DNA of 64,000 nt from positions 1,274,273 through 1,338,272 of the forward strand of contig NZ_JAKEDS010000001.1 in assembly GCF_021462415.1 (NCBI RefSeq). Reading direction: 5' to 3'. Both the position numbers and the translations under genes were made by a program. Positions 1 to 64,000 of this stretch are shown one piece after another; the first letter of the stretch is position 1, and every line of letters begins with the position of its first letter. Source of the DNA: Rhodohalobacter sp. 614A. GTDB lineage: Bacteria; Bacteroidota; Rhodothermia; Balneolales; Balneolaceae. The notes under the pieces are model-generated. The model did not search any database. It was not told the origin of the DNA and worked only from the letters and a program-made list of their open reading frames with translations.

Positions 1-744
1 ACTGTTATTATCGGTTTTTCGCTTTTTGGTAGTCAGGTATATGCTCAGCAGTCTTCTTTTGATCAGGCCAATTCTTTTCTTGAAGAAGGGGAATACCAAA
101 GCGCAATTGAGATTTACCAGTCCATTGAAGAAGGTGGATATCAATCCGGATCTTTGTGGCAAAATATGGGAGTGGCTTATACCCGTCTCGATTCACTTGG
201 GAAAGCCAAATATTATTTTCTGCGGGCAGCCGAGTACAGCGAAACCGAAGACCAGGCAGAGCAAGCTCTTGCATATGTAAACAATCGGTTTCCGCGACAA
301 TCTGCGGTTTTACCAACGTTGCCGTGGATTCGTTTTTTCAATTTCCTGTCTGCCAATATTGGCCTCAGGAATCTTGTGTATATCTCGCTTTTCTTTCTTT
401 ATTTGGGAGTTGCGCTAAAAATCGGTTCATGGTTCAGGCTTGATTTGAAAAAAGCGCTCAACTACTCCGGGTATGGAGCAATTGCTATTTCTGCCGTTCT
501 CTTTGTTTTTTCGGTCATCATTCAGTACCAGGAAAATCGCTACTCAACCGGTGTGATGGTAGACAATGAAAGTTCCGTTTATGAGCAACCCGATGAAAAT
601 GCCAGCATCATCAGTACGGCTTACGAAGGATATACAATGCAGATTGATGAAGACGAAAGTGAAGGAGAGTCTGGCTGGAAATACATCCGGCTTGAAAATG
701 GAATGTATGGCTGGATTCAGGACAACCACATCATGATTTTTTAA
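1..744 (+). CDS. BatE-like TPR/SH3 protein (5' end outside window)
   Basis: The reading frame is open from the first base of the window, so the start lies upstream. The first visible residues look like the end of a signal peptide (ending near VYAQ). A TPR-like helical stretch follows (about nt 55-290), then two hydrophobic membrane segments (about nt 370-435 and 470-530), then a C-terminal bacterial SH3-like domain (about nt 550-744) ending in GWIQDNHIMIF. TPR plus two membrane spans plus SH3 is the architecture of BatE proteins, which close the batABCDE (aerotolerance) operons of Bacteroidota and spirochaetes. The function of BatE itself is poorly known. The assignment rests on architecture only, because the upstream bat genes are not visible. 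Confidence 0.7.
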   Translation, partial: TVIIGFSLFGSQVYAQQSSFDQANSFLEEGEYQSAIEIYQSIEEGGYQSGSLWQNMGVAYTRLDSLGKAKYYFLRAAEYSETEDQAEQALAYVNNRFPRQSAVLPTLPWIRFFNFLSANIGLRNLVYISLFFLYLGVALKIGSWFRLDLKKALNYSGYGAIAISAVLFVFSVIIQYQENRYSTGVMVDNESSVYEQPDENASIISTAYEGYTMQIDEDESEGESGWKYIRLENGMYGWIQDNHIMIF

Positions 745-800
745 GAGAATAGATCTATTACTATTCAAACGTAAGAAAAAGTTTTTGTCCCGATCTCAAA

Positions 801-2861
801 TTATTCCACTACTTCAAACCGTATTTTTCTCTCCCTGGTTTGATCAGATTCCGTGTCTAAAATAGATACCACCAATTCGTATAGGCCGGGATTTAAATCT
901 GTGGTCTCAATTTCAAGATCTTCATCCACGACCGACTCTTCATTTGTAAAATTCAGAGTGAGAATAAATTCGGTTTGATCGGTATTAACATTTCCCTGTT
1001 CATCAACCGGCAGTATCCTGTAAGTCATTTCGAAGCGGCTGAAACCATCGGCCTGTATGGCTAAATTATACACTTCAAAGTGCAGAAGAAGGGTTTCGCC
1101 GAATGGAATGAGCCTGTTGTTGGCCACTTTAAAATCAAATGGTTCGGTGATTTCGTTGGTGTGATTGTACCCCAAAATCAGATCCGAAACCTCCATCGAG
1201 TCAGGATGACTGACGAGCGGCTCCGGCTGGCGATATTGTTCTTTATTCCACCCCCGCAATGCTGGTGGAAAGGGTGTGTGATAAATGGATTTGGAATCGG
1301 GATCATAATTCATCAATTCAACCGAAACCGCCTGGAATGTTTTTCCTGTATGAGGCTGACGGAATAACGTCGTAGACATTCTTTTCGCTGAGGGGCGTGT
1401 AATGTAGAGAGGCGGCTGATCGCTTCGGCTTAAGGTTTTTTCCCAGGATTCGTCATAGGAGAGGAGAGTGTGAGTCAGTTCATAAAAGGTGTACTCATCA
1501 AGCACATCATATTCTTCATCAATCTCTTCTTTTAGCAGCAGGTTGGTGCCTTGGTTCCGATTGTAATCAATTAAAAAAGCTTCGTGAGCAGAACTTTCTA
1601 CATAGGTTAAAATTTCCGGCTGCAAAGAATCGCCCAGAAGACGGTAATGATAAACCTCCAGTGGAATTTTTGGAATTAGTTCGGCGTAAGTAGATTCCTG
1701 TTGCGGTGCCTGCATGACCTGTTCGTGGATGATCTCTTTGCTTTCGGACTGAAATGCAAGATCCATTCCTTGGAAAGCCTGGATGCCCTGGTCCAGAATT
1801 CTTGTCTGGAGTTCATTCAGCCGGCTGCCAAAAAACGGGTCTACCTGGGCAAGTTGTTCGTAATAAAGAAGTTGCAGAATCAGTGCCGGAGTAATACCCA
1901 CTCTTGTGAACTCAAGTGATTCATCATCTTGATTTTCTTCAGCATAAAAGGCCCTTTCGGGAATAAAATCTTCGAGACTGGTTTGAAGGGTAAACTGATC
2001 ATTTCGAACATCCGTACCGAAAACAAAAATAATGGGCGCTTCCTGAGGCTCTACAATCTGATCGTAAAACCAAATTTCATACTCGGGATACCGGTGATAT
2101 TCATAAATAGCATTCTCCAGGCGATTCATAAACTCACGCTCGTTGGAGCGGACAGTTTCCGGCATGGGGTCGTCGCCTTCATTGAATTCCGGCAATAATT
2201 GGTTTTCCAGCCACTGGCGGATATTAAAACTTTGAAGGGTTAAAATGCCGCTTTTTACCCGGTCGGCTTCGCCATAGCGAACATAAATGAGCGAGCGTGC
2301 ATCCGTTCCATAGACCGTGCTTTCATTCTTGGTAAATTGCTCTTTTGCGGTAGCAATTCGCTGCCAGTGTTCAATTAGGCGTTCGTTCGTGGCATTGGCG
2401 GGAGTAGGATCATTTTGAACCCAAAATCCTTTCATGTCGCTGGGCAGAGACGAATCTCTTTCATCCCACCAGTTCATCCATTGCCGAAAAATTCCGTCTC
2501 CGATAATTGGTTTTAATCGCTCAATTTCCTGGCGAATGGCTATGCGGCTGTTCATGCCAACACCATTTGTCAATGCCTGGTAATAAAGATTGGTGGCAGG
2601 ATCGTAATAACTGCGCATCTGGTTTTCGGCAACAACACGGATAAATTCAAACCCGATCCGGGAATCAACTCTATCAGATTGCTTATAAGAGTTGTACCAA
2701 ATATCGAGCGCCTGGCTAATATTGCCACGGGATATTTCTTCCATACCACGTTCGTACGCCTGCTGAGCCTGCCCGAATACGGTGAGCGTATTCAGAAGAA
2801 AACAGAATAGAAAAAACTGAGCTGCTATAAAATTTTTGTATCTCGACATCTGGTTATACAA
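801..2861 (-). CDS. GWxTD domain-containing protein
   Basis: A 686-residue exported protein. An N-terminal signal peptide (about residues 5-31, ending VFGQA) is followed by a short TPR-like region. Around residue 190 the motif YGTDARSLIYVRYGEAD matches the GWxTD domain consensus (GWxTD...IYIRYGPPD), a family largely confined to Bacteroidota, Rhodothermota and some Acidobacteria. The remaining ~400 residues are acidic and end in a beta-rich, probably Ig-like region. Two starts are possible, Met1 (2861) and Met5 (2849); no clear ribosome binding site separates them. It is divergent from dnaX. The biological role of GWxTD proteins is unknown to me. Confidence 0.8.
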   Translation of the reverse strand: MYNQMSRYKNFIAAQFFLFCFLLNTLTVFGQAQQAYERGMEEISRGNISQALDIWYNSYKQSDRVDSRIGFEFIRVVAENQMRSYYDPATNLYYQALTNGVGMNSRIAIRQEIERLKPIIGDGIFRQWMNWWDERDSSLPSDMKGFWVQNDPTPANATNERLIEHWQRIATAKEQFTKNESTVYGTDARSLIYVRYGEADRVKSGILTLQSFNIRQWLENQLLPEFNEGDDPMPETVRSNEREFMNRLENAIYEYHRYPEYEIWFYDQIVEPQEAPIIFVFGTDVRNDQFTLQTSLEDFIPERAFYAEENQDDESLEFTRVGITPALILQLLYYEQLAQVDPFFGSRLNELQTRILDQGIQAFQGMDLAFQSESKEIIHEQVMQAPQQESTYAELIPKIPLEVYHYRLLGDSLQPEILTYVESSAHEAFLIDYNRNQGTNLLLKEEIDEEYDVLDEYTFYELTHTLLSYDESWEKTLSRSDQPPLYITRPSAKRMSTTLFRQPHTGKTFQAVSVELMNYDPDSKSIYHTPFPPALRGWNKEQYRQPEPLVSHPDSMEVSDLILGYNHTNEITEPFDFKVANNRLIPFGETLLLHFEVYNLAIQADGFSRFEMTYRILPVDEQGNVNTDQTEFILTLNFTNEESVVDEDLEIETTDLNPGLYELVVSILDTESDQTRERKIRFEVVE

Positions 2862-3018
2862 ATTAACGGTTTCCCGAAAAAATACAACGGACTAATTTGA
2901 GTTATCTTTCCCTTTTTGCAAACCAAAAAATCGAGGAAATGTTCAAAAAGAAATCTCGTTTTTTGTACCTTACTTCTGCATATTCCAAACGCGATTCTTT
3001 TTAGCAGTCTAACGTCAC

Positions 3019-4854
3019 ATGGCAGATAATTACAGGGTTTTAACACGGACATACCGGCCACAGTCTTTTGATGATATCGTATCACAGGAGCATGTGAGCA
3101 GTACCCTGAAAAACGCTATCAAACAAAATCGAATCTCTCATGCGTATATGTTTTGCGGACCGCGTGGAGTTGGAAAGACCACAATGGCGCGCGTGCTTGC
3201 GCGAACTCTAAATGAAATTGATTCTTCTGTTGATGGAGAATCCCTCAGCCAAACCCTGAATGTGGTTGAGATTGACGCCGCTTCCAATAACAAGGTAGAA
3301 GATGTGCATCACCTGCGCGAAGTTGTTCGGGTTCCTCCCCAAAGCGGCAAATACAAGGTTTTTATTATTGATGAGGTTCACATGCTCAGTAAGTCGGCGT
3401 TTAATGCCCTGCTGAAAACGCTTGAAGAACCGCCGCCACACGCTATTTTTATTTTTGCTACCACGGAACCCCACAAAGTTCTGCCAACGATTTTGTCCCG
3501 TGTTCAACGGTTTGATTTCAAGCGAATCAGCGTAGATGAAATTGTTAGGCAGTTGAGTAAGGTCTGCGAGAGAGAAGGAATTTCTATTGATGACGAATCT
3601 CTGCACGTAATCGCCAAAAAAGCAGATGGTGCACTTCGCGATGCTCTTGGGTTAATGGATCAGGCCATAGCATTTTGCGGAAATACAATCACCTATTCTC
3701 AGATCACACAGGCCCTGAATATTGTTGGGAATGATGAGTTGTTTGAGTTTACGGATGCAATCAGCGATCAAAATGCAGAACAGGGATTGTTACTCATCGA
3801 CCGATTGCTAAAAGACGGTGTGGATATTGTTGAGTTTCTGGTTTCTTTGACATCACATTTCAGAAACTTATATGTGGCTCACCAGGATAAACAGATGCAT
3901 CTTGTGGAAGCTACGCCGGAAACCAAGCAGAGATATCAAAAAACGGCACAACTTTTTTCTGAGGATGATTTGTTACGGATGCTTCACATCGCGAGTGATG
4001 CTCAAACAAAAATCCGGGACGTTCAACAACCGCGTGTTCATTTCGAGATCCTGATGCTGAAACTGGTTCACATGAGCCGGGTCAAAAATATTCAAACCCT
4101 TCTGAATGAAGCGGCTCAGTTAAAAAAAAAGAGCAGTAACCGGGTAGAGTCTCAAAAATCTTCATCCCCGCAAAACCCGGAGGAGAAATCTGCACGAAAC
4201 GGACAATCAGTACAGAAAAATGGAGTTGAAGAGACATCTCAAACGAATCAACCCGAAGAACGTTCAGGGCTAGCCCTGGATACGCCCGAAGAGAACAACG
4301 AGCTAAAAAAATCACCAGAAATACCTCAAACCAAAGCTGCCGAGACTGAAGTAACCGAGGAAGAAGATGAGGGTATCAATGAACTTCTGATGGGTAAACC
4401 CAGCCTTGGGTATGCCAAAGGGATCAGCACGGCCAATGGTGTTAAAAAGAAGGAAAGGGTTGAACCGAAACAGGTTGAGAAGCGAACGCTCAAGGGAATT
4501 GAGGATATCGAAAATTGCTGGCAGGAATATCTTGATCATCTGAGCAGGGAAGTGCCTTTATTACTGTATGAACAGGTAAATCGTGTTCAACTCAAGAATC
4601 TGAAAGGTTCGGAAGTAACAGTTTCGGCAAGTGATGAATTTGCTCGAAATTTAATTGAAGAGAATCAAAAGACGCTTTCTTCGTTGTTTAAAGAAAAAAA
4701 TGGCGTTCATGTACGATTTCGGTGTGTGGTTGAACGCACGAAAAAGAAAGAATCTGCACAGTTAAATCCCTATGAGCGTTTTCGCGAATTGCAGAAAAAA
4801 GACTCTCAACTTCGCTCCATTGTCGAAATTTTCGGAGCTGAATTTGAATATTAA
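3019..4854 (+). CDS. dnaX: DNA polymerase III subunits gamma and tau
   Basis: A 611-residue clamp-loader ATPase. It opens and loads the sliding clamp and, as tau, couples polymerase to helicase. Visible motifs are Walker A GPRGVGKTT (residues 47-55), DEVH with sensor-1 region LLKTLEEPP, and SRVQRFDF in place of the usual SRC motif. The zinc module normally found between Walker A and the EIDAAS motif is present in length but has no cysteines (residues about 65-85). Domain III ends near residue 368, followed by a low-complexity charged linker and a tau-type C-terminal domain (about 480-611). A run of nine A residues at the domain III/linker border forms an in-frame A AAA AAG heptamer, so a short gamma of about 373 residues is likely made by frameshifting. 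It is followed by ybaB and recR, the usual dnaX-ybaB-recR order. Confidence 0.97.
   Translation: MADNYRVLTRTYRPQSFDDIVSQEHVSSTLKNAIKQNRISHAYMFCGPRGVGKTTMARVLARTLNEIDSSVDGESLSQTLNVVEIDAASNNKVEDVHHLREVVRVPPQSGKYKVFIIDEVHMLSKSAFNALLKTLEEPPPHAIFIFATTEPHKVLPTILSRVQRFDFKRISVDEIVRQLSKVCEREGISIDDESLHVIAKKADGALRDALGLMDQAIAFCGNTITYSQITQALNIVGNDELFEFTDAISDQNAEQGLLLIDRLLKDGVDIVEFLVSLTSHFRNLYVAHQDKQMHLVEATPETKQRYQKTAQLFSEDDLLRMLHIASDAQTKIRDVQQPRVHFEILMLKLVHMSRVKNIQTLLNEAAQLKKKSSNRVESQKSSSPQNPEEKSARNGQSVQKNGVEETSQTNQPEERSGLALDTPEENNELKKSPEIPQTKAAETEVTEEEDEGINELLMGKPSLGYAKGISTANGVKKKERVEPKQVEKRTLKGIEDIENCWQEYLDHLSREVPLLLYEQVNRVQLKNLKGSEVTVSASDEFARNLIEENQKTLSSLFKEKNGVHVRFRCVVERTKKKESAQLNPYERFRELQKKDSQLRSIVEIFGAEFEY
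4122..4180 (+). promoter_or_regulatory. dnaX: Candidate programmed -1 frameshift site in dnaX
   Basis: Nine A residues (4122-4130) are followed by G. In the dnaX frame this reads TTA AAA AAA AAG, which contains the heptamer A AAA AAG at 4125-4131 in the correct phase for a -1 slip. After the slip the next codons are GAG CAG TAA (stop at 4137-4139), giving a ~373-residue product that ends KKKEQ. A 6-bp helix CCGGGT (4140-4145) / ACCCGG (4175-4180) begins 8 nt after the heptamer and could act as the stimulator. Deleting one A also leads to a nearby stop (TAG). The layout is like E. coli dnaX. Transcriptional slippage on the A9 run, as in Thermus dnaX, would give the same product. Confidence 0.7.
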
Positions 4855-4931
4855 TCGTCATGAAAACGAATCATCTGTTTAGAGATTCCGTTTTATTCAT
4901 TCCAACAGAAAATTAAAAAAAGGATAGTACT

Positions 4932-5279
4932 ATGAGTCAACCGAATATGGCCGATATGTTTGGCAAAATTTCCAACATGCAGGCAAAAATGAAAGAAGTT
5001 CAGGACAAACTTGGAGAACTTACCGTTGAAGCTGAAGCCGGCGGAGGAATGGTAAAAGTAACCGCCAATGGAAATCGCAAAGTCGTAAGTATTGCGCTCG
5101 ACAAGGATGTTATTGATCCGGAAGACCAGGAAATGTTAGAGGATCTTATTGTTGCAGGCGTAAATAAAGCGTTGGATAAGGCCGAAGATGCTGCAAAAGA
5201 AAAAATGCAGGAAGTGTACAAAGACATTCTTCCGGGCGGCGGTATTCCGGGCATGGATATGAGTAAGCTCGGACTGTAA
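4932..5279 (+). CDS. ybaB: YbaB/EbfC family nucleoid-associated protein
   Basis: 115 residues, typical length for YbaB/EbfC. The N-terminal helix MADMFGKISNMQAKMKEVQDK is followed by the conserved beta strand with GGGMVKVTANGN and the C-terminal helix. The family forms dimers that bind DNA and is associated with the nucleoid. It lies 77 nt after dnaX and 48 nt before recR, the standard cluster dnaX-ybaB-recR. A possible ribosome binding site AAAGGAT precedes the ATG. Confidence 0.95.
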   Translation: MSQPNMADMFGKISNMQAKMKEVQDKLGELTVEAEAGGGMVKVTANGNRKVVSIALDKDVIDPEDQEMLEDLIVAGVNKALDKAEDAAKEKMQEVYKDILPGGGIPGMDMSKLGL

Positions 5280-5327
5280 TTTTCGCAAGATCAACCAAAA
5301 TCAATTCTCCTTCTTATAGAATTTTAA

Positions 5328-5933
5328 ATGCAAATCACCTCTGAAGCTCTTGAACGGGCGATTGAAGAACTGGCAAAACTTCCCGGAACGGGACGTAAAT
5401 CAGCACAGCGAATTGCCATACATCTTTTAAAACAATCGGACGAGCACGTATCCAAACTGGCTGATGCTCTTATTCAACTCAAAAAATCCGTAACCCGTTG
5501 TTCGGTTTGCGGAACCATTACGGATACTGATCCCTGCTCAATCTGCAGCAACCCGAAGCGAAAAACCGGGGTGGTTTGCGTGGTAGAGGAATTTCAGGAT
5601 GTGTACATCATTGAGAAGACGAATGAATTTCGTGGCCGCTATCACGTGTTGGGCGGAACGATTTCTCCGCTGGAAAATATTGGTCCCGATAATATTCGCA
5701 TCAAAGAATTGCTGGACCGTATTGCCAATGAAGAGGAACCGGTTGATGAAGTAATTCTGGCCTTAAACCCCGATGCCGAGGGAGAGGCTACATCGTACTA
5801 CATCAATAAACTTCTCAAAAATTATGATATTCAGGTCACGCGCATTGCATATGGAATTCCGATGGGCACTGAACTCGAATTTATTGACGAGGCCACGTTA
5901 AGCCGTGCTTTCGCCAGCCGAACATCTTTTTGA
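5328..5933 (+). CDS. recR: Recombination mediator protein RecR
   Basis: 201 residues, normal RecR length. The helix-hairpin-helix LPGTGRKSAQRIA is near the N-terminus, followed by a four-cysteine zinc finger (CSVCG...CSIC, residues about 57-72) and a Toprim domain (VCVVEEFQDVYIIEKT, HVLGG, LNPDAEGEATSYYI). RecR works with RecO (and RecF) to load RecA at gapped DNA. It is third in the dnaX-ybaB-recR cluster and probably co-transcribed. Confidence 0.97.
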   Translation: MQITSEALERAIEELAKLPGTGRKSAQRIAIHLLKQSDEHVSKLADALIQLKKSVTRCSVCGTITDTDPCSICSNPKRKTGVVCVVEEFQDVYIIEKTNEFRGRYHVLGGTISPLENIGPDNIRIKELLDRIANEEEPVDEVILALNPDAEGEATSYYINKLLKNYDIQVTRIAYGIPMGTELEFIDEATLSRAFASRTSF

Positions 5934-5956
5934 TCTATTCTCAAATTTAAAAAATC

Positions 5957-7885
5957 ATGCATCTTTCTTTCAATCATTTACTTGTAGCCCTGATCTCAGC
6001 TCTGTTTACACTGGGATTTTCTATTTCTGAATCCGTGGCCCAAAGAGCCGGTTATTGGCAACAGGAAGTCCATTACGAAATGGACGTTGATATGCATGTT
6101 GAGGCTAATCAGTTTGATGGGAAACAGAAACTTGTCTACACAAATAATTCTCCCGACACACTGAACCGTGTTTTCTATCATCTCTTTTTCAATGCGTTTC
6201 AGCCCAACAGTATGATGGACAAACGGTCCAGAACCATTGCGGATCCCAGCAGTAAGATTGCCGATAAAATTACCGGGTATGACAGCACAGAAATCGGGTA
6301 TCAAAAAATCTCCTCATTAAAACAAAATGGGGAAGAGGTAGAATTTTTGGTGGAAGGAACCATTCTGGAAGTACAACTGAAGGAGCCGATTCTTCCGGGC
6401 GGGGAAACTGTATTTGAGATGGAATTCAATGCACAGGTTCCGCTTCAAACCCGAAGGTCGGGCCGGGATAACGAAGAAGGCGTTCGATTCTCGATGTCGC
6501 AATGGTATCCAAAAATTGCTGCTTATGATGAAGACGGCTGGCATCCCAATCCATATATCGGAAGAGAGTTTTACGCGCCTTTTGGGGTGTTTGATGTTAC
6601 CATTCATATCGACAGCAGTTATGTTGTGGCGGCAGGATCTGTTCTTCAAAATCCTGAGGAAGTGGGTTTTGGATATGAAACTGAAGGGATGGAAGTAAAT
6701 CGACCGGATGGAGAGAAGTTAACCTGGCATTTTCGGTCCGAAAATGTGCATGATTTTATGTGGGCTGCTGATCCTGATTTTACCCAAATCACAAACCAGG
6801 TTCAGGACGGTCCGCTTCTGCGATTTTTCCATCAAACCGGGCCGGTGGCTGAAAATGCATCCGAAGAAAGAGCGAAAGAATTGCCCGAAAGCTGGGCAAA
6901 TCTTCCCGCCTTTACTGCAAAAGCAGTTGAGTATATGAACAAAAATGTTGGGAAATATCCCTACAAGGAGTATTCCGTAATTCAGGGCGGTGACGGAGGT
7001 ATGGAATACATCATGGGAACGCTGATTACCGGCAACAGGAGTTTCAGAAGTTTGGTTGGGGTAACGGTTCATGAGTTAATTCATTCCTGGTTTCACGGAG
7101 TGTTGGCCAATAATGAAGTTTATGAGGCATGGATTGACGAAGGATTTACGAGCTATTTTTCCAGTCTTACAATGAACGAGATTTTTGATGAAGACGAAGA
7201 ATTTCCCATGGCGTCACAGTATAGAGGATACAAGCAAATTGCTGTTTCACCCGGACTGGAAGAGCCGATGAGTATTCATTCTGATCACTACAACACAAAT
7301 GTGGCTTATTCCCGGGCTTCATACACCAAAGGAGCACTTTTTTTGCACCAGCTTGGCTATATAATCGGTGAAGATGTTTTGGTTCAAAGTCTCAAAGATT
7401 TTTATGAGATATGGAGGTTTAAACATCCCACGGGTAAAGATTTTATCAGAATTGCAGAAGAAGAAAGCGGGATGGTTCTGGATTGGTACTACGAATATTG
7501 GATTAACACCACAAAAACGATTGATTATTCCATAGAATTAGTGGAAGCTGCCGGCGACGGTACAAATATTTCATTGAAGCGAATGGGCCTCATGCCAATG
7601 CCGATTGAGGTAGAAGTTACGCGGACAGATAGTTCCTCAACGGTTTACTATATGCCGTTGCAAATTATGTGGGGTGAAAAACAAGATGAATATTCCGGAA
7701 AAGAGTGGATTCAAAAAGAGGATTGGCAATGGGTATCTCCAGAGTATACTCTCATGATTGATGAACCCATGGAATTCATTCAAAAGATTGAAATCGATCC
7801 GACCCAGCGCATGATGGACATAAACAGAGAAAATAATATCTGGGAACCTTCTGAAGAGGAATTCGAAGAGATAGAATCAGATTAA
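5957..7885 (+). CDS. M1 family zinc metallopeptidase, exported
   Basis: 642 residues with an N-terminal signal peptide (ends SVAQ near residue 29). The gluzincin motif HELIHSW lies near residue 372 and the third zinc ligand is in EAWIDEGFTSYF about 19 residues later. GGMEYIMG just upstream corresponds to the GAMEN-like substrate-binding motif of M1 aminopeptidases. The N-terminal half is the beta-rich M1 domain. There is no long C-terminal ERAP-type domain, so this is the short exported type common in Bacteroidota. It lies 23 nt after recR but its start may have its own signals. Likely role: periplasmic peptide degradation. The substrate is unknown. Confidence 0.92.
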   Translation: MHLSFNHLLVALISALFTLGFSISESVAQRAGYWQQEVHYEMDVDMHVEANQFDGKQKLVYTNNSPDTLNRVFYHLFFNAFQPNSMMDKRSRTIADPSSKIADKITGYDSTEIGYQKISSLKQNGEEVEFLVEGTILEVQLKEPILPGGETVFEMEFNAQVPLQTRRSGRDNEEGVRFSMSQWYPKIAAYDEDGWHPNPYIGREFYAPFGVFDVTIHIDSSYVVAAGSVLQNPEEVGFGYETEGMEVNRPDGEKLTWHFRSENVHDFMWAADPDFTQITNQVQDGPLLRFFHQTGPVAENASEERAKELPESWANLPAFTAKAVEYMNKNVGKYPYKEYSVIQGGDGGMEYIMGTLITGNRSFRSLVGVTVHELIHSWFHGVLANNEVYEAWIDEGFTSYFSSLTMNEIFDEDEEFPMASQYRGYKQIAVSPGLEEPMSIHSDHYNTNVAYSRASYTKGALFLHQLGYIIGEDVLVQSLKDFYEIWRFKHPTGKDFIRIAEEESGMVLDWYYEYWINTTKTIDYSIELVEAAGDGTNISLKRMGLMPMPIEVEVTRTDSSSTVYYMPLQIMWGEKQDEYSGKEWIQKEDWQWVSPEYTLMIDEPMEFIQKIEIDPTQRMMDINRENNIWEPSEEEFEEIESD

Positions 7886-7962
7886 TTTCCAGTCTGGTTT
7901 ACTCCTTTTTCAGAAGTGTGCCGTTCATCGGAGTGTTCAGAATTCAAAATGTGGAAATAAAC

Positions 7963-8814
7963 TTACTTCTTGAACATTGTTTTTAGAACAAAAAAGATAT
8001 TCTCTTTTCTTTCCATTAAGCGCCGTTTAAAATAAGGAAACCACATCGTACCGTAGGGTACATAGATTCTGGCATTGTACCCATCTTTTACAAGCTGTTC
8101 CATCGTCTCTTCTCTTAAACCGTAGAGCATTTGGAACTCAAATCGGTCTTTGGAGATATTTTCCGTTTTGGTATAGTTTTTAACAAAATTGATGAGTTCA
8201 TCATCGTGTGTGGCTATTCGGGGATAATCAGTTTTTTCGAGCAGAATTTTGGCATACTGCTTGAATGCTTTTCGAATATCTTCCATATCCTGCAAAGCAA
8301 CGGATTCAGGTTCTTTATATGCCCCTTTACACAGCCGGATATCTGCGCCAAGTTCAGCAAGTTCAGGAATATCTTTTTTTGTTCTGTGAAGATAGGCCTG
8401 AATAACAATTCCCACATGTTTGCCATATTTTTCAAAAGCCTCTTTGAAAATGTCGATGGTTTGCTGGGTGTAATCAGATGCTTCCATATCAATCCGAACG
8501 AACGAATTCAGCTTTTCAGCAAGTTCCAGCAGATCAAAGAGATTCTTTTTACAATATTCCTGGTCAATGTCCATTCCCAGCATGGTTAGCTTTATGGAGA
8601 TGGTGCTTTTAAGTCCCGCTTCATGAATCTTGTTAAGAAGTTGTTTATAGATCTGTACGGTGTCGTCGGCTGTGGTTTTTTCTTTAACGTTTTCACCGAG
8701 CAAGTCCAGGGTTACTTTTATTCCGCTCTCATTAATAGTTTTGATTTTTGGTATCGTCTCTTCAAAAGTTTCAGCGGCAACAAATCGTCTCGCAAGAGCA
8801 AATGGTAATTTCAT
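7963..8814 (-). CDS. Proline dehydrogenase (monofunctional)
   Basis: 283 residues, a compact TIM-barrel flavoenzyme that oxidises proline to pyrroline-5-carboxylate and passes electrons to quinones. Visible family motifs are RIDMEASDY, VIQAYLHRT, RLCKGAYKEP (FAD/substrate region), ATHDDELI, and FEFQMLYGLRE...YVPYGTMWFPYFKRRLMER at the C-terminus, which carries the substrate-binding arginine pair (RRL..R). No P5C dehydrogenase domain is fused and none lies next to it. It stands alone between the M1 peptidase (convergent) and a divergent surface protein. Confidence 0.93.
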   Translation of the reverse strand: MKLPFALARRFVAAETFEETIPKIKTINESGIKVTLDLLGENVKEKTTADDTVQIYKQLLNKIHEAGLKSTISIKLTMLGMDIDQEYCKKNLFDLLELAEKLNSFVRIDMEASDYTQQTIDIFKEAFEKYGKHVGIVIQAYLHRTKKDIPELAELGADIRLCKGAYKEPESVALQDMEDIRKAFKQYAKILLEKTDYPRIATHDDELINFVKNYTKTENISKDRFEFQMLYGLREETMEQLVKDGYNARIYVPYGTMWFPYFKRRLMERKENIFFVLKTMFKK

Positions 8815-9027
8815 AAATCAATAAATCAAAGGTAATGTTAACTCCGAAAACTAAAGTATAGCAATTTCTTTAGAATGAACCGTCATCTTTAAAACAGAAA
8901 AAAATTGCTCTTTCATTCAAAAAGCCGAAACCCTGATTTTTATCTTCCGTAAGATTTTTTGTACACGGGATGAATCACTTTTTTACTCCCCTAATCGGAT
9001 CAACAAAAATATTAAATCTATAAAATT

Positions 9028-9960
9028 ATGATCGAGAAAACCTACAAGGCAGTCATAGCATTTTTGGTTTTGGTCCTAACCTTTATTTGCTCTGCCGATG
9101 CACAGGACAGCGATCGGGCTTATCGAATTGAAACGTTTAATACGTCGTCATCACCTTCGGTGAATGTATCTACATCCGGGGGATCTATTAATGTGATAGG
9201 ACAAAATTCGAGCGAAGTACGCGTGGAAATGTATGTTCGAAGAAATGGCCGCTACCTGGATCCCTCCGATACAGATCTTTCTGATTATGATATCGAGATC
9301 GATTCCAACGGAAGCACGGTATATGCAGAAGCAAAAAGAAAAGGCTCTGGCTGGAATTTGTTTGGGTCTAACCGGAATTTGTCGATTTCGTTTGTGGTTT
9401 ATGCTCCGGAAAATTCAACCGTATCCGGGAATACCAGTGGAGGCAGTGTTTCTGCTGAACATATTGTGAACAACCTGAGTTTGCGTACCAGTGGCGGTAG
9501 TGTAAACGTGCATGATGTGGCCGGTGAAATCGATTTGCGGACATCTGGTGGAAGTATCAATATTGAAAATGCTGACGGTAGAATTGACGGGCGAACCAGC
9601 GGCGGATCGGTTTCGGCCAGGAACGTGAGTGGTTCAGCTGATTTGAGAACATCCGGAGGCAGTATTCGCCTGGAAAATATTTCAGCAAAAATGTCAGCCA
9701 GAACCAGCGGTGGCAGTATTCGTGGCGAATTTCTGACCTTTGACAATGACATTGACCTTCAAACCAGCGGCGGAAATATTGAAATTAACCTTCCAGAAGT
9801 ATCCGATTTTAACATTGATCTTAAAGGCCAGCGGGTAAATACACAACTCCGCAATTTTACCGGCGAGTTTGAACGAGATCATGTTGAGGGAAGAATTGGA
9901 AGAGGCGGGCCGATGTTAACAGCCCGAACCTCAGGCGGTTCGGTGAGTTTACGTTACTAA
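9028..9960 (+). CDS. DUF4097-like exported protein with TSGGS repeats
   Basis: 310 residues with a signal peptide (ends SADAQ near residue 26). Nine TSGGS/N motifs recur, most of them 18-20 residues apart (for example NTSGGSVSAEH, RTSGGSVNVHD, RTSGGSINIEN, QTSGGNIEINL, RTSGGSVSLRY). This gives a regular right-handed beta-solenoid pattern as in DUF4097/adhesin-like proteins. It is predicted to lie in the periplasm or at the surface. It is monocistronic, with a strong hairpin terminator right after the stop codon. The function is unknown; the repeat suggests a structural or binding role. Confidence 0.8.
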   Translation: MIEKTYKAVIAFLVLVLTFICSADAQDSDRAYRIETFNTSSSPSVNVSTSGGSINVIGQNSSEVRVEMYVRRNGRYLDPSDTDLSDYDIEIDSNGSTVYAEAKRKGSGWNLFGSNRNLSISFVVYAPENSTVSGNTSGGSVSAEHIVNNLSLRTSGGSVNVHDVAGEIDLRTSGGSINIENADGRIDGRTSGGSVSARNVSGSADLRTSGGSIRLENISAKMSARTSGGSIRGEFLTFDNDIDLQTSGGNIEINLPEVSDFNIDLKGQRVNTQLRNFTGEFERDHVEGRIGRGGPMLTARTSGGSVSLRY

Positions 9961-9991
9961 TCTTCTCTGCATTATCATCATTACACTGTCT

Positions 9992-10027
9992 AAAAAGTGC
10001 ATGCCTCCCCGGTAATGCACTTTTTTT
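9992..10027 (+). terminator. Rho-independent terminator after TSGGS protein
   Basis: Perfect 11-bp inverted repeat AAAAAGTGCAT (9992-10002) / ATGCACTTTTT (10015-10025) with a 12-nt loop, followed by more T residues. It lies about 30 nt after the stop codon at 9960. Confidence 0.85.
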
Positions 10028-10192
10028 GTGAGGGCCACACGGTTTTGCTTTTATAATTTCCTTAAGTTTAATCAGATGAAGCTTTTTAAGCTATTTCAGA
10101 GATTTCAATGATCATCTCACACAAAAACTTCAAACCGTTTATTATTACAATTATCTTAATCATGTTTTCATATATACCTTTTATATATGATG

Positions 10193-10432
10193 GATTTCCG
10201 ACTACATAAGAGGATTCTCTGGCTGTATGAATAAGATGGTTTGGTGCCTTTACCCGAACATGGATTGGAATACTCCAATTTTGCACATGATCACACACCG
10301 ATTTATTTTGTAAATCTTAAGCAGGTTTTCCCTGATTGATAATGAAGGGTAAATCAGGCGATCTTTTTGGGCAGTGAACTTATTTCTGAAAACGTGATAG
10401 AAGAAATTCAAAGTTTGTTAAACGAAACATAA
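10193..10432 (+). pseudogene. Decayed coding fragment, family not recognised
   Basis: One reading frame through 10193-10432 has coding-like composition but is interrupted by TAA (10232-10234) and by TGA TAA TGA (10337-10345). Its pieces read DFRLHKRILWLYE, then DGLVPLPEHGLEYSNFAHD...NLKQVFPD, then RVNQAIFLGSELISENVIEE ending SLLNET and a stop. The last piece resembles a normal protein C-terminus, an amphipathic helix followed directly by TAA. Keeping one frame across several stops suggests a recently degraded gene, but chance coding-like sequence cannot be excluded. I do not recognise the family. Confidence 0.3.
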
Positions 10433-10515
10433 AAATACCATTCTCACTTTGAATGTTATAATTTTGCAAGATGTTCAAAGAATAGAGAAATCAAATCAAA
10501 AACATAGACAAAACA

Positions 10516-11100
10516 ATGAATAAACTACTCTTTAATTCTTTAATCGTAGCACTGTTTTTTGCATTTTCGGCTTGCGGGGGCGGTGGTGATACTGCTCAGG
10601 AAACTACAGAAGCTACAGGCAGTCAGGAGACCGAATCCGCCGAAAGTATGGACGATGGTGTACGAACCATTCATATAATCGGAACGGATAATATGAAATT
10701 TGCTGTGGAAGAAGCAGGTGAAGGAATTGTAACCGGTGATGCATCCGGAGAATACATTCTTCTCGAATCTATTGAAGTAGCTCCTGGAGAAGAAATCAGA
10801 ATTACTTTAACAACAGTAAGTAATCTTCCTGCTACGGCAATGTCTCATAACTGGACTTTAATTGATATGGGAACGGACTTAGAAGCATTCTGGCGAGCCG
10901 CAATCTCAGCCCGGGATAATGACTATATCTCTCCTGACTTTGAAGATCAGGTAATTGTCCATACAAGAATGCTCGGTAATGGAGAAACAGATTCAGTAAC
11001 ATTTACAGCTCCTGAGGAAACCGGAGAATATGATTACTTGTGTACATTCCCCGGCCACTTTAGCGGCGGTATGTATGGCAAACTGATTGTTCAGGAATAA
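10516..11100 (+). CDS. Azurin/plastocyanin-like copper lipoprotein
   Basis: 194 residues with a lipoprotein signal (FAFSAC, Cys near residue 20) followed by a Gly/Glu/Thr-rich linker. The C-terminal cupredoxin domain shows the type-1 copper ligands: His in SHNWTLIDMG, and Cys, His and Met in CTFPGHFSGGM. The Cys-His spacing is as in azurin. The His-Met spacing is one residue longer than in classical azurin. Probable role: a periplasmic, membrane-anchored one-electron carrier. It has its own terminator and no redox partner next to it. Confidence 0.9.
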   Translation: MNKLLFNSLIVALFFAFSACGGGGDTAQETTEATGSQETESAESMDDGVRTIHIIGTDNMKFAVEEAGEGIVTGDASGEYILLESIEVAPGEEIRITLTTVSNLPATAMSHNWTLIDMGTDLEAFWRAAISARDNDYISPDFEDQVIVHTRMLGNGETDSVTFTAPEETGEYDYLCTFPGHFSGGMYGKLIVQE

Positions 11101-11126
11101 AAATTCCGATTTACAGAACGTAAAAG

Positions 11127-11157
11127 AAAAGGCCATGTATTTAGCATGGCCTTTTTT
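11127..11157. terminator. Bidirectional hairpin terminator
   Basis: Inverted repeat AAAAGGCCATG (11127-11137) / CATGGCCTTTT (11145-11155) with a 7-nt loop and T-run. It lies between the convergent azurin-like gene (ends 11100) and the Bor-like gene (ends 11176). The A-run on the left side lets it serve both strands. Confidence 0.85.
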
Positions 11158-11175
11158 GTTTATCGAAAGTTTAGG

Positions 11176-11601
11176 CTATTTAATATTTATATAAACCGGC
11201 TGATGGGTTTTGGCTGAAATTTCCACAGCCTGGGAATAAGTATTTTGTTTGATCTCGTCAGATGAGTTGGCTGCCAGATCCAATGATTTTTCACCTACAG
11301 AAATACCGGCACTTGAAGTGGCACAGGTTACGGTAATTTCCATCGGGGAAAAGATGCTGAAGGTAACAGCCTGAGCCACAAGATTGAGAAAGCTGTGCCG
11401 GGTCTCAACTTTGGCCACGCCATTGCTGCAATGTTCCGTTGCATCTATCATATCCGGAGGTATCAGCCCGGCTATAAAACTTGTTGCCCAGGCTTTCTTG
11501 TAAACTTCATTTGAAGCCTCAAGTCCCGTTGTGATTTGTGCATGATAACAGCCGGTCATCATCAAAACGAGTGCAATTAACAAAATAGACTTTCTTAACA
11601 T
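11176..11601 (-). CDS. Bor/Iss-like lipoprotein
   Basis: 141 residues with a lipobox signal (MMTGC, Cys near residue 18). The core ATSFIAGLIPP...DATEHCSNGVAKVETRHSFLN..FSIFSPMEITVTC follows the pattern of the phage lambda Bor lipoprotein (HHFFVSGIG..DAAKIC...KTETQQTFVNGL..GIYTPLEARVYC), including the two Cys and the P[ML]E motif. Bor/Iss proteins are outer-membrane lipoproteins linked to serum resistance in enterobacteria. In this background the role is probably different and unknown. No phage genes lie nearby. Confidence 0.7.
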   Translation of the reverse strand: MLRKSILLIALVLMMTGCYHAQITTGLEASNEVYKKAWATSFIAGLIPPDMIDATEHCSNGVAKVETRHSFLNLVAQAVTFSIFSPMEITVTCATSSAGISVGEKSLDLAANSSDEIKQNTYSQAVEISAKTHQPVYINIK

Positions 11602-11820
11602 AGTAATTGGTTTAAATGGTTATTTAATGAAAGGTTCAGTGTAGAATTGACATATTGTTCTAATCAGAAATAATATCCTGAGGTATGATCATAGAAATCT
11701 TCGGAAGTTGATTTGGTCATCTTTCTCAGTTTTTTTGCTTTCTGATTGAAGAGTGTATCTTCATTATTAAATGCGTGATACAGATCAAAAAAGTCTCAAA
11801 TAAATTCTTACCTGTAAAAG

Positions 11821-12288
11821 ATGAAGGAACTTGAAATAATAGAAGCAGATTTTTCGATAAAGAAACATGCTGACGCGGTGCTGTTTGTAACAGATCAGTA
11901 TGCCCGCGATCCAATGGGGTTGGGAGGGGCGTTACCGGATAATATTCGTGATAAATTGATTGACGAGCTCGAAAAATTTCCGGGAACTTTCAGTTATATT
12001 GCTTTTTTTGACGGAGAGCCAGCGGGCATTGCTAATTGTGTGTACAGTTTTTCGACGTTTAATGCCGCAAAAGTTATTAATATTCACGATTTGGCTGTGA
12101 TTAAAAGTTTCAGAAGTAAAGGCATTGGAGAAGCACTCATAAGCGCCGTTGAAAAAAAGGCCGCTGAAACGAATTGCTGTAAAGTAACCCTGGAAGTAAG
12201 GGAAGATAACAGGGCACGAAATCTGTACGAAAGAATGGGATTTTCTTACGGTGAGCCGCTTATGTATTTTATGAGCAAATATTTATAG
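11821..12288 (+). CDS. GNAT family N-acetyltransferase
   Basis: 155 residues. The acetyl-CoA-binding motif A is visible as LAVIKSFRSKGIGEALISAVE (residues about 93-113), followed by TLEVREDNRARNLYERMGF (motif B, about 125-143). The acceptor substrate cannot be read from the sequence. It stands alone; the next gene starts 133 nt downstream on the same strand. Confidence 0.9.
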   Translation: MKELEIIEADFSIKKHADAVLFVTDQYARDPMGLGGALPDNIRDKLIDELEKFPGTFSYIAFFDGEPAGIANCVYSFSTFNAAKVINIHDLAVIKSFRSKGIGEALISAVEKKAAETNCCKVTLEVREDNRARNLYERMGFSYGEPLMYFMSKYL

Positions 12289-12421
12289 CAGCACGGGTTG
12301 CTTGATACATTTTTCCTGGATAAAATGAATGGCTGCGTGAATAGAAATAAAGCTTTTAATGTAACCATAGCTATTCCCATCCGTACCAATAACATCGGGC
12401 AAAAATCGAACGCAGAACACG

Positions 12422-13117
12422 ATGAAACAGAAAGACAGAAATTTAAAAAATAATTTAAGAGATACGGGAAGAACGGATTCCCTTGCAGACTTTTTAGCTA
12501 AGACGGACAGCTCATCGTCAATGGATTCTTCTTCGGGAGGTAACTTTACTCGTAATTTTCTGCTGATATCCATATTCGTGGTATTAGGGCTTTATGTGAT
12601 CCAGGATATCAGCAAAATATCTTTGAATCCGGTCACCTCCATTGTTAATTCCATTAATTTCGACGGCTATAGTGAAGATCTTCTAAACAGCATGAATGAA
12701 CTAATGGTTGAAATGGGATATGCCGATCTTACCCATGAAGAACTGACCGAATTGAGAAATGAAGGAGTAACGGCTACTTATATATCAAACATCCGTTCTT
12801 TAGGGTTTACAGATTTAACCCTGGATGATGCTGTACGTTTGGCAAATGCCGGTGTTTCTTCCACTTTTATGGCCATGATGATTGAACTGGGCTACGATCT
12901 CACCATCGACGAATTTATTGAACTGGAGCGAGCGGATGTAACGGCTTATTATACCAGCAATATTCACGATTTGGGTTATACCGATGTTACAACAGATCAG
13001 CTTATCCGGATGCAAAGAATTGGAGTTACTACCGGCCTCATTCAATCTCTGCAGGAAGAGAGGGGCGAAGATATCCCCCTGGAAGAAATTATTCGTTATA
13101 GGATAAGTAACCAGTAA
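12422..13117 (+). CDS. Membrane protein with LGY/GVT helical repeats
   Basis: 231 residues. A charged N-terminal segment precedes one membrane span (about residues 41-60, FLLISIFVVLGLYVIQ). The rest is about four ~33-residue helical repeats with the pattern LGYxDLTxDExIxLxxxGVTxxYIxxI. I know this repeat from the tails of some M56/BlaR1-like and other sensor proteins, but no protease or sensor domain is present here. Topology suggests a short cytoplasmic tail and an extracytoplasmic repeat domain that may bind a partner. Function unknown. Confidence 0.75.
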   Translation: MKQKDRNLKNNLRDTGRTDSLADFLAKTDSSSSMDSSSGGNFTRNFLLISIFVVLGLYVIQDISKISLNPVTSIVNSINFDGYSEDLLNSMNELMVEMGYADLTHEELTELRNEGVTATYISNIRSLGFTDLTLDDAVRLANAGVSSTFMAMMIELGYDLTIDEFIELERADVTAYYTSNIHDLGYTDVTTDQLIRMQRIGVTTGLIQSLQEERGEDIPLEEIIRYRISNQ

Positions 13118-13153
13118 GTCACCCTGGAAATTTCAGGATGACTTACCAGTTTT
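13114..13153 (+). terminator. Hairpin terminator overlapping the stop codon
   Basis: GTAAGTCACCCTG (13114-13126) pairs with CAGGATGACTTAC (13134-13146) with one mismatch, followed by CAGTTTTAAT. The TAA stop of the repeat protein (13115-13117) is inside the 5' arm. It separates this gene from convergent ppdK. Confidence 0.65.
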
Positions 13154-13183
13154 AATGAGTCGAGTCACTCTCACTTAACAAAT

Positions 13184-15835
13184 CTATCGTGTTGAATTCA
13201 ACGCAGCTTGTGCAGCGGCCAATCTTGCAACCGGTACACGGAATGGCGAACAAGATACATAGTTCAACCCCTGCTGATAACAGAACGTAACACTATGCGG
13301 TTCGCCGCCATGTTCTCCGCAGATTCCAACTTTTAAGCCCGCTTTCTGTTCGCGTCCTTTTCGGGTTGCCATTTCTACCAATTGGCCAACTCCTTCAATA
13401 TCCAAAACCTGGAATGGATCTTCCTGCAGGATGCCTTCTTTCAGATATTCACCCAGGAATTTACCGGCATCATCGCGGCTGTAACCGAAGGTCATTTGAG
13501 TTAAATCATTGGTTCCGAAGGAGAAGAACTCGGCATCTTTGGCAATTTGCCCTGCTACAAGTGCAGCTCTCGGAATTTCAATCATTGTTCCAACGCGATA
13601 CTCTATAGTATCCTCCAGGTCATCAAAAACAGATTTGGCTGTATTATCAATAACCAGTTTCTGGCTTCTGAATTCCTGCGGTGTTCCTACGAGCGGAATC
13701 ATGATTTCCGGTGTCACATTATGGCCTTCCTGTTTTAATTCAACAGCAGCTTCAAGGATGGCGCGTGTTTGCATTTCGGTAATTTCCGGGTAGGTAATTC
13801 CAAGGCGGCATCCCCTGTGACCAAGCATTGGGTTGAATTCCCGAAGCGAACGAACTTTATGAGCAAACTCTGAAGCTTTGATGCCAAGATCTTTAGCGAC
13901 AGCTTCAATATCGTTTTTGTCTTCAGGAAGGAATTCATGAAGCGGTGGATCCAGCAGCCGAACCGTTACCGGCAGATTGTCCATGGCTTTAAAAATTTCC
14001 TTGAAATCATCTTTTTGATAAGGCAGGAGTGCGGCAAGCGCATCTTTCCGTTCTTCAAAACTGTCAGAAATAATCATTCTTCGGATGGCCCGAATTCTCT
14101 CTTCACCAAAGAACATGTGTTCCGTTCGGCATAGGCCAATTCCCTCGGCGCCAAAATCCCGGGCACGTGTGGCATCTTCTTTATTGTCGGCGTTGGTTCG
14201 AACATTCATGTCTCTGAACTGATCCACCCAGGTCATAAATGTTTTGTAATTGTCATCCAATTCGGGTTCGATAACCTCTTTTTTGCCTTCAATTACAGTT
14301 CCGCGAGCCCCGTCAATTGAAATCCAGTCGCCTTCATGAACGGTTATTTTTCCGTTGGTGAAGGACTTATCTTCATAATCGATGATGATATCGCTGCAAC
14401 CGGCAACGCAGGGTTTGCCCCATCCACGGGCAACTACGGCAGCGTGGCTCGTCATTCCTCCTCTTGAAGTCAGAATTCCCTCTGCGGCAGACATTCCTCC
14501 AACGTCTTCCGGACTGGTTTCAATTCGAACCAGGATAACGGAATCGCCATTTTCTGCGGCTTCTTCAGCGGTTTCGGAATTAAACACAACTTTCCCCACT
14601 GCGGCTCCGGGAGATGCAGCCAGACCAACACCAATAATCGATTTTTCATCGACAGAATCAGAATCGATTTGCGGGTGGAGCAATTGGTCGAGATGGTTGG
14701 GTTCAACAAGATTTTTTACAGCGTGTTTTTCGTCAATTAAGCCTTCGTGAACCATGTCGGTTGCAATCTTGATAGCCGAATGCCCGGTGCGTTTGCCATT
14801 TCGGGTTTGAAGTATGTAGAGAGTTCCTTTCTGAATGGTAAACTCAATATCCTGCATGTTACCGTAATGGCTTTCCAGTTTTTTACCCCAGTTCAAAAGT
14901 TCCTCATAAACTTCCGGCATAACATTTTTCAGTTCATTGATGTCATTTGGAGTACGAATGCCGGCTACAACGTCTTCACCCTGAGCATTTACTAAAAATT
15001 CTCCGTAAAGTTCATTTTCTCCGGTTGATGGATTTCGCGTAAAACATACGCCGGTAGCACAGTCATCACCCATATTTCCGTAAACCATCGCCTGCACGTT
15101 TACGCCAGTTCCAAGAAGGCCAGTGATGTGATTGATGCGTCTGTATTTGATAGCACGCTCACTGTTCCAGGATTCGAAAACGGCGTTAATGGCCCATTCC
15201 AACTGTTCAAACGGATCAGAAGGAAACATATAACCGGTGGCTTTTCTGTAAACCGCTTTGTACCGGTTTACGAGTTCTTTCAGGTCTTTTGTGTCCAGCT
15301 CGGTATCCAGTTCTACTCCTTTTGAATCCTTAAGTGATTCAATGGCATTTTCGAACTCTTCGTGGGGAATCCCCATTACCACATTTCCGAACATATCGAT
15401 AAAGCGGCGGTAGCTGTCGTAAGCAAATCGTTCGTTATTGGTGTGATTGGCCAGCGCTTCAACCGTTTTGTCATTCAAACCAAGATTTAATACTGTATCC
15501 ATCATTCCGGGCATGGATACGGCTGCACCGGATCGAACGGAAAGAAGGAGGGGGTGTTCGGAATCGCCGAAGATGGTCCCCATAATTTCTTCGATGAAAT
15601 GAACCCCGTTTTTCATCTGTTCTTTCAGTCCTTTCGGCCATTCTGAACGGTTTGTAGTATAGTAATCGCAGGCTTCGGTTGTGATGGTGAATCCGGCGGG
15701 AACAGGCAAACCGATTGAAGACATTTCAGCAAGATTGGCGCCTTTTCCGCCAAGCAACTGTTTCATGCTTTTATCGCCATCTGCCGAGCCAACACCAAAT
15801 GTAAAGACATGCTTTCCTTGTTTTACTTTCTCCAT
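13184..15835 (-). CDS. ppdK: Pyruvate, phosphate dikinase
   Basis: 883 residues, the usual length. It interconverts pyruvate + ATP + Pi and PEP + AMP + PPi. Visible are the N-terminal nucleotide-binding domain ([33 protein letters not shown]), the central phospho-histidine domain ([26 protein letters not shown], catalytic His in TSHAA), and the C-terminal PEP-binding barrel ([15 protein letters not shown], LRVRxxD-like [42 protein letters not shown]). I place the start at 15835 because AAGGTGAT lies just upstream; the open frame extends to 15889. It lies near a phosphofructokinase with a PPi-type signature (16744-17955), separated only by a DUF456 gene. Confidence 0.97.
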
Positions 15836-16192
15836 GATTATCACCTTAATATTATTGTAGTTGATGGTCTCTGATTTTTTTTCTCTCAATAAGTAACATA
15901 ACTCCGAATTGTTATGATTGTATGAAGAGATGTATTAGAAAAGCGGTTTTTTCAGGCTGATCAACTTTTAAAAGAGGAGAGGCGGAATCTCTATTTTATT
16001 AAAGAATATACCTTGAAAAGTTAATTCTGAGGTGTGACAGGAGAACAATTTCCTTCGGGGATAAAAATATCCGGGTCTAAAAATCAGGTATTTTTTAAAC
16101 TAATATTTCAGAATGCATCAAATTAAAAGGATATCCGTATTTTAAACAGACTACTATTTTTAGCTTAGAATTAACGTCCGAAGTTTTACATC
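15836..16192. other. 357-nt intergenic region, divergent promoters
   Basis: It lies between divergent ppdK (minus) and the DUF456 gene (plus), so it must hold two promoters and leaders. It is AT-rich with several short imperfect hairpins (for example around 16064-16076). No riboswitch, tRNA or small gene was recognised. Confidence 0.6.
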
Positions 16193-16666
16193 ATGGAAAT
16201 TGTCTGGATTATCATTGGTTCAATTCTCATCGTAGCGGGCATCGTTGGCGCATTTTTGCCCGTCCTTCCCGGAACACCACTTAGTTTTGCAGCCTTGCTT
16301 CTTATGCAGTTTACATTAGGCGCTCCATTTTCCTGGACATTTTTGTTGTTATGGGGATTGGTTGTGGCTGTAGTTGCCACCATCGACGGCCTGATTCCCG
16401 CAGAAGGCGCACGAAGAATGGGAGGCAGTAAATACGGGATTTGGGGATGCCTGATTGGCGGATTGCTTGGTGTCCTAATGTTTCCGCCTTTTGGGCTTCT
16501 TTTCGGACCCATTGCAGGAGCGTTTATCGGGGAACTGATGTACGGCAGGAAAACCGATTCTGCATTTAAGGCCGCTATGGGATCGTTTGTAGGATTCCTC
16601 GTGGCAATGTTTCTGAAAATAAGTGTGTCGTTAATTCTGGCATACTACTTCTTTTCGAATATTTGA
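16193..16666 (+). CDS. DUF456 family membrane protein
   Basis: 157 residues and strongly hydrophobic. It has the family's glycine-rich hairpin segments: GIVGAFLPVLPGTPLSFAAL near the N-terminus, then KYGIWGCLIGGLLGV and GLLFGPIAGAFIGEL, with a final membrane span. Probably four to five membrane segments. DUF456 proteins have no established function. A strong terminator follows. Confidence 0.88.
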   Translation: MEIVWIIIGSILIVAGIVGAFLPVLPGTPLSFAALLLMQFTLGAPFSWTFLLLWGLVVAVVATIDGLIPAEGARRMGGSKYGIWGCLIGGLLGVLMFPPFGLLFGPIAGAFIGELMYGRKTDSAFKAAMGSFVGFLVAMFLKISVSLILAYYFFSNI

Positions 16667-16683
16667 GGGAATACCTCAAAAAG

Positions 16684-16722
16684 AAAAAGCCGGCAGGAAC
16701 CAAATCCTGACCGGCTTTTTTT
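16684..16722. terminator. Bidirectional hairpin terminator
   Basis: GCCGGCAGGA (16689-16698) pairs with TCCTGACCGGC (16705-16715) with one bulged base. It is flanked by an A-run on the left and a T-run on the right. It lies between the convergent DUF456 gene and pfk. Confidence 0.85.
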
Positions 16723-16743
16723 AGATTCATGAAGTTCAACCTA

Positions 16744-17955
16744 TCATTTAGCAAGCTGGCTTGCCATGATAAAAAGCGGCTGATCTTCAAAAATATTGTA
16801 GTAAGGTCTGTAGCGTTCTGTGTTGTAATACTTCTCAACATCTACAGTTTTACTTCCGCTTTCAATAACATCGATGGATCTGTTTCCATACTTACCGTTG
16901 TTAAGAACAACCAAACGGCCGAACTCTTTCCTGAGAACAAGATCAAGCGCAATGTTACCAAATGCCATTGGAGCAATACTGTCAATCGCATCTGGATTTC
17001 CACAACGTGTGGTGTATCCAAGTTTTTGATTGATGACGCCAATAGAACGGCCATTGTTATATTTTTTGGAGAGAGTTTTGAGTCTGTCTGAAACAATATC
17101 TCCGATTCCTCCAAGTTTTTTATGACCGAAAGCATCTGCTTCACTTCCTTCAAAAACCATGTCTTCACCTTCAATCATGGCTCCTTCGGAGATCATAACC
17201 ATCGAGTAGTTGCTTGGGTTTTTCTTGCGGTCTTCAACCAATAGCTCTGTAAGCTGTTCTACATTGAATTTGTGTTCTGGTATGATACATCGGTGTGAGG
17301 CGCCTGCAAGTGTAGGAAGCATGGCGGTGAATCCTGCATATCGTCCAAAAACTTCCATCACACAGAATCGCTCATGAGAACCGGTAGGCGTTCTCAGTTC
17401 ATTTGCGAGCTGAATGGTTCGGGAAATACAGGTACTAAACCCGATGCAGTAGTCGGTTCCGGGAACGTCGTTATCCATTGTTTTTGGAATAGCTACAACG
17501 TTAAACCCTTCTTGATGGAGACGTAGTCCATAACTCAGAGTGTCGTCTCCACCGATTGGGATCATGGTATCAATACCGAGCCAGTCGAGGTTTTTCAGAG
17601 CCTCTTCTGTGATGTCATTAATGTCATCCGTGTACTTGTCTTTATACTGCGGAGGCATATCTTCCTTACTAACTTTACTTGGATTGGTTCTGGAAGAGTG
17701 TAGAAATGTACCGCCGGTTCTGGCAGCTTTGGTTACAACTTCTTCAGTAAGCTCGAAGAAATTTTTACTGTTGTCTGCATTTTCATCTCGAACGATATCA
17801 ATCAATCCGCCCCAGCCACGACGAATACCAATCACTTTATAGCCTTCTCGAATAGCCCGAATTGCTACACCCCTGATTGCAGGGTTCAGGCCTGGGACAT
17901 CGCCCCCTCCGGTTAGAATTCCAATAACACCTTTTATTTTATTTATGTTGGCCAT
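16744..17955 (-). CDS. 6-phosphofructokinase, PPi-type signature
   Basis: About 403 residues from the preferred ATG (17955); an upstream in-frame ATG at 17994 would add 13 residues. Fructose-6-phosphate phosphorylation motifs are visible: GILTGGGDVPGLN at the N-terminus, IGGDDTLSYG, and PKTMDNDVPGTDYCIGF. In ATP-dependent PFKs the two diagnostic positions are Gly (GGDGS, PGTIDND). Here they are Asp (GGDD) and Lys (PKTMDND), the pattern of pyrophosphate-dependent enzymes. The length (about 400) is longer than E. coli PfkA (320), as in long PPi/clade-III types. Its closeness to ppdK fits a PPi-linked glycolysis. The cofactor is inferred, not shown. Confidence 0.92.
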   Translation of the reverse strand: MANINKIKGVIGILTGGGDVPGLNPAIRGVAIRAIREGYKVIGIRRGWGGLIDIVRDENADNSKNFFELTEEVVTKAARTGGTFLHSSRTNPSKVSKEDMPPQYKDKYTDDINDITEEALKNLDWLGIDTMIPIGGDDTLSYGLRLHQEGFNVVAIPKTMDNDVPGTDYCIGFSTCISRTIQLANELRTPTGSHERFCVMEVFGRYAGFTAMLPTLAGASHRCIIPEHKFNVEQLTELLVEDRKKNPSNYSMVMISEGAMIEGEDMVFEGSEADAFGHKKLGGIGDIVSDRLKTLSKKYNNGRSIGVINQKLGYTTRCGNPDAIDSIAPMAFGNIALDLVLRKEFGRLVVLNNGKYGNRSIDVIESGSKTVDVEKYYNTERYRPYYNIFEDQPLFIMASQLAK

Positions 17956-18138
17956 AGTGTGGGTTAAATCTGTTTGATTACGATTATATTTCACTGTATA
18001 AGTTTATAATATAAAACTATATGATGAATGATTAGTAGTAACAAAACCGAAATTTACAATGAGATAACGAAAGCGGTTTCATACCAGTTCTCTACCAAGC
18101 ATATTTTTTAAATCATAAACTCTATTCAATTAAATAAC

Positions 18139-19653
18139 ATGAGTCTTCCTCAGGTACGTGTAAAAATATCATCACTTTACGAAGATTTAAAGAAAAGCCG
18201 GCAAGAATTTGAAAAAGATTCATCAGCGGTGCTCAATTCCCGTAAAATTGTTGAAAATGCCCTGCAAGATGGAAATACTTACTACGGGATAAATACGGGT
18301 TTTGGAGCACTGGCCAATCAGCGGATTTTGGGAGAACAGTTAACACAATTACAACGGAATCTAATCTTATCACACTCCGTTGGAGTCGGCAATCTTGTTC
18401 CCAAAGATATTTCCAGATTAATACTTCAACTCAAGATTCATGCTCTGTGTATTGGCTGCTCAGGTATTTCGATGGAAACCCTGCAGCGATTACTCTATTT
18501 CCTGGATCATGATTTGATTCCGGTCATTCCTGAAAAAGGATCGGTAGGAGCTTCCGGAGATTTGGCTCCGCTCGCGCACATGTCATTACCATTGCTTGGT
18601 TTCGGCCAGTTCTGGAATGAGGAGGGAACCGATACAATTGAGGCTTCCACGATTTTGAGCGCTCACAACTTGGAACCGGTTGAGCTTCAGGCAAAAGACG
18701 GATTATCTCTTATAAACGGAACCCAGCTCATGAGTGCGTATGGAGCGTATATTTTGGAAAAGGCTTTATACCTTCTTAAAGTTTCTGATGTCGCCTCAGC
18801 AATGAGTCTGGAAGCTTTGCAGGGAAGTATCAAACCGTTTGATGAGCGGATTCATCAAGTCAGACCGCACAAGGGTCAGTTGGAAGTCGCTGAAAATATC
18901 CGGTTTTTACTCCGCAATAGTGAAATTTTGGAATCGCACCGGCATTGTGGAAAAGTTCAGGATCCGTACTGTCTCCGTTGTGTTCCACAAGTACACGGTG
19001 CCAGCCGCGATGCTCTTCGCCATTCCATTGAGACCCTTCAAACGGAAATTAACTCGGTAACGGATAATCCCCTGGTCTTCGAAAATGGAGATATTATAAG
19101 CGGCGGCAATTTTCACGGTCAGCCGCTGGCTTTAGCCCTCGATTATGCAAAAATTGCACTCGCGGAATTGGCAAGTATTTCTGAGCGGCGAACGTATCTG
19201 CTGCTTGAAGGGCACGACGGTTTACCCAAATTGTTGATGCAGAAAACGGGGATTAACTCCGGGTTCATGATTCCTCAGTACACTTCGGCCGCACTGGTTT
19301 CCGAGAATAAAGTGCTTTGCCATCCATCCTCGGTCGATTCAATTCCCACAAGTCTCGGACAGGAAGATCATGTGAGTATGGGAAGTATCAGTGCGCTTCA
19401 TCTGTTGAAAGTGTATGAAAATGTAGAAACGGTTTTGGCTATTGAACTGTTTACTGCCGCACAAGCCCTGGATTTCAGAAAACCCTTGAAACCGGGTGAA
19501 GGCGTAGAGAAAGCCCATAAGGCAATTCGGGAAGCCATACCCCATGCAACCGAAGACCATTATTTTAAAGATGATATTAACATTGCACAGAGATTAATCC
19601 GCGAGCGAAAATTGATTCAGAATCTGGACGGAGAAGAGTATCATTTACATTAG
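18139..19653 (+). CDS. hutH: Histidine ammonia-lyase
   Basis: 504 residues, family length. The MIO prosthetic group forms from ASG in GSVGASGDLAPLAHMSLPLLG (around residue 135-150). Other conserved stretches are YGINTGFGALA (catalytic Tyr), DGLSLINGTQ, DNPLVFENGD and GSISALHLL. It converts histidine to urocanate and ammonia. No hutU, hutI or other hut gene is adjacent, so the rest of the pathway lies elsewhere or the enzyme acts outside a hut operon. A phenylalanine/tyrosine ammonia-lyase is less likely given the overall HutH-like pattern. Confidence 0.94.
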   Translation: MSLPQVRVKISSLYEDLKKSRQEFEKDSSAVLNSRKIVENALQDGNTYYGINTGFGALANQRILGEQLTQLQRNLILSHSVGVGNLVPKDISRLILQLKIHALCIGCSGISMETLQRLLYFLDHDLIPVIPEKGSVGASGDLAPLAHMSLPLLGFGQFWNEEGTDTIEASTILSAHNLEPVELQAKDGLSLINGTQLMSAYGAYILEKALYLLKVSDVASAMSLEALQGSIKPFDERIHQVRPHKGQLEVAENIRFLLRNSEILESHRHCGKVQDPYCLRCVPQVHGASRDALRHSIETLQTEINSVTDNPLVFENGDIISGGNFHGQPLALALDYAKIALAELASISERRTYLLLEGHDGLPKLLMQKTGINSGFMIPQYTSAALVSENKVLCHPSSVDSIPTSLGQEDHVSMGSISALHLLKVYENVETVLAIELFTAAQALDFRKPLKPGEGVEKAHKAIREAIPHATEDHYFKDDINIAQRLIRERKLIQNLDGEEYHLH

Positions 19654-19722
19654 CAACTAAAATCTGCGAAGCTTAACCTGTTATCTTTATTAGTTATTAC
19701 CGAATTTTCAAATCAATTTTTT

Positions 19723-20649
19723 TTGCAAAATAAAGAACAACATCAGCCAAGAATAATTATAGCGGGCCCAACGGCGTCTGGCAAAAGTTCACTGGCTGTC
19801 GAACTGGCCCAAAAAACAGATGGCGAAATCATTTCTGTTGATTCCCGCCAATGTTTTAAACAAATAGACATCGGCACAGCCAAGCCAACAAGAGACCAAT
19901 TAGCGCTCGTGCCTCATCACAATATTTCTGTTCTCGAACTGACTGAAGAGGATTCGGTAGCTGATTTTAAAAAAAGGAGTGATCAGTATACAGCCGATAT
20001 AGAAGAGAGAGGGAAGGCCGTGATTTATTGTGGCGGCAGTACTCTGCATTTGCAATCGCTCATTCAGCCGCTGGATGATATTCCCGAAGCCGATCCAGCT
20101 AATATTGAAATGCTCAATCAAACCGCAGAAGAAAAAGGCCTTGATTTTTTGTTTGATCAGCTCAAGAACGTGGACGCGGAATATGCTCAAAAAATGGATG
20201 GACTGAATCGCCAGCGCATTATTCGCGCTCTTGACGTGTGGCATCAAACCGGGAACCCATTCAGCAGTTTTCACAGTGATGATCCCATAACTCTGCCAGA
20301 AGGATATCGTTTTTTTGCGCTTCACCATCCCAGGAAAGTTCTTCATGAACGAATAGCCCAACGCACTGAAAAAATGATTGAAGAGGGATTAGTGGACGAA
20401 ACCAAGAAGCTGTTAGAAGAAGGATATAGGCGGGATTTGCAGGCATTTAATACGGTTGGTTACAAACAAGCCATTCAATTCTTAGATGGAGAACTGGCCA
20501 AAGAACAGATGATTAAAGACATAAAAACCGCAACGCGCCGCTATGCAAAAAGGCAAATTACGTGGCTTCGAAGATGGCCGTTTGTGGAATGGATTGATAT
20601 GAATGAGATATCGGAAAAAGAAGCAATCAAAAAAATTCTTGTTGCTTGA
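19723..20649 (+). CDS. miaA: tRNA dimethylallyltransferase
   Basis: 308 residues, family length. It prenylates A37 of tRNAs that read UNN codons. P-loop IAGPTASGKSSLA is near the N-terminus, then ISVDSRQCFKQIDIGTAKP, YCGGSTLHL and GLNRQRIIRALDVWHQTGNPFS, and the C-terminal RRYAKRQITWLRR. There is no ATG before the P-loop. The best start is TTG at 19723, 10 codons before the P-loop region. Confidence 0.96.
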   Translation: MQNKEQHQPRIIIAGPTASGKSSLAVELAQKTDGEIISVDSRQCFKQIDIGTAKPTRDQLALVPHHNISVLELTEEDSVADFKKRSDQYTADIEERGKAVIYCGGSTLHLQSLIQPLDDIPEADPANIEMLNQTAEEKGLDFLFDQLKNVDAEYAQKMDGLNRQRIIRALDVWHQTGNPFSSFHSDDPITLPEGYRFFALHHPRKVLHERIAQRTEKMIEEGLVDETKKLLEEGYRRDLQAFNTVGYKQAIQFLDGELAKEQMIKDIKTATRRYAKRQITWLRRWPFVEWIDMNEISEKEAIKKILVA

Positions 20650-20752
20650 AATCGGCTTTTTGTTAAATATTGAGGAGATCTTTTGGGAACTATCTGTTAA
20701 GTATTTTATTCAATAAAACAGTGATTCACTAAAACCAAATTCAAAACTAGTT

Positions 20753-21241
20753 ATGAAAGCACTGTTAAAGATTTCAGTATTATTAATCGCAATCATCGTA
20801 CTGAGTTCACAACAATCACAAGCACAGGTAAAAGCAGGTTTGGGGGCGGCCTTCGCCAGTGAGGTTGAACAGGTGGGGATACAGGGAGATCTGCATTACC
20901 GGCTGCCAAACACTCCGGCGATTCAGTTTGGCGGCGGATTGGCTTATTATTTTCCGAAAGAAGACCGGGAATTCATGGAGGCAAACCTTAACGGAGCGTA
21001 TATTTTTTACGATAAATATATGTTCAAATCATACCTTTACACCGGGTTGCATCTCGCAAGGTTAGAACAAAACCATTCGAATGGTTCATCGATAGACAGA
21101 ACCATTGGTTTAAATATAGGTTTGGGAGCGGAATACGATTTCGGTTCACTTCTAGCTTTTGGCGACCTGAAATATGTTGTCAGTGAGATTGATCAGCCGG
21201 TCTTTTCAATTGGATTAAGGGTGCCTTTTGGCGGAAATTAA
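20753..21241 (+). CDS. Small outer-membrane beta-barrel protein
   Basis: 162 residues with a signal peptide (ends SQAQ near residue 24). Alternating hydrophobic/polar strands follow, with Gly and aromatic residues at intervals (for example IQFGGGLAYYF, GLNIGLGAEYDFGSL), ending in a short strand without the classic C-terminal Phe. It is compatible with an 8-stranded OmpA/OmpX-like barrel. The precise family was not recognised. Confidence 0.7.
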   Translation: MKALLKISVLLIAIIVLSSQQSQAQVKAGLGAAFASEVEQVGIQGDLHYRLPNTPAIQFGGGLAYYFPKEDREFMEANLNGAYIFYDKYMFKSYLYTGLHLARLEQNHSNGSSIDRTIGLNIGLGAEYDFGSLLAFGDLKYVVSEIDQPVFSIGLRVPFGGN

Positions 21242-21280
21242 GGTTCTTGCTTTTTACATATCACTGGTAGCGGCTAAGCT

Positions 21281-21305
21281 CCATAACCGTTAACTTATGG
21301 TTTTT
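21281..21305 (+). terminator. Possible weak terminator
   Basis: CCATAA (21281-21286) / TTATGG (21295-21300) followed by TTTTT. It lies between the barrel protein gene and purS. The stem is only 6 bp, so support is modest. Confidence 0.4.
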
Positions 21306-21324
21306 CAATAACCCGAACATTCGT

Positions 21325-21570
21325 ATGTATAAAGCCAAAGTCAACATTACACTCAGAAAATCAATTCTCGATCCGAAGGGAAAAGCTGCCCATCATGCAC
21401 TTCAGAACTTGGGATTAAAAAATGTACAAGACGTTAGGATTGGAAAATTTATTGAGATGAATATTGATGCCGAATCACAAAATGAAGCACAAAAGCTGGC
21501 TGAAACCGCCTGCCAGCAACTGCTAGCAAACGAAGTGATGGAGGATTTCCATATAGAAATTGAGGAGTGA
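21325..21570 (+). CDS. purS: Phosphoribosylformylglycinamidine synthase subunit PurS
   Basis: 81 residues, normal for PurS, the small structural subunit of the PurS-PurQ-PurL FGAM synthase. It has the family features YKAKVNITLRKSILDPKGKA, an ALQNLGL helix, VRIGKFIEM and a C-terminal IEEE-like end. purQ follows after an interposed clpS gene. purL is not in the window. Confidence 0.95.
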   Translation: MYKAKVNITLRKSILDPKGKAAHHALQNLGLKNVQDVRIGKFIEMNIDAESQNEAQKLAETACQQLLANEVMEDFHIEIEE

Positions 21571-21583
21571 AATCGGTCCATAT

Positions 21584-21928
21584 ATGGGTATAGACCTCAT
21601 TCGTAAATATCAGTATGTACTAAACCAGGTGAAGCCGGAGAAGCAGGAGCCGGATACCGAAGTCCTCGAGAAAGAAGTAGAGGAAGAGGATGAAGCACTG
21701 GACAAACCCTGGAGATTGATTTTATACGATGATGATATTCACACATTTGATGAGGTGATTCATCAATTGATTAAGGCATTGGGTTGCAGTATGAGCAAAG
21801 CAGAAGAGCTTACATACAAAGTTCATAACGAAGGCAAGGCAACAGTCTTTGAGGGCAGTTTTGAGGAGTGTTTAAAACGAAACTCCGTGTTGCAGGAAAT
21901 ACAACTGGTTACAGAAATCAAAGGATAA
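21584..21928 (+). CDS. clpS: ClpS-like Clp protease adaptor
   Basis: About 114 residues. An acidic N-terminal extension (EVEEEDEALDKPW) leads into the ClpS core: RLILYDDDIHTFDEVIHQLIKALGCSMSKAEELTYKVHNEGKATVFEGSFEEC. This holds the DDD/H residues that bind N-degron substrates and the KVHxxGKA motif. ClpS delivers proteins with N-terminal Leu, Phe, Tyr or Trp to ClpAP/ClpCP. The preferred start is ATG 21584; a TTG at 21560 would overlap the purS stop. It sits between purS and purQ with a 5-nt gap to purQ. A leucyl/phenylalanyl-tRNA transferase gene (aat) is also in this window. Confidence 0.9.
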   Translation: MGIDLIRKYQYVLNQVKPEKQEPDTEVLEKEVEEEDEALDKPWRLILYDDDIHTFDEVIHQLIKALGCSMSKAEELTYKVHNEGKATVFEGSFEECLKRNSVLQEIQLVTEIKG

Positions 21929-21933
21929 AAATT

Positions 21934-22635
21934 GTGTCGAAAAAAATAGGAGTAATCATTTTCCCGGGGTCCAATTGCGATCATGATGCTTATCATGCCA
22001 TGAAGCACGTGATGAATGCAGAAACCACTTTTTTGTGGCATAAAGACAAAGAAATAGGAGAGCAGGATTTGGTAATTGTACCCGGTGGATTTTCCTATGG
22101 CGATTATCTGCGATCCGGCGCTATTGCGAGATTTTCACCCATCATGGAAGCTGTTCAGGATTATGTGAAGAAAGGGAATCCGGTTCTTGGTATCTGTAAC
22201 GGATTCCAAATTTTGCTCGAAGCAGGCTTACTTCCCGGGGCAATGCTTCACAATGAAAAACTCAGATTTGTATGCAAGAGCATAAACATCCGGGTCGAAA
22301 ACAGCCAGACGCTCTTTACATCAGGAATGGAGAAGGGAGACGTTTTAAATGTACCGGTTTCTCATGGGGAGGGAAATTATTTTATTGATGGTGAAGGTTT
22401 GCAAAAACTCCAGGAAAATGAACAAATTGTATTCCGCTATTGTGATGCAGAGGGAAAAGTGACGAAAGAATCCAATTTCAACGGCTCGGTAGATTCGATA
22501 GCGGGCATCGTTAACCAACAGGGAAATGTACTTGGAATGATGCCGCACCCTGAGCGAGCAATGGAGCCATTGTTAGGATCGGCGGATGGAATTACTTTTT
22601 TTGAATCTGTTTTTAATGCCCTGGAACTTGCGTAG
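21934..22635 (+). CDS. purQ: Phosphoribosylformylglycinamidine synthase subunit PurQ
   Basis: 233 residues from the GTG at 21934, which directly precedes SKKIGVIIFPGSNCDHDA and is preceded by AAGGAT. The open frame extends upstream to 21868 but would then overlap clpS. Class I glutamine amidotransferase: catalytic Cys in GICNGFQIL, and His/Glu in MMPHPERAME near the C-terminus. It supplies ammonia to PurL in purine synthesis. Co-transcription with purS and clpS is likely. Confidence 0.95.
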   Translation: MSKKIGVIIFPGSNCDHDAYHAMKHVMNAETTFLWHKDKEIGEQDLVIVPGGFSYGDYLRSGAIARFSPIMEAVQDYVKKGNPVLGICNGFQILLEAGLLPGAMLHNEKLRFVCKSINIRVENSQTLFTSGMEKGDVLNVPVSHGEGNYFIDGEGLQKLQENEQIVFRYCDAEGKVTKESNFNGSVDSIAGIVNQQGNVLGMMPHPERAMEPLLGSADGITFFESVFNALELA

Positions 22636-22663
22636 TACTTAAGGTAAACGAAGACAATCCATA

Positions 22664-23419
22664 GTGGAAACTCATCCCAATCATTTCTTAAAACTGCACA
22701 GCAAGAACTTAGTAAAGAAGTATCGGAAACGGTTGGTGGTGGATCAGGTTTCAATTGATGTAAACCAGGGACAAATCGTGGGTCTTTTAGGACCGAACGG
22801 AGCCGGAAAAACGACTACTTTTTACATGTTTACCGGTGTTATCAGGCCAACTGCAGGGCGGGTATACCTCAATGATGAAGATATTACTACCATGCCAATG
22901 TACAAACGTGCGCGTTTGGGGATTGGTTATCTTTCGCAAGAGGCCAGTGTTTTTCGAAATTTGACAGTGCGCCAAAACCTTGAATCGATCCTTGAGTTTT
23001 TGTCTATTCCCAAAAAGGAGAAAAAAAGAAGAACCGATCAGTTAATTGAGGAGTTTGGCCTTGAAAGAGTGGTGAACAGTAAAGGATATAGTTTGTCAGG
23101 CGGTGAGCGAAGACGTACTGAAATTGCAAGAGCTCTTGTTACCAATCCAAAGTTTATACTTCTTGATGAGCCTTTTGCCGGAATTGATCCAATTGCCGTG
23201 GAAGATATCCAGGAAATTGTTGCAGGACTGAAAAAAAGGAATATCGGAATATTTATTACCGATCATAACGTCCATGAAACACTTGCCATTACAGACAGGG
23301 CTTACCTCATGTTTGAGGGGAAAATTATACGAGAGGGTACAGCCCAAGCTCTTGCGACCGATGAGGAAGCCAGGAAGGTATACCTTGGGCGACAGTTTAA
23401 GCTCGACCGCTATCAGTAG
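22664..23419 (+). CDS. lptB: LPS export ABC transporter ATPase LptB
   Basis: 251 residues, starting at GTG 22664. Walker [10 protein letters not shown], signature [16 protein letters not shown], Walker [13 protein letters not shown], and switch region [18 protein letters not shown]. The pattern [12 protein letters not shown] plus [13 protein letters not shown] is diagnostic of LptB, the cytoplasmic engine of the LptB2FGC lipopolysaccharide extractor. Other lpt genes are not adjacent. It ends 12 nt before the convergent rho stop codon. Confidence 0.96.
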
Positions 23420-23431
23420 CAGTTAGATTTC

Positions 23432-24640
23432 CTATGTTGTTGCAGCTATCTGGGCAAAAAGTTCTTCATTGCTGTCGGTTCTGCGAATAACCTGAAGAAG
23501 CATTGATAAAGATTCTTTTGGATTTTTCTTGAGCAGAAATCGCCGAACCATATTCCTTTCTTCGAGAGAATCGGTAATAAATTTATCTTCGTTTCGTGTT
23601 CCGGAAGCTGCAATATTAATTGCCGGATAGATACGGTCATTGGCAATATCCCGATCCAGAACCAACTCCATGTTCCCGGTTCCTTTGAACTCCTCAAAAA
23701 TCAAATCGTCCATTCGGGAGTTGGTTTCAATCAGACATGTAGCAATGATGGTGAGCGAACCGCCGCCTTCAATTTTCCGGGCTGATCCAAAAATTTTCTT
23801 GGGAATTTCTAGTGCCCGAATATCCAAACCTCCAGATAATGTTCGGCCGCTATTCGCTTGTGCTGCGTTGTAGGCCCTCCCCAAACGGGTGAGGGAGTCA
23901 ATCAGCAGAACAGCATGTTCGCCATATTCGGCCTTTCGTTTCACATAGCCCAGCGCCATTTCAGAGATACGAATGTGGCTTTCTGTTGGTTTATCATTCG
24001 AAGAGGCAAACACTTCGGCATTGGTTGATCGGAGAAAATCAGTTACTTCCTCAGGGCGCTCATCAACTAGGAGAATACCAGTACTAATATCCGGATAGTT
24101 TTCTGTTAAACTTTTTGCAATTTTCTTCAGTAAAACGGTTTTGCCGGTTCTTGGAGGAGCTACAATGAGCGCACGTTGGCCTCTACCAATTGGAGAAATG
24201 AGATCAATGACACGAAGCTCGGTATCATCAGGATTGTGGCCCAGTTTGATGTACTCATTCGGCATGATAGGAGTTTGAAGCTCAAACCGATTGATTTTTT
24301 GCCATTCTTCAGATGGTTTTCCGTTTATCTGTTCAATGGAATAAACATGCCGGTTACCGCTTTGATCCTGTTCAAATTCACCTTCAATCAAAAGCCCGCT
24401 TCTTAAATCGTGTAGTTTTACTTCGTCCGGTTTAAGAAATGGATCTTTGGGATGATAACTGAATTCGAAATCGATGCGGCGGACAAATCCATATCCTTTC
24501 TCATTAATTTCAAGAATACCGTTATACCGGCCTCCAATTTTAGTCTCTTGGTTATTATGAAACTGGGGTACAAATATGTTTTTCCCCTTTTTTTTGCCAG
24601 ACGATTTATTACGCCCTTTGTTTTTGCGTGAACGAGCCAT
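23432..24640 (-). CDS. rho: Transcription termination factor Rho
   Basis: 402 residues, a hexameric RNA helicase. A lysine-rich N-terminal tail (KNKGRNKSSGKKKGKN) precedes the RNA-binding cold-shock-like domain (GYGFVRRIDFEFSYHPKDPFLKPDEV). The motor domain has P-loop APPRTGKTVLLKKIA, Walker B AVLLIDSLTRLGRAYN, Q-loop TIIATCLIETNSRMDD and R-loop FKGTGNMEL. It is shorter at the N-terminus than E. coli Rho (419) and its P-loop carries RT where many have KA. The leader (24641-24817) contains a 10-bp hairpin. Confidence 0.95.
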   Translation of the reverse strand: MARSRKNKGRNKSSGKKKGKNIFVPQFHNNQETKIGGRYNGILEINEKGYGFVRRIDFEFSYHPKDPFLKPDEVKLHDLRSGLLIEGEFEQDQSGNRHVYSIEQINGKPSEEWQKINRFELQTPIMPNEYIKLGHNPDDTELRVIDLISPIGRGQRALIVAPPRTGKTVLLKKIAKSLTENYPDISTGILLVDERPEEVTDFLRSTNAEVFASSNDKPTESHIRISEMALGYVKRKAEYGEHAVLLIDSLTRLGRAYNAAQANSGRTLSGGLDIRALEIPKKIFGSARKIEGGGSLTIIATCLIETNSRMDDLIFEEFKGTGNMELVLDRDIANDRIYPAINIAASGTRNEDKFITDSLEERNMVRRFLLKKNPKESLSMLLQVIRRTDSNEELFAQIAATT

Positions 24641-24747
24641 GCATTCGTAATTAGTTTGAATTTATAAAAGTTTTAGTGCTCCAATCGAGTGTATCGGAAG
24701 GAAGAGAATTCTTTGATTCCAAAGATGAGTAGAGTTGAATGAAAGAC

Positions 24748-24777
24748 TGAGTGATGCTTTATTGGATGCATCACTCA
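24748..24777 (-). terminator. 10-bp hairpin between TPR gene and rho
   Basis: TGAGTGATGC (24748-24757) and GCATCACTCA (24768-24777) form a perfect 10-bp stem with a 10-nt loop. On the minus strand it is followed by a moderately T-rich stretch. It lies 41 nt past the TPR gene stop and 108 nt before the rho start, so it could end the upstream operon or act as an attenuator in the rho leader. Confidence 0.5.
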
Positions 24778-24817
24778 ATCAGGTAAAAAGATAAGGAAGG
24801 AATTTGTAGATCAAAAA

Positions 24818-26134
24818 TTATCGGACTGTTGTTGATTCACCAATCCAGCTGTAGCATTCGCCAATGTCGGAACCAACCTGGAATGAATCTCCGGTTTCCC
24901 AGCCGCGGAAGAACTTCATTTCGGCGGTAGGCATAACGGGTTCGTAGGTTCTGTAAAGGCGGTTTACAGTTGAAGATGTTGAAGAATCGACAGATCTTGC
25001 CCGGTCCAGATAATCTAATACCAACCAGTATACGGTTCTATCATCTCGTTCAATTTGTCTTCCCGATGTACAATTTGAAACAGCAGTTGCATAGATTTGT
25101 GCAATTCTGATGAAGGGTTGTCCCCAGCTATTATCCAGGCTGCTTGCCTGCCGTGCATATCTTCTTGCAGACTGCAGATTTCCTTCGTTTTGATAGATTT
25201 CTGCTATTTCAAGTGTAATATTCTTTTTCTCTGTTGTATTGTCAGTCAGTTCAAGAGACTCGGTCAAGTATTTAATTGCTTGCTGGTTTTGACCGTCGGC
25301 CTTGGCGAAATCGGCCAGGCGTCTTGCATTTTCAAAGCTTTTCTGCATTCCGTAAAGCTCTTCGGCCAGAGAAATTGCTTCCTGTCGTTTCCCTGTTTCT
25401 TCGTAGAGGGATACGAGTTCGGCCATAATTTCGGCATCTTCAGGGTTCGCTTCCAATCGTGATTCGAGGAAACCAACTCGTTCTTCCGGATCGGAAAAGA
25501 GTTCATCCCGAACATTATTAATACTTTCTATTAAAGCGGGGCTGGCCGAAGGTTCTACAGCATCAATCATGGCAAGAGCTTTATCTCTTTCATCATTATT
25601 CACATAATTACTCAACAATATCTGCACGTAATATCCATCAGCTGCTTGCGCCAGTTTTTCAGCATTCAGTTCATAAGCTTGCTCATAATCTTCATACGCT
25701 TTTTGTAAACCACCGGTAATATTATCCTGGTTTTCCTGGTAAAAGCGGCCACGTTCCAAATGCCACTCATAGAAGTCAATTTCTTCTTCATCAAACGTTT
25801 CAAACGCATCCGCATAAATAGTCAGAGCCGTATCAAGATATGCAGCACTTATGGATGGGTCGGTTGCCTGGTTGGCAAGTTCCTTGTATACAGTAATCAT
25901 TCGATCATATTGAGTTGGGAGGCTAAATCGATTTGCTCCTTCAATAGTTCGGGGCTTGTTTTCCAGCATCCATCTACCAAATTGCCTCGCCATATCGTAA
26001 TTACCGGTGCGGTAATTTTCATAAAAAATGGAGTAAGCCTGAATTTCACTCATTCCATATGGAGGTTCACTTTGCGCGAACGCCTGCGATGAGAGTGTAA
26101 ATAAGAGCGCTATTACAAGAATGTACTTTTTCAT
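24818..26134 (-). CDS. Exported tetratricopeptide repeat protein
   Basis: 438 residues with a signal peptide (ends QAFAQ near residue 21). TPR-type helical pairs run through most of the chain, clearest in the middle (LEANPEDAEIMAELVSLYEETGKRQEAISLAEELY, then ADGQNQQAIKYLTESLEL, then NEGNLQSARRYARQASSLDNSWGQPFIRIAQIYA). A C-terminal tail has several cysteines and a GESTTVR end. It lies 50 nt after the outer-membrane barrel gene, on the same strand. Probably a periplasmic assembly or scaffold protein; no specific function recognised. Confidence 0.8.
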   Translation of the reverse strand: MKKYILVIALLFTLSSQAFAQSEPPYGMSEIQAYSIFYENYRTGNYDMARQFGRWMLENKPRTIEGANRFSLPTQYDRMITVYKELANQATDPSISAAYLDTALTIYADAFETFDEEEIDFYEWHLERGRFYQENQDNITGGLQKAYEDYEQAYELNAEKLAQAADGYYVQILLSNYVNNDERDKALAMIDAVEPSASPALIESINNVRDELFSDPEERVGFLESRLEANPEDAEIMAELVSLYEETGKRQEAISLAEELYGMQKSFENARRLADFAKADGQNQQAIKYLTESLELTDNTTEKKNITLEIAEIYQNEGNLQSARRYARQASSLDNSWGQPFIRIAQIYATAVSNCTSGRQIERDDRTVYWLVLDYLDRARSVDSSTSSTVNRLYRTYEPVMPTAEMKFFRGWETGDSFQVGSDIGECYSWIGESTTVR

Positions 26135-26184
26135 GATTCTGCTTTGGTTTCTATAGTATAATAACTGAAATGGTTACTGACTTA

Positions 26185-27516
26185 TTATTGAAATTTTTGT
26201 TGAACGAACATAAACTCGGCTAAATTCAAAGATAATTTAAAACCCCATATAGTTTCTTTAACTAAATTTGAGGAATCTGTTCCCCGTATTCCATAGTGAA
26301 AGCTTAAGTCTATGGAAGATGCCGATCTTCTGGACACTAACCCGATTCCACCATGTAACAAAAGTGTTTCAATATCATGATCATTTATGGAAAGATGGCC
26401 ATTATCGTAAGTAGTGCCGAGGCTGTACTTGAAGTTAGAGAAAAAACCATCTCTCTGATCTGCCCTATAGGGGTGATATTGATAACCAAAACCTACCTTC
26501 ATCCGGTCTTTAAAGTATGCTTGTTGAGTCTGGTTGAAAGTAAATTTCGCATCGTCCCATTTTTGTAGTTGAAGCTCAGCTACAAAATTTGAAAGACGAT
26601 TTAGATTATACGTAAGTCCAGTATTAAATTCCAATGGCAACTTTACAGTTCCGTCGCGATCCGGATCATTTTCGTTCAGTTCTACAAGCTGTCTCTGATT
26701 ATTTACGCTGCGGAATGAAGAGATCGTTCGTTGAGCGTCAATGGTTACCGGTAATGATACAGATGCACCGAAGGCCAACTGATCAGTGTCTCCAAAAATT
26801 TGTCCCTTGTATGCATAGATTCCAAACCGATGGCCAAAATCATATCCTTCAACATCTACATCATACGTTGCAGGGTCATATAGTAAATTGGAAAATATTG
26901 GTGTTATTTCATTGTTAAGGGCTAAAAGATTCGCGGAAAAAGCATATCCGATGGAAATATTATCTAAAGGCTTAAATCCTAAACCGGCTTCAAAGCGGTT
27001 TATTCCTCCTGATCCCAAACGGGAAATGATGTATTCCACTCCTTGCTGATTCATTCCGGGAAGAGGATCAATAAATCCCGTTTCTCTTCTCTTATAATCG
27101 GCCCTTACAACCGGCATAAATGAGAGTGAGGCCCCAAGTTTATCCCGTAATAATGGAAATGCAAACTGAAATGACTCGATACTGAGCAGGGTATTTCTGC
27201 TGGAAGCGTTGCTGTCAACAGATTCAAAAGAGTCGAGCCCAACGCCAATATTCCCTTGGGTAAAACGGAGTAGCCCCCAATGTGCCGGGTTAGCGTTGTT
27301 GGCTGAAAAACCAGAATAGGTAGACACGCCGGGGAGTCCGAGCCCCATGGTTTCGGGTGAATAGATATTGGCTGGGAATCCAAAACCAATTGCAGAATAA
27401 AAAGAACCGGATCGGGCTTTGGAATTGTCCTGTGCAAAAACTTCAGCAGATGTGCCCGCTAAAATTGTAATTGCTAAAAGTAATATTGAGCGTCTAAACA
27501 TCCTATTCTTCCACAT
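26185..27516 (-). CDS. Outer-membrane barrel protein (FadL/PorV-like)
   Basis: 443 residues with a signal peptide (ends VFAQD near residue 29; Met6 is an alternative start). An amphipathic strand pattern runs throughout, with GxGF and aromatic girdle residues (SAIGFGFPANIYSPETMGLG, LGLPGVSTYSGFSANNANPAHWGLL). The N-terminal NPA-type motif resembles FadL/OmpP1 and PorV-like transport barrels, where a short N-terminal hatch contains NPA. The C-terminus is LNLAEFMFVQQKFQ. It overlaps the preceding lipoprotein gene by 14 nt, so translational coupling and a joint role are likely. Confidence 0.75.
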   Translation of the reverse strand: MWKNRMFRRSILLLAITILAGTSAEVFAQDNSKARSGSFYSAIGFGFPANIYSPETMGLGLPGVSTYSGFSANNANPAHWGLLRFTQGNIGVGLDSFESVDSNASSRNTLLSIESFQFAFPLLRDKLGASLSFMPVVRADYKRRETGFIDPLPGMNQQGVEYIISRLGSGGINRFEAGLGFKPLDNISIGYAFSANLLALNNEITPIFSNLLYDPATYDVDVEGYDFGHRFGIYAYKGQIFGDTDQLAFGASVSLPVTIDAQRTISSFRSVNNQRQLVELNENDPDRDGTVKLPLEFNTGLTYNLNRLSNFVAELQLQKWDDAKFTFNQTQQAYFKDRMKVGFGYQYHPYRADQRDGFFSNFKYSLGTTYDNGHLSINDHDIETLLLHGGIGLVSRRSASSIDLSFHYGIRGTDSSNLVKETIWGFKLSLNLAEFMFVQQKFQ

Positions 27517-28861
27517 ATGTAATTACAACTCTTGGTTTTTTGACGTCGGCCGAATTTGGATCAAAAAAATGAGATGAATAGAAAAGGCCATTCACCGACT
27601 GTATGGAAACATACATTATTCTGTCTTCTGCATCTCCATACACCTTGTTTAATACGTGCTGCGTAATGTCCATTAAAAATGCATTTGAAGTATCATTGAG
27701 CGCTGCAATGTAATTTGGTTCTGATATGAAGATCTCAGCCATTACATCATTCGGCTCTTCGTTAAAAACGTGCCCTCTTATAAAATTCGTATTTGGGCGC
27801 TTAATCTGCGGTGTGCCTTCTACTGGTGAGCTGTCTTTGCTAAATACAAGTTGAGCAAAGACAATATTTTTTGTTTGAAGCTCTTCTTTGGGCAGATCCA
27901 GCTGGAATTTTAAAATTCGTTCGGTATTATGAAGTACAATATTATTTGGATAGGTCGGCTCCGTTTGCCGTGTGAATAATACGCCCCAATCTCTCGCGAA
28001 AAGAGTTACCGGTCCATCATCCTCTTCATCGTCCTGATCAGGCGATGTTAAAAAGAAACTTGTAATGGCTTCTTCATCATTTGAGTTGTCGGTATTGCTG
28101 GGTAAAGTTTTGAGAAACCGGATATTCTGGTTGCTTTCCGAGGGCACGATGGCTAAACCCGGAAAATTATAGATGTAGATGGAATCTCTTTCTGCAGTTG
28201 TTAGCGAGGTATCGGCATTAAAATACTCGGCATATTTGGTCACAAATTCTCTGCTTAAATCTATCACCAGGCTGTCCTCATCTGCGTCGACCTGAAATTC
28301 GGCAATTTTGTGGCTCATATCTATCGGGATTTCCTGGTTGTACCGAAGTTCGGCGCCCCTCCAGATCTCTGCAGCTTCGTAGATTTCGTAGGTTGATGTG
28401 GCAAGGCTGTCACCGTATACCGAGTCGCTGAAAATAAGCTGAAGCGAAAGGGCATCCTGCGAACCTACCGTATCTACATCCGAAGTAGAGATAGATGGTT
28501 TTAGAAGAGCCACAGATTTCATGGTTCCGTACACGGGATCGTCAAAATATCCGACGGCCGTATTGGCAAGCCTTCCTGAGAAGGCGTTTTCTTCCACGAG
28601 TGTATAATCCTGTAGATAAACAGTTTGAGACTGCACAGGCTCTTCTCCGGTAATAATATCCTCGCCAACGGGCCCGGGTTCTTCACAGGCGGATGTAAGA
28701 AAAGCTGTCATCAGAAGAAGAAAGGCAGCGATTGGAAATCGACTGCCTTTTTTAGACTTGTGTATTCCGTAAGAGAATATGGAATTGTTTTTAGAACAAT
28801 TAAAACTATTGATCTTCGCCGGCAATTTCCCGGTAGTAATTGGCAAATTTTTTCGATACAT
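27503..28861 (-). CDS. DUF4270-like lipoprotein
   Basis: Up to 452 residues. A lipobox (LTSAC followed by EEPGP) lies at about residue 60 from the first ATG, so the first ~35 residues would precede the signal peptide. The true start may be a later TTG, and the first 56 nt overlap the upstream GT5-like gene. The body has the DUF4270 pattern: an N-terminal strand with tandem acid residues, then SGRLANTAVGYFDDPVYGTMKSVALL (the LLGSYxDPVFG-like motif), and a C-terminal beta-rich region. DUF4270 proteins are outer-membrane-facing lipoproteins of Bacteroidota with unknown function. It overlaps the barrel gene that follows. Confidence 0.7.
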   Translation of the reverse strand: MYRKNLPITTGKLPAKINSFNCSKNNSIFSYGIHKSKKGSRFPIAAFLLLMTAFLTSACEEPGPVGEDIITGEEPVQSQTVYLQDYTLVEENAFSGRLANTAVGYFDDPVYGTMKSVALLKPSISTSDVDTVGSQDALSLQLIFSDSVYGDSLATSTYEIYEAAEIWRGAELRYNQEIPIDMSHKIAEFQVDADEDSLVIDLSREFVTKYAEYFNADTSLTTAERDSIYIYNFPGLAIVPSESNQNIRFLKTLPSNTDNSNDEEAITSFFLTSPDQDDEEDDGPVTLFARDWGVLFTRQTEPTYPNNIVLHNTERILKFQLDLPKEELQTKNIVFAQLVFSKDSSPVEGTPQIKRPNTNFIRGHVFNEEPNDVMAEIFISEPNYIAALNDTSNAFLMDITQHVLNKVYGDAEDRIMYVSIQSVNGLFYSSHFFDPNSADVKKPRVVITYVEE

Positions 28862-29612
28862 CTTCGGGCGAACCCTGAATTTTTGTTGGTTTTATTTTTA
28901 ATTGCTCAAAAAGGTCGTCAAACTGGTCTTTCAAATGATTTCCTGTTACAACGTGATCGCTGTATTTTAAACCCAATTTGAGCATGTCTACGGCACCATC
29001 CTCAGTGAGTGAGTCGATATCTACATCATCCGGCAGGCCGAGTAATTTTAAAACACTTGGATCTTCAAAATGCCCCTTGTTTTCGGGATGATGCAAATTG
29101 TAAACAATCTGAGTGTTTTTAAATATGTCTTCATCCTTATACTTGGTTCGTACAAGCAAAGGAATCAAACCGGCCGGCCAATCATGACAATGGATGATAT
29201 CTGGCTCCCACCCAAGGCTTATAACAGTTTCCAGCACACCTTTATTGTAGAAGGCCAGACGTTCGTCATTATCATCGTAAAAAGATTCGGTTTTCGGATT
29301 GTCGAACATCGCCTTTCTCTTGAAGTATTTGTCATTATCAAGGAAATAGACCTGCAATTTTGCATTGGGGATGCTGGCAACCTTAATTTTCATACTTTCA
29401 ACATTTTCTCCCACTTCCACTTCAATGCCGGAAAGTCTTATTACTTCGTGCAGGCGATTTCTTCGGTCATTAATGGTGCCGTATTTGGGTAATAAAATCC
29501 TGATTTCAAATCCTGCGTCTTGCAGAGATGCCGGCAGAAAACGGAGCATATCGGCAGTATAGGTCATTCGGGCAAAAGGGGCGATTTCAGCAGCGGCGTA
29601 AAGTATTTTCAT
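28806..29612 (-). CDS. Truncated GT5 glycogen-synthase-like protein
   Basis: 268 residues, equal to only the N-terminal Rossmann domain of GT5 glycogen/starch synthases; full-length GlgA is about 480. Visible are MKILYAAAEIAPFARM, LRFLPASLQDAGFEIRILLPKYG, WEPDIIHCHDWPAGLIP and TQIVYNLHHPENKG. The KTGGL motif that binds ADP-glucose is replaced by ARMTYTADM, and the whole C-terminal donor-binding domain is absent. Short GT5-only proteins of this size are known in Bacteroidota annotations as glycogen/starch synthase. From sequence I doubt that it transfers glucose by itself. It follows glgB, malQ and a comA-like gene on the same strand. Confidence 0.85.
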   Translation of the reverse strand: MKILYAAAEIAPFARMTYTADMLRFLPASLQDAGFEIRILLPKYGTINDRRNRLHEVIRLSGIEVEVGENVESMKIKVASIPNAKLQVYFLDNDKYFKRKAMFDNPKTESFYDDNDERLAFYNKGVLETVISLGWEPDIIHCHDWPAGLIPLLVRTKYKDEDIFKNTQIVYNLHHPENKGHFEDPSVLKLLGLPDDVDIDSLTEDGAVDMLKLGLKYSDHVVTGNHLKDQFDDLFEQLKIKPTKIQGSPEDVSKKFANYYREIAGEDQ

Positions 29613-29634
29613 AATGAGTTAATCGGTTCGATTC

Positions 29635-30462
29635 TTATGAGGAAGATTCTTGTGAAAAGTCTGATTTATTATCTGAGTATAAATCCCGAATTTCTTTATC
29701 GTCGATGGAGTAGAAGTCGAAAAGTGTATCGCTTCGTAATCCAAGTCGGAGAGTTTCAACAGAAATAACCTCGGCCGGTTGAATATTACCCAGGTTTACG
29801 TTACTTCCGAATTTTCGGATAAACCAAACCTGCTGATCTTTATTTGGAGCTTCGAACAGAAGGTGTTCAAAGGAAATCTGGTCAGCTATTTCATCTATCA
29901 ATCCGGATCGTATCTCTCCGTTCGGCCGGAAAACTCCAACAGTTCCGGATTCCCGCGCTTCGCAAATCACTTTCCAGGCACCGGATTCTAGTTCAGATTC
30001 AATCATTTTCACCCATTTGTAAGGAGGAATAATATCATCGGGATTTTTACTGCCAACTTCCGATAAGACCGTAAAATCTTTACTCAGGTCTTTTATAATC
30101 TCATTCTTTCTTTTTTCGGAAAGCCAAATCGTCCCGTTGGATACCTCAAGGTAGTCAATATGATAATCCTGAAGTAGTTGAACATATTTTTCGAGTTCAT
30201 TCCTCAAAACATATGCTTCAAACAGGGTTCCCCCAAAATAGACGGGAATATCATAACTCTTATAAACATCCAGTTTCTGCTTCAGATTCTGAGTAACGAG
30301 CGATGTACCCCATCCCAGTTTTACAATATCTGTATAATTTGATGTGGCTTCGCAAAAATCTTCAGCTTGTCTTACACTAAAACCTTTATCAAGCGCGAGT
30401 GTTATTCCTTTGTTTCTTGGCTTTTCAGTGCGCTTTGGAAGATTGCTTATTGGGTGTGACAT
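29635..30462 (-). CDS. comA: Phosphosulfolactate synthase (ComA family)
   Basis: 275 residues, family length. TIM-barrel motifs of ComA are visible: DKGFSVRQAEDFCE, DIVKLGWGTS, YFGGTLFEAY, YLEVSNGTI, VLSEVGSK, VICEARESGTVGVF, FEAPNKDQQVWFI and GNVxxxNI-like NVNLGNIQPAEVISVETLRLGLR. ComA joins sulfite to PEP to make phosphosulfolactate, the first step of archaeal coenzyme M synthesis. In this phylum a role in making sulfolactate- or cysteate-derived sulfonates (sulfonolipids) is more likely than coenzyme M; that part is inference. It sits 23 nt upstream of the GT5-like gene. Confidence 0.88.
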   Translation of the reverse strand: MSHPISNLPKRTEKPRNKGITLALDKGFSVRQAEDFCEATSNYTDIVKLGWGTSLVTQNLKQKLDVYKSYDIPVYFGGTLFEAYVLRNELEKYVQLLQDYHIDYLEVSNGTIWLSEKRKNEIIKDLSKDFTVLSEVGSKNPDDIIPPYKWVKMIESELESGAWKVICEARESGTVGVFRPNGEIRSGLIDEIADQISFEHLLFEAPNKDQQVWFIRKFGSNVNLGNIQPAEVISVETLRLGLRSDTLFDFYSIDDKEIRDLYSDNKSDFSQESSS

Positions 30463-30538
30463 TCATCAATTTGTGTGATTGTGAAACGGCTTAAGATACA
30501 AAACGATGCTTTTATTAGAAAGCTTGAATCTCATTGGG

Positions 30539-32047
30539 CTACGAATGAGCCGTGACGCCAACTCTATTGCTCAGTTTTATAAGATATTTGATACGTTCGC
30601 GGTATACATTTTCCAGCATTTGGTGAGTAAAACGCCACTCCCAATTATTTTGAACTGTACCGGGAATATTCATCCGATGTCCAGCATCCAGATTCATAAA
30701 ATCCTGTAAAGGAAATATCGCCTGGTCAGCCACGGACATCATTCCATACCGGATCAGTTCCCACTGTATTTCCGCCCCATCTGATCGTGTATATTCCCGG
30801 GCCTGGTGTTTTTCAAATTCAGGAGCGGAATGATACCATCCGATGGTTGTATCATTATCATGAGTACCTGTATAAACTACGCAGTTTTGATTAAAGTTGT
30901 GCGGTAAATAACTGTTCTCTTCGCCTGAACCAAATGCAAATTGCAGAATTCTCATACCGGGAAACTGAAAATCGTCGCGAAGTTTTTCCACTCCGGGTGT
31001 CATTACTCCCAAATCTTCCGCAATAATGGGCAAATCTCCCAGTTTTTCCCGGATGGTATGAAAGAGTTTGTGGCCGGGTCCTTTTTTCCAGTCTCCTTTT
31101 TGAGCGGTTTTTTCTTTAGCAGAAACCGCCCAGTATTCGTCAAAGCCACGGAAATGATCCACCCGTATTGCATCAAACAGGTCAAACATTTGTTTGAAGC
31201 GATCTACCCACCACGAGTATTCATCTTTTTCGAGAACATCCCATTTGTAAAGCGGATTTCCCCAAAGCTGGCCGGTTTCGCTAAAATAATCGGGCGGCAC
31301 GCCGGCTACAAGCTGCCGATTGCCTTGTTTGTCGACTTCAAAATATTTTGGATTGGCCCACACGTCTGCACTATTATGATCCACAAAAATCGGGATATCT
31401 CCAACCACTCGAATATTTTTACTGTTGGCGTAATCCTTCAGATCATACCATTGGTTAAAAAACTCGAATTGCAGCCAGGTTTGGTATTCTATTTCATCCT
31501 GATATTTTTTAGCAAACTTTTTGATTACGCTGGATTTTCTTTGCGCAAGGCCGGGTTCCCATAAATTCCAGGGCTCCCGATTATTTGCTTTTGAGCATGC
31601 CATGAAAAGACAATAATCAGGAAGCCACTCTGCATTGGCTTTTTTGAATTGTGAAAGCTTCTCTTCGTCTTCAGGGGATTTGGTCTCGTAAAATTTTTCT
31701 GAAGCCAATTTGAAGAGCCGGTCTTTATTCAAAAAAGCCTGATCATAATCAGCGGTGGTTGTTTGTGGCAGGATCGCTTTGCCGGCCTCTGCACGGCTAA
31801 TCAATTCTTTTTCAACCAAAATATCAGGGCTGATGAGATAGTGATTTCCGGCGAATGCCGAATAACTTGCGTAGGGAGAATTCCCGTAACCCGTTGGAGT
31901 GAGAGGTAAAACCTGCCAGATGGTTTGGTCGGTTTCCTGTAAAAAATCGATGAACTTTTTGGCTTCATGCCCAAAATCACCCATTCCGTATTGTGAAGGA
32001 AACGAAGTGGGATGGACGAGCGTACCGGTGGATCTCGGGAAACGCAT
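30539..32047 (-). CDS. malQ: 4-alpha-glucanotransferase (amylomaltase)
   Basis: 502 residues, GH77. Conserved stretches are GTLVHPTSFPSQYGMGDFG, WQVLPLTPTGYGNSPY, GDIPIFVDHNSADVWANP, GVPPDYFSETGQLWGNPLY, IRVDHFRGFDEYWAV (nucleophile Asp in VDHFRG), IAEDLGVMTP (acid/base Glu region) and GTHDNDTTIGWY. It disproportionates alpha-1,4-glucans. It is 27 nt downstream of glgB on the same strand, forming a polyglucan operon. Confidence 0.97.
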   Translation of the reverse strand: MRFPRSTGTLVHPTSFPSQYGMGDFGHEAKKFIDFLQETDQTIWQVLPLTPTGYGNSPYASYSAFAGNHYLISPDILVEKELISRAEAGKAILPQTTTADYDQAFLNKDRLFKLASEKFYETKSPEDEEKLSQFKKANAEWLPDYCLFMACSKANNREPWNLWEPGLAQRKSSVIKKFAKKYQDEIEYQTWLQFEFFNQWYDLKDYANSKNIRVVGDIPIFVDHNSADVWANPKYFEVDKQGNRQLVAGVPPDYFSETGQLWGNPLYKWDVLEKDEYSWWVDRFKQMFDLFDAIRVDHFRGFDEYWAVSAKEKTAQKGDWKKGPGHKLFHTIREKLGDLPIIAEDLGVMTPGVEKLRDDFQFPGMRILQFAFGSGEENSYLPHNFNQNCVVYTGTHDNDTTIGWYHSAPEFEKHQAREYTRSDGAEIQWELIRYGMMSVADQAIFPLQDFMNLDAGHRMNIPGTVQNNWEWRFTHQMLENVYRERIKYLIKLSNRVGVTAHS

Positions 32048-32074
32048 AAATTATTTTAAATTCAAATTTGAGCT

Positions 32075-34270
32075 TTACGATTTAGGTTTCAAAACGACAC
32101 CTGCCAAAGGAGGTACGGGTATGTTGATATGAGCGGGTTGGTTGTGCCAGTTCCCGTTTTGAGCGACCACCGCCGTTGGTCCCTGATTGCTACCACCGTA
32201 ATAACCAGAATCGCTGTTAAAAATCACCTCGTATTCTCCTGTTTTTGGAACGCCGAATTTGTATTGATCGTGAGTAGTTGGCGTAAAGTTAAGAATAAAG
32301 ACAAGAAAATCGTTAGGGTCTTTTCCTCGCCGAATAAATGAAAGCATGCTATTGTCTGCATCACTTAAATCGATCCATTCGAACCCTTCCCAGCGTGAAT
32401 CCACTTCATGGAACGCAGTTTCGGTTTTGTAAACATTGTTGAGGTCTTTCACCAATCGCTGAATACCTTTGTGGTTATCCCACTGCAGCAAGTGCCAGTC
32501 GATGGATTGCGCTTCGGTCCACTCGTTCCATTGGCCAAATTCTCCTCCCATAAACAGAAGCTTTTTACCCGGGTGGCCAAACATATAAGTGTACAGCAAT
32601 CTCAAGTTTGCAAATTTTTGCCAGTCATCTCCCGGCATTTTTGAGAGCAGAGATTGTTTCATATGCACGACCTCATCGTGTGAAAGCGGCAACACAAACT
32701 GCTCAGAAAAAGCATAAATCAGGGAGAACGAGAGCTGATCCTGATGATATTTTCTAAAAATGGGGTCTTTTTCAATATAGGTGAGGGTATCGTTCATCCA
32801 GCCCATATTCCATTTGAAATCAAACCCGAGTCCGCCGGATGATGTTGGTTGGGAAACGCCTTGCCAGGAAGTGGATTCTTCGGCAAAATTCAGAATCCCC
32901 GGAAAGTATTCATGAGTTACTTCATTAAACCGTTGCAAAAAGTGGATGGCTTCCAAATTTTCACGTCCGCCATATTGATTGGGAACCCATTCTCCTTCTT
33001 CCCTCGAATAATCAAGATAGAGCATAGAAGCCACGGCATCCACCCGCAGGCCATCAATATGAAATTCTTCAAGCCAGTAGATAGCATTTGAAATGAGGAA
33101 ATTCAGTACCTCACTTCTCCCAAAATTAAAAATGTTGGTTCCCCAGTCTTTGTGTTCACCCTGGCGGGGATCTTCGTGTTCATAAAGAGCCGTGCCGTCA
33201 AATCGGCGCAGGCCGTGTTCATCTTTTGTGAAGTGAGCCGGAACCCAATCAACAATAATACCAATTCCTTCCTGGTGGCATTTGTCAATGAAATAGCGAA
33301 GATCGTCAGGATTGCCAAACCGGCTTGTTGGAGCAAAATATCCGCTAATCTGGTATCCCCACGAAGGATCGTAAGGATGTTCGGCAATAGGCATTAACTC
33401 GATATGAGTAAAACCCATTTCTTTTGTATAAGGCACCAAATCATCGGCTAAATCCCGATAGCTTAAAAACCCGGGATCTTCATCCACTTTTCGTTTCCAT
33501 GAACCGGCATGAACCTCGTAAATTGAGATTGCTTCATTATGATCCTGGATTTTCCGGCGATTTTTCATCCATTCCTGATCGGTCCATTTATAGGAACTGT
33601 TCCAGACTTTCGACGCCGTTCCCGGCCGCATCTCCATAAACCGGCCGTAAGGATCGGACTTTTTCAGTGGGGCATCCGTTGTGTGAGACTTAATTTCATA
33701 CTTGTACAGGTCTCCATCCGTAACATGCGGGATGAAAATTTCCCAAATTCCCTGGTCGTGATATTTTCGCATTCCGTGCGTGCGTCCATCCCAGTTATTG
33801 AACGATCCGATTACGCTCACCCGGCTTGCACTCGGTGCGGCAACAACAAAATGAGTGCCGTCTACACCGTCTACTGTTTTGGTGTGAGATCCCATCCATT
33901 GATAGGCGTGATGGTGATTTCCTTCTCCCCAAAGTTGTAAATCAAAATCCGAAATTTGCTTGCCGAACCGATAGGCATCTTCAATGGTGTAAGGTTCGCC
34001 CACGTATGGAATAATTTTCAACTGGTAAGAAAACCGATTCTTCCGTCGCGAGAAAATGTGCTCAAAAAATCCTTCATCCGAAAGGCGGGACAATGTTACT
34101 TCTTTTCCTGAATCGGGGATGACAACAATAGATTTGGCATCGGGACGAAAACTGCGAAGCACCAATTTTTCATTGCCGTCCGCCATTATAGTGTGAAGTC
34201 CTAAAACTGAAAACAAATCGCCATGTTCGCCGTTGGAAATGGCTCGTATTTCTTCGATTTTTAAAGTCAA
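32075..34270 (-). CDS. glgB: 1,4-alpha-glucan branching enzyme
   Basis: 731 residues, GH13 subfamily 9. Two N-terminal CBM48-like modules (the first about residues 10-110; the second includes VSVIGSFNNWDG) are followed by the catalytic barrel: GFTHIELMPIAEHPYDPSWGYQ, GIGIIVDWVPAHF, GLRVDAVASMLYLDYSR (nucleophile Asp), FAEESTSW (acid/base Glu), PLSHDEVVH (transition-state Asp). It makes alpha-1,6 branches in glycogen. First gene of the minus-strand run glgB-malQ-comA-GT5. Confidence 0.97.
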   Translation of the reverse strand: MTLKIEEIRAISNGEHGDLFSVLGLHTIMADGNEKLVLRSFRPDAKSIVVIPDSGKEVTLSRLSDEGFFEHIFSRRKNRFSYQLKIIPYVGEPYTIEDAYRFGKQISDFDLQLWGEGNHHHAYQWMGSHTKTVDGVDGTHFVVAAPSASRVSVIGSFNNWDGRTHGMRKYHDQGIWEIFIPHVTDGDLYKYEIKSHTTDAPLKKSDPYGRFMEMRPGTASKVWNSSYKWTDQEWMKNRRKIQDHNEAISIYEVHAGSWKRKVDEDPGFLSYRDLADDLVPYTKEMGFTHIELMPIAEHPYDPSWGYQISGYFAPTSRFGNPDDLRYFIDKCHQEGIGIIVDWVPAHFTKDEHGLRRFDGTALYEHEDPRQGEHKDWGTNIFNFGRSEVLNFLISNAIYWLEEFHIDGLRVDAVASMLYLDYSREEGEWVPNQYGGRENLEAIHFLQRFNEVTHEYFPGILNFAEESTSWQGVSQPTSSGGLGFDFKWNMGWMNDTLTYIEKDPIFRKYHQDQLSFSLIYAFSEQFVLPLSHDEVVHMKQSLLSKMPGDDWQKFANLRLLYTYMFGHPGKKLLFMGGEFGQWNEWTEAQSIDWHLLQWDNHKGIQRLVKDLNNVYKTETAFHEVDSRWEGFEWIDLSDADNSMLSFIRRGKDPNDFLVFILNFTPTTHDQYKFGVPKTGEYEVIFNSDSGYYGGSNQGPTAVVAQNGNWHNQPAHINIPVPPLAGVVLKPKS

Positions 34271-34377
34271 GATTTACTCACGGTTTAAATTTAAGTAGAC
34301 TATTAAAAATAAAAATATTCGTGGATTTTGGTCTATCAAAAAGAACCACATGATTGGGATAAATACAAATTCGCAGG

Positions 34378-35604
34378 ATGAATATTATTCGGTTTATATC
34401 GCGGCGCTACCTCTTTTCTAAAAAGCATATTTCGTTGATTTCGATTCTTACCGGCATCAGCATTGGTGGAATCACCATTGGTACGGCGTTACTGATTGTT
34501 ATTCTTTCTGTATTTAATGGTTTTTTTGATGTGATTCGCGGTTACCTTCTGTCATTCGATCCCGATATCCGTGTTGAGAGAACATCGGAATCTACAATGC
34601 TCTACAATCAGGACTTGATGGATGATGTTCGTGCACATAAAGAGGTAGTCAGCTTAACGCCATTTGTTTCCGGCAAAGTGATGCTTGCATTCCAGAACGG
34701 AAGAAATGAAGTGATCAGCGTTCGCGGAGTAGACGCAGAAAACGACCAGATTTTTCGCGATCTGGAAGACAGCCGCGAGGAGGCCGAATATGATATTTCC
34801 GTTCAAAATGGCAAACCGGGAACCGTTATCAGCGAAGCACTTGTAAATCGGTACCGGCTGGAGCCGGGGGATGAAATTGCGATGTTGAGTCCCTCCGGAA
34901 TGCGCCGGGCTCTGACCCAGTTTTCCGCCCCGCGAGTCAGCCGTTTTGAAGTGAGAAATAGCTATGATACCCATCAGATTATCGCGGGAGATGTAGCCTA
35001 TATCGGCATTGTGGCTGCTCAGCGGTTGTTTAACATGCGAAACGAGATAACCGGTTTTGATATTCAGCTCACGGATACGGATCATGCCGAAACGGTAAAA
35101 GCAGATCTTCAGGAAATTCTCGGGCCGGAATATACCATCGAAACCTGGTACGATCTTCAAAAACCCCTTTACGATGTAATGTATCTCGAAAAATGGGGTT
35201 CCTATTTTATTTTGATGATTATTGTACTGGTAGCCGTTTTGAATATTGTCGGTTCACTGACCATGATCGTTATCCAGAAAAAAAGAGATATCGGCGTGCT
35301 GATTTCGATGGGAATGACACCCAAGAAAATCAAGAAAATTTTCCAAAGCCAGGGACTTCAAATTGGCCTCATCGGATGCGTGATTGGCGGAGTTATCGGG
35401 ATTTTGCTCACACTTGCCCAGCAGGAATTTGGCTTGGTCAAACTCTCTTCGTCGTTTATTATTGACGCCTATCCGGTAGCTATTCAAATGTCAGACATTG
35501 TCATTGTTTTAATCGGGACGATGCTTCTGTGTCTGCTTGCGAGTTGGTATCCTGCTGCCCGAGCCGCGGCCGTGGAACCTGCCGATGCCGTGAGGGATGA
35601 GTAA
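34378..35604 (+). CDS. LolC/LolE-like ABC transporter permease
   Basis: 408 residues. An N-terminal membrane span in SRRYLFSKKHISLISILTGISIGGITIGTALLIVILSVFNGF, with the family's positively charged start, is followed by a ~230-residue periplasmic domain. Three C-terminal spans with the FtsX signature follow (NIVGSLTMIVIQKKRDIGVLISMGMTPKKIKKIFQSQG, ending YPAARAAAVEPADAVR). The pattern is that of LolC/E lipoprotein-release permeases rather than MacB. No LolD ATPase gene is adjacent. Confidence 0.9.
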   Translation: MNIIRFISRRYLFSKKHISLISILTGISIGGITIGTALLIVILSVFNGFFDVIRGYLLSFDPDIRVERTSESTMLYNQDLMDDVRAHKEVVSLTPFVSGKVMLAFQNGRNEVISVRGVDAENDQIFRDLEDSREEAEYDISVQNGKPGTVISEALVNRYRLEPGDEIAMLSPSGMRRALTQFSAPRVSRFEVRNSYDTHQIIAGDVAYIGIVAAQRLFNMRNEITGFDIQLTDTDHAETVKADLQEILGPEYTIETWYDLQKPLYDVMYLEKWGSYFILMIIVLVAVLNIVGSLTMIVIQKKRDIGVLISMGMTPKKIKKIFQSQGLQIGLIGCVIGGVIGILLTLAQQEFGLVKLSSSFIIDAYPVAIQMSDIVIVLIGTMLLCLLASWYPAARAAAVEPADAVRDE

Positions 35605-35613
35605 CGTAAAAGT

Positions 35614-35705
35614 GTTATTGCGAGCAAAGCGAAGCAATCCCCGGCCGTTAAAATATTTGGAGATTGCCACACTTCATTCTCTTCGTTCATTTCGTTCGCA
35701 ATGAC
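35614..35705. repeat. Interspersed palindromic repeat, copy A
   Basis: It begins GTTATTGCGAGCAAAGCGAA and ends TTCGTTCGCAATGAC, with GAAGCAATCCCC and GGAGATTGCC as inner inverted segments. This is the compound-palindrome type (GTCATTGCGAGC...GCAATGAC) that is dispersed in many Bacteroidota-like genomes. It is 92 bp long, 10 nt after the permease gene. Confidence 0.75.
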
Positions 35706-35723
35706 ACAGTTACCTTAATTTTT

Positions 35724-35820
35724 GTTATTGCAAACGAATTCAGTGAGCGTGGCAATCCCCGGATTGGAATAACGATAGGAGATTGCCGCGGCGTCTTTCC
35801 ACCCCTCCTCACAATGGCAG
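35724..35820. repeat. Interspersed palindromic repeat, copy B (diverged)
   Basis: Same layout as copy A in the same orientation: GTTATTGCAAACGAATTCAG...GGCAATCCCCGG...GGAGATTGCCGC...CACAATGGCAG. The last segment is degraded. It covers the first ATG of the open frame at 35783, which argues that the sigma factor really starts downstream at TTG 35903. Confidence 0.65.
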
Positions 35821-35902
35821 GAAAATAATTTTCCACTCCATAAAACTATTTTCCAATCTCGCTCGTCATACCTCTGAAACCAACAACACGAGGCTTTGGA
35901 TA

Positions 35903-36475
35903 TTGGAACAAACAGACGATACAGCTTTAATTGAGCAGGTTCAGCGGGGTGATCACAGCGCATTCAATGTGCTGGTTGAGCGCTGGCAGTCGCGCATCCA
36001 CAGATTCGCATTCCGTTTTTTTGCGGATGGAGATGATGCCAGCGAGATCACTCAGAAAACCTTCATCAAAGTATATCAGAAGCTGGATACGCTGGATGAA
36101 CCGTGTAAATTTTCGTCGTGGATTTATCGTGTTGCCAATAACCTGTGCCTTGATGAACTGAAACGTGCCGGACGGCGAAAATCCTCTCCGCTGGAAGTTT
36201 GGGTGGAACAGGTTGAGGGAAGCCAGACCCCGGCCAAAAAACTGGAAACGAAAGAGCTTGGTGAGGTTCTCGAAAAAGCACTACAGACATTACCCGATGA
36301 GCAGCGGGTCGTCATCATTTTAAAGGAATACGAGGGAATGAAATTCAGGGAGATTGCAGAAATCCTGGAAGAATCAGAAAACACGATAAAGTCCCGAATG
36401 TATTATGGGTTAAAATCACTCAGGAGAGTTTTAAAAAAATGGAATATCCAAAACGAATATTTGAACCATGGATGA
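35903..36475 (+). CDS. ECF-type RNA polymerase sigma factor
   Basis: 190 residues from TTG 35903, the usual ECF size. The open frame reaches back to an ATG at 35783, but those 40 residues come largely from a repeat element. Region 2 is visible as NVLVERWQSRIHRFAFRFFADGDDASEITQKTFIKVYQKL...SSWIYRVANNLCLDELKR, and region 4 as LQTLPDEQRVVIILKEYEGMKFREIAEILEESENTIKSRMYYGLKSLRR. It overlaps the following anti-sigma gene by 8 nt. It probably governs its own operon. Confidence 0.93.
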   Translation: MEQTDDTALIEQVQRGDHSAFNVLVERWQSRIHRFAFRFFADGDDASEITQKTFIKVYQKLDTLDEPCKFSSWIYRVANNLCLDELKRAGRRKSSPLEVWVEQVEGSQTPAKKLETKELGEVLEKALQTLPDEQRVVIILKEYEGMKFREIAEILEESENTIKSRMYYGLKSLRRVLKKWNIQNEYLNHG

Positions 36476-37178
36476 TCAAAACATAAAAAATCTGTTTATG
36501 GATTATCTCTACGATGAGATGACAGATGAACAGAAAGCCGAATTTGAAAAAAAACTGGATAAAAATCCTGATCTCAAAAAAGAGTTTGAGGAGTTAAAAT
36601 CCACGAACCAATTGCTGCAGAAGGTTCCGATGGAAACGCCATCTCTTAAGTTGGTGATGATGGCGCCGGAGCACGATCAAAAAGAAAAAATAAAAGAATC
36701 ATCAAACAAAAACTTTTTGAAGAAGTATCCCGGCTTAACTACCGTTTTGGCCGCCGCTGCCTGTCTGCTGATCATCCTGATGGGAGCGGCATTTACCGGT
36801 TTAAATGTCGGGCAGACGGATCAGGGTTTTTACATGACCTTTGGTGAAGCTCAGAATCTCCAACCCGAGATTATTCAGCAGGGGTTGAGTGAGCAGGAAG
36901 TCCGCGATATGATTAACCAGATCCGGCAGGAGAACTCTTTGTTGCTGGCATCCATGATCGAGAAGGTTCAGGAGCAACAAAACGACCAACTGGAAGAAGC
37001 GATCAACGTGCTGACGGATTATTACGATCAGCGCCGACAACAGGATTTGAGGCTGATTTCCCAGGGAATTGCACAGCTTGAAGAAGACACATATCACCGT
37101 TTGAGGCAAACAGACGAAGCATTGGGCGATCTCATCTACGCACTGAGTTATCAATCAACCCAATCCACAGAAGAATGA
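36468..37178 (+). CDS. Membrane-anchored anti-sigma-like protein
   Basis: 236 residues. The N-terminal helical domain (MDYLYDEMTDEQKAEFEKKLDKNPDLKKEFEEL) looks like an anti-sigma domain but lacks the HxxxCxxC zinc motif. One membrane span lies at about residues 88-110 (TVLAAAACLLIILMGAAFTG). The extracytoplasmic part is long and glutamine/glutamate-rich coiled coil (DMINQIRQEN...EKVQEQQNDQLEEAINVLTDYYDQRRQQD). It is coupled to the sigma gene upstream (8-nt overlap) and to the periplasmic protein downstream (4-nt ATGA overlap). Anti-sigma role inferred from context and topology. Confidence 0.8.
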   Translation: MDDQNIKNLFMDYLYDEMTDEQKAEFEKKLDKNPDLKKEFEELKSTNQLLQKVPMETPSLKLVMMAPEHDQKEKIKESSNKNFLKKYPGLTTVLAAAACLLIILMGAAFTGLNVGQTDQGFYMTFGEAQNLQPEIIQQGLSEQEVRDMINQIRQENSLLLASMIEKVQEQQNDQLEEAINVLTDYYDQRRQQDLRLISQGIAQLEEDTYHRLRQTDEALGDLIYALSYQSTQSTEE

Positions 37179-38464
37179 AAACCATGAAAAAATCCATAGT
37201 ATTACTTATTGCCGTTTTTTTGAGCGTCCTTTCGATGGCAAGCGCTCAGACGAATGAAAACCAACAGCGCCAGCGGGATATTAAAATTGCCGAGGGAATC
37301 ATCGCCGAAATTTTTGGTGATCAAAGCTCGGAGAATTTGTCTTTTCCCGGATTGCGGGAAAGAAACGTTCTGAGTGAATATATTCCAGGTTATGGGGTAC
37401 ATTTTACAATTTCACCCGGCCTCTCAAATATTGTTCATGTTCGAAGTCTTCGATCGAATGAAGAAGAAATCCGAGTTGAACTTCAGCAGAATGGAAATTC
37501 ATCAGGATCTGATTTTGATCAGGAAGAAGAGATCAAAGAAAAAATCTTTGAGTATATGACTAAATACGCCTCGTTGATAAGTGGCTTGTCTGACAACGAG
37601 ACCATTCGCGTGACATACGCTCCCAATCAAAGCCGTTCTGCTACTTGGGTATTTTTTGAGAACGGAGATCAAAAAAGAAGGTCTCAAAATGGTGTGTCTG
37701 TCTGGGCAAAAGTGTTTGATTTGAAGCAATACCGAAACGGGAATATTTCGGAGCAACAACTTATGAACAGAATTAGTACTCATTCGCTGGATGGCGAAGA
37801 AACCTATACCGATTTCAATATATTTGCATCCGTTTTAGAAACAGCGTTGAATAGTGCGGATGTCGAACATTTGCGGGTTTCGGGAAAACCACGGATGGAA
37901 TACCTGCCGGGACTTGGAGTTCGATATCGGGTTCAGGTGTCTGCAAGACCGAGCGTTATTCTAAATGAGCTTCAATTTCTTGAGGGAAATATTGAGTTCG
38001 AAATGGACAGCCTCCGAATGAATTTGGATGAATCGCTGAAAATGGTGGAAGAGTCGCTGGCGCCGTTGGTTATTAAACTCGACAGTATGCAGGAAATAGA
38101 TGAACTGTCGAAAGAAGAAAGGGAAAGATTTCAACAAGAACTGCAAGAGCAAAGGCAAGAGATCCAGGCTCACCAAAATTCGCTTCGAAGTGTAAATCGT
38201 CCCGCTGTTTACGGCTTGCGATCAACCTCAAACGACAGTCTGGACCTAAGTGGTGAAGCAGAAGCCATTATGGATGAACTTTTGAATGTGATCGAAAATT
38301 ACGGCTCCACGCTTACTTCTTTGAATGATGATGAAATGTTGATGATTTCCGTGAGTTGGAGCGGGCGAAGCGATGACCTGCCCGAACGAACGGAAGTACG
38401 TATTAAAAAATCAGATCTGCTAAACGGTGAAGACCCCGATGTCGAAGAGATAAAACGTAGATGA
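37175..38464 (+). CDS. Exported protein of sigma/anti-sigma operon, duplicated domain
   Basis: 429 residues with a signal peptide (ends ASAQ near residue 25). Two related halves are visible: NVLSEYIPGYGVHFTIS (about residue 66) and KPRMEYLPGLGVRYRVQV (about 235), each followed by ISGLSDNETIRVTYAPN (about 135) or LTSLNDDEMLMISVSWSG (about 384). They are separated by a strongly charged coiled-coil stretch (about residues 285-340). I do not recognise the family. Its 4-nt overlap with the anti-sigma gene suggests it acts with that protein, perhaps as the periplasmic sensor. A strong terminator follows. Confidence 0.75.
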   Translation: MKTMKKSIVLLIAVFLSVLSMASAQTNENQQRQRDIKIAEGIIAEIFGDQSSENLSFPGLRERNVLSEYIPGYGVHFTISPGLSNIVHVRSLRSNEEEIRVELQQNGNSSGSDFDQEEEIKEKIFEYMTKYASLISGLSDNETIRVTYAPNQSRSATWVFFENGDQKRRSQNGVSVWAKVFDLKQYRNGNISEQQLMNRISTHSLDGEETYTDFNIFASVLETALNSADVEHLRVSGKPRMEYLPGLGVRYRVQVSARPSVILNELQFLEGNIEFEMDSLRMNLDESLKMVEESLAPLVIKLDSMQEIDELSKEERERFQQELQEQRQEIQAHQNSLRSVNRPAVYGLRSTSNDSLDLSGEAEAIMDELLNVIENYGSTLTSLNDDEMLMISVSWSGRSDDLPERTEVRIKKSDLLNGEDPDVEEIKRR

Positions 38465-38492
38465 TCGCAAAGATCATATAAGATGCCTCAAG

Positions 38493-38528
38493 AGCCGTAT
38501 CCGGAAGATATCCGGATGCGGCTTTTTT
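38493..38528 (+). terminator. Rho-independent terminator
   Basis: AGCCGTATCCGGA (38493-38505) / TCCGGATGCGGCT (38511-38523), a 13-bp stem with one G-T wobble and a 5-nt loop, then six T residues. It ends the sigma/anti-sigma operon. Confidence 0.9.
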
Positions 38529-38835
38529 AAATCATTCCTTAGCTGAAAAACTCACTTTCACTTGCTATTATTTCCTGAATTATTGGGCAACTATGCCAAT
38601 TGAAAATAAATACACCTGCCAGATTCAAACAGCAACACAATGACTTGAAAACTGAAATTGGTTTTTTAACTGCTAATAAATACTTTTCTAAAAGTATTAC
38701 GATAATAATAGTTTGTTATCTGTTACGTTTCCCGAGAGACGTTTTGATTCCTTGATTAACAAGTAAGCTCTATGGCTTTTACACATATTCATTCATAACC
38801 GAAGAAAACTTCTGTGCTCTTCTCAATTATCTATC
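38529..38835. other. 307-nt intergenic region before export operon
   Basis: AT-rich leader/promoter region of the adaptor-permease-TolC operon. No RNA gene, operator palindrome or small gene was recognised in it. Confidence 0.6.
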
Positions 38836-40170
38836 ATGACTAAAAAGATTATTTATTCAATTCTGGCTGTTGGGGTTTTAATTGTATTATGGTTTGTTTT
38901 CGGGAGCGATAGCAGCGAAGAAACTGACCTGTTTATAGATGTTGGAAAAGGAGATTTCGAAGTTATAGTAACTACCACCGGCGAACTTCAAGCAAAAAAC
39001 TCAATTCGAATTCGGGGGCCACGCGGCGCCCAAACGATCCAGGTCTGGAATATGAATATTCAAAGCCTTGTTCCTGAAGGAACAATGGTAGAGAAAGGGG
39101 ATTTGGTTGCAGAGCTGGATCGGTCTGACGTGATGACCCGTATGCAGAATGCCCAGTTGGAAGTACAACAAGCAGAATCTCAACTCGAAAAAGCCCAACT
39201 GGACAGTTCGCTCACACTCAGCCAGGCACGTGATGAACTGGAAAATTTGCGGTTTCAGCTCGAGGAAAACAGAATTGCTGTTGAGCAATCGGTGTATGAG
39301 TCACCTGCTGTTCAGCGTCAAAATCAAATTGAGCTTGAACGAACCGAACGAAGGCTTGCCCAGGAAGAGAAGAATTATCAAACCAGAATTCTACAGGAAG
39401 AAGCAAAAATTCGGGAAATTGAAGTTACTCTTGAGCAGGAGAGAAATACCCTTTCACGCATTATGGAGGTGATGAACGGATTTACCATCCTTGCGCCTGA
39501 AAACGGAATGGTGGTGTATACCAGAAACTGGCGGGGACAAAAAACAACAACCGGAAGTACAATTAATGCATTTGATCCTGTTGTAGCTGAGCTACCTGAT
39601 TTTAGTTCCATGGAATCCATTACTTATGTAAATGAGGTAGACATCCAGAAAATAAAAACCGGTCAAACCGTAGATATTGGGTTGGATGCCGTCCCCGAGA
39701 AGGAACTGACAGGTGTTGTAACATTGGTTGCCAATATTGGAGAACAGCGGCCTGACACGCACTCAAAGGTTTTTGAGGTGAAAATTGAGGTCAATGAATC
39801 AGACACCACTCTGCGGCCGGCTATGACAACCAGCAACGATATTTTGGTGGAAAATATAGAAGATGCCCTTTTTATCCCCCTTGAATCAGTCCATACATTC
39901 GACTCAACGGATGTGGTTTTTAAGCGCGACGGAATTCAAATGGTGATGCAACAGATTGTGATGGGAGCCAAAAATGAGAATGATGTGGTTATCCTTGAAG
40001 GATTACATGAAGATGACCAGGTATTGATTTCAATGCCTTCTGATATTTCCGGAATGGAAAAAGTTCTCTTGCCCGATGAGGTTCTTGAGAAATACAGGCA
40101 AGCGGAAGATCCGGAAGGAGATAGACCTCAAACCCGGGAAGTTGAGATGGCGGGTGCACCCGGCAGGTAA
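38836..40170 (+). CDS. Periplasmic adaptor (HlyD/MacA family)
   Basis: 444 residues. An N-terminal membrane anchor (IIYSILAVGVLIVLWFVFG) is followed by a split biotinyl-lipoyl-like domain (VTTTGELQAKNSIRIRGP and FTILAPENGMVVYTRNW) and a long alpha-hairpin coiled coil (residues about 95-205, rich in Glu, Gln, Arg and Leu). The beta-barrel follows (VDIQKIKTGQTVDIGLDAVPEKELTGVVTLVANIGEQ) and then a membrane-proximal domain. It links an inner-membrane permease to a TolC channel. First gene of the adaptor-permease-TolC operon. Confidence 0.9.
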   Translation: MTKKIIYSILAVGVLIVLWFVFGSDSSEETDLFIDVGKGDFEVIVTTTGELQAKNSIRIRGPRGAQTIQVWNMNIQSLVPEGTMVEKGDLVAELDRSDVMTRMQNAQLEVQQAESQLEKAQLDSSLTLSQARDELENLRFQLEENRIAVEQSVYESPAVQRQNQIELERTERRLAQEEKNYQTRILQEEAKIREIEVTLEQERNTLSRIMEVMNGFTILAPENGMVVYTRNWRGQKTTTGSTINAFDPVVAELPDFSSMESITYVNEVDIQKIKTGQTVDIGLDAVPEKELTGVVTLVANIGEQRPDTHSKVFEVKIEVNESDTTLRPAMTTSNDILVENIEDALFIPLESVHTFDSTDVVFKRDGIQMVMQQIVMGAKNENDVVILEGLHEDDQVLISMPSDISGMEKVLLPDEVLEKYRQAEDPEGDRPQTREVEMAGAPGR

Positions 40171-40346
40171 GTTAAATTTAGTTCGGGGTAAAATGATTAA
40201 AAAGTTAGATCACGTCACATTGAGCGCGCCAAAGGCATCCCTTCGGGGCAATTTTGAGAGTGCATTTTCGACTTCGTTCCAACCCAAAAAGCAGGCGAAA
40301 CTGTGCTCAAATTATCGAATCCACATTGAAATAATATTCAGCCAAT

Positions 40347-41696
40347 ATGTTACAAATCATCCTATATAACCTGGATATTGCCATTGAAGCTATCAAGCGG
40401 AATAAACTTCGTTCGCTACTAACTTCATTGGGGATCGTTTTTGGAGTGGCGTCGGTCATTGCTATGCTGGCGATTGGAAATGGTGCGCAGCAGGAAATTT
40501 TGGCAAATATGCAACTTCTGGGAACCAATAATGTCATCATTCAACCGGTGGTGGAACAGCGTGAAGGAGAGGTGAATGAAGATGCTGAAAATGTTGCCTC
40601 ACAAAGAAGGTTTACACCGGGTCTGACGATCGATGACATTTATAGCATCAAAGAACAGATTCCACATGTAGCAGCGGTTTCTCCTGAAATTATTTTTGAT
40701 ACCCAGTTTATACGAGCCGGGCAAATGAGAACCGGAAAGCTCGTGGGAATCAACGGTGAATATTTTGGCATCAATAATTTCAACATTATTTCCGGGGCAG
40801 ATTTTACAGCCTCGCATTTTCGGGAAGCCATGCCGGTAGCTATTATCGGCTATGGAGTGAGAACACGTTTTTTTGCCGGTGAAGATCCCATCGGAAAAAC
40901 CATAAAAGCGGGGAATGTGTGGTTTACAGTGGTTGGAGTTTTGGAGGAAAGAAAACTGACATCCAACCAGATTGAAAACCTGGGTATTCGGGATTATAAC
41001 ATGGATATTTACGTTCCCGCGGAAAGTGTTTTGCTGAGATATCGAAATCGTGCATTGGTCACAAACCGGGATGTGCAGCAGGCAGAAGCCGAATCCAATA
41101 ACAACAATGCAAGTGGTGACCAACAAAATCAGAATGGAATCAATTATCACCAGCTGGACCGGGCTATTGTTCAGGTAACCGATAATATGTTTAGTGTAAC
41201 CATAGCCGAGATAATTTCAAGGATGTTGAAACGCCGCCATAATGAAGTGGTTGATTTTGAAATCATCGTACCTGAACTGTTGCTGCAACAAGAACAAAGA
41301 ACCAAGCGAATTTTTAATGTAGTTCTCGCCTCCATTGCTTCTATTTCGTTGATTGTTGGAGGAATAGGAATTATGAATATTATGCTGGCTTCTGTAGTCG
41401 AGCGTTACAGAGAAATCGGGGTTCGAAGAGCGGTTGGAGCCAAACGCCACGATATCCAGTTGCAATTTCTGACGGAAGCTTTAACCATCAGCGTAGCCGG
41501 CGGATTTGTGGGTGTTATCCTCGGCATGTCACTCAGTCATTTGATTCAGGTCACGGCGGATATCACTTCGATTGTAACTCTGAGTTCAATTGCCATTTCG
41601 TTTGGAGTGGCAACAGGTATTGGAATCATTTTTGGATACTATCCGGCCAAAAGAGCGGCCCGGCAGGAACCGGTAACTGCTTTGCGGCACGAATAA
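40347..41696 (+). CDS. MacB-type ABC permease without ATPase domain
   Basis: 449 residues. First membrane span in IKRNKLRSLLTSLGIVFGVASVIAMLAIGNGAQQEI, then a MacB-type periplasmic core domain (about residues 40-310), then three C-terminal spans with the FtsX motif (GGIGIMNIMLASVVERYREIGVRRAVGAKRHDIQLQFLTEAL, ending YYPAKRAARQEPVTALRHE). The N-terminal nucleotide-binding domain found in MacB is absent and no ATPase gene lies in the operon. The 176-nt gap upstream has no recognisable ATPase remnant. A separate ATPase must be encoded elsewhere. Confidence 0.92.
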   Translation: MLQIILYNLDIAIEAIKRNKLRSLLTSLGIVFGVASVIAMLAIGNGAQQEILANMQLLGTNNVIIQPVVEQREGEVNEDAENVASQRRFTPGLTIDDIYSIKEQIPHVAAVSPEIIFDTQFIRAGQMRTGKLVGINGEYFGINNFNIISGADFTASHFREAMPVAIIGYGVRTRFFAGEDPIGKTIKAGNVWFTVVGVLEERKLTSNQIENLGIRDYNMDIYVPAESVLLRYRNRALVTNRDVQQAEAESNNNNASGDQQNQNGINYHQLDRAIVQVTDNMFSVTIAEIISRMLKRRHNEVVDFEIIVPELLLQQEQRTKRIFNVVLASIASISLIVGGIGIMNIMLASVVERYREIGVRRAVGAKRHDIQLQFLTEALTISVAGGFVGVILGMSLSHLIQVTADITSIVTLSSIAISFGVATGIGIIFGYYPAKRAARQEPVTALRHE

Positions 41697-41748
41697 AAGA
41701 AAATATCACAACACGTAAATAAGACAACTAACGGAAAGCTTTTTCATC

Positions 41749-43242
41749 ATGTGCAGAAGATTTCTCCTGTTTATTCTCTGCTTGCTATTCACATTCACCA
41801 TCGTTTATGAGACGAAAGCTCAGCAGATGGATGCTGACCCACTCAATACTCAAGAGGTTACTCTCCAGGAAGCTATTAACCAGGCAAAGGTGTCAAGTCC
41901 GCTTGCACGTTCTGCGCGTTACAGGTTGATTGCAAATCAATGGCGTTACCGATCTTTTCGGGCAGATTTGCTTCCGGGATTAACGTTGTCGGGCAATGCT
42001 CCCAATTACCGGCGTGCTTTTCGTGAAAATTTGAATCCGGACGGTTCTACCTCGTTGATTTATACCCAGCAATCGAACGCAACGGTGGGGGTTACGGTAG
42101 ACCAACCGCTCATGTATACCGGTGGAAATTTATCGGTTTCTTCCGGCATCACCCGGTTGGGAATTTTTGCTGATGAAAATACCTATTTATGGAGTTCTAC
42201 GCCGTTGGTGATCGGGTACAGTCAGCCGCTGTTTCAATACAATGATTTGAAATGGAGAAACCGGATTGAACCGCTGCGTCTCCGAATGGCTCAAAAAAGA
42301 TACGATGAATCTGTGGAGGAACTCTCGTTAACCGTTACACAGCGGTATTTTGATGTGCTTCTGGCAAAGATAAACATGGATATTGCCGAGTTTAATGTTG
42401 CCGTAAATGATTCTATCTACAACATTTCCACAGGCCGCTACAACATGGGAAATATTGCGGAAAACGATCTTCTTCAATCCGAACTGCAACTTCGAAATGC
42501 CGAGTCAGCACTGACTGAAGCCGCGATTAATTATGATCAACAGCTTAATAATTTTCGTTTGTTGTTGGGATTGGAGGCCAATGCACCGATTGATGTACAA
42601 GTTCCCGATACGATCCCCAATTTTTCTGTGGATGGGCAACTGGCCCTGGAAATGGCACGGCGGAATAACAGCACCTCTCTCGATTATCAAATGCAGACCT
42701 TGGAAGCCAACAGAACATATGACATGGCGGTGAAGGAGAGTTCATTTTCAGCCACGATCCGTGCAGATTTTGGATTGAACCAAACGTCAGAAGATTTCTC
42801 AAATCTCTATGAAGATCCGAGAAATCAGCAGTTTGTTACCCTTAATTTCCAGATTCCGATTTTTAACTGGGGCAAACAGCGTGCAGAGGTAAACTTTGCC
42901 CGGAATACACAAAGGCAGGTGGCGGATGATATTGCTTACGAACAAGCTCAATTTGACCTGCAGGTGCAAAATATAGTGGCCGAATTCCGGCAGTTGAGGA
43001 ACCAGGTTATGCTGGCCGAACTCTCCAGAGATATTGGTGATCGGCGGTACGAAGTGGCCAGAAATCGTTACCGGATCGGACAGATCGATATTACAAATCT
43101 TTTCATTGCTCAAAACGAACGGGATGCCGCTCAAAGAGGGTACATTCAGGCAATTCGAAATTACTGGATTAGCGTTTACAATCTCAGAAGGTTGACCCTC
43201 TATGATTTTGAAGCCGATGTTCTTATTAATCATGAGTTATAA
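41749..43242 (+). CDS. TolC family outer-membrane efflux protein
   Basis: 497 residues with a signal peptide (ends ETKAQ near residue 25). Two outer-membrane efflux protein repeats are visible: the first around VTLQEAINQAKVSSPLARSARYRLIANQW and ERDLLQSELQLRNAESALTEA-like helices, the second around LALEMARRNNSTSLDYQMQTLEANRTYDMA and NRYRIGQIDITNLFIAQNERDAAQRGYIQAIRNYW. It forms the trimeric exit duct for the upstream permease/adaptor. Confidence 0.92.
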   Translation: MCRRFLLFILCLLFTFTIVYETKAQQMDADPLNTQEVTLQEAINQAKVSSPLARSARYRLIANQWRYRSFRADLLPGLTLSGNAPNYRRAFRENLNPDGSTSLIYTQQSNATVGVTVDQPLMYTGGNLSVSSGITRLGIFADENTYLWSSTPLVIGYSQPLFQYNDLKWRNRIEPLRLRMAQKRYDESVEELSLTVTQRYFDVLLAKINMDIAEFNVAVNDSIYNISTGRYNMGNIAENDLLQSELQLRNAESALTEAAINYDQQLNNFRLLLGLEANAPIDVQVPDTIPNFSVDGQLALEMARRNNSTSLDYQMQTLEANRTYDMAVKESSFSATIRADFGLNQTSEDFSNLYEDPRNQQFVTLNFQIPIFNWGKQRAEVNFARNTQRQVADDIAYEQAQFDLQVQNIVAEFRQLRNQVMLAELSRDIGDRRYEVARNRYRIGQIDITNLFIAQNERDAAQRGYIQAIRNYWISVYNLRRLTLYDFEADVLINHEL

Positions 43243-43358
43243 AAAATCCGTTAAGGCACTCCTGATTGGTTCGAAGGTTGGCTTGCCGTTCATAATTCAT
43301 TTGCAGGATTCGCGTTGAATTTTAAAATTGGGTCAATCGCAGTTAACAAAACAGAGAT

Positions 43359-44228
43359 ATGGAATCCGTTATTGCATTTTTTGAGGATGTCCCCACCACA
43401 TTCCGTGCCGGAATTTTGATTGGCGGGATCTTTCTTTTTTGGGTAATTGAAGGCGTTTTTCCACTGTTTGAATTCAAATATCGAAAAGTTCGCCATGCTG
43501 CAATTAATGGAATTCTGACGGCATTTTTTGTAGTAATTGGATTGGGTTTTGCCAGCTTACTTTTGGGAGCTTCGGAATATGTTACAGCCAACAATTTTGG
43601 CCTTTTGAATTGGATTTCCATGCCGGTTTGGCTGCAATGTATTGTAGGAGTGATGCTCCTCGATTTTTTTGGTGCTTACCTCATCCACTGGATTGAACAC
43701 AAAGTGAAATGGCTGTGGAAATTTCATTTGGTTCATCATACCGATACAACTGTTGATGTAACCACGGGGCTTCGCCACCATCCCGGAGAAGCTATTTTCA
43801 GAATGTTATTTACCATTTTGGGAGTGATTGTAGTCGGCGCTCCCATCTGGATTGTTTTCCTTTATCAAAGCATTTCGGCACTTTTTGCGCATATCACACA
43901 CGCCAATATTAACATGCCGAAAAAAGTGGACCGGACGTTGTCTTATGTATTCATCACACCCCTGATGCATAAGGTTCATCACCACTATACACAGCCTTTA
44001 ACCGATACCAATTACGGAAATATTTTTGCCGTTTGGGACCGCCTGTTTGGAACCTTCGCCGAGGTAGAAGACACGAGTGAGCTGAAATATGGAATCGATA
44101 CCCATATGGATCCGGAAGAACATGACCGAATCGGGAATTTGCTGAAAATTCCATTTCAAAAATACAGACCACCGGTAGGCTCAAAATTTAATATCAAGCG
44201 GGGAGAAGAGTTGGATGAGTCGGAGTGA
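43359..44228 (+). CDS. Sterol desaturase/fatty acid hydroxylase family protein
   Basis: 289 residues with about four membrane spans. Histidine clusters of the di-iron membrane oxygenases are visible: HWIEHKVKWLWKFHLVHHTD, GLRHHPGE and HKVHHHYTQPLTD. The family hydroxylates or desaturates lipids, sterols or carotenoids. The substrate cannot be told from sequence. In a sulfonolipid- or carotenoid-producing bacterium a lipid hydroxylation role is plausible. Confidence 0.92.
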   Translation: MESVIAFFEDVPTTFRAGILIGGIFLFWVIEGVFPLFEFKYRKVRHAAINGILTAFFVVIGLGFASLLLGASEYVTANNFGLLNWISMPVWLQCIVGVMLLDFFGAYLIHWIEHKVKWLWKFHLVHHTDTTVDVTTGLRHHPGEAIFRMLFTILGVIVVGAPIWIVFLYQSISALFAHITHANINMPKKVDRTLSYVFITPLMHKVHHHYTQPLTDTNYGNIFAVWDRLFGTFAEVEDTSELKYGIDTHMDPEEHDRIGNLLKIPFQKYRPPVGSKFNIKRGEELDESE

Positions 44229-44236
44229 TTCTGATT

Positions 44237-44491
44237 ATGAACATTTATGTACCGTCACCAGAAGAATCTGAGAATAAGAAAAGAAAAAAGCGTTGGAACT
44301 TTTTAAAAGGGTTGATGATTGGGCTCATCTTCTTCGGCTTCAGCAGTTTAGGGTTATTTTGGATGGGTTTGGACAACGTTGAAATCTATACTTGGATAGC
44401 TCTTGGGTTGGGAGTTTTGTTTTTTGGTTTTTTTGCGATGATGTTTGGCAGTACTTTCTTCAAAAGCATATTTGAAAAGTTCAGCTTTTAA
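44237..44491 (+). CDS. Small two-span membrane protein
   Basis: 84 residues from ATG 44237; a GTG at 44225 that overlaps the previous stop (GTGA) would add four residues. A charged N-terminus (EESENKKRKKRWNFLK) is followed by two hydrophobic segments (GLMIGLIFFGFSSLGLFWMG and YTWIALGLGVLFFGFFAMMFG). Probably coupled to the sterol-desaturase-like gene. No family recognised. Confidence 0.65.
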   Translation: MNIYVPSPEESENKKRKKRWNFLKGLMIGLIFFGFSSLGLFWMGLDNVEIYTWIALGLGVLFFGFFAMMFGSTFFKSIFEKFSF

Positions 44492-44559
44492 ATGGACAAA
44501 TCCCCGATTAAAGGCCGAAGTTAACAGGTCGGCATAACGTATAAACAGAACAGGAACAG

Positions 44560-44865
44560 ATGGAAAATAAAACGCCTGGTGAATTTGCAGACAACCAAGA
44601 CCGTAAACGATTTGAACTTCAAATTGGAGATATTACCGCATTCGTAGACTATATCATCAACAAAAAAGGAGAGATCTATTTAACTCATACTGAAGTTCCC
44701 AAAGAAGCGGAGGGGAGAGGCCTCGCAAAAGAGTTATTGGAAAATGTTTTTGCAGACATCGAAAAAAGAGAGTTGAAATTAGTTCCCATCTGTCCGTTTG
44801 TGAAAGTCTATTTGCATCGAAATCCACATTGGAAAAAATTACTGGCTGATTTTGCACGGTTCTGA
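44560..44865 (+). CDS. Small GNAT-like acetyltransferase (YjdJ/COG2388 type)
   Basis: 101 residues. The minimal GNAT fold of this family is visible: FELQIGDITAFVDYIIN...IYLTHTEVPKEAEGRGLAKELLENVFADIEKRELKLVPICPFVKVYLHRNPHWKKLL. GRGLAKELL is the acetyl-CoA motif and CPFVKVYLHRNP is the diagnostic C-terminal motif (C..V..Y...HP). Some members are linked to protein or small-molecule acetylation; the substrate is unknown. Confidence 0.88.
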   Translation: MENKTPGEFADNQDRKRFELQIGDITAFVDYIINKKGEIYLTHTEVPKEAEGRGLAKELLENVFADIEKRELKLVPICPFVKVYLHRNPHWKKLLADFARF

Positions 44866-44942
44866 TATTGAATTTCCCATAAAATGATCTCTTTCGTTTC
44901 CAAAAAGTGCATGTGAAAGTGAATTGAAGTCAGTGAGAGCGA

Positions 44943-45785
44943 ATGCTCTTCAGCCGAACTTTTTGGAAAACGATTTTTATGGGATCAGCAGATATTAAAA
45001 AAATATTAGAGCGAACAGGGTTTTTAATACTCCTGCTTGTATGTATAGTTAGTTGTCGCGAAAGCTCTACAAATTCATTAGACAACGTACAATCAACCTG
45101 CTCCAATTCAACGGGAATCGAAGGTCTTTTTTGGGATATTATGAATGGAGTTCCAAGGGGCGATATTCCGGGTGGTGTGCCAACCATTAAAAATCCGGGT
45201 GGAACATACATACATCCTCAAATTCCTCTTCTTGGGTTTCAATATCCTGCGGGATACACACCCCAAACAGATTTTACACAGAATGCAATTGGCGTGAATG
45301 TAATCAGGAATGATAACGGTTCGCTGTGGAGGCAAACACAAATTGCAACTCTAAACCAGGTTCGTGCAAGAGATGTCCTGGCTGCTGAAATCAACTCACT
45401 TTTGGGCTTTTTTGGAGGAAATGCAGATCAAATACAAGTCGTCTGTTTTAATGAAGGGACGCAACCATCGGACCAGCTTGCTCCGGGATTTATCGTTGAT
45501 TTTTCAAACCGACTTATTCGATTTAACGGTGTAACTGCGGTTATTACCACGAGTGTCACTTTTACATCAAGCGGTTTAAACTCCATTGTTATTCAAAAAA
45601 TGGCGTCGGCAACCAACCAGTTTAATGATGAAATCATGAACACTTACCTGCCTATTTCTTGGCAATTGCTTTTTACGAACGGAGGAGAGCGAGATTCCGA
45701 TAACGACGGCGTTCCCGACAACCGTGATTTGTGCCCAAATACGCCGCCCGGTACACCGGTCAATGCAAATGGTTGTCGTATTTAA
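44943..45785 (+). CDS. Lipoprotein with TSP3-like calcium repeat
   Basis: 280 residues from ATG 44943; ATG 44979 gives a more normal signal peptide before the lipobox CIVSC. The middle region has no family I recognise. The C-terminus carries a thrombospondin type 3-like repeat (RDSDNDGVPDNRDLCPNTPPGTPVNANGC), a calcium-binding motif common in secreted and OmpA-like proteins of Bacteroidota. Likely surface- or periplasm-exposed. It is convergent with aat. Confidence 0.75.
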   Translation: MLFSRTFWKTIFMGSADIKKILERTGFLILLLVCIVSCRESSTNSLDNVQSTCSNSTGIEGLFWDIMNGVPRGDIPGGVPTIKNPGGTYIHPQIPLLGFQYPAGYTPQTDFTQNAIGVNVIRNDNGSLWRQTQIATLNQVRARDVLAAEINSLLGFFGGNADQIQVVCFNEGTQPSDQLAPGFIVDFSNRLIRFNGVTAVITTSVTFTSSGLNSIVIQKMASATNQFNDEIMNTYLPISWQLLFTNGGERDSDNDGVPDNRDLCPNTPPGTPVNANGCRI

Positions 45786-45793
45786 TAAAATGG

Positions 45794-46414
45794 TTAGCGA
45801 TATCGGAAGTCTGCACTTTTCTTGAGCGCTTTATTCAGTCGCCGCCGATATTCTTCTGATGAGATTTCGATACAACCAAACTGAGAAAGATGATCCGTAT
45901 AAAATTGTGTGTCCCACAGGGTGAATCCATTCTTTTTTAAAATTTGGTGAGTATGCCAGAGAGCAACTTTATCCGCTTCGGTTGCCTTTTTAAATATCGA
46001 TTCGCCGAAAAAAGCCGAGCCGAGAGAGACCCCATACGATCCTCCAACGAGATTTTCATCTTCATCAAATATTTCCACAGAATGGGCATGTCCCGCAAGA
46101 TGAAGCATTTCAAATGAATGAATGATGATGTCTGAAATCCAGGTGGTGTTGCGGTCTGCACATTCTTCCATCACCCGCCGGAAACAGGTATTAATTTGGC
46201 AGTTGTATCGGCCTTGGCGAATAATTCTTCGAACATTGGACGATACTCTGAACTTTTCAACGGGAATAATCCCTCTTTGGCGGGCTGAATACCACCTGAC
46301 AGATTCGTCATCTCTGGATTCGCTCATGGGAAAGATTCCATTCCTGTAGCCGTTCAATAAAACTTCCGGAGGGACAATTCTGTTTTTTGAAAACGACTGC
46401 ATGGCAGAATACAA
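45794..46414 (-). CDS. aat: Leucyl/phenylalanyl-tRNA-protein transferase
   Basis: 206 residues; Met5 (46402) is an alternative start. Family motifs are RNGIFPMSES, VRWYSARQRGIIP, WISDIIIHSFEMLHLAGHAHSVEIFDEDENLVGGSYGVSLGSAFFGESIF, LWDTQFYTDHLSQFGCIEIS. It adds Leu or Phe to proteins with N-terminal Arg or Lys, producing degrons read by ClpS. A clpS gene is in this window at 21584-21928. Confidence 0.94.
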   Translation of the reverse strand: MYSAMQSFSKNRIVPPEVLLNGYRNGIFPMSESRDDESVRWYSARQRGIIPVEKFRVSSNVRRIIRQGRYNCQINTCFRRVMEECADRNTTWISDIIIHSFEMLHLAGHAHSVEIFDEDENLVGGSYGVSLGSAFFGESIFKKATEADKVALWHTHQILKKNGFTLWDTQFYTDHLSQFGCIEISSEEYRRRLNKALKKSADFRYR

Positions 46415-46443
46415 AAATGATGAGAAAATGGCTCAGGATACGG

Positions 46444-47019
46444 TTATGAACCAGTTTTTGCTACTTCGTTATTAATCACTTTATAAACGAAATAGGGAGG
46501 AATATTGAGCGCTACAAAATCCGTGTCGTAATTGCCAAACACTTCCATAACCGGTTTTTTCAGGTGACCGCTGGTTTGGTAGGCGAGAAATAGCCCGCCG
46601 CCTTTCAGAATTTTTTTTGTCGCCTGGAGTACCTCACGTTTGCGGTCTTTTTTCAGAAAAGAAAACGGAATGCCGGATAGCACATAATCCACATTTCCAA
46701 CATCCTCAGGGTTCAGCACTGATTCTACTTCACCGGCAAGCCGATTGTGAACGGTGACCCTGGGATCTGTGATAGTTTCCTTTAAATGTGCAGCAAAATC
46801 TTCATTGGCTTCAATCAGAATCAGGCGGGAACCGGCGCTCATTTTTCCGAGGATATAATTCGTAAAGACACCGTCTCCGGGGCCGTATTCTACAAGAGTA
46901 AAATCTTTAGTGAAGTCGATGTTTTCGCATACTTTTTTTACACAATGCAAAGAAGTCGGGATAACAGAAGCGACATCTTTGTCTTTAATAAATGTTTTAA
47001 AAAAATCAATTTTACTCAT
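46444..47019 (-). CDS. Phospholipid N-methyltransferase-like SAM methyltransferase
   Basis: 191 residues. SAM-binding motif I is LVEYGPGDGVFTNYIL (residues about 42-57), acidic residue in LILIEANEDFAAHL, then DYVLSGIPFSFL. The N-terminus FFKTFIKDKDVASVIPTS resembles the FLxxFLxxPxxVGAIxPSS start of PmtA-type phospholipid methyltransferases (COG3963) and related rRNA methyltransferases. Phosphatidylethanolamine methylation is a fair guess, but the substrate is not certain. It is 12 nt downstream of uvrB on the same strand. Confidence 0.8.
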   Translation of the reverse strand: MSKIDFFKTFIKDKDVASVIPTSLHCVKKVCENIDFTKDFTLVEYGPGDGVFTNYILGKMSAGSRLILIEANEDFAAHLKETITDPRVTVHNRLAGEVESVLNPEDVGNVDYVLSGIPFSFLKKDRKREVLQATKKILKGGGLFLAYQTSGHLKKPVMEVFGNYDTDFVALNIPPYFVYKVINNEVAKTGS

Positions 47020-47031
47020 GTGGTTGTTTAA

Positions 47032-49080
47032 TCATAGTTCTTTTTCCAGTTGTGCTATTTGATCCCGAATCCTTGCCGCTTCTTCAAATTCCATATTTTT
47101 TGCTGCCTGTAACATGGAATCGCGTAAATATTCGAGAAATTTTTCCTTGCTTTCAAATGTAACTTCTTTCATTGCCGGGCTGGCTTTGTACTGAATACCT
47201 TCCTCGGCTACTTTTACAACTTCAAGGTAATCTTTTTGATCCTCTTTTTTAGGATCGAGTGTAAAATCCTGAGTGGAAATTAGTGACGGATCCACCAGAG
47301 GCTTGAGTTCTTTCTTCACAGTTTGCGGGGTGATTCCGTGCTTCTCATTATACTCCCGTTGAAGCTCACGGCGGCGATTGGTTTCCTCAACGACCTTTTG
47401 GATGCTGTTTGTCATCTTATCGGCATAAAGGATTGCCTTTCCGTCTACGTTCCTTGCGGCACGCCCTACAATTTGGAAAAGGGATGTTTCCGATCTCAAA
47501 AATCCTTCTTTATCTGCATCCATAATAGCAACGAGGCTCAGTTCGGGAATATCAATTCCTTCACGCAGAAGATTAATTCCTACGAGCACATTAAAATCTC
47601 CGCGTCGAAATTTATAAAGAACTTCAACTCTTTGCATGGCATCCAGTTCACTGTGCATGTATGCCGCGCTGATGCCGAGATTTTTGAGATACTCGCTTAG
47701 CTCTTCACTCAGACGTTTGGTAAGAGTGATACAGAGAACCCGCTCATTTTTCTCTGCACGAATCCGGATTTCTTCAAGCAGGTCATCCACTTGGTTGCCG
47801 AGGGGACGAATTTCAATTTCGGGCTCCATTAACCCGGTCGGACGGATAATTTGTTCAACATACACTCCGCCGGATTTTTGAAGTTCATAGTCACTGGGCG
47901 TAGCGCTGACAAAAATGGCCTGGTTAATCATCGTCTCCCATTCTTCGAATGTAAGAGGCCGGTTATCCAGGGCTGATGGCAATCGAAATCCGTGTTCGAC
48001 CAACTCTACTTTTCGGGAACGGTCTCCACCGTACATAGCCCCGATTTGTGGAACGGTTTGGTGGCTTTCATCCACAACGAGCAAATAATCATCCGGGAAA
48101 TAATCCATCAAACAATAAGGACGTTCACCCGGTTTTCGGGCACTCAGATATCGCGAATAGTTTTCGATGCCGGAACAGTAACCGATTTCCTGCATCATTT
48201 CTATATCAAAAAGCGTTCGCTGTTCAAGCCGTTTGGCTTCAAGAAACCGGTGCTCATCCTGAAGCACTTCCACACGCCAGTGCATCTCTTCGCGAATCTG
48301 TTCGATTGCCTGTTCCAACCGGTTTTTTGAGGTCACATAATGCGAGGCAGGATAGATTCGAAATTCATCCACCTCTTCCATTACGTTCCCTGAATCCACA
48401 TCAAAAATTTCCAGTTTTTCGATCTCATCACCCCAGAAAGAAACCCGCAGACCCTCTTCAGAATAAGCCGGGTAAACATCAACCACATCGCCGCGAACAC
48501 GAAATGTTCCGCGTTTGAAATCAATGTCATTCCGGTTGTAATGGAGATCCACCAAATCGTACAGCAAAGTATTCCGTGGAATTTCCATTTCCGTACTGAG
48601 ATTGATAATCAGTTTTTCGTATTCGGATGGAGATCCGATGCCGTAAATGCAACTTACGGACGAAACGATAATCACATCTCGCCGGCCGGAAAGGAGAGAA
48701 CTTGTTGCCCGCAATCGAAGCCGCTGAATTTCTTCGTTGATGGAGAGGTCTTTTTCAATGTATTTGTCCTGCGTGGCAATGTACGCTTCGGGCTGATAAT
48801 AGTCGTAATAGGAGATGAAAAACTCAACGCGGTTTTCCGGGAAAAAATCACTCAGCTCGCGATATAACTGGGCAGCCAGCGTTTTGTTGTGGCTCATTAC
48901 CAGTGTGGGTTTCTGCACATTTTCAATCACACCGGCAACCGAACGGGTTTTTCCCGATCCGGTGATTCCAAGCAGCGTTTGAAATTTATCGCCGTGATGA
49001 ACTCCTTCCGTTAATTCTTTAATGGCTTGTGGCTGATCCCCAGCCGGTTCCCACGGGGAGTGTAATTTAAAGTCTGACAT
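47032..49080 (-). CDS. uvrB: Excinuclease ABC subunit B
   Basis: 682 residues, full family length. Walker A GITGSGKT near residue 40, the beta-hairpin region YYDYYQPEAYI, SVSCIYGIGSP, DESH (VVDESHQTVPQ), helicase motifs in VGINLLREGIDIPELSLVAIMDADKEGFLRSETSLFQIVGRAARN, and the C-terminal UVR motif (LRDSMLQAAKNMEFEEAARIRDQIAQLEKEL). It verifies lesions in nucleotide excision repair. Confidence 0.98.
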   Translation of the reverse strand: MSDFKLHSPWEPAGDQPQAIKELTEGVHHGDKFQTLLGITGSGKTRSVAGVIENVQKPTLVMSHNKTLAAQLYRELSDFFPENRVEFFISYYDYYQPEAYIATQDKYIEKDLSINEEIQRLRLRATSSLLSGRRDVIIVSSVSCIYGIGSPSEYEKLIINLSTEMEIPRNTLLYDLVDLHYNRNDIDFKRGTFRVRGDVVDVYPAYSEEGLRVSFWGDEIEKLEIFDVDSGNVMEEVDEFRIYPASHYVTSKNRLEQAIEQIREEMHWRVEVLQDEHRFLEAKRLEQRTLFDIEMMQEIGYCSGIENYSRYLSARKPGERPYCLMDYFPDDYLLVVDESHQTVPQIGAMYGGDRSRKVELVEHGFRLPSALDNRPLTFEEWETMINQAIFVSATPSDYELQKSGGVYVEQIIRPTGLMEPEIEIRPLGNQVDDLLEEIRIRAEKNERVLCITLTKRLSEELSEYLKNLGISAAYMHSELDAMQRVEVLYKFRRGDFNVLVGINLLREGIDIPELSLVAIMDADKEGFLRSETSLFQIVGRAARNVDGKAILYADKMTNSIQKVVEETNRRRELQREYNEKHGITPQTVKKELKPLVDPSLISTQDFTLDPKKEDQKDYLEVVKVAEEGIQYKASPAMKEVTFESKEKFLEYLRDSMLQAAKNMEFEEAARIRDQIAQLEKEL

Positions 49081-49187
49081 GTGCGGAGCAGATACCTCTC
49101 ATTAAATCCATAAGAACGGAATATAACAGAATATCGTGCGGGAATCATTTTTTGCCGAAAGGAAATTTATTGGTGCGGTATGATAAC

Positions 49188-49215
49188 GTAGGGGCGTATT
49201 GCGATATGCCCCTAC
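49188..49215. repeat. REP palindrome downstream of RAYT gene
   Basis: GTAGGGGCGTAT (49188-49199) / ATATGCCCCTAC (49204-49215), a 12-bp stem with one G-T pair and a TGCG loop. It begins one base past the RAYT stop codon. Its core GGGCGTAT is shared with the palindrome at 49811-49830. Confidence 0.8.
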
Positions 49216-49216
49216 A

Positions 49217-49780
49217 TTAAAAATTGTTGGGATGATTTTGATCTTCTTGCCACGATGCAGGATTGTTCTGAATATAATCCCGGATTCGTTCCAGGGATTT
49301 TCCATTTCGAATGATGTGTTCGTAGTAGTTTCGTTGCCAGATCTTTTGGCCCGGTGTTTCACGAATCTGGTTAATCTGTTTGGTTACAGTGGATTTATAT
49401 CCGCGAACAATAGCCCCCACGGTTTTAGACGGTGATTTGAATTCGCGATTGGTTTTGGGTTGTTTTGTATCGCGATACGCCCTTACCGTTGGGCGACGGA
49501 ATTCATGGACGTCTGCTTTAATTCCAAATATGGCGTGCATGTGATTGGGCATGATCACAAAAATGTCCAATTCAACATTGTCCCGAATGTTTTCGGTTTG
49601 CAACCATTCATGGTGGGCAATTTTTCCGAAATCATTTAAAACCATTTTCCCATCCAAAACCTCACCAAATAAACATTCACGATTTTGTGTACAGATGGTG
49701 ATGAAATATTCACCGGGGGAGGAATAATCGTAATCCCGCAATCGAATAGATCTGCGATTGTGTGGGTTGCGGGATGTCAT
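49217..49780 (-). CDS. REP-associated tyrosine transposase (Y1_Tnp, IS200-like)
   Basis: 187 residues from ATG 49780; the open frame continues to 49846, but that part crosses a REP palindrome. Family motifs are DYDYSSPGEYFITICTQNRE, the metal-binding HUH motif in FVIMPNHMHAIFGI, and the catalytic tyrosine region YYEHIIRN followed by IRDYIQNNP. RAYTs cut and join single-stranded REP hairpins. It is flanked by palindromes on both sides (49188-49215, 49811-49873). It looks intact and catalytically competent. Confidence 0.92.
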   Translation of the reverse strand: MTSRNPHNRRSIRLRDYDYSSPGEYFITICTQNRECLFGEVLDGKMVLNDFGKIAHHEWLQTENIRDNVELDIFVIMPNHMHAIFGIKADVHEFRRPTVRAYRDTKQPKTNREFKSPSKTVGAIVRGYKSTVTKQINQIRETPGQKIWQRNYYEHIIRNGKSLERIRDYIQNNPASWQEDQNHPNNF

Positions 49781-49810
49781 GATGAATGATTGGTATAATG
49801 TTTCCCGTAA

Positions 49811-49873
49811 GGGCGTATTGTTATACGCCCCACAAGATCTTAACATATAGGGATGTATGGCTATACATCCCTA
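49811..49873. repeat. Two REP palindromes upstream of RAYT gene
   Basis: The first is GGGCGTAT (49811-49818) / ATACGCCC (49823-49830), loop TGTT, preceded by CCCGTAA. The second is TAGGGATGTAT (49848-49858) / ATACATCCCTA (49863-49873), 11 bp, loop GGCT. The pair flanks the RAYT gene together with 49188-49215 and separates it from sucC. Confidence 0.8.
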
Positions 49874-49895
49874 CGGTTTGGTGGCAATATCGTAA

Positions 49896-51104
49896 TTACG
49901 CCGCCAATATCTTCGAAACTTCTTCGGCTGCTTCTTTCAGAAGAACGGCAGAAATCACATTCAGATCGCTGTTGTCAATGATCTCTTTGGCTTCTTCGGC
50001 ATTCGTTCCCTGGAGACGAACAATGATCGGCACATTCTGAACCTTCTCGGCAATTTCCGGATCTTTTACGGCTTCAATCACACCGTTGGCAACACGGTCA
50101 CATCTCACAATTCCTCCAAAAATATTAATCAGAATGGCTTTTACATTTTTGTCTTCGAGGATGATCCGGAATCCATTTTTAACCGTTTCTACATTGGCTC
50201 CCCCACCGACATCAAGAAAATTAGCAGGTTCACCACCGGAAAGTTTGATGATGTCCATCGTAGCCATGGCAAGTCCGGCACCGTTTACCATACAGCCCAC
50301 ATTTCCATCCAGCTTGACATAGTTTAAGCCATATTTTGAAGCTTCCACTTCCACAGGATTTTCTTCTGCGATGTCACGCAGTTCCTGCAAGTCTTTGTGG
50401 CGATACATGGCATTTCCATCAAAGGTGACCTTGGCATCAAGAGCCATCACATCGCCGTCAGTGGTGAGGACCAGAGGATTGATTTCAACCATATCAGCAT
50501 CCTGATCAACATAAAATTTGTAGAGAGAAGTAATGAACTTCACGGCTTTTTTGAATGCATCGCCTTCAAACCCAAGGGCAAATGCAAGGTGGCGAGCCTG
50601 ATTCGGCGCGAGGTCCATTCCGGCTTCAACCCACTCTTTTACAATTTTTTCGGGAGTTTCTTCAGCTACCTGTTCAATTTCTACGCCGCCTTCGGTGGAT
50701 ACCATGATCACATTTTTGCTTTGTGCGCGATCCAGTAAAATTCCCAGGTAAAACTCTTTCTCAATATCCACGCCGTCAGTAACGTAAATGGTTTTTACTT
50801 CCTGTCCTTCCTCTCCGGTTTGAATGGTAACCAGTGTATCTCCCAAAAGGGATTCGGCTGCTTCGCGGACTTCTTCAATCGAGCGGCAGAGAATTACACC
50901 CTTGGCATTGTTTTTCTTGGTTCGTCCTTTACCCCGGCCGCCGGCATGGATTTGTGCTTTAACCACAAACAGGCTGGTGCCGTTGTCTTTCATCTCTTCA
51001 GCGGCTTTCACGGCTTCATCAACAGATGATGTGGCTACACCATCTGGAACGGCGATGCCATGTTCTTTAAACAACTCTTTGGCTTGATACTCATGAATCT
51101 TCAT
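49896..51104 (-). CDS. sucC: Succinate-CoA ligase (ADP-forming) beta subunit
   Basis: 402 residues. ATP-grasp domain: [60 protein letters not shown]. The C-terminal CoA-ligase domain has [30 protein letters not shown] and [20 protein letters not shown] cycle step producing ATP (or GTP) from succinyl-CoA. sucD is not adjacent. Confidence 0.97.
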
Positions 51105-51254
51105 AAAAGGATGCGTTTAGCTAACAATTTCAAGGGTTTAATTTTTCGGTTCGAAAATACCCAAATCGCGGCCTAAAAAAAAGCTCGGAGAAAAACCTGT
51201 AAGGAATTTTACAGTTTCGGCTCATACTATAAAGAACCAAAATCGAATTGTGAG

Positions 51255-51800
51255 ATGAGAAACAGGATACGAAAATCGACAGAACTGGTTTATGTTGAGT
51301 TGAGAATCGCAGGTAATGTGCCGCTTTTCACAATTACATCATTCCGGAAAAAAATTCTCGACGGGATACAGTGGTGTTGCGATAAACGCGGTCTCCGGGT
51401 TTATGAATATTCCCTGTTGCCAGACAGGTTTTTAATGATCGCTAACACCGCCTGGGGATCATTGCCTGAAGTGATTGAATCCTACAAAGACTTTTCTTCT
51501 AAAGCGGTAATGCTGATGTTGAGAAATGGTCGTTCAGGCATAAACACTTCGTGGATGTTCTCGGTTTTCCAGGAATTTGGTCCACAGAATAAACATGAAG
51601 GGATGCATATCTGGGAAGAAGAAACCCAAACTCGATCCGTTTATACACAGGATCAGATTGATGAAGCGGCACTTTCTATCTTGCATCAATCTGTGAAATT
51701 GGGATTTGTTGAGAAACCGCAGCACTATTTGAATTGCAGTGCACATCCGAACAATCCGTTGCAGGAATGGATTGTTGTGGCTACAGATCCGTGGAGTTGA
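51255..51800 (+). CDS. RAYT-derived protein lacking catalytic motifs
   Basis: 181 residues. The fold pattern follows Y1/RAYT proteins of Bacteroidota. LVYVELRIAGNVPLFT matches the first strand, GLRVYEYSLLPDRFLMIANTAWGSLPEVIESYKDFSSKAVMLML matches the stretch that normally reads YVIMPNHIHLI..SDIIRDFKKFTSK, and the tail LHQSVKLGFVEKPQHYLNCSAHP matches YIHNNPVKAGLVEKPEDYPYSSA. Both HUH histidines are gone (PDRFLM) and the catalytic tyrosine position is Leu/His. So it keeps the family outline but should not cut DNA. Its stop codon is inside an inverted-repeat element (51798-51861). Confidence 0.7.
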   Translation: MRNRIRKSTELVYVELRIAGNVPLFTITSFRKKILDGIQWCCDKRGLRVYEYSLLPDRFLMIANTAWGSLPEVIESYKDFSSKAVMLMLRNGRSGINTSWMFSVFQEFGPQNKHEGMHIWEEETQTRSVYTQDQIDEAALSILHQSVKLGFVEKPQHYLNCSAHPNNPLQEWIVVATDPWS

Positions 51801-51861
51801 CCCAACCTAAATCCCCTTCATCGTTCCGTGCTTTTGCGGAATAGGGTCGGGGGTTGGGTCA
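51798..51861. repeat. Inverted-repeat element whose arms hold both stop codons
   Basis: TGACCCAACC (51798-51807) and GGTTGGGTCA (51852-51861) are perfect 10-bp arms around a 44-nt centre that has further short complementarity (ATCCCC/GGGG, TTCCG/CGGAA). The TGA at the left end is the stop of the RAYT-like gene, and the TCA at the right end is the stop of the minus-strand malic enzyme. REP-like. It may also fold at the ends of both convergent transcripts, but no T-run is present. Confidence 0.7.
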
Positions 51862-53277
51862 CGGACTCGGCCGTCTTGCTACTCCAGTTTCAAACGCGGC
51901 TTCTTTCACCGCTTTAGATACTTTTCGGACAACCTGTTTGCTGAAAACGCTGGGTACAATGTACTCTTCACTTAGATCATTGTCGTCGATATGGCCGGCA
52001 ATGGCGTGAGCCGCCGCCAGTTTCATTTCTTCGTTAATGTCTGATGCACGGGCATCCAGCGCTCCGCGAAAAATTCCGGGGAAAGCAAGTACGTTATTGA
52101 TTTGGTTGGGATAGTCGCTTCGGCCTGTTGCAATAATACGGGCGATATTTTGAATTTTTTCAGGGCGAATTTCAGGAACCGGGTTTGCCAGGGCAAAAAC
52201 AATTGGATCTTTCGCCATTTTCTCAACGGCTTCGACGGGAATAATATCCGGACCGCTGACACCGATTAAAAGATCAGCTCCGTCGGTCGCATCAAGAATG
52301 TTGCCACCCAAATTATTTGGATTGGTATTTTCCGCGATCCATTTTTTACTCTCGTTTAAATTTTTAATTCGGTCTCGGTTAATAATCCCGGAACTGTCGC
52401 AGCAAAGAATATCTTTTACACCTTCATTTAACAATATTTGTGCAATTGCCACGCCAGCCGCTCCGGCGCCGACAATCACAATCCGGATATCCTGAAGCTT
52501 TTTCCCGACAACTTTCAAAGCGTTGATGGTGGCTGCATGTGTGACGATAGCCGTGCCGTGTTGATCGTCATGAAAAACGGGAATGTCCAGTTTTTCTTTA
52601 AGGCGCTGTTCAATTTCAAAACATCTCGGCGCACTGATATCTTCCAGGTTAATTCCCCCAAATCCCGGTGAAATCAGCTCAACGGTTCGTACAATTTCAT
52701 CGACATCCTGGGTGTTGAGACAGATTGGATACCCGTCCACATCAGCAAATTCCTTGAACAACATGGCCTTTCCTTCCATGACCGGCATGGCGGCTTCAGG
52801 GCCAATATTGCCCAGCCCAAGTACGGCAGATCCATCACTGACTACCGCCACAGAATTTTGTTTGATAGTAAGTGTGTGAGCTTTTTCGGGATCTTCAGCA
52901 ATCGCTTCGCACACTCGTCCCACGCCAGGAGTATAAGCCATCGACAAAGCGTCCCGCGTATCCACCGGTACTTTGTTTTTGATACTGATTTTTCCTCCCA
53001 GGTGAAGCAGAAAAACCCGGTCGGAAACATTCCGTACTTTAATTCCCTCAATCTTTTTAACCGCTTTCACGATTGCTTTCGAGTGATCTTCATCACGGGC
53101 ACTGACGGTGATGTCACGGATTTTATATTTACCTTCCACCCGTACAACATCAACGGCTCCGGGATCTCCTTTTTCATCGGCAATGGCATTTAAAATTTTT
53201 GCCAGCATGCCCGGCTTGTTTTCAATATGTACGCGCATGGTAAAACTGTAACTAACACTGGTCTGAATGTCACTCAT
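51859..53277 (-). CDS. NAD(P)-dependent malic enzyme with N-terminal ACT domain
   Basis: 472 residues. Residues about 10-88 form an ACT-like domain (YSFTMRVHIENKPGMLAKILNAIADEKGD). The malic enzyme part has AYTPGVGRVCEAIAEDPEKA (catalytic Tyr), ISPGFGGINLEDISAPRCFEIE, FHDDQHGTAIVTHAATINALKV (metal-binding Asp pair), nucleotide motif IVIVGAGAAGVAIAQIL, and ALANPVPEIRP. It decarboxylates malate to pyruvate. Lacks the phosphotransacetylase domain of MaeB. The ACT domain points to amino-acid regulation, known for some bacterial malic enzymes. The C-terminus is ended by a repeat element. Confidence 0.94.
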   Translation of the reverse strand: MSDIQTSVSYSFTMRVHIENKPGMLAKILNAIADEKGDPGAVDVVRVEGKYKIRDITVSARDEDHSKAIVKAVKKIEGIKVRNVSDRVFLLHLGGKISIKNKVPVDTRDALSMAYTPGVGRVCEAIAEDPEKAHTLTIKQNSVAVVSDGSAVLGLGNIGPEAAMPVMEGKAMLFKEFADVDGYPICLNTQDVDEIVRTVELISPGFGGINLEDISAPRCFEIEQRLKEKLDIPVFHDDQHGTAIVTHAATINALKVVGKKLQDIRIVIVGAGAAGVAIAQILLNEGVKDILCCDSSGIINRDRIKNLNESKKWIAENTNPNNLGGNILDATDGADLLIGVSGPDIIPVEAVEKMAKDPIVFALANPVPEIRPEKIQNIARIIATGRSDYPNQINNVLAFPGIFRGALDARASDINEEMKLAAAHAIAGHIDDNDLSEEYIVPSVFSKQVVRKVSKAVKEAAFETGVARRPSP

Positions 53278-53379
53278 AAATCAGGGGTTTTATTTTTTCT
53301 ATGTGATGGATGAAAGGTACGTTCCCCCCACGGATGAAGTCAAAATTAACTGTTTTTTACACTTTCAGTTGAGGTAAAA

Positions 53380-54102
53380 TCAATCGGGTTTAAAATTTTC
53401 CCGGAGATTTTGCAAAACGGCGGACATGTTTGTACAAAATTGCAGCCATTTGTTCCTGTCTTCACAAAGTTTTTGATTCACTTCCAACTCAATTCCCAGG
53501 TATGAGTTTTCACAAAAATTCTTACGAAGAAAAGTTGTGAATCCGTCTGAAATGCCTTTGTAGGGTTGATTCATCCGAAGCCGAAGATCAGGTAGAATTT
53601 CATTGATCTGTGATTTCCAGATTCGGCAGACATTTTTTTCATGATTTCTTTTTGAATCGTACAACAGGCCAATCTCAAAATTTCGCTCTTTTCCATCCAG
53701 AATCGGGGTAAAAGTGTGAACACTGATATGAATTACAGGTCGGTTTTTGGAAATATTTTTATTGATTGCATCCGCTACTCTCATTCTGTGCGGATGATAA
53801 TATTTCTCAATGATTGCTTGCTTCTCCGTTCTGCTCAAAGATCGGGTGAATTCTGAAAAAAGTTTGGGATGGCCGATCGACCGATTCAGTTCAATAAAAA
53901 GCCGCGTGAATGAATAGGTGAAAAGTTCTGAGCCGGTTCTCTCAGATAGGATTTGAGCGAGTTCAAATGAACCGGGATCCCATCCGCGATGTGAATTCAG
54001 TATTTGTTCGGCCCCTTCAAAAAGAAATACGTATTCATTGGGGATCAGATTTCCCGCGTGCTCACAGCTGAAAATCAACTCAGGGGAGGAAGGGAGTTCC
54101 AT
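53380..54102 (-). CDS. N-formylglutamate amidohydrolase-like enzyme
   Basis: 240 residues. Motifs of the FGase family are visible: IFSCEHAGNLIPNEY at the N-terminus, HRGWDPGS, LFIELNRSIGHP, ISVHTFTP and LGIELEVNQKL. The family is made of zinc-dependent amidohydrolases; the best known member hydrolyses N-formylglutamate in histidine breakdown. Here it is last of four packed genes, overlapping the GCS2-type gene by 23 nt. A role in trimming or recycling an amide-linked product of the adjacent ligases is more likely than histidine catabolism, although hutH is elsewhere in this window. Confidence 0.88.
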   Translation of the reverse strand: MELPSSPELIFSCEHAGNLIPNEYVFLFEGAEQILNSHRGWDPGSFELAQILSERTGSELFTYSFTRLFIELNRSIGHPKLFSEFTRSLSRTEKQAIIEKYYHPHRMRVADAINKNISKNRPVIHISVHTFTPILDGKERNFEIGLLYDSKRNHEKNVCRIWKSQINEILPDLRLRMNQPYKGISDGFTTFLRKNFCENSYLGIELEVNQKLCEDRNKWLQFCTNMSAVLQNLRENFKPD

Positions 54103-55324
54103 GTCTCAGGCAATCAGAAAGGTTTTGGTACACATCCAACAAATCATCATGATCGAAACTTTCGGGAAGTGAATTCAGAATTCTTCTTGCAAGGGGACCA
54201 TATTTGAAGATCAAATCAAGATGACCGACGGATTTTTGAGTGAAATGATAGTCTTCTTGTAACGATGCAAAAAGATGCATCCAAAGTTCTCCGGCAGATA
54301 TTCGGCTCTCATTCAAACCGAACAGTGACAGGTATTCCGAGTTCGAAATAATTGCCTGTTCACCGTCTTTAACAATCGCCATCAGGATATCATAGAGAGA
54401 CTGTTCAGACCATTTTTTTTGATCGGCGAGTGGCGCCCATTTTTCATCCACCAATGCTTTTGTGAGATTCACAATGAGTTCAAGTATCGCAAGATCTGCC
54501 GCAGGATTTTCCTGGATATCTATCACTCGAATTTCAATCGTTTCGCGAGCCCAGCGGGACATTGCTCCGCGCGAATTGAGCCATTCATCCTGTAAAATTC
54601 CGTCCGGATCAAATGGAGCAATATCGCGGTACATCCGCTCTAAAATTTCCGTTTGATATTCTTCGTGAGTAAAAACCGGTTCAGGAACAATCGATCCGGT
54701 AACCGATGGAATTCGTTTGGAGTTCGTCCGATAAGTTTCCATTCGAAAATCCAGGAATGGTTTGATCTCGCTGTCGGCAATCGGTGAGCTGGCGGCAACA
54801 GCAGGAATTAACGGCAACAAAAGCCGGACAGCAGCGTGAAGCTTTTCAAAATCCTTATCACCATGAAACGGGAGGTTAAGATGGGTGCTTTGAAGGTTTG
54901 CCCATCCATGCCCGCGGCAGTCAAAAATGCGATTGTAGGCTTCGTAAACGGGATTAAATTCATGGGGCCAAAGTTTTACTTTAAAAGGATCCATCCATGG
55001 ATGAATGGCACCGGGCATAAGGCGGGCGTCAAAATCAGCAAGAATTCTTTCGATTTCGATAACTTCATTTTGAAAAATTTCTGCTGCGCCTTCCAGATTT
55101 TTTGCCGGGCCGTTGGTCTTGATTTCAATCAGGTGAAGAACCAGTTCATTGCTCCAGGCCATCGGGCCGCGTTCATGTTCAGTGATGATTTTTCCGGCGG
55201 CCTTTTCCAGAACTTTGTCTGAAATGGGAAGCACATTCAGGTCAGACTTGCCCACAATAATGTATTCCATTTCAATTCCATATCCCTCAAAAAGATGAAG
55301 CGGTCGCTTCTTTTGAATCTCCAT
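54080..55324 (-). CDS. GCS2-type carboxylate-amine ligase
   Basis: 414 residues. Glutamine-synthetase-like fold of the glutamate-cysteine ligase 2 family: FEGYGIEMEYIIV at the start (the G.E.E metal motif), GPMAWSNELVLHLIEIKTNGP, GHGWANLQSTHLNLPFHGDKDFEKLHAAVRLLLPLIPAVAASSPI, FLDFRMETYRTN and IEIRVIDIQENPAADLAI. The family forms amide bonds at gamma- or alpha-carboxylates. The substrate is unknown here. One base separates it from the ATP-grasp gene upstream and it overlaps the FGase gene downstream. Confidence 0.9.
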   Translation of the reverse strand: MEIQKKRPLHLFEGYGIEMEYIIVGKSDLNVLPISDKVLEKAAGKIITEHERGPMAWSNELVLHLIEIKTNGPAKNLEGAAEIFQNEVIEIERILADFDARLMPGAIHPWMDPFKVKLWPHEFNPVYEAYNRIFDCRGHGWANLQSTHLNLPFHGDKDFEKLHAAVRLLLPLIPAVAASSPIADSEIKPFLDFRMETYRTNSKRIPSVTGSIVPEPVFTHEEYQTEILERMYRDIAPFDPDGILQDEWLNSRGAMSRWARETIEIRVIDIQENPAADLAILELIVNLTKALVDEKWAPLADQKKWSEQSLYDILMAIVKDGEQAIISNSEYLSLFGLNESRISAGELWMHLFASLQEDYHFTQKSVGHLDLIFKYGPLARRILNSLPESFDHDDLLDVYQNLSDCLRHGTPFLP

Positions 55325-55325
55325 A

Positions 55326-56786
55326 TCAGTTTTTTTTCTTTTTCAGTTCAACCCGTCGCAGAAATTCATCCATAATAGCCTGGTAGAGTTTGTCTTTCAG
55401 TACGGCATCTTCACAGCCAGAATCGATACTGGGGTTGTCGTTCACTTCAATCACGTAAACTTTTCCATCGATTTCTTTCACATCTACTCCGTAAAGGCCG
55501 TTTCCAATGAGTTTCGCTGCTTTCAAGGCATTTTTCACCACGTCTTTCGGCATGTCTTCTATCGCCAGTGTATCGGCATTTCCGGAATAGGTTTTTCCAC
55601 CTTCGGTTCTTTCATAAATTTGCCAGTGTTTTCGTGCCATGTGATATTTGCAACCGTAAAGCGGTTCTCCGTTCAGAATTCCTACCCGCCAGTCGAAAGT
55701 AGTGGGGATGAACTGCTGGGCAATCAATAAATCTGATTTCTCAAAGAGCTGGTTCGATTTCTCTTTAAATTCATTTTGATCATTCACCTTCACAACTCCC
55801 TGTGAGAACGAACTGTCCGGCTGTTTCAGAATGCAGGGAAAGCCAAGTTTTTCCGGGACTATTTCAGCCGTTTCAGGACTGATGATCAAGGTTTCCGGTG
55901 CCGGAATTTGATGCTTCGTCAGGAGTTCGGCCAGGTACACTTTGTTGGTACACATCAGGATCGATTCCGGGTCGTCAATTACGACGAGTCCTTCAGCAGC
56001 GGCTTTTCTCGCCATCCGGTACGTATGATGCATTACGCTGGTCGTTTCGCGGATAAACAAGGCATCGAATTCATTGATTCGTGAATAATCATCTTTTGTG
56101 ATCAGTTCAGTATGAAAATCAAGTGACTCGGCTGCGCGAATAAATCGTTGAAGAGCTTTCTCATCCGAAGGAGGCAATTCCTCGCCCGGATTCACAAGAA
56201 TGGCGAGATCGTACCGGGTATCTTTTTTTGGGGTGACGGAATATCGCTTCTTAAAAAAATCCTGTGCCATTTGGGTGATGAACGGCTTGTGCTCCTCCGG
56301 AACTTCATTGGCAGAGATTGCCTGGATATTCTTTAGAATCCATTCCTCATCTTTTTTAGAAAATTCTGCTCGAAGAAAAGGTGCCTGGAACTGGTTGAAT
56401 AGTTTCTGAGCCAGCCGGTCGTACCGTTTGGCAACGTTCTTCCCGAAATAGATGCTCAGGGTAAATTTGTCAGTATGAATCGGTTTCAGGCTTTTTTGAA
56501 TCAGCTGATTTAACTCATCCGACACAATTCGAATGATGGATTGTGACTTGATATCCTGAATGGCCAGCACATTCGGAAACGGTTTGTGGCCGCGCGCATT
56601 TGCCAGCAGAGACACATAATATCCCAAACTTTGATAGCGATAGCTCCGGCAAAGATTATAAACCTTCAGGCTTTTTAGATTGATAAACGCCGGATCGGTG
56701 ATATAAGATTTGGCAGAAATGATATCCACGCCGGGAATATCAAGCGGCCAGTTTTTGGGATTATTTACAACAATTAGGTGATTCAT
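55326..56786 (-). CDS. RimK-like ATP-grasp ligase with RLAN N-terminal domain
   Basis: 486 residues. An N-terminal ~190-residue region (LIVVNNPKNWPLDIPGV..LCRSYRYQSLGYYVSLLANARGHKPFPNV) matches the RLAN domain found before RimK-type ATP-grasps. The ATP-grasp follows: RETTSVMHHTYRMARKAAAEGLVVIDDPESILMCTNKVYLAELL, PCILKQPDSSFSQGVVKV, LLIAQQFIPTTFDWRVGILNG, LYGVDVKEIDGKVYVIEVNDNPSIDSG (metal ligands E/N in EVNDNPS). RimK-type enzymes add amino acids, often glutamate, to a carboxylate in an ATP-dependent way. Second gene of the four-gene set. Confidence 0.92.
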   Translation of the reverse strand: MNHLIVVNNPKNWPLDIPGVDIISAKSYITDPAFINLKSLKVYNLCRSYRYQSLGYYVSLLANARGHKPFPNVLAIQDIKSQSIIRIVSDELNQLIQKSLKPIHTDKFTLSIYFGKNVAKRYDRLAQKLFNQFQAPFLRAEFSKKDEEWILKNIQAISANEVPEEHKPFITQMAQDFFKKRYSVTPKKDTRYDLAILVNPGEELPPSDEKALQRFIRAAESLDFHTELITKDDYSRINEFDALFIRETTSVMHHTYRMARKAAAEGLVVIDDPESILMCTNKVYLAELLTKHQIPAPETLIISPETAEIVPEKLGFPCILKQPDSSFSQGVVKVNDQNEFKEKSNQLFEKSDLLIAQQFIPTTFDWRVGILNGEPLYGCKYHMARKHWQIYERTEGGKTYSGNADTLAIEDMPKDVVKNALKAAKLIGNGLYGVDVKEIDGKVYVIEVNDNPSIDSGCEDAVLKDKLYQAIMDEFLRRVELKKKKN

Positions 56787-56798
56787 GTTAAAGAAGAC

Positions 56799-57488
56799 TT
56801 ATGGAGTGATGATAATAAGATTTGCATCGTAGGTTACGATCCCGAGCAAGATTGCATTCATGACCCGATCGATATTCATTTTATAGAGCTGTCCATCTTC
56901 AAACGGGTTTATAATGATGGGGTCGGCGATGAACACATCACGGGTTTCTGAATCGTATCCATGCAGAAGCACGAAGTGGCCGGCCGGTTCGCCGCGCAGA
57001 TCATCATAATCCATATTGGGCCCGAATTCCCGCGCACTTTGGTACAGATAGGTCGCGCTCAATCCAACAATAATCGGCTGTTCTTTCTTCAGATATTTAG
57101 TGATTACTGATGAACGCAGATCTTCGAATTTTAGATGTCCGCCATGCTGTAAAAAAAGAGTGTAAGCATTTACGGCGGCTTGAAGTTTCTTGTCTTTTTT
57201 GAACTCCAGTTGTTTTTGAATACGGTCAATCATGAAATCAGAAGTTTCACCAAACCACGTGGGATCAAATACTTGCAGATTGTAGGAGTAAATCGTGGCG
57301 TTGTATCCTCTTTTCAGTGCATGGACAGCTAACAGTGCGCCAAGCGTACCACCACCTTCGAGATGATGTACTTCATCAATGACTCTGTTTAGATCAATTG
57401 AGTCACTATAAAACTGGTAAACGGCATGAAGACAAGTGGGTCCGCATGTAGTTTCATCCGGCTGCTTTTTTATTGGGATTTCTAACAT
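56799..57488 (-). CDS. C39-like cysteine peptidase
   Basis: 229 residues. Papain-like fold of the C39 type: catalytic Cys in QPDETTCGPTCLHAVYQFY (residue about 15), His in PAGHFVLLHGYD and Asp in VFIADPII. There is no transporter or membrane domain, unlike bacteriocin-exporter C39 domains. First of the four-gene set, 12 nt before the ATP-grasp gene. Such peptidases in ligase operons may mature a precursor peptide or cleave, or even form, the amide product. No short precursor-peptide ORF was found next to it. Confidence 0.88.
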   Translation of the reverse strand: MLEIPIKKQPDETTCGPTCLHAVYQFYSDSIDLNRVIDEVHHLEGGGTLGALLAVHALKRGYNATIYSYNLQVFDPTWFGETSDFMIDRIQKQLEFKKDKKLQAAVNAYTLFLQHGGHLKFEDLRSSVITKYLKKEQPIIVGLSATYLYQSAREFGPNMDYDDLRGEPAGHFVLLHGYDSETRDVFIADPIIINPFEDGQLYKMNIDRVMNAILLGIVTYDANLIIITP

Positions 57489-57617
57489 GATTGTTTAAAA
57501 ATCTCTCTGATACTTTTAATGAATGAAGACTTGGGAGAAAAGAAAATTACGAGTAAAAAATGAGATTTCATCTACTCTCAAATATTATTTCCCGGAAGGT
57601 GTGTCAATAGATTTTGT

Positions 57618-57655
57618 GCGTCACTGCGAATGAAATGACGAGAATGCACCAATCA
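57618..57655. repeat. Partial copy of the GTCATTGCGA-type repeat
   Basis: GTCACTGCGAATGAAATGACG followed by AGAATGCACCAATC resembles one end of the compound-palindrome repeat seen at 35614-35820. It lies in the gap between the MFS gene and the C39 peptidase gene. Confidence 0.4.
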
Positions 57656-57672
57656 CATAAGATGTATAAAAA

Positions 57673-58848
57673 TCAAACGTATTGATTCTTTCCGGCTTCC
57701 CACCCGGATTTGAGTTTTAAAAGCGCAACAAGGAAGAGAAATGCCAGAGGAATGATCCAGTTTTGGGTCCAATCAAAAAGAGCCCCAAAAAAGACCGGCC
57801 CCACGGCGGCAATGGTATATCCAATGGATTGCGACATCCCGGAAAGTTCGTTAGCAGAATCCGAATCCCGGCTTCGAAGTAAAATAAAAAGCAAAGCCAG
57901 TCCGAAGCTTCCTCCAAGGCAAAAACCAATAATGCTTATAAAAATTACGACGCCCCAAAAGGGCAGAGGAACAATAAGGCCCAGAAGACTGATCATTTCA
58001 AAAAAAACAATCCACAAAACGGATTTCTGCTGGCTCGGTTTTTCAGAAACGAGGTAAGGCGTAACGAAAGTACCAATCACGCCAACGCCATGCATGGTTG
58101 CCAAAAGCCATCCTGCATGAATATTGTCTATTCCACGCTCAATCAATATTTCGGGCAGCCAGGCAGTGAGGGTATAAAAGGTAAGTGATTGAAGCCCTAC
58201 AAAGATAGCTACATGCCATGCCAGTTTGGATGTGCCTAAATCCCGAATGGAGGTTCGGAATGATTTTTTCATAATGGCAGACATGTTTGACTTTAGCTGG
58301 GGCAGCCAGACAAGTAAAGTCAAAGCAGAGAAAAATCCCCAGCTACCAAGAGTCCAGCGCCATCCAAGCCCTTTACCCTGCGAGAGTGGTACACTTATGC
58401 CGGTTGCAACAGTGGCTGAAACTCCCAACATGGAGGAGTAAATGCCTGTCATTAATCCGGCTCTTTTGGGAAATTTCTTTTTTACAATTCCCGGTAAAAG
58501 TACATTCCCCAATGCTATACCAACTCCCAGTAATAAAGTGCCTCCAAAAAGTGCGAGGTTAGCCGGAATGGCTCTCATCAAAGTACCTGCTGTGAGAATA
58601 AAAAGAGCAAAAGCCATGGTTCCCTCCGTTCCAATTTTGCGGGTAAAAAGAGGAGTGAGTATCGAAAAGATTCCAAATGCCAGGACGGGCAAGGTAGTGA
58701 GCAGGCCAAGCAGGCTGTTTGAAAGTCCCGTGCTTTCCCGAATTTCAGCAATCAAAGGCCCAACAGCCGTAATGGATGGCCTGAGGTTCAGGGATATCAG
58801 GATGATGACAAATATGAGGAAGTATTTCTGTTTTTGCTCCGGCGACAT
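57673..58848 (-). CDS. MFS transporter (CynX/NimT-like)
   Basis: 391 residues, 12 predicted membrane segments. The N-terminal pattern SLNLRPSITAVGPLIAEIRESTGLSNSLLGLLTTLPVLAFGIFS is typical of the CynX/NimT family, members of which move small anions such as cyanate, nitroimidazoles or related compounds. Substrate unknown. It is on the same strand and 184 nt upstream of the four-gene ligase set, so it may or may not belong with it. Confidence 0.9.
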   Translation of the reverse strand: MSPEQKQKYFLIFVIILISLNLRPSITAVGPLIAEIRESTGLSNSLLGLLTTLPVLAFGIFSILTPLFTRKIGTEGTMAFALFILTAGTLMRAIPANLALFGGTLLLGVGIALGNVLLPGIVKKKFPKRAGLMTGIYSSMLGVSATVATGISVPLSQGKGLGWRWTLGSWGFFSALTLLVWLPQLKSNMSAIMKKSFRTSIRDLGTSKLAWHVAIFVGLQSLTFYTLTAWLPEILIERGIDNIHAGWLLATMHGVGVIGTFVTPYLVSEKPSQQKSVLWIVFFEMISLLGLIVPLPFWGVVIFISIIGFCLGGSFGLALLFILLRSRDSDSANELSGMSQSIGYTIAAVGPVFFGALFDWTQNWIIPLAFLFLVALLKLKSGWEAGKNQYV

Positions 58849-59004
58849 GACTCTTTTTTTAATAAGCCCTCAAGGTACGAATATTCAGACTGTAAGTAAT
58901 AAGAATCATCCTGAATTCAGATCGTTAAGATCAATTGAACCTTTAATTGTTTTACAATCCATCAATCCCTAATTTTAGTCACAAAAATCACCTCGAGGTA
59001 ATCT

Positions 59005-59553
59005 TTGGAAGAAGCCAAAATCATGTCGGAAGAGGATGTGAATCGCACCTACCTGCGATTTGCACACCAGTTCTTGGAGCCCCATGACGATCCTTCCGAG
59101 CCAGCCATTATTGGAATGCAGACCAGAGGTGTGTTTATCGGCCGAAGAATTGTAAATATTATCGAAGATATATCTGGTATCAAGCCTGATTTTGGAGTTT
59201 TGGATGTGACGTTTTACAGGGATGATTTTCGCTCGAAACTAAAAATACCGGAAGTAAAAATAACCGAAATACCGTTTGATCTTTATAACAGAGATGTGAT
59301 TTTGGTAGATGATGTTCTTTATACCGGCCGAACCGTTCGTTCGGCTATGGACGCCCTGATGGATTACGGCCGCCCAAGAAGTATTAAATTTTGTTGTATG
59401 ATTGACAGGGGACACCGGGAACTGCCAATCCGTTCGGATTATGTAGGTATGACCGTTCCAACCCATGCCGATGAGGAGGTTCAGGTAAAAGTAAAAGAAC
59501 TGGACGGAGAAGATGCCGTTTATATTGTGAAGGGAAGGAGGACGGATGCCTGA
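59005..59553 (+). CDS. pyrR: PyrR family regulator/uracil phosphoribosyltransferase
   Basis: 182 residues from TTG 59005; ATG 59023 would cut off the conserved EEAKIMSEEDVNRTYLRFAHQ start, so TTG is preferred. PRPP motif VILVDDVLYTGRTVRSAMDAL near residue 100, and RGHRELPIRSDYVG near the C-terminus. In Gram-positives PyrR binds pyr mRNA and also makes UMP. I saw no clear PyrR attenuator in the short leader here. It overlaps pyrB by 8 nt. Confidence 0.94.
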   Translation: MEEAKIMSEEDVNRTYLRFAHQFLEPHDDPSEPAIIGMQTRGVFIGRRIVNIIEDISGIKPDFGVLDVTFYRDDFRSKLKIPEVKITEIPFDLYNRDVILVDDVLYTGRTVRSAMDALMDYGRPRSIKFCCMIDRGHRELPIRSDYVGMTVPTHADEEVQVKVKELDGEDAVYIVKGRRTDA

Positions 59554-60496
59554 AGCGACTTCAGAATACAGCTTCAAACAAAAGCACCTTCTGGGTCTGG
59601 CTGATTATTCGGCCGATGATATCAAATTTGTACTCGAGCAGGCTAAAACATTCAGGGAAGTACTGGATCGTCCGGTCCCGAAAGTGCCGACTCTCCGCGA
59701 CAAAACCATTGTAAACCTGTTTTACGAAAACAGTACACGAACCCGCTTGTCTTTTGAACTCGCACAAAAACGAATGGGGGCTGATGTTGTAAATTTTTCT
59801 ACAAGCACTTCAAGTACCCGAAAAGGTGAGTCTCTGAAAGATACCATTCGCAATATCAGTTCAATGAAGATTGACATGGTTGTGGTGCGTCATGAAAGTC
59901 CCGGCGTTCCACATTTCCTTACTAATTGTGTTGATGCGGCAATTCTAAATGCCGGTGATGGTGCTCACGAACATCCAACGCAGGCACTCCTGGACATGTT
60001 TACGATTCAGCAGGAATTGTCCCAATTGGAGGGCAGAAAGATTGCCATTATCGGCGATATTACTCACAGCCGTGTGGTTCGTTCCAATATTATTGGGATG
60101 TTGAAGATGGGAGCGGAAATCACAATCTGTGGCCCAAAATCGCTTATGCCGGCGTATGTAAACGCTCTGGGCGTGAACGTCTCTTACAATTTGGAAGAAA
60201 CACTTTCCTGGTGCGATGTGGCAATGGCACTTCGGATTCAGATGGAACGTATTGGTGGCGCAACCGATCTGTTTCCAAGCCTGAGAGAATATCACAGCCT
60301 GTTTGGAATAAAAATGTCTCATCTTGAAAAATATCCCCAGTTTACCATTATGCATCCCGGGCCTATCAATCGCGGTGTGGAGATGGAAAGCGAAGTTGCA
60401 GACAGCAATCGCGCAGTAATTCTGAACCAGGTTACGAACGGACTCGCGGTCAGAATGGCTATTCTTTACCTGTTAAGCGGCGGCGCCAGAGTATAA
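59546..60496 (+). CDS. pyrB: Aspartate carbamoyltransferase catalytic subunit
   Basis: 316 residues. Motifs are FYENSTRTRLSFELAQKRMGA (carbamoyl phosphate binding STRT), GAHEHPTQALLDMFTI (HPTQ), IAIIGDITHSRVVRSN, ALRIQMERIG and MHPGPINRGVEM. Second committed step of pyrimidine synthesis. No pyrI regulatory chain is adjacent. Confidence 0.97.
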   Translation: MPEATSEYSFKQKHLLGLADYSADDIKFVLEQAKTFREVLDRPVPKVPTLRDKTIVNLFYENSTRTRLSFELAQKRMGADVVNFSTSTSSTRKGESLKDTIRNISSMKIDMVVVRHESPGVPHFLTNCVDAAILNAGDGAHEHPTQALLDMFTIQQELSQLEGRKIAIIGDITHSRVVRSNIIGMLKMGAEITICGPKSLMPAYVNALGVNVSYNLEETLSWCDVAMALRIQMERIGGATDLFPSLREYHSLFGIKMSHLEKYPQFTIMHPGPINRGVEMESEVADSNRAVILNQVTNGLAVRMAILYLLSGGARV

Positions 60497-60614
60497 ATCC
60501 CTTCTAATACGCTTCATACGCAGAAAACTTATCTAATTTTTTGTTAAACATTTCTTAACAGAAACCCGTAGAAAAGATTCTCGAAAGTTATTATTTTGAC
60601 CGTCATTCAATTTC

Positions 60615-60627
60615 TGACCATTAGTCA
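60615..60627. promoter_or_regulatory. Candidate TetR operator upstream of tetR
   Basis: TGACCATTAGTCA, half-sites TGAC/GTCA with a 5-nt spacer, 3 nt before the tetR ATG. A second half-site pair TGAC-C-GTCA lies at 60597-60605. Nearly identical to the site at 61284-61296. Confidence 0.55.
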
Positions 60628-60630
60628 AAT

Positions 60631-61308
60631 ATGAAAACAAAGATGACCCGTAAAGAGCGGGAACGCAAAGCCCGTAAAGAGCTCATCATTGATGTCACTG
60701 AAAAGATCATCGAAGAGCGAGGCTATGAAAATATTACTATGGATGAGATTGCAGAGAAGGCTGAGATGGGCAAGGGATCTCTTTATCTTTATTTCAAAAA
60801 TAAGACCTCCATTATTTTAGCTATCTGTGATCGTGGTTCAAGGATTTTAACCCAATCTATGAGCAAGGTGCTCACCCAGGAGATCACAGGATTGGAAATG
60901 ATTGAAAAGTTGGGCCAAACATACTTTCAGTTCATCAAAGATAACCCATTGTATTTTAATGCTTTCAGCTATTTTGAAGGCCTGATGAACCGCGATGCGT
61001 TAGACGAAAGTCCTATGGCTAAAAAGTGTGAAGAAAATGCTAAAGAAGCGATGACCTTCATTATCCGGTCAATACAAATTGGCATGCAGGATGGAAGTAT
61101 CGATTCATCTTACAATCCGAAGGAACTCGGGTTGATTGTTTGGGGCGCTTCGAAAGGGGTTGTTCATATGGCTTATATGAAACAAAAAGAACAACACATG
61201 GCTGTTTTGGACGAGGTAGAATTCAGCCTTGAATCACTGATTGATACATTTATGCAGTTGGTAGGACAGGGAATGAAAAATACTGACCATCAGTCAGAAA
61301 ATGTGTAA
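60631..61308 (+). CDS. TetR/AcrR family transcriptional regulator
   Basis: 225 residues. N-terminal helix-turn-helix: IIDVTEKIIEERGYENITMDEIAEKAEMGKGSLYLYFKNKTSIILAI (residues about 17-65). Ligand domain variable. It lies just upstream of a tolC-adaptor-RND operon, and its likely operator sites flank its own gene, so it is probably the local repressor. Ligand unknown. The 3' end of the gene contains the second candidate operator in its coding sequence. Confidence 0.94.
   Translation: MKTKMTRKERERKARKELIIDVTEKIIEERGYENITMDEIAEKAEMGKGSLYLYFKNKTSIILAICDRGSRILTQSMSKVLTQEITGLEMIEKLGQTYFQFIKDNPLYFNAFSYFEGLMNRDALDESPMAKKCEENAKEAMTFIIRSIQIGMQDGSIDSSYNPKELGLIVWGASKGVVHMAYMKQKEQHMAVLDEVEFSLESLIDTFMQLVGQGMKNTDHQSENV
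61284..61296. promoter_or_regulatory. Candidate TetR operator at tetR 3' end
   Basis: TGACCATCAGTCA differs by one base from the site before tetR (60615-60627). It lies in the last codons of tetR, 76 nt upstream of the tolC ATG, a position from which it could block the efflux promoter. Confidence 0.55.
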
Positions 61309-61371
61309 CAAACAAAAAATGCAAACGTAGCAGGTATCTGATTTTTTAAAATTGTGCAGAAATAAAGAACA

Positions 61372-62847
61372 ATGCAGAAACAAAATAAACGACTAACGAA
61401 GGTTTTAGTTCTCTTACTTCTTGGTTTTTTGAACGGGAGTCAGTGGGCATTTTCTCAAAATATAACCGTTGAGCTACCCGAGGATAACGAATTAACGATG
61501 AACCAGGTAGTACAGCTTGCTGTTGTGAATAACCCACAAATTAAGCGGGCAATTTTGTCGGTGGAAACAGCCGATGAACAAGTTAAACTTGCCTGGAGTG
61601 AGGTTTTACCGGATGTAACAAGCGCGGCCACTTTTACCCGGAATATTGAAATTCCGGTAAACTTTGTGCCGGCAACATTTTTTGATCCCAATGCAGATCC
61701 TGATGAATTGGTGCCTTTACAGTTCGGTACGGATAATAATTGGCAGGGCGGTATTACAGTTTCACAAAATATATTTCGCGGTGAAGCGATTGTGGGTATC
61801 AGCAGTTCCAGCGTTTTTAAATCATTACAAGTTGAATCACTCCGTTCAACCGTTCAGCAGGTGATAACCCAGGCCCGGAAAGCCTTTCACACAGTTTTGA
61901 TTGCTGAAGAACAACTCAGGCTACAGGAAGCAACCATCACCCGGATACGGACAAACCTTGACGAGAATCAATCGAGATATGATGCCGGACTTATTGAAGA
62001 GTACGATGTTCTGCGCCTTGAAGTGCAGCTGGCAAACCAGGAACCTCAGTTAAAAGACGCTGAACTGGCAGTGGATGAGGCATATCGTTCATTGAAAGAG
62101 GTGATGGCACTTCCTCTGGATATGCCGGTGGAAATTACCGGGAGTCTGGGAACGTATACGATTAACAATTCTCCTGAGAATATTGATGTAAACGAAGAGA
62201 TCTACAAGATCGTAAGCGCTACACCTGTTCCATCACTTTCTGAGGAAGAAGCTCTTGATGTGATGCGTGACAAACGAGGAGACCTGCGGGTTTTGGGAGC
62301 GCAAGAAAGTCTGAAAGACCGAGAAATCAGAGCGATTAAAAGTCGGTTTCTGCCAACAATATCAGCCGATTATAATTTACAGTGGACGGCGGCGCAACCA
62401 GGTTCGCCAAGGCCGTTTGAAAACGCCGTACGGTTTCAAACGTTGATGCTGAATGTAAGCTTCCCGCTTTTTACCGGTTTTGAAAGAATGGCAAATCTCA
62501 ATATAGCCAAGATTGAAATGAAGGATATTGAGGTACAGCAGTGGGCTACAGAAAAAACGGCTTTGAATGAATATCAAACAAGTTTGGAACGGCTGCACAA
62601 CCTTGAAGGAACAGCGAATGCAAGAAAGCAGGCAGTGGATCAAGCTCAAAGAGGTTATGAGATTGCTGCAAACCGCTATGAGAATGGAATCGGCTCACAG
62701 TTGGAAGTAACCGAAGCAGAACTACAGGTGCGTGAGGCGGAGTTAAATTATGCAATATCTGTAGCTGATTACCTGAACACCAAAGCAGATTTTGATATCG
62801 CCATTGGGATGGTTCCAATGATCGATGAAACCCAATACGAATTTTAA
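61372..62847 (+). CDS. TolC family outer-membrane efflux protein
   Basis: 491 residues with a signal peptide (ends WAFSQ near residue 29). Two efflux-protein repeats: LTMNQVVQLAVVNNPQIKRAILSVETADEQVKLAWSEVLPDV and the second from LDVMRDKRGDLRVLGAQESLKDREIRAIKSRFLPTI. The equatorial helices are seen in QSRYDAGLIEEYDVLRLEVQLANQEP and ANRYENGIGSQLEVTEAELQVREAELNY. Exit duct of the RND pump whose gene starts at 63966. Confidence 0.93.
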   Translation: MQKQNKRLTKVLVLLLLGFLNGSQWAFSQNITVELPEDNELTMNQVVQLAVVNNPQIKRAILSVETADEQVKLAWSEVLPDVTSAATFTRNIEIPVNFVPATFFDPNADPDELVPLQFGTDNNWQGGITVSQNIFRGEAIVGISSSSVFKSLQVESLRSTVQQVITQARKAFHTVLIAEEQLRLQEATITRIRTNLDENQSRYDAGLIEEYDVLRLEVQLANQEPQLKDAELAVDEAYRSLKEVMALPLDMPVEITGSLGTYTINNSPENIDVNEEIYKIVSATPVPSLSEEEALDVMRDKRGDLRVLGAQESLKDREIRAIKSRFLPTISADYNLQWTAAQPGSPRPFENAVRFQTLMLNVSFPLFTGFERMANLNIAKIEMKDIEVQQWATEKTALNEYQTSLERLHNLEGTANARKQAVDQAQRGYEIAANRYENGIGSQLEVTEAELQVREAELNYAISVADYLNTKADFDIAIGMVPMIDETQYEF

Positions 62848-62864
62848 ATATCACACAACCAATC

Positions 62865-63962
62865 ATGATGAATAACATTAAAAAACTGACAATACTTTTA
62901 TTTGCTCTCGGGGTTCTTTCTGCGTGTGAGACAGAAGTAGCTGAGCACGAAGAGCAGGTTAAATCCGTAAATATTGAAACTGAACAGGTAGAAACGGAAG
63001 TTTTTGAAAGCTATCTGAGGCTTGTAGGTACCGTTATTACAAACAGCGATGTGCAGGTTGCTGCTGAAGTAAGCGGACGAATTACCGAGGTTCGAAAAAA
63101 TGAAGGCGAGGTTGTTCGCAAAGGCGAGACCGTTGTAAAGGTTGACGATAGAAAATTACAGCAAGAGTTTAATCGCCTTCGTGCCACAACCGAACAATCC
63201 AGAGAAAATTATGAACGCCTCCAACGGTTGTATGAAGAAGAAAATATTGGATCGGAAATTGATTACCTGAATGCAAAGTATGGCTACGAGCAGAATCGGG
63301 CCGCTCTGGAATCAATCAAAGTTGATCTTGAAAACACATCTATTTCAGCTCCATTTCCGGGAAGTGTTGAATCAATTTTTACAGAGGCCGGAGAAATGGT
63401 TTCTCCCGGTACACCGGTTTTTCGCCTGATTAACAGGGATGACAAAAGAGTTTTGATCGGCGTTCCAGCACGATATTCCGGTGCCGTTGACCTGGGAGAC
63501 AATACAGAGGTTTGGTTTGATTTTGATCCCGATACAAAGTATCAGTTACCGGTAACATTTGTGGGAAGTGCTATTGACCCGAGAAACCGGACATTTGAAG
63601 TAGAAATAAAATTACCGGTGGACATCAGCCAGATAAAAGTGGATATGATTGCAAATGTGCGTCTCCGAACCGAAAGGATTGAAGAAGCCATTGTGGTTAG
63701 CGAGCAATACATCTTCCAAAAAGAAGGAAACGATGTAGTGTATGTACTAAATCAAAATGAACAAGGTGAACCTATCGCATCTCAAAAAATTGTGAGCCTG
63801 GGTTCGGCGTATGGAAATGCTGTGGTTGTTGAGGATGGATTAAATGCCGGAGATGAACTCATTACACTTGGAGCTTCCTATTTGCAGGATGGTTCAAGAG
63901 TTTTCAAAGCAGAATCTGATCAATCGGAAATGGCCTCCAATAAAGAAAATGGGTCTGAATAA
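62865..63962 (+). CDS. RND efflux periplasmic adaptor lipoprotein
   Basis: 365 residues; Met2 (62868) is an equally good start. Lipobox LSAC (Cys near residue 21). Adaptor domains: LVGTVITNSDVQVAAEVSGRITEVRKNEGEVVRKGETVVKVDDRKL (lipoyl half), short alpha hairpin, NTSISAPFPGSVESIFTEAGEMVSPGTPVFRLI, beta-barrel and membrane-proximal domain (VGSAIDPRNRTFEVEIKLPV). The D/N-x-R-x-R-T-F pattern is typical of RND adaptors. Confidence 0.94.
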   Translation: MMNNIKKLTILLFALGVLSACETEVAEHEEQVKSVNIETEQVETEVFESYLRLVGTVITNSDVQVAAEVSGRITEVRKNEGEVVRKGETVVKVDDRKLQQEFNRLRATTEQSRENYERLQRLYEEENIGSEIDYLNAKYGYEQNRAALESIKVDLENTSISAPFPGSVESIFTEAGEMVSPGTPVFRLINRDDKRVLIGVPARYSGAVDLGDNTEVWFDFDPDTKYQLPVTFVGSAIDPRNRTFEVEIKLPVDISQIKVDMIANVRLRTERIEEAIVVSEQYIFQKEGNDVVYVLNQNEQGEPIASQKIVSLGSAYGNAVVVEDGLNAGDELITLGASYLQDGSRVFKAESDQSEMASNKENGSE

Positions 63963-63965
63963 ATC

Positions 63966-64000
63966 ATGAATGAAGAAATAAATAATCCAATAAAAAAAAC
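63966..64000 (+). CDS. Start of next gene, probably RND pump (partial)
   Basis: ATG 63966 opens a frame (MNEEINNPIKK...) 3 nt after the adaptor stop and runs off the window end. From operon context it should be the inner-membrane RND transporter. The 11 visible residues neither prove nor contradict that. Confidence 0.5.
   Translation, partial: MNEEINNPIKK

Follow-up and report, generated by a model that had tools for sequence, protein, structure and literature searches.

Loci encoding RLAN-domain ATP-grasp ligases are of two kinds, one bearing a GCS2-type carboxylate-amine ligase and the other a RimI-like acetyltransferase (GNAT), a division that we put forward as new. The locus in the window, as we call the whole 64,000-nucleotide stretch of Rhodohalobacter sp. 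614A DNA analysed here, is of the GCS2 kind. We tentatively read its putative operon as a two-ligase pathway that would make a short amine-capped peptide-like metabolite and then recycle it, a reading whose probability we place a little short of even. RLAN ligases were found in 43 of the 394 genomes of the window's phylum and in 70 of 321 genomes from the class to which a Wenzhouxiangella genome belongs (Gammaproteobacteria), yet our literature searches listed no paper defining a product. The tight pairing of the ligases, together with the replacement of GCS2 by an acetyltransferase, makes of a vague "amidoligase" label a two-step reaction that can be tested. The proposed reaction predicts a mass difference between a glutamyl and an acetyl cap, and since named strains, such as Pontibacter roseus DSM 17521 (L153) and Thiobacillus thioparus DSM 505 (L147), are among the loci bearing the GCS2 form, the product can be sought there.

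Layout of the four-gene set

Open reading frame (ORF) calls and Pfam place four genes together on the minus strand, with a transporter gene upstream of them:

56799..57488, minus strand: stand-alone cysteine peptidase of 229 aa, C39-like (papain fold), leading the set
55326..56786, minus strand: 486-aa ligase with an RLAN domain and a RimK/LysX-like ATP-grasp, present throughout the loci
54080..55324, minus strand: GCS2-type carboxylate-amine ligase, 414 aa, the steady partner of unfused RLAN
53380..54102, minus strand: N-formylglutamate-amidohydrolase-like (FGase) hydrolase, 240 aa, overlapping the GCS2 gene by 23 nt
57673..58848, minus strand: CynX/NimT-like MFS transporter, 184 nt upstream of the quartet on the same strand

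Within the quartet, the ORF coordinates give spacings of 12 nt and then 1 nt ahead of the 23-nt overlap, as the first-pass annotation had described. Its tally of two ligases, one peptidase and one hydrolase agrees with Pfam scores above cut-offs: RLAN (PF14401) at 172.8 bits (gathering cut-off 25), with ATP-grasp/RimK domains C-terminal to it; PF04107 at 64.2 bits (gathering cut-off 21) for the GCS2-type ligase; PF05013 at 72.2 bits (gathering cut-off 28.9) for the FGase-like hydrolase; and PF13529 (Peptidase_C39_2) at 50 bits (cut-off 24), alongside PF03412 at 24.4 bits, for the peptidase. Promoter-like and terminator-like counts around the quartet were about those of shuffled sequence. Three other identities were rejected: a bacteriocin-processing C39 transporter, the peptidase being a 229-aa stand-alone protein without transporter domains; a defence system, PADLOC giving no match for the four proteins; and an RNA element, with no Rfam match at gathering scores within 51000-59500.

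The MFS transporter (TIGR00896, 359.4 bits, under the cut-off of 406) is a possible extra member of the set. It was found in 8 of the 58 sequences scanned, counting the window, and these eight belong to a single genus; it is therefore not in the conserved core. When flanking ORFs were clustered around 137 loci, most clusters were lineage-bound and the largest covered 18 loci; three were named through Pfam from one member each (histidine kinase, DnaJ and DUF155).

Conservation and co-occurrence

The order and strand of the genes were constant wherever RLAN and this GCS2 family were found together (121/121 loci, counting the members present in each). Across the window's phylum, the GCS2 family (E up to 1e-40) occurred in 29 genomes, all 29 with RLAN, and in none of the 351 genomes without RLAN. 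Within the window's bacterial family, 24 of 92 genomes encode GCS2, among them all 22 with an unfused RLAN; of the other two, one carries a partial RLAN on the same contig (G050) and the other has a contig that ends inside GCS2 (G054). The quartet had been proposed as a true functional set, a view that rare co-occurrence elsewhere would have weakened; the neighbourhood search found the genes co-occurring widely, and an accidental gene cluster, favoured by no observation and contradicted by the ordered loci and the pairing across genomes, has negligible probability.

This support for the set comes with a refinement. Among the 60 named loci with full flanks, which belong to the 80 best among 583 or more matches for the window's protein and are thus biased toward the GCS2 form, GCS2 was present in 58, C39 in 52 and FGase in 39. 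The core thus consists of the two ligases, whereas C39 and FGase are often missing and dispensable; a second form exists in which an acetyltransferase replaces both GCS2 and FGase. Some observations count against a two-ligase reading: at one locus (L152) C39, RLAN and FGase are present but GCS2 is missing, and FGase relatives are solitary in five genomes without RLAN or GCS2, where gene neighbours gave no hint of a substrate. Of the 204 RLAN loci that were labelled, 16 had no GCS2 and no GNAT, many of these on cut contigs. The labelling left out six loci with a short RLAN (L274, L294, L298, L056, L079 and L102), and L103 had no RLAN by the profile used.

Two kinds of RLAN locus

In the second kind of locus the acetyltransferase is mostly fused, either to a related papain-like peptidase (DUF3335) or to RLAN itself. 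A GNAT was counted as near if it lay within 3.5 kb of RLAN, using a model built from the fused relatives and L102. Full-flank gammaproteobacterial loci (n = 62) comprised 46 with GNAT, 13 with GCS2, none with both and three with neither, and those of the window's family and phylum (n = 45) comprised 13, 32, none and none, respectively; the exclusion rests on few evolutionary events (three changes on the tree), so these counts are not independent. FGase was confined to GCS2-bearing loci in both full-flank samples (12/12 and 24/24, respectively). The only row labelled with both GNAT and GCS2 was L107, whose GNAT-like ORF lies about 2 kb upstream of RLAN, past C39 and another ORF. GNAT and RLAN lie on opposite strands in 8 of the 69 gammaproteobacterial loci, so that the link there is one of neighbourhood and not of a single transcript.

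The GNAT parts of three of four scanned GNAT proteins had RimI as their top match (56.6, 68.5 and 68.2 bits; cut-off 86.4), and for the fourth RimI was the best GNAT-type match (47.4 bits, same cut-off). A quick tree, with support by SH-aLRT only, was built from 88 of the 204 rows after thinning by identity and removal of L187, L297 and 17 rows labelled neither or both. The GNAT-RLAN fusion clade is nested in the GCS2 branch (SH-aLRT 100 for each), which suggests that one clade switched from GCS2 to GNAT inside that branch. In the window's family, 11 genomes carry the fusion, and GCS2, C39 and FGase of these families were not found in them. A second swap of this type at L182, where the GNAT lies 2.3 kb upstream and two other genes intervene, was not counted. 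GCS2 enzymes and acetyltransferases both acylate amines, and from this we infer that each can cap the same amine in place of the other, while RLAN would attach an amino acid to a carboxylate.

Folds and conserved sites

Residues were compared in full-looking ORFs that we selected among the 80 named loci, the window's own being one of these; those that we take to be catalytic in the C39, GCS2, ATP-grasp and FGase proteins are presumed so from their families. In the RLAN ligase, the RLAN domain lies at residues 25-171, and about 180 residues stand ahead of the LysX-like part. Residues 193-481 of an AlphaFold2 model (mean pLDDT 84.1) matched LysX 3vpd (Z 26.9, rmsd 2.2, 267 aligned), and in these model-based comparisons the ATP-grasp half resembled LysX, ArgX and RimK at Z 25 to 27 and glutathione synthetase 1gsa at Z 21.4. 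Matches of the full model were filled by the ATP-grasp half, and those of a PDB sequence search were confined to the part behind RLAN. Seven ATP-grasp residues were invariant in 39/39 aligned ligases. Scores on LysX (TIGR02144, 80.6 bits) and on the RimK family alpha-L-glutamate ligase (TIGR00768, 77.6 bits) fell under the cut-offs of 275.6 and 143.4.

The predicted model of the GCS2-type ligase (mean pLDDT 93.0) matched 1tt4 (Z 37.8, rmsd 2.6, 347 aligned), YbdK 1r8g (Z 37.4) and plant glutamate-cysteine ligase 2gwc (Z 33.4). A PDB sequence search with the same protein gave no match, and its score on the YbdK family carboxylate-amine ligase (TIGR02050) was 40.7 bits, far under the cut-off of 176.4. 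Ten chosen residues were invariant in 32/32 aligned sequences.

For the FGase-like hydrolase, all 19 aligned members (window's included) matched PF05013 and shared twelve invariant residues, and a profile of ten relatives matched PDB 2odf at E 1.1e-34; as regards HutG membership, no NCBIfam family was matched at E 0.001. The peptidase has the Gln-Cys-His-Asp site, with Q9, C15, H171 and D189 invariant in 25/25 aligned sequences. By hhalign (E 2.8e-10) it is homologous to the peptidases, of the DUF3335 type, that occur in the other locus kind; in Pfam, DUF3335 (PF11814) was not matched by the quartet's peptidase at E 0.001 and was matched by one of 25 relatives (E 0.00017).

Proposed pathway and alternatives

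We infer the substrates, the order of the two ligations, the product and the bonds cut by the two hydrolases as follows. The GCS2-type enzyme would activate a side-chain carboxylate with ATP, in all likelihood that at the gamma position of glutamate (glutamate specificity being assumed), and join it to an acceptor amine to give a gamma-glutamyl cap. The RLAN/ATP-grasp enzyme would form an acyl phosphate at a carboxylate of that molecule and attach an amino acid to it, in the manner of RimK and LysX. Bonds in the product would be cleaved by both the C39-like peptidase and the FGase-like amidohydrolase, either in turnover or as a last processing step; because FGase accompanies the GCS2 form, its part would be to take off or trim the glutamyl cap. 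Where the system has its other form, the RimI-like acetyltransferase would place an acyl cap in lieu of the gamma-glutamyl group. Passages of PMC4431377 describe other ATP-grasp families in which linked ligases often perform successive ligations and a GNAT may cap the product. More broadly, the loci could specify a widespread isopeptide metabolite family on one RLAN scaffold, with a gamma-glutamyl cap (removed or trimmed by FGase) or an acetyl cap in the same role, swapped in one clade; this we regard as possible though doubtful.

The same enzymes could instead modify the end of a host protein encoded elsewhere, the RLAN/ATP-grasp ligase extending its C-terminus, GCS2 or GNAT modifying an amine and the peptidase removing the tail. 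RimI and RimK act on protein ends, and RimK adds residues to the C-terminus of S6; a protein target would therefore also fit the matches of the GNATs to RimI and of the ATP-grasps to RimK or LysX, all of them under the cut-offs. The peptidase belongs to a papain-like family, and the modelled GCS2 fold also resembles the depupylase Dop (Z 21.1) and the Pup ligase PafA (Z 20.0). It is far closer, however, to YbdK and plant glutamate-cysteine ligase than to PafA, no target gene is linked, and the sub-cut-off family scores themselves tell against protein-end modification, which we judge unlikely.

A glutathione-like low-molecular-weight thiol for redox buffering, with GCS2 making gamma-Glu-Cys or similar and the ATP-grasp adding the last residue, would account for the presence of both glutathione-synthesis folds in the models (2gwc and 1gsa). 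Of the 92 genomes in the window's family, however, 86 carry the bacillithiol gene family BshC, the window's own among them, so that a main thiol is probably present already, and the acetyltransferase form has no gamma-glutamyl step. We consider such a thiol improbable. Equally improbable is amine or amino-acid utilisation, in which a gamma-glutamyl or acetyl tag would be placed on an amine that is processed and then freed by hydrolases, a scheme resembling the Puu route. The set does include two hydrolases, and FGase tracks GCS2, but the hydrolases are dispensable members and no extra family recurs widely, even the largest flanking cluster being limited to 18 of 137 loci.

A graspetide-like ribosomal peptide product, with a precursor encoded elsewhere and the C39 peptidase cutting off its leader, is very improbable. 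To our knowledge, GCS2 and FGase have no place in a graspetide pathway, and the peptidase is without a transporter fusion. When small ORFs of 18-110 codons lying up to 1.5 kb from each of 137 loci were clustered, no family recurred in more than 8 loci, and the 18 largest clusters, on inspection, came from close relatives and were apparently frame shadows of larger genes. A linked precursor peptide is ruled out as a conserved part by this clustering, which bears out the first-pass remark that none was visible. On the other side, passages of PMC8939145 place C39 peptidases and ATP-grasps both in such pathways.

Comparison with known systems

Amidoligase neighbourhoods were reportedly predicted by Iyer, Abhiman, Burroughs and Aravind in 2009 (Mol BioSyst 5:1636). 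The C39-RLAN-GCS2-FGase order and the mutual exclusion of GNAT and GCS2 may already be described there. That work is cited in passages of PMC10318531, according to which fusion to a GNAT is frequent among DUF3335 peptidases, and of PMC4431377, for operons linking distinct ligases.

Unlike a graspetide cluster, the loci show no widely conserved small ORF in the flanks searched. N-acetylglutaminylglutamine synthetase (Ngg, TIGR03103) joins a GNAT and an ATP-grasp in one polypeptide and makes an N-acetylated dipeptide. The GNAT-RLAN fusions of relatives also join a GNAT to an ATP-grasp, but neither three of these fusions nor the quartet's RLAN ligase matched TIGR03103 at E 0.001; the GNAT-DUF3335 protein of L231 matched it weakly (18.4 bits, cut-off 569). 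LysX/ArgX and RimK have the folds nearest to the modelled ATP-grasp half, whereas identity in the alignments is about 20%, family scores are under the cut-offs and an RLAN domain stands in front. Glutathione synthesis likewise combines a GCS-fold ligase with an ATP-grasp ligase, and the models of the quartet's ligases match both folds; the quartet differs in having other subfamilies of these enzymes, an extra RLAN domain, the C39-like peptidase and FGase, in a family that carries BshC.

Conservation of the four-gene amidoligase set

Four minus-strand genes in the window, two of them ligases and two hydrolases, are closely packed, and the ORF coordinates reproduced the positions, strand and spacing claimed in the first-pass annotation (gaps of 12 and 1 nt, then an overlap of 23 nt).

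56799-57488, minus strand: C39-like peptidase
55326-56786, minus strand: RLAN/ATP-grasp ligase
54080-55324, minus strand: GCS2-type ligase
53380-54102, minus strand: FGase-like hydrolase
57673-58848, minus strand: CynX/NimT-like MFS gene, 184 nt upstream of the set
51255-51800, plus strand: ORF with a weak REP-associated tyrosine transposase match (NCBIfam, 29.6 bits against a cut-off of 80)

All four proteins scored above the Pfam cut-offs (C39-like peptidase, RLAN plus ATP-grasp, GCS2 and FGase), and an NCBIfam scan of the four placed no family above its cut-off. The MFS neighbour, which could carry the product out of or into the cell or be a bystander, recurred in 8 of the 58 sequences scanned (window counted), all from one genus. 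Downstream of the set lies a malic enzyme with an ACT domain. Relatives of the plus-strand ORF flank the operon in 6 of the 58 sequences (window counted).

Of 92 genomes in the bacterial family, 33 carried RLAN, as did 43 of 394 in the phylum. Profiles grown from the window proteins and scanned against 57 RLAN stretches recovered the one-strand order C39, RLAN, GCS2, FGase across the phylum. Scanning named genomes returned at least 583 relatives, and the best 80 of these were analysed. Among these best 80 of at least 583, the titles of loci with both RLAN and GCS2 include Balneolaceae, Cytophagales, Pontibacter, Parachlamydiaceae, Tectomicrobia, Desulfobulbaceae, Gammaproteobacteria, Planctomycetota, Spirochaetes, Verrucomicrobia, Nitrospirota, Ignavibacteriae and Omnitrophota, although single taxon names may be binning errors, since the named loci are mostly MAGs. 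Where flanks sufficed (n = 60, from the same best 80 of at least 583), RLAN was adjoined by GCS2 in 58 loci, C39 in 52 and FGase in 39. The first-pass annotation had read the two ligases and two hydrolases as one pathway, to be checked by co-occurrence; run as a neighbourhood comparison over three pooled locus sets, this check showed that the set recurs, with RLAN and GCS2 together in 121 of 206 loci and every member present keeping order and strand in all 121.

Two plasmid records also carry RLAN. A lone RLAN ligase on a Pseudomonas aeruginosa plasmid record (L184, 6902-8491), separated from pagP by one gene, is presumably PAO1 gene PA1345. A table of Cpx-type sites lists PA1345 as a hypothetical ATP-binding protein (PMC12802237). 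The 9-kb Legionella adelaidensis 'plasmid 27' record (L185) holds RLAN, GCS2 and FGase together with further genes of chromosomal appearance, dapF and fur among them, and is perhaps a misassembled chromosomal piece.

Two mutually exclusive kinds of RLAN locus

In a draw of 321 genomes from the class to which a Wenzhouxiangella genome belongs, which we take to be Gammaproteobacteria, 70 had RLAN; 69 of the 70 loci form the gammaproteobacterial set, the remaining one (G441) being L135 of the named set. Among the 62 full-flank gammaproteobacterial loci, 46 had a RimI-like acetyltransferase (GNAT) near RLAN, 13 had GCS2, none had both and three had neither. The 45 full-flank loci of the family and phylum searches were likewise divided (GNAT 13, GCS2 32, both 0), and FGase was confined to GCS2 loci in both full-flank sets (12/12 and 24/24). 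One named-set locus (L107) is labelled with GNAT and GCS2, its GNAT-like ORF lying about 2 kb off. The GNAT was fused to a DUF3335 peptidase in 42 of the 46 gammaproteobacterial GNAT loci, and its gene lay on the opposite strand in 8 of all 69. DUF3335 peptidases are homologous to the operon's C39 protein (hhalign E 2.8e-10, with the Cys motif in common).

In a tree of 88 RLAN ligases, the GCS2 branch was separate (SH-aLRT 100), and the kind of locus changed three times in all, so that the exclusion of GNAT and GCS2 rests on few events, however many loci show it. In the window's family, the GNAT-RLAN fusions formed a clade with one relative (SH-aLRT 100), nested among the GCS2 loci; an acetyltransferase therefore replaced GCS2, C39 and FGase in at least one lineage. 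Other fusions (L099) grouped with the acetyltransferase loci, on a long branch whose position is uncertain, and L182 is a doubtful second nested case.

Core ligases and accessory hydrolases

With family membership set at E up to 1e-40, GCS2 was found in 29 of the 394 phylum genomes; all 29 also had RLAN, and the 351 genomes lacking RLAN had no such GCS2. The 14 RLAN genomes without GCS2 were 13 of the acetyltransferase kind and G418, which has a weak match under the cut-off. Within the family, GCS2 was present in 22/22 genomes with unfused and 0/11 with fused RLAN, and also in G050 (partial RLAN, same contig) and G054 (contig ending inside GCS2). C39 was found in 20 of the 22 unfused-RLAN genomes (in G038 as fragments only) and nowhere else among the family's 92. 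The G038 remnant (L057 7280-7792, 170 aa) is without the Cys and His regions, and RLAN, GCS2 and FGase beside it are still full length. FGase occurred in 21 of the family's 24 GCS2 genomes, and without the others in five genomes of another genus. The two ligases are thus the core and the two hydrolases accessories, which speaks for a pathway of synthesis followed by processing or turnover. An exception is L152 (330-3632, a Lysobacteraceae MAG), where C39, RLAN and FGase lie together with no GCS2 between them.

The lone, close FGase relatives (L189-L193) adjoin a conserved protein that, judged by its sequence, resembles a membrane transporter, and a possible hydroxyacid dehydrogenase. In G244 (L079 5870-9388), an ORF scan found RLAN and GCS2 each broken into overlapping frames, and the genome profile search also gave GCS2 in two pieces; either sequencing error or decay may account for the split frames.

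Predicted folds and proposed chemistry

The predicted GCS2 model (mean pLDDT 93.0) aligned best with 1tt4 (Z 37.8, rmsd 2.6, 347 aligned), YbdK 1r8g (Z 37.4) and plant glutamate-cysteine ligase (Z 33.4), with Dop (Z 21.1) and PafA (Z 20.0) ranked lower. In the RLAN model (mean pLDDT 84.1), residues 190-485 resemble LysX, ArgX and RimK (Z 25-27). GCS2-type ligases and GNATs alike acylate amines, and RimK/LysX-type enzymes link amines to carboxylates. Read together in the simplest way, GCS2 or the GNAT would cap an amine, and RLAN would extend a carboxylate, of the same molecule. The glutamyl nature of the cap, the small size of the product and the role of the hydrolases are inferred.

The main rival is a protein target: RimI is the model matched by GNATs of the acetyltransferase kind, and the ATP-grasps match RimK and LysX, in every case under cut-off, and the substrates of RimI and RimK are ribosomal proteins. 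Synthesis of the main redox thiol is less likely, because the bacillithiol-type BshC family is present in 86 of the family's 92 genomes, the window's among them.

Comparison with known systems

Capping by GCS2 or GNAT with extension by RLAN, as proposed, would follow the same logic as glutathione or N-acetyl-dipeptide synthesis. Searched titles, abstracts and passages yielded no paper on a product of the C39/RLAN/GCS2/FGase set, and the main text of a graspetide paper (PMC8939145) mentions neither GCS2 nor formylglutamate. Predicted amidoligase operons are a kind already known: citing Iyer et al. 2009, passages of PMC10318531 describe DUF3335 peptidases as often fused to GNATs, and passages of PMC4431377 treat, in other families of ATP-grasps, the linkage of ligases and capping by GNATs. 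What is new, though part may stand in the survey of Iyer et al. 2009, is the fixed four-gene form, the paired ligases and the exchange with a GNAT.
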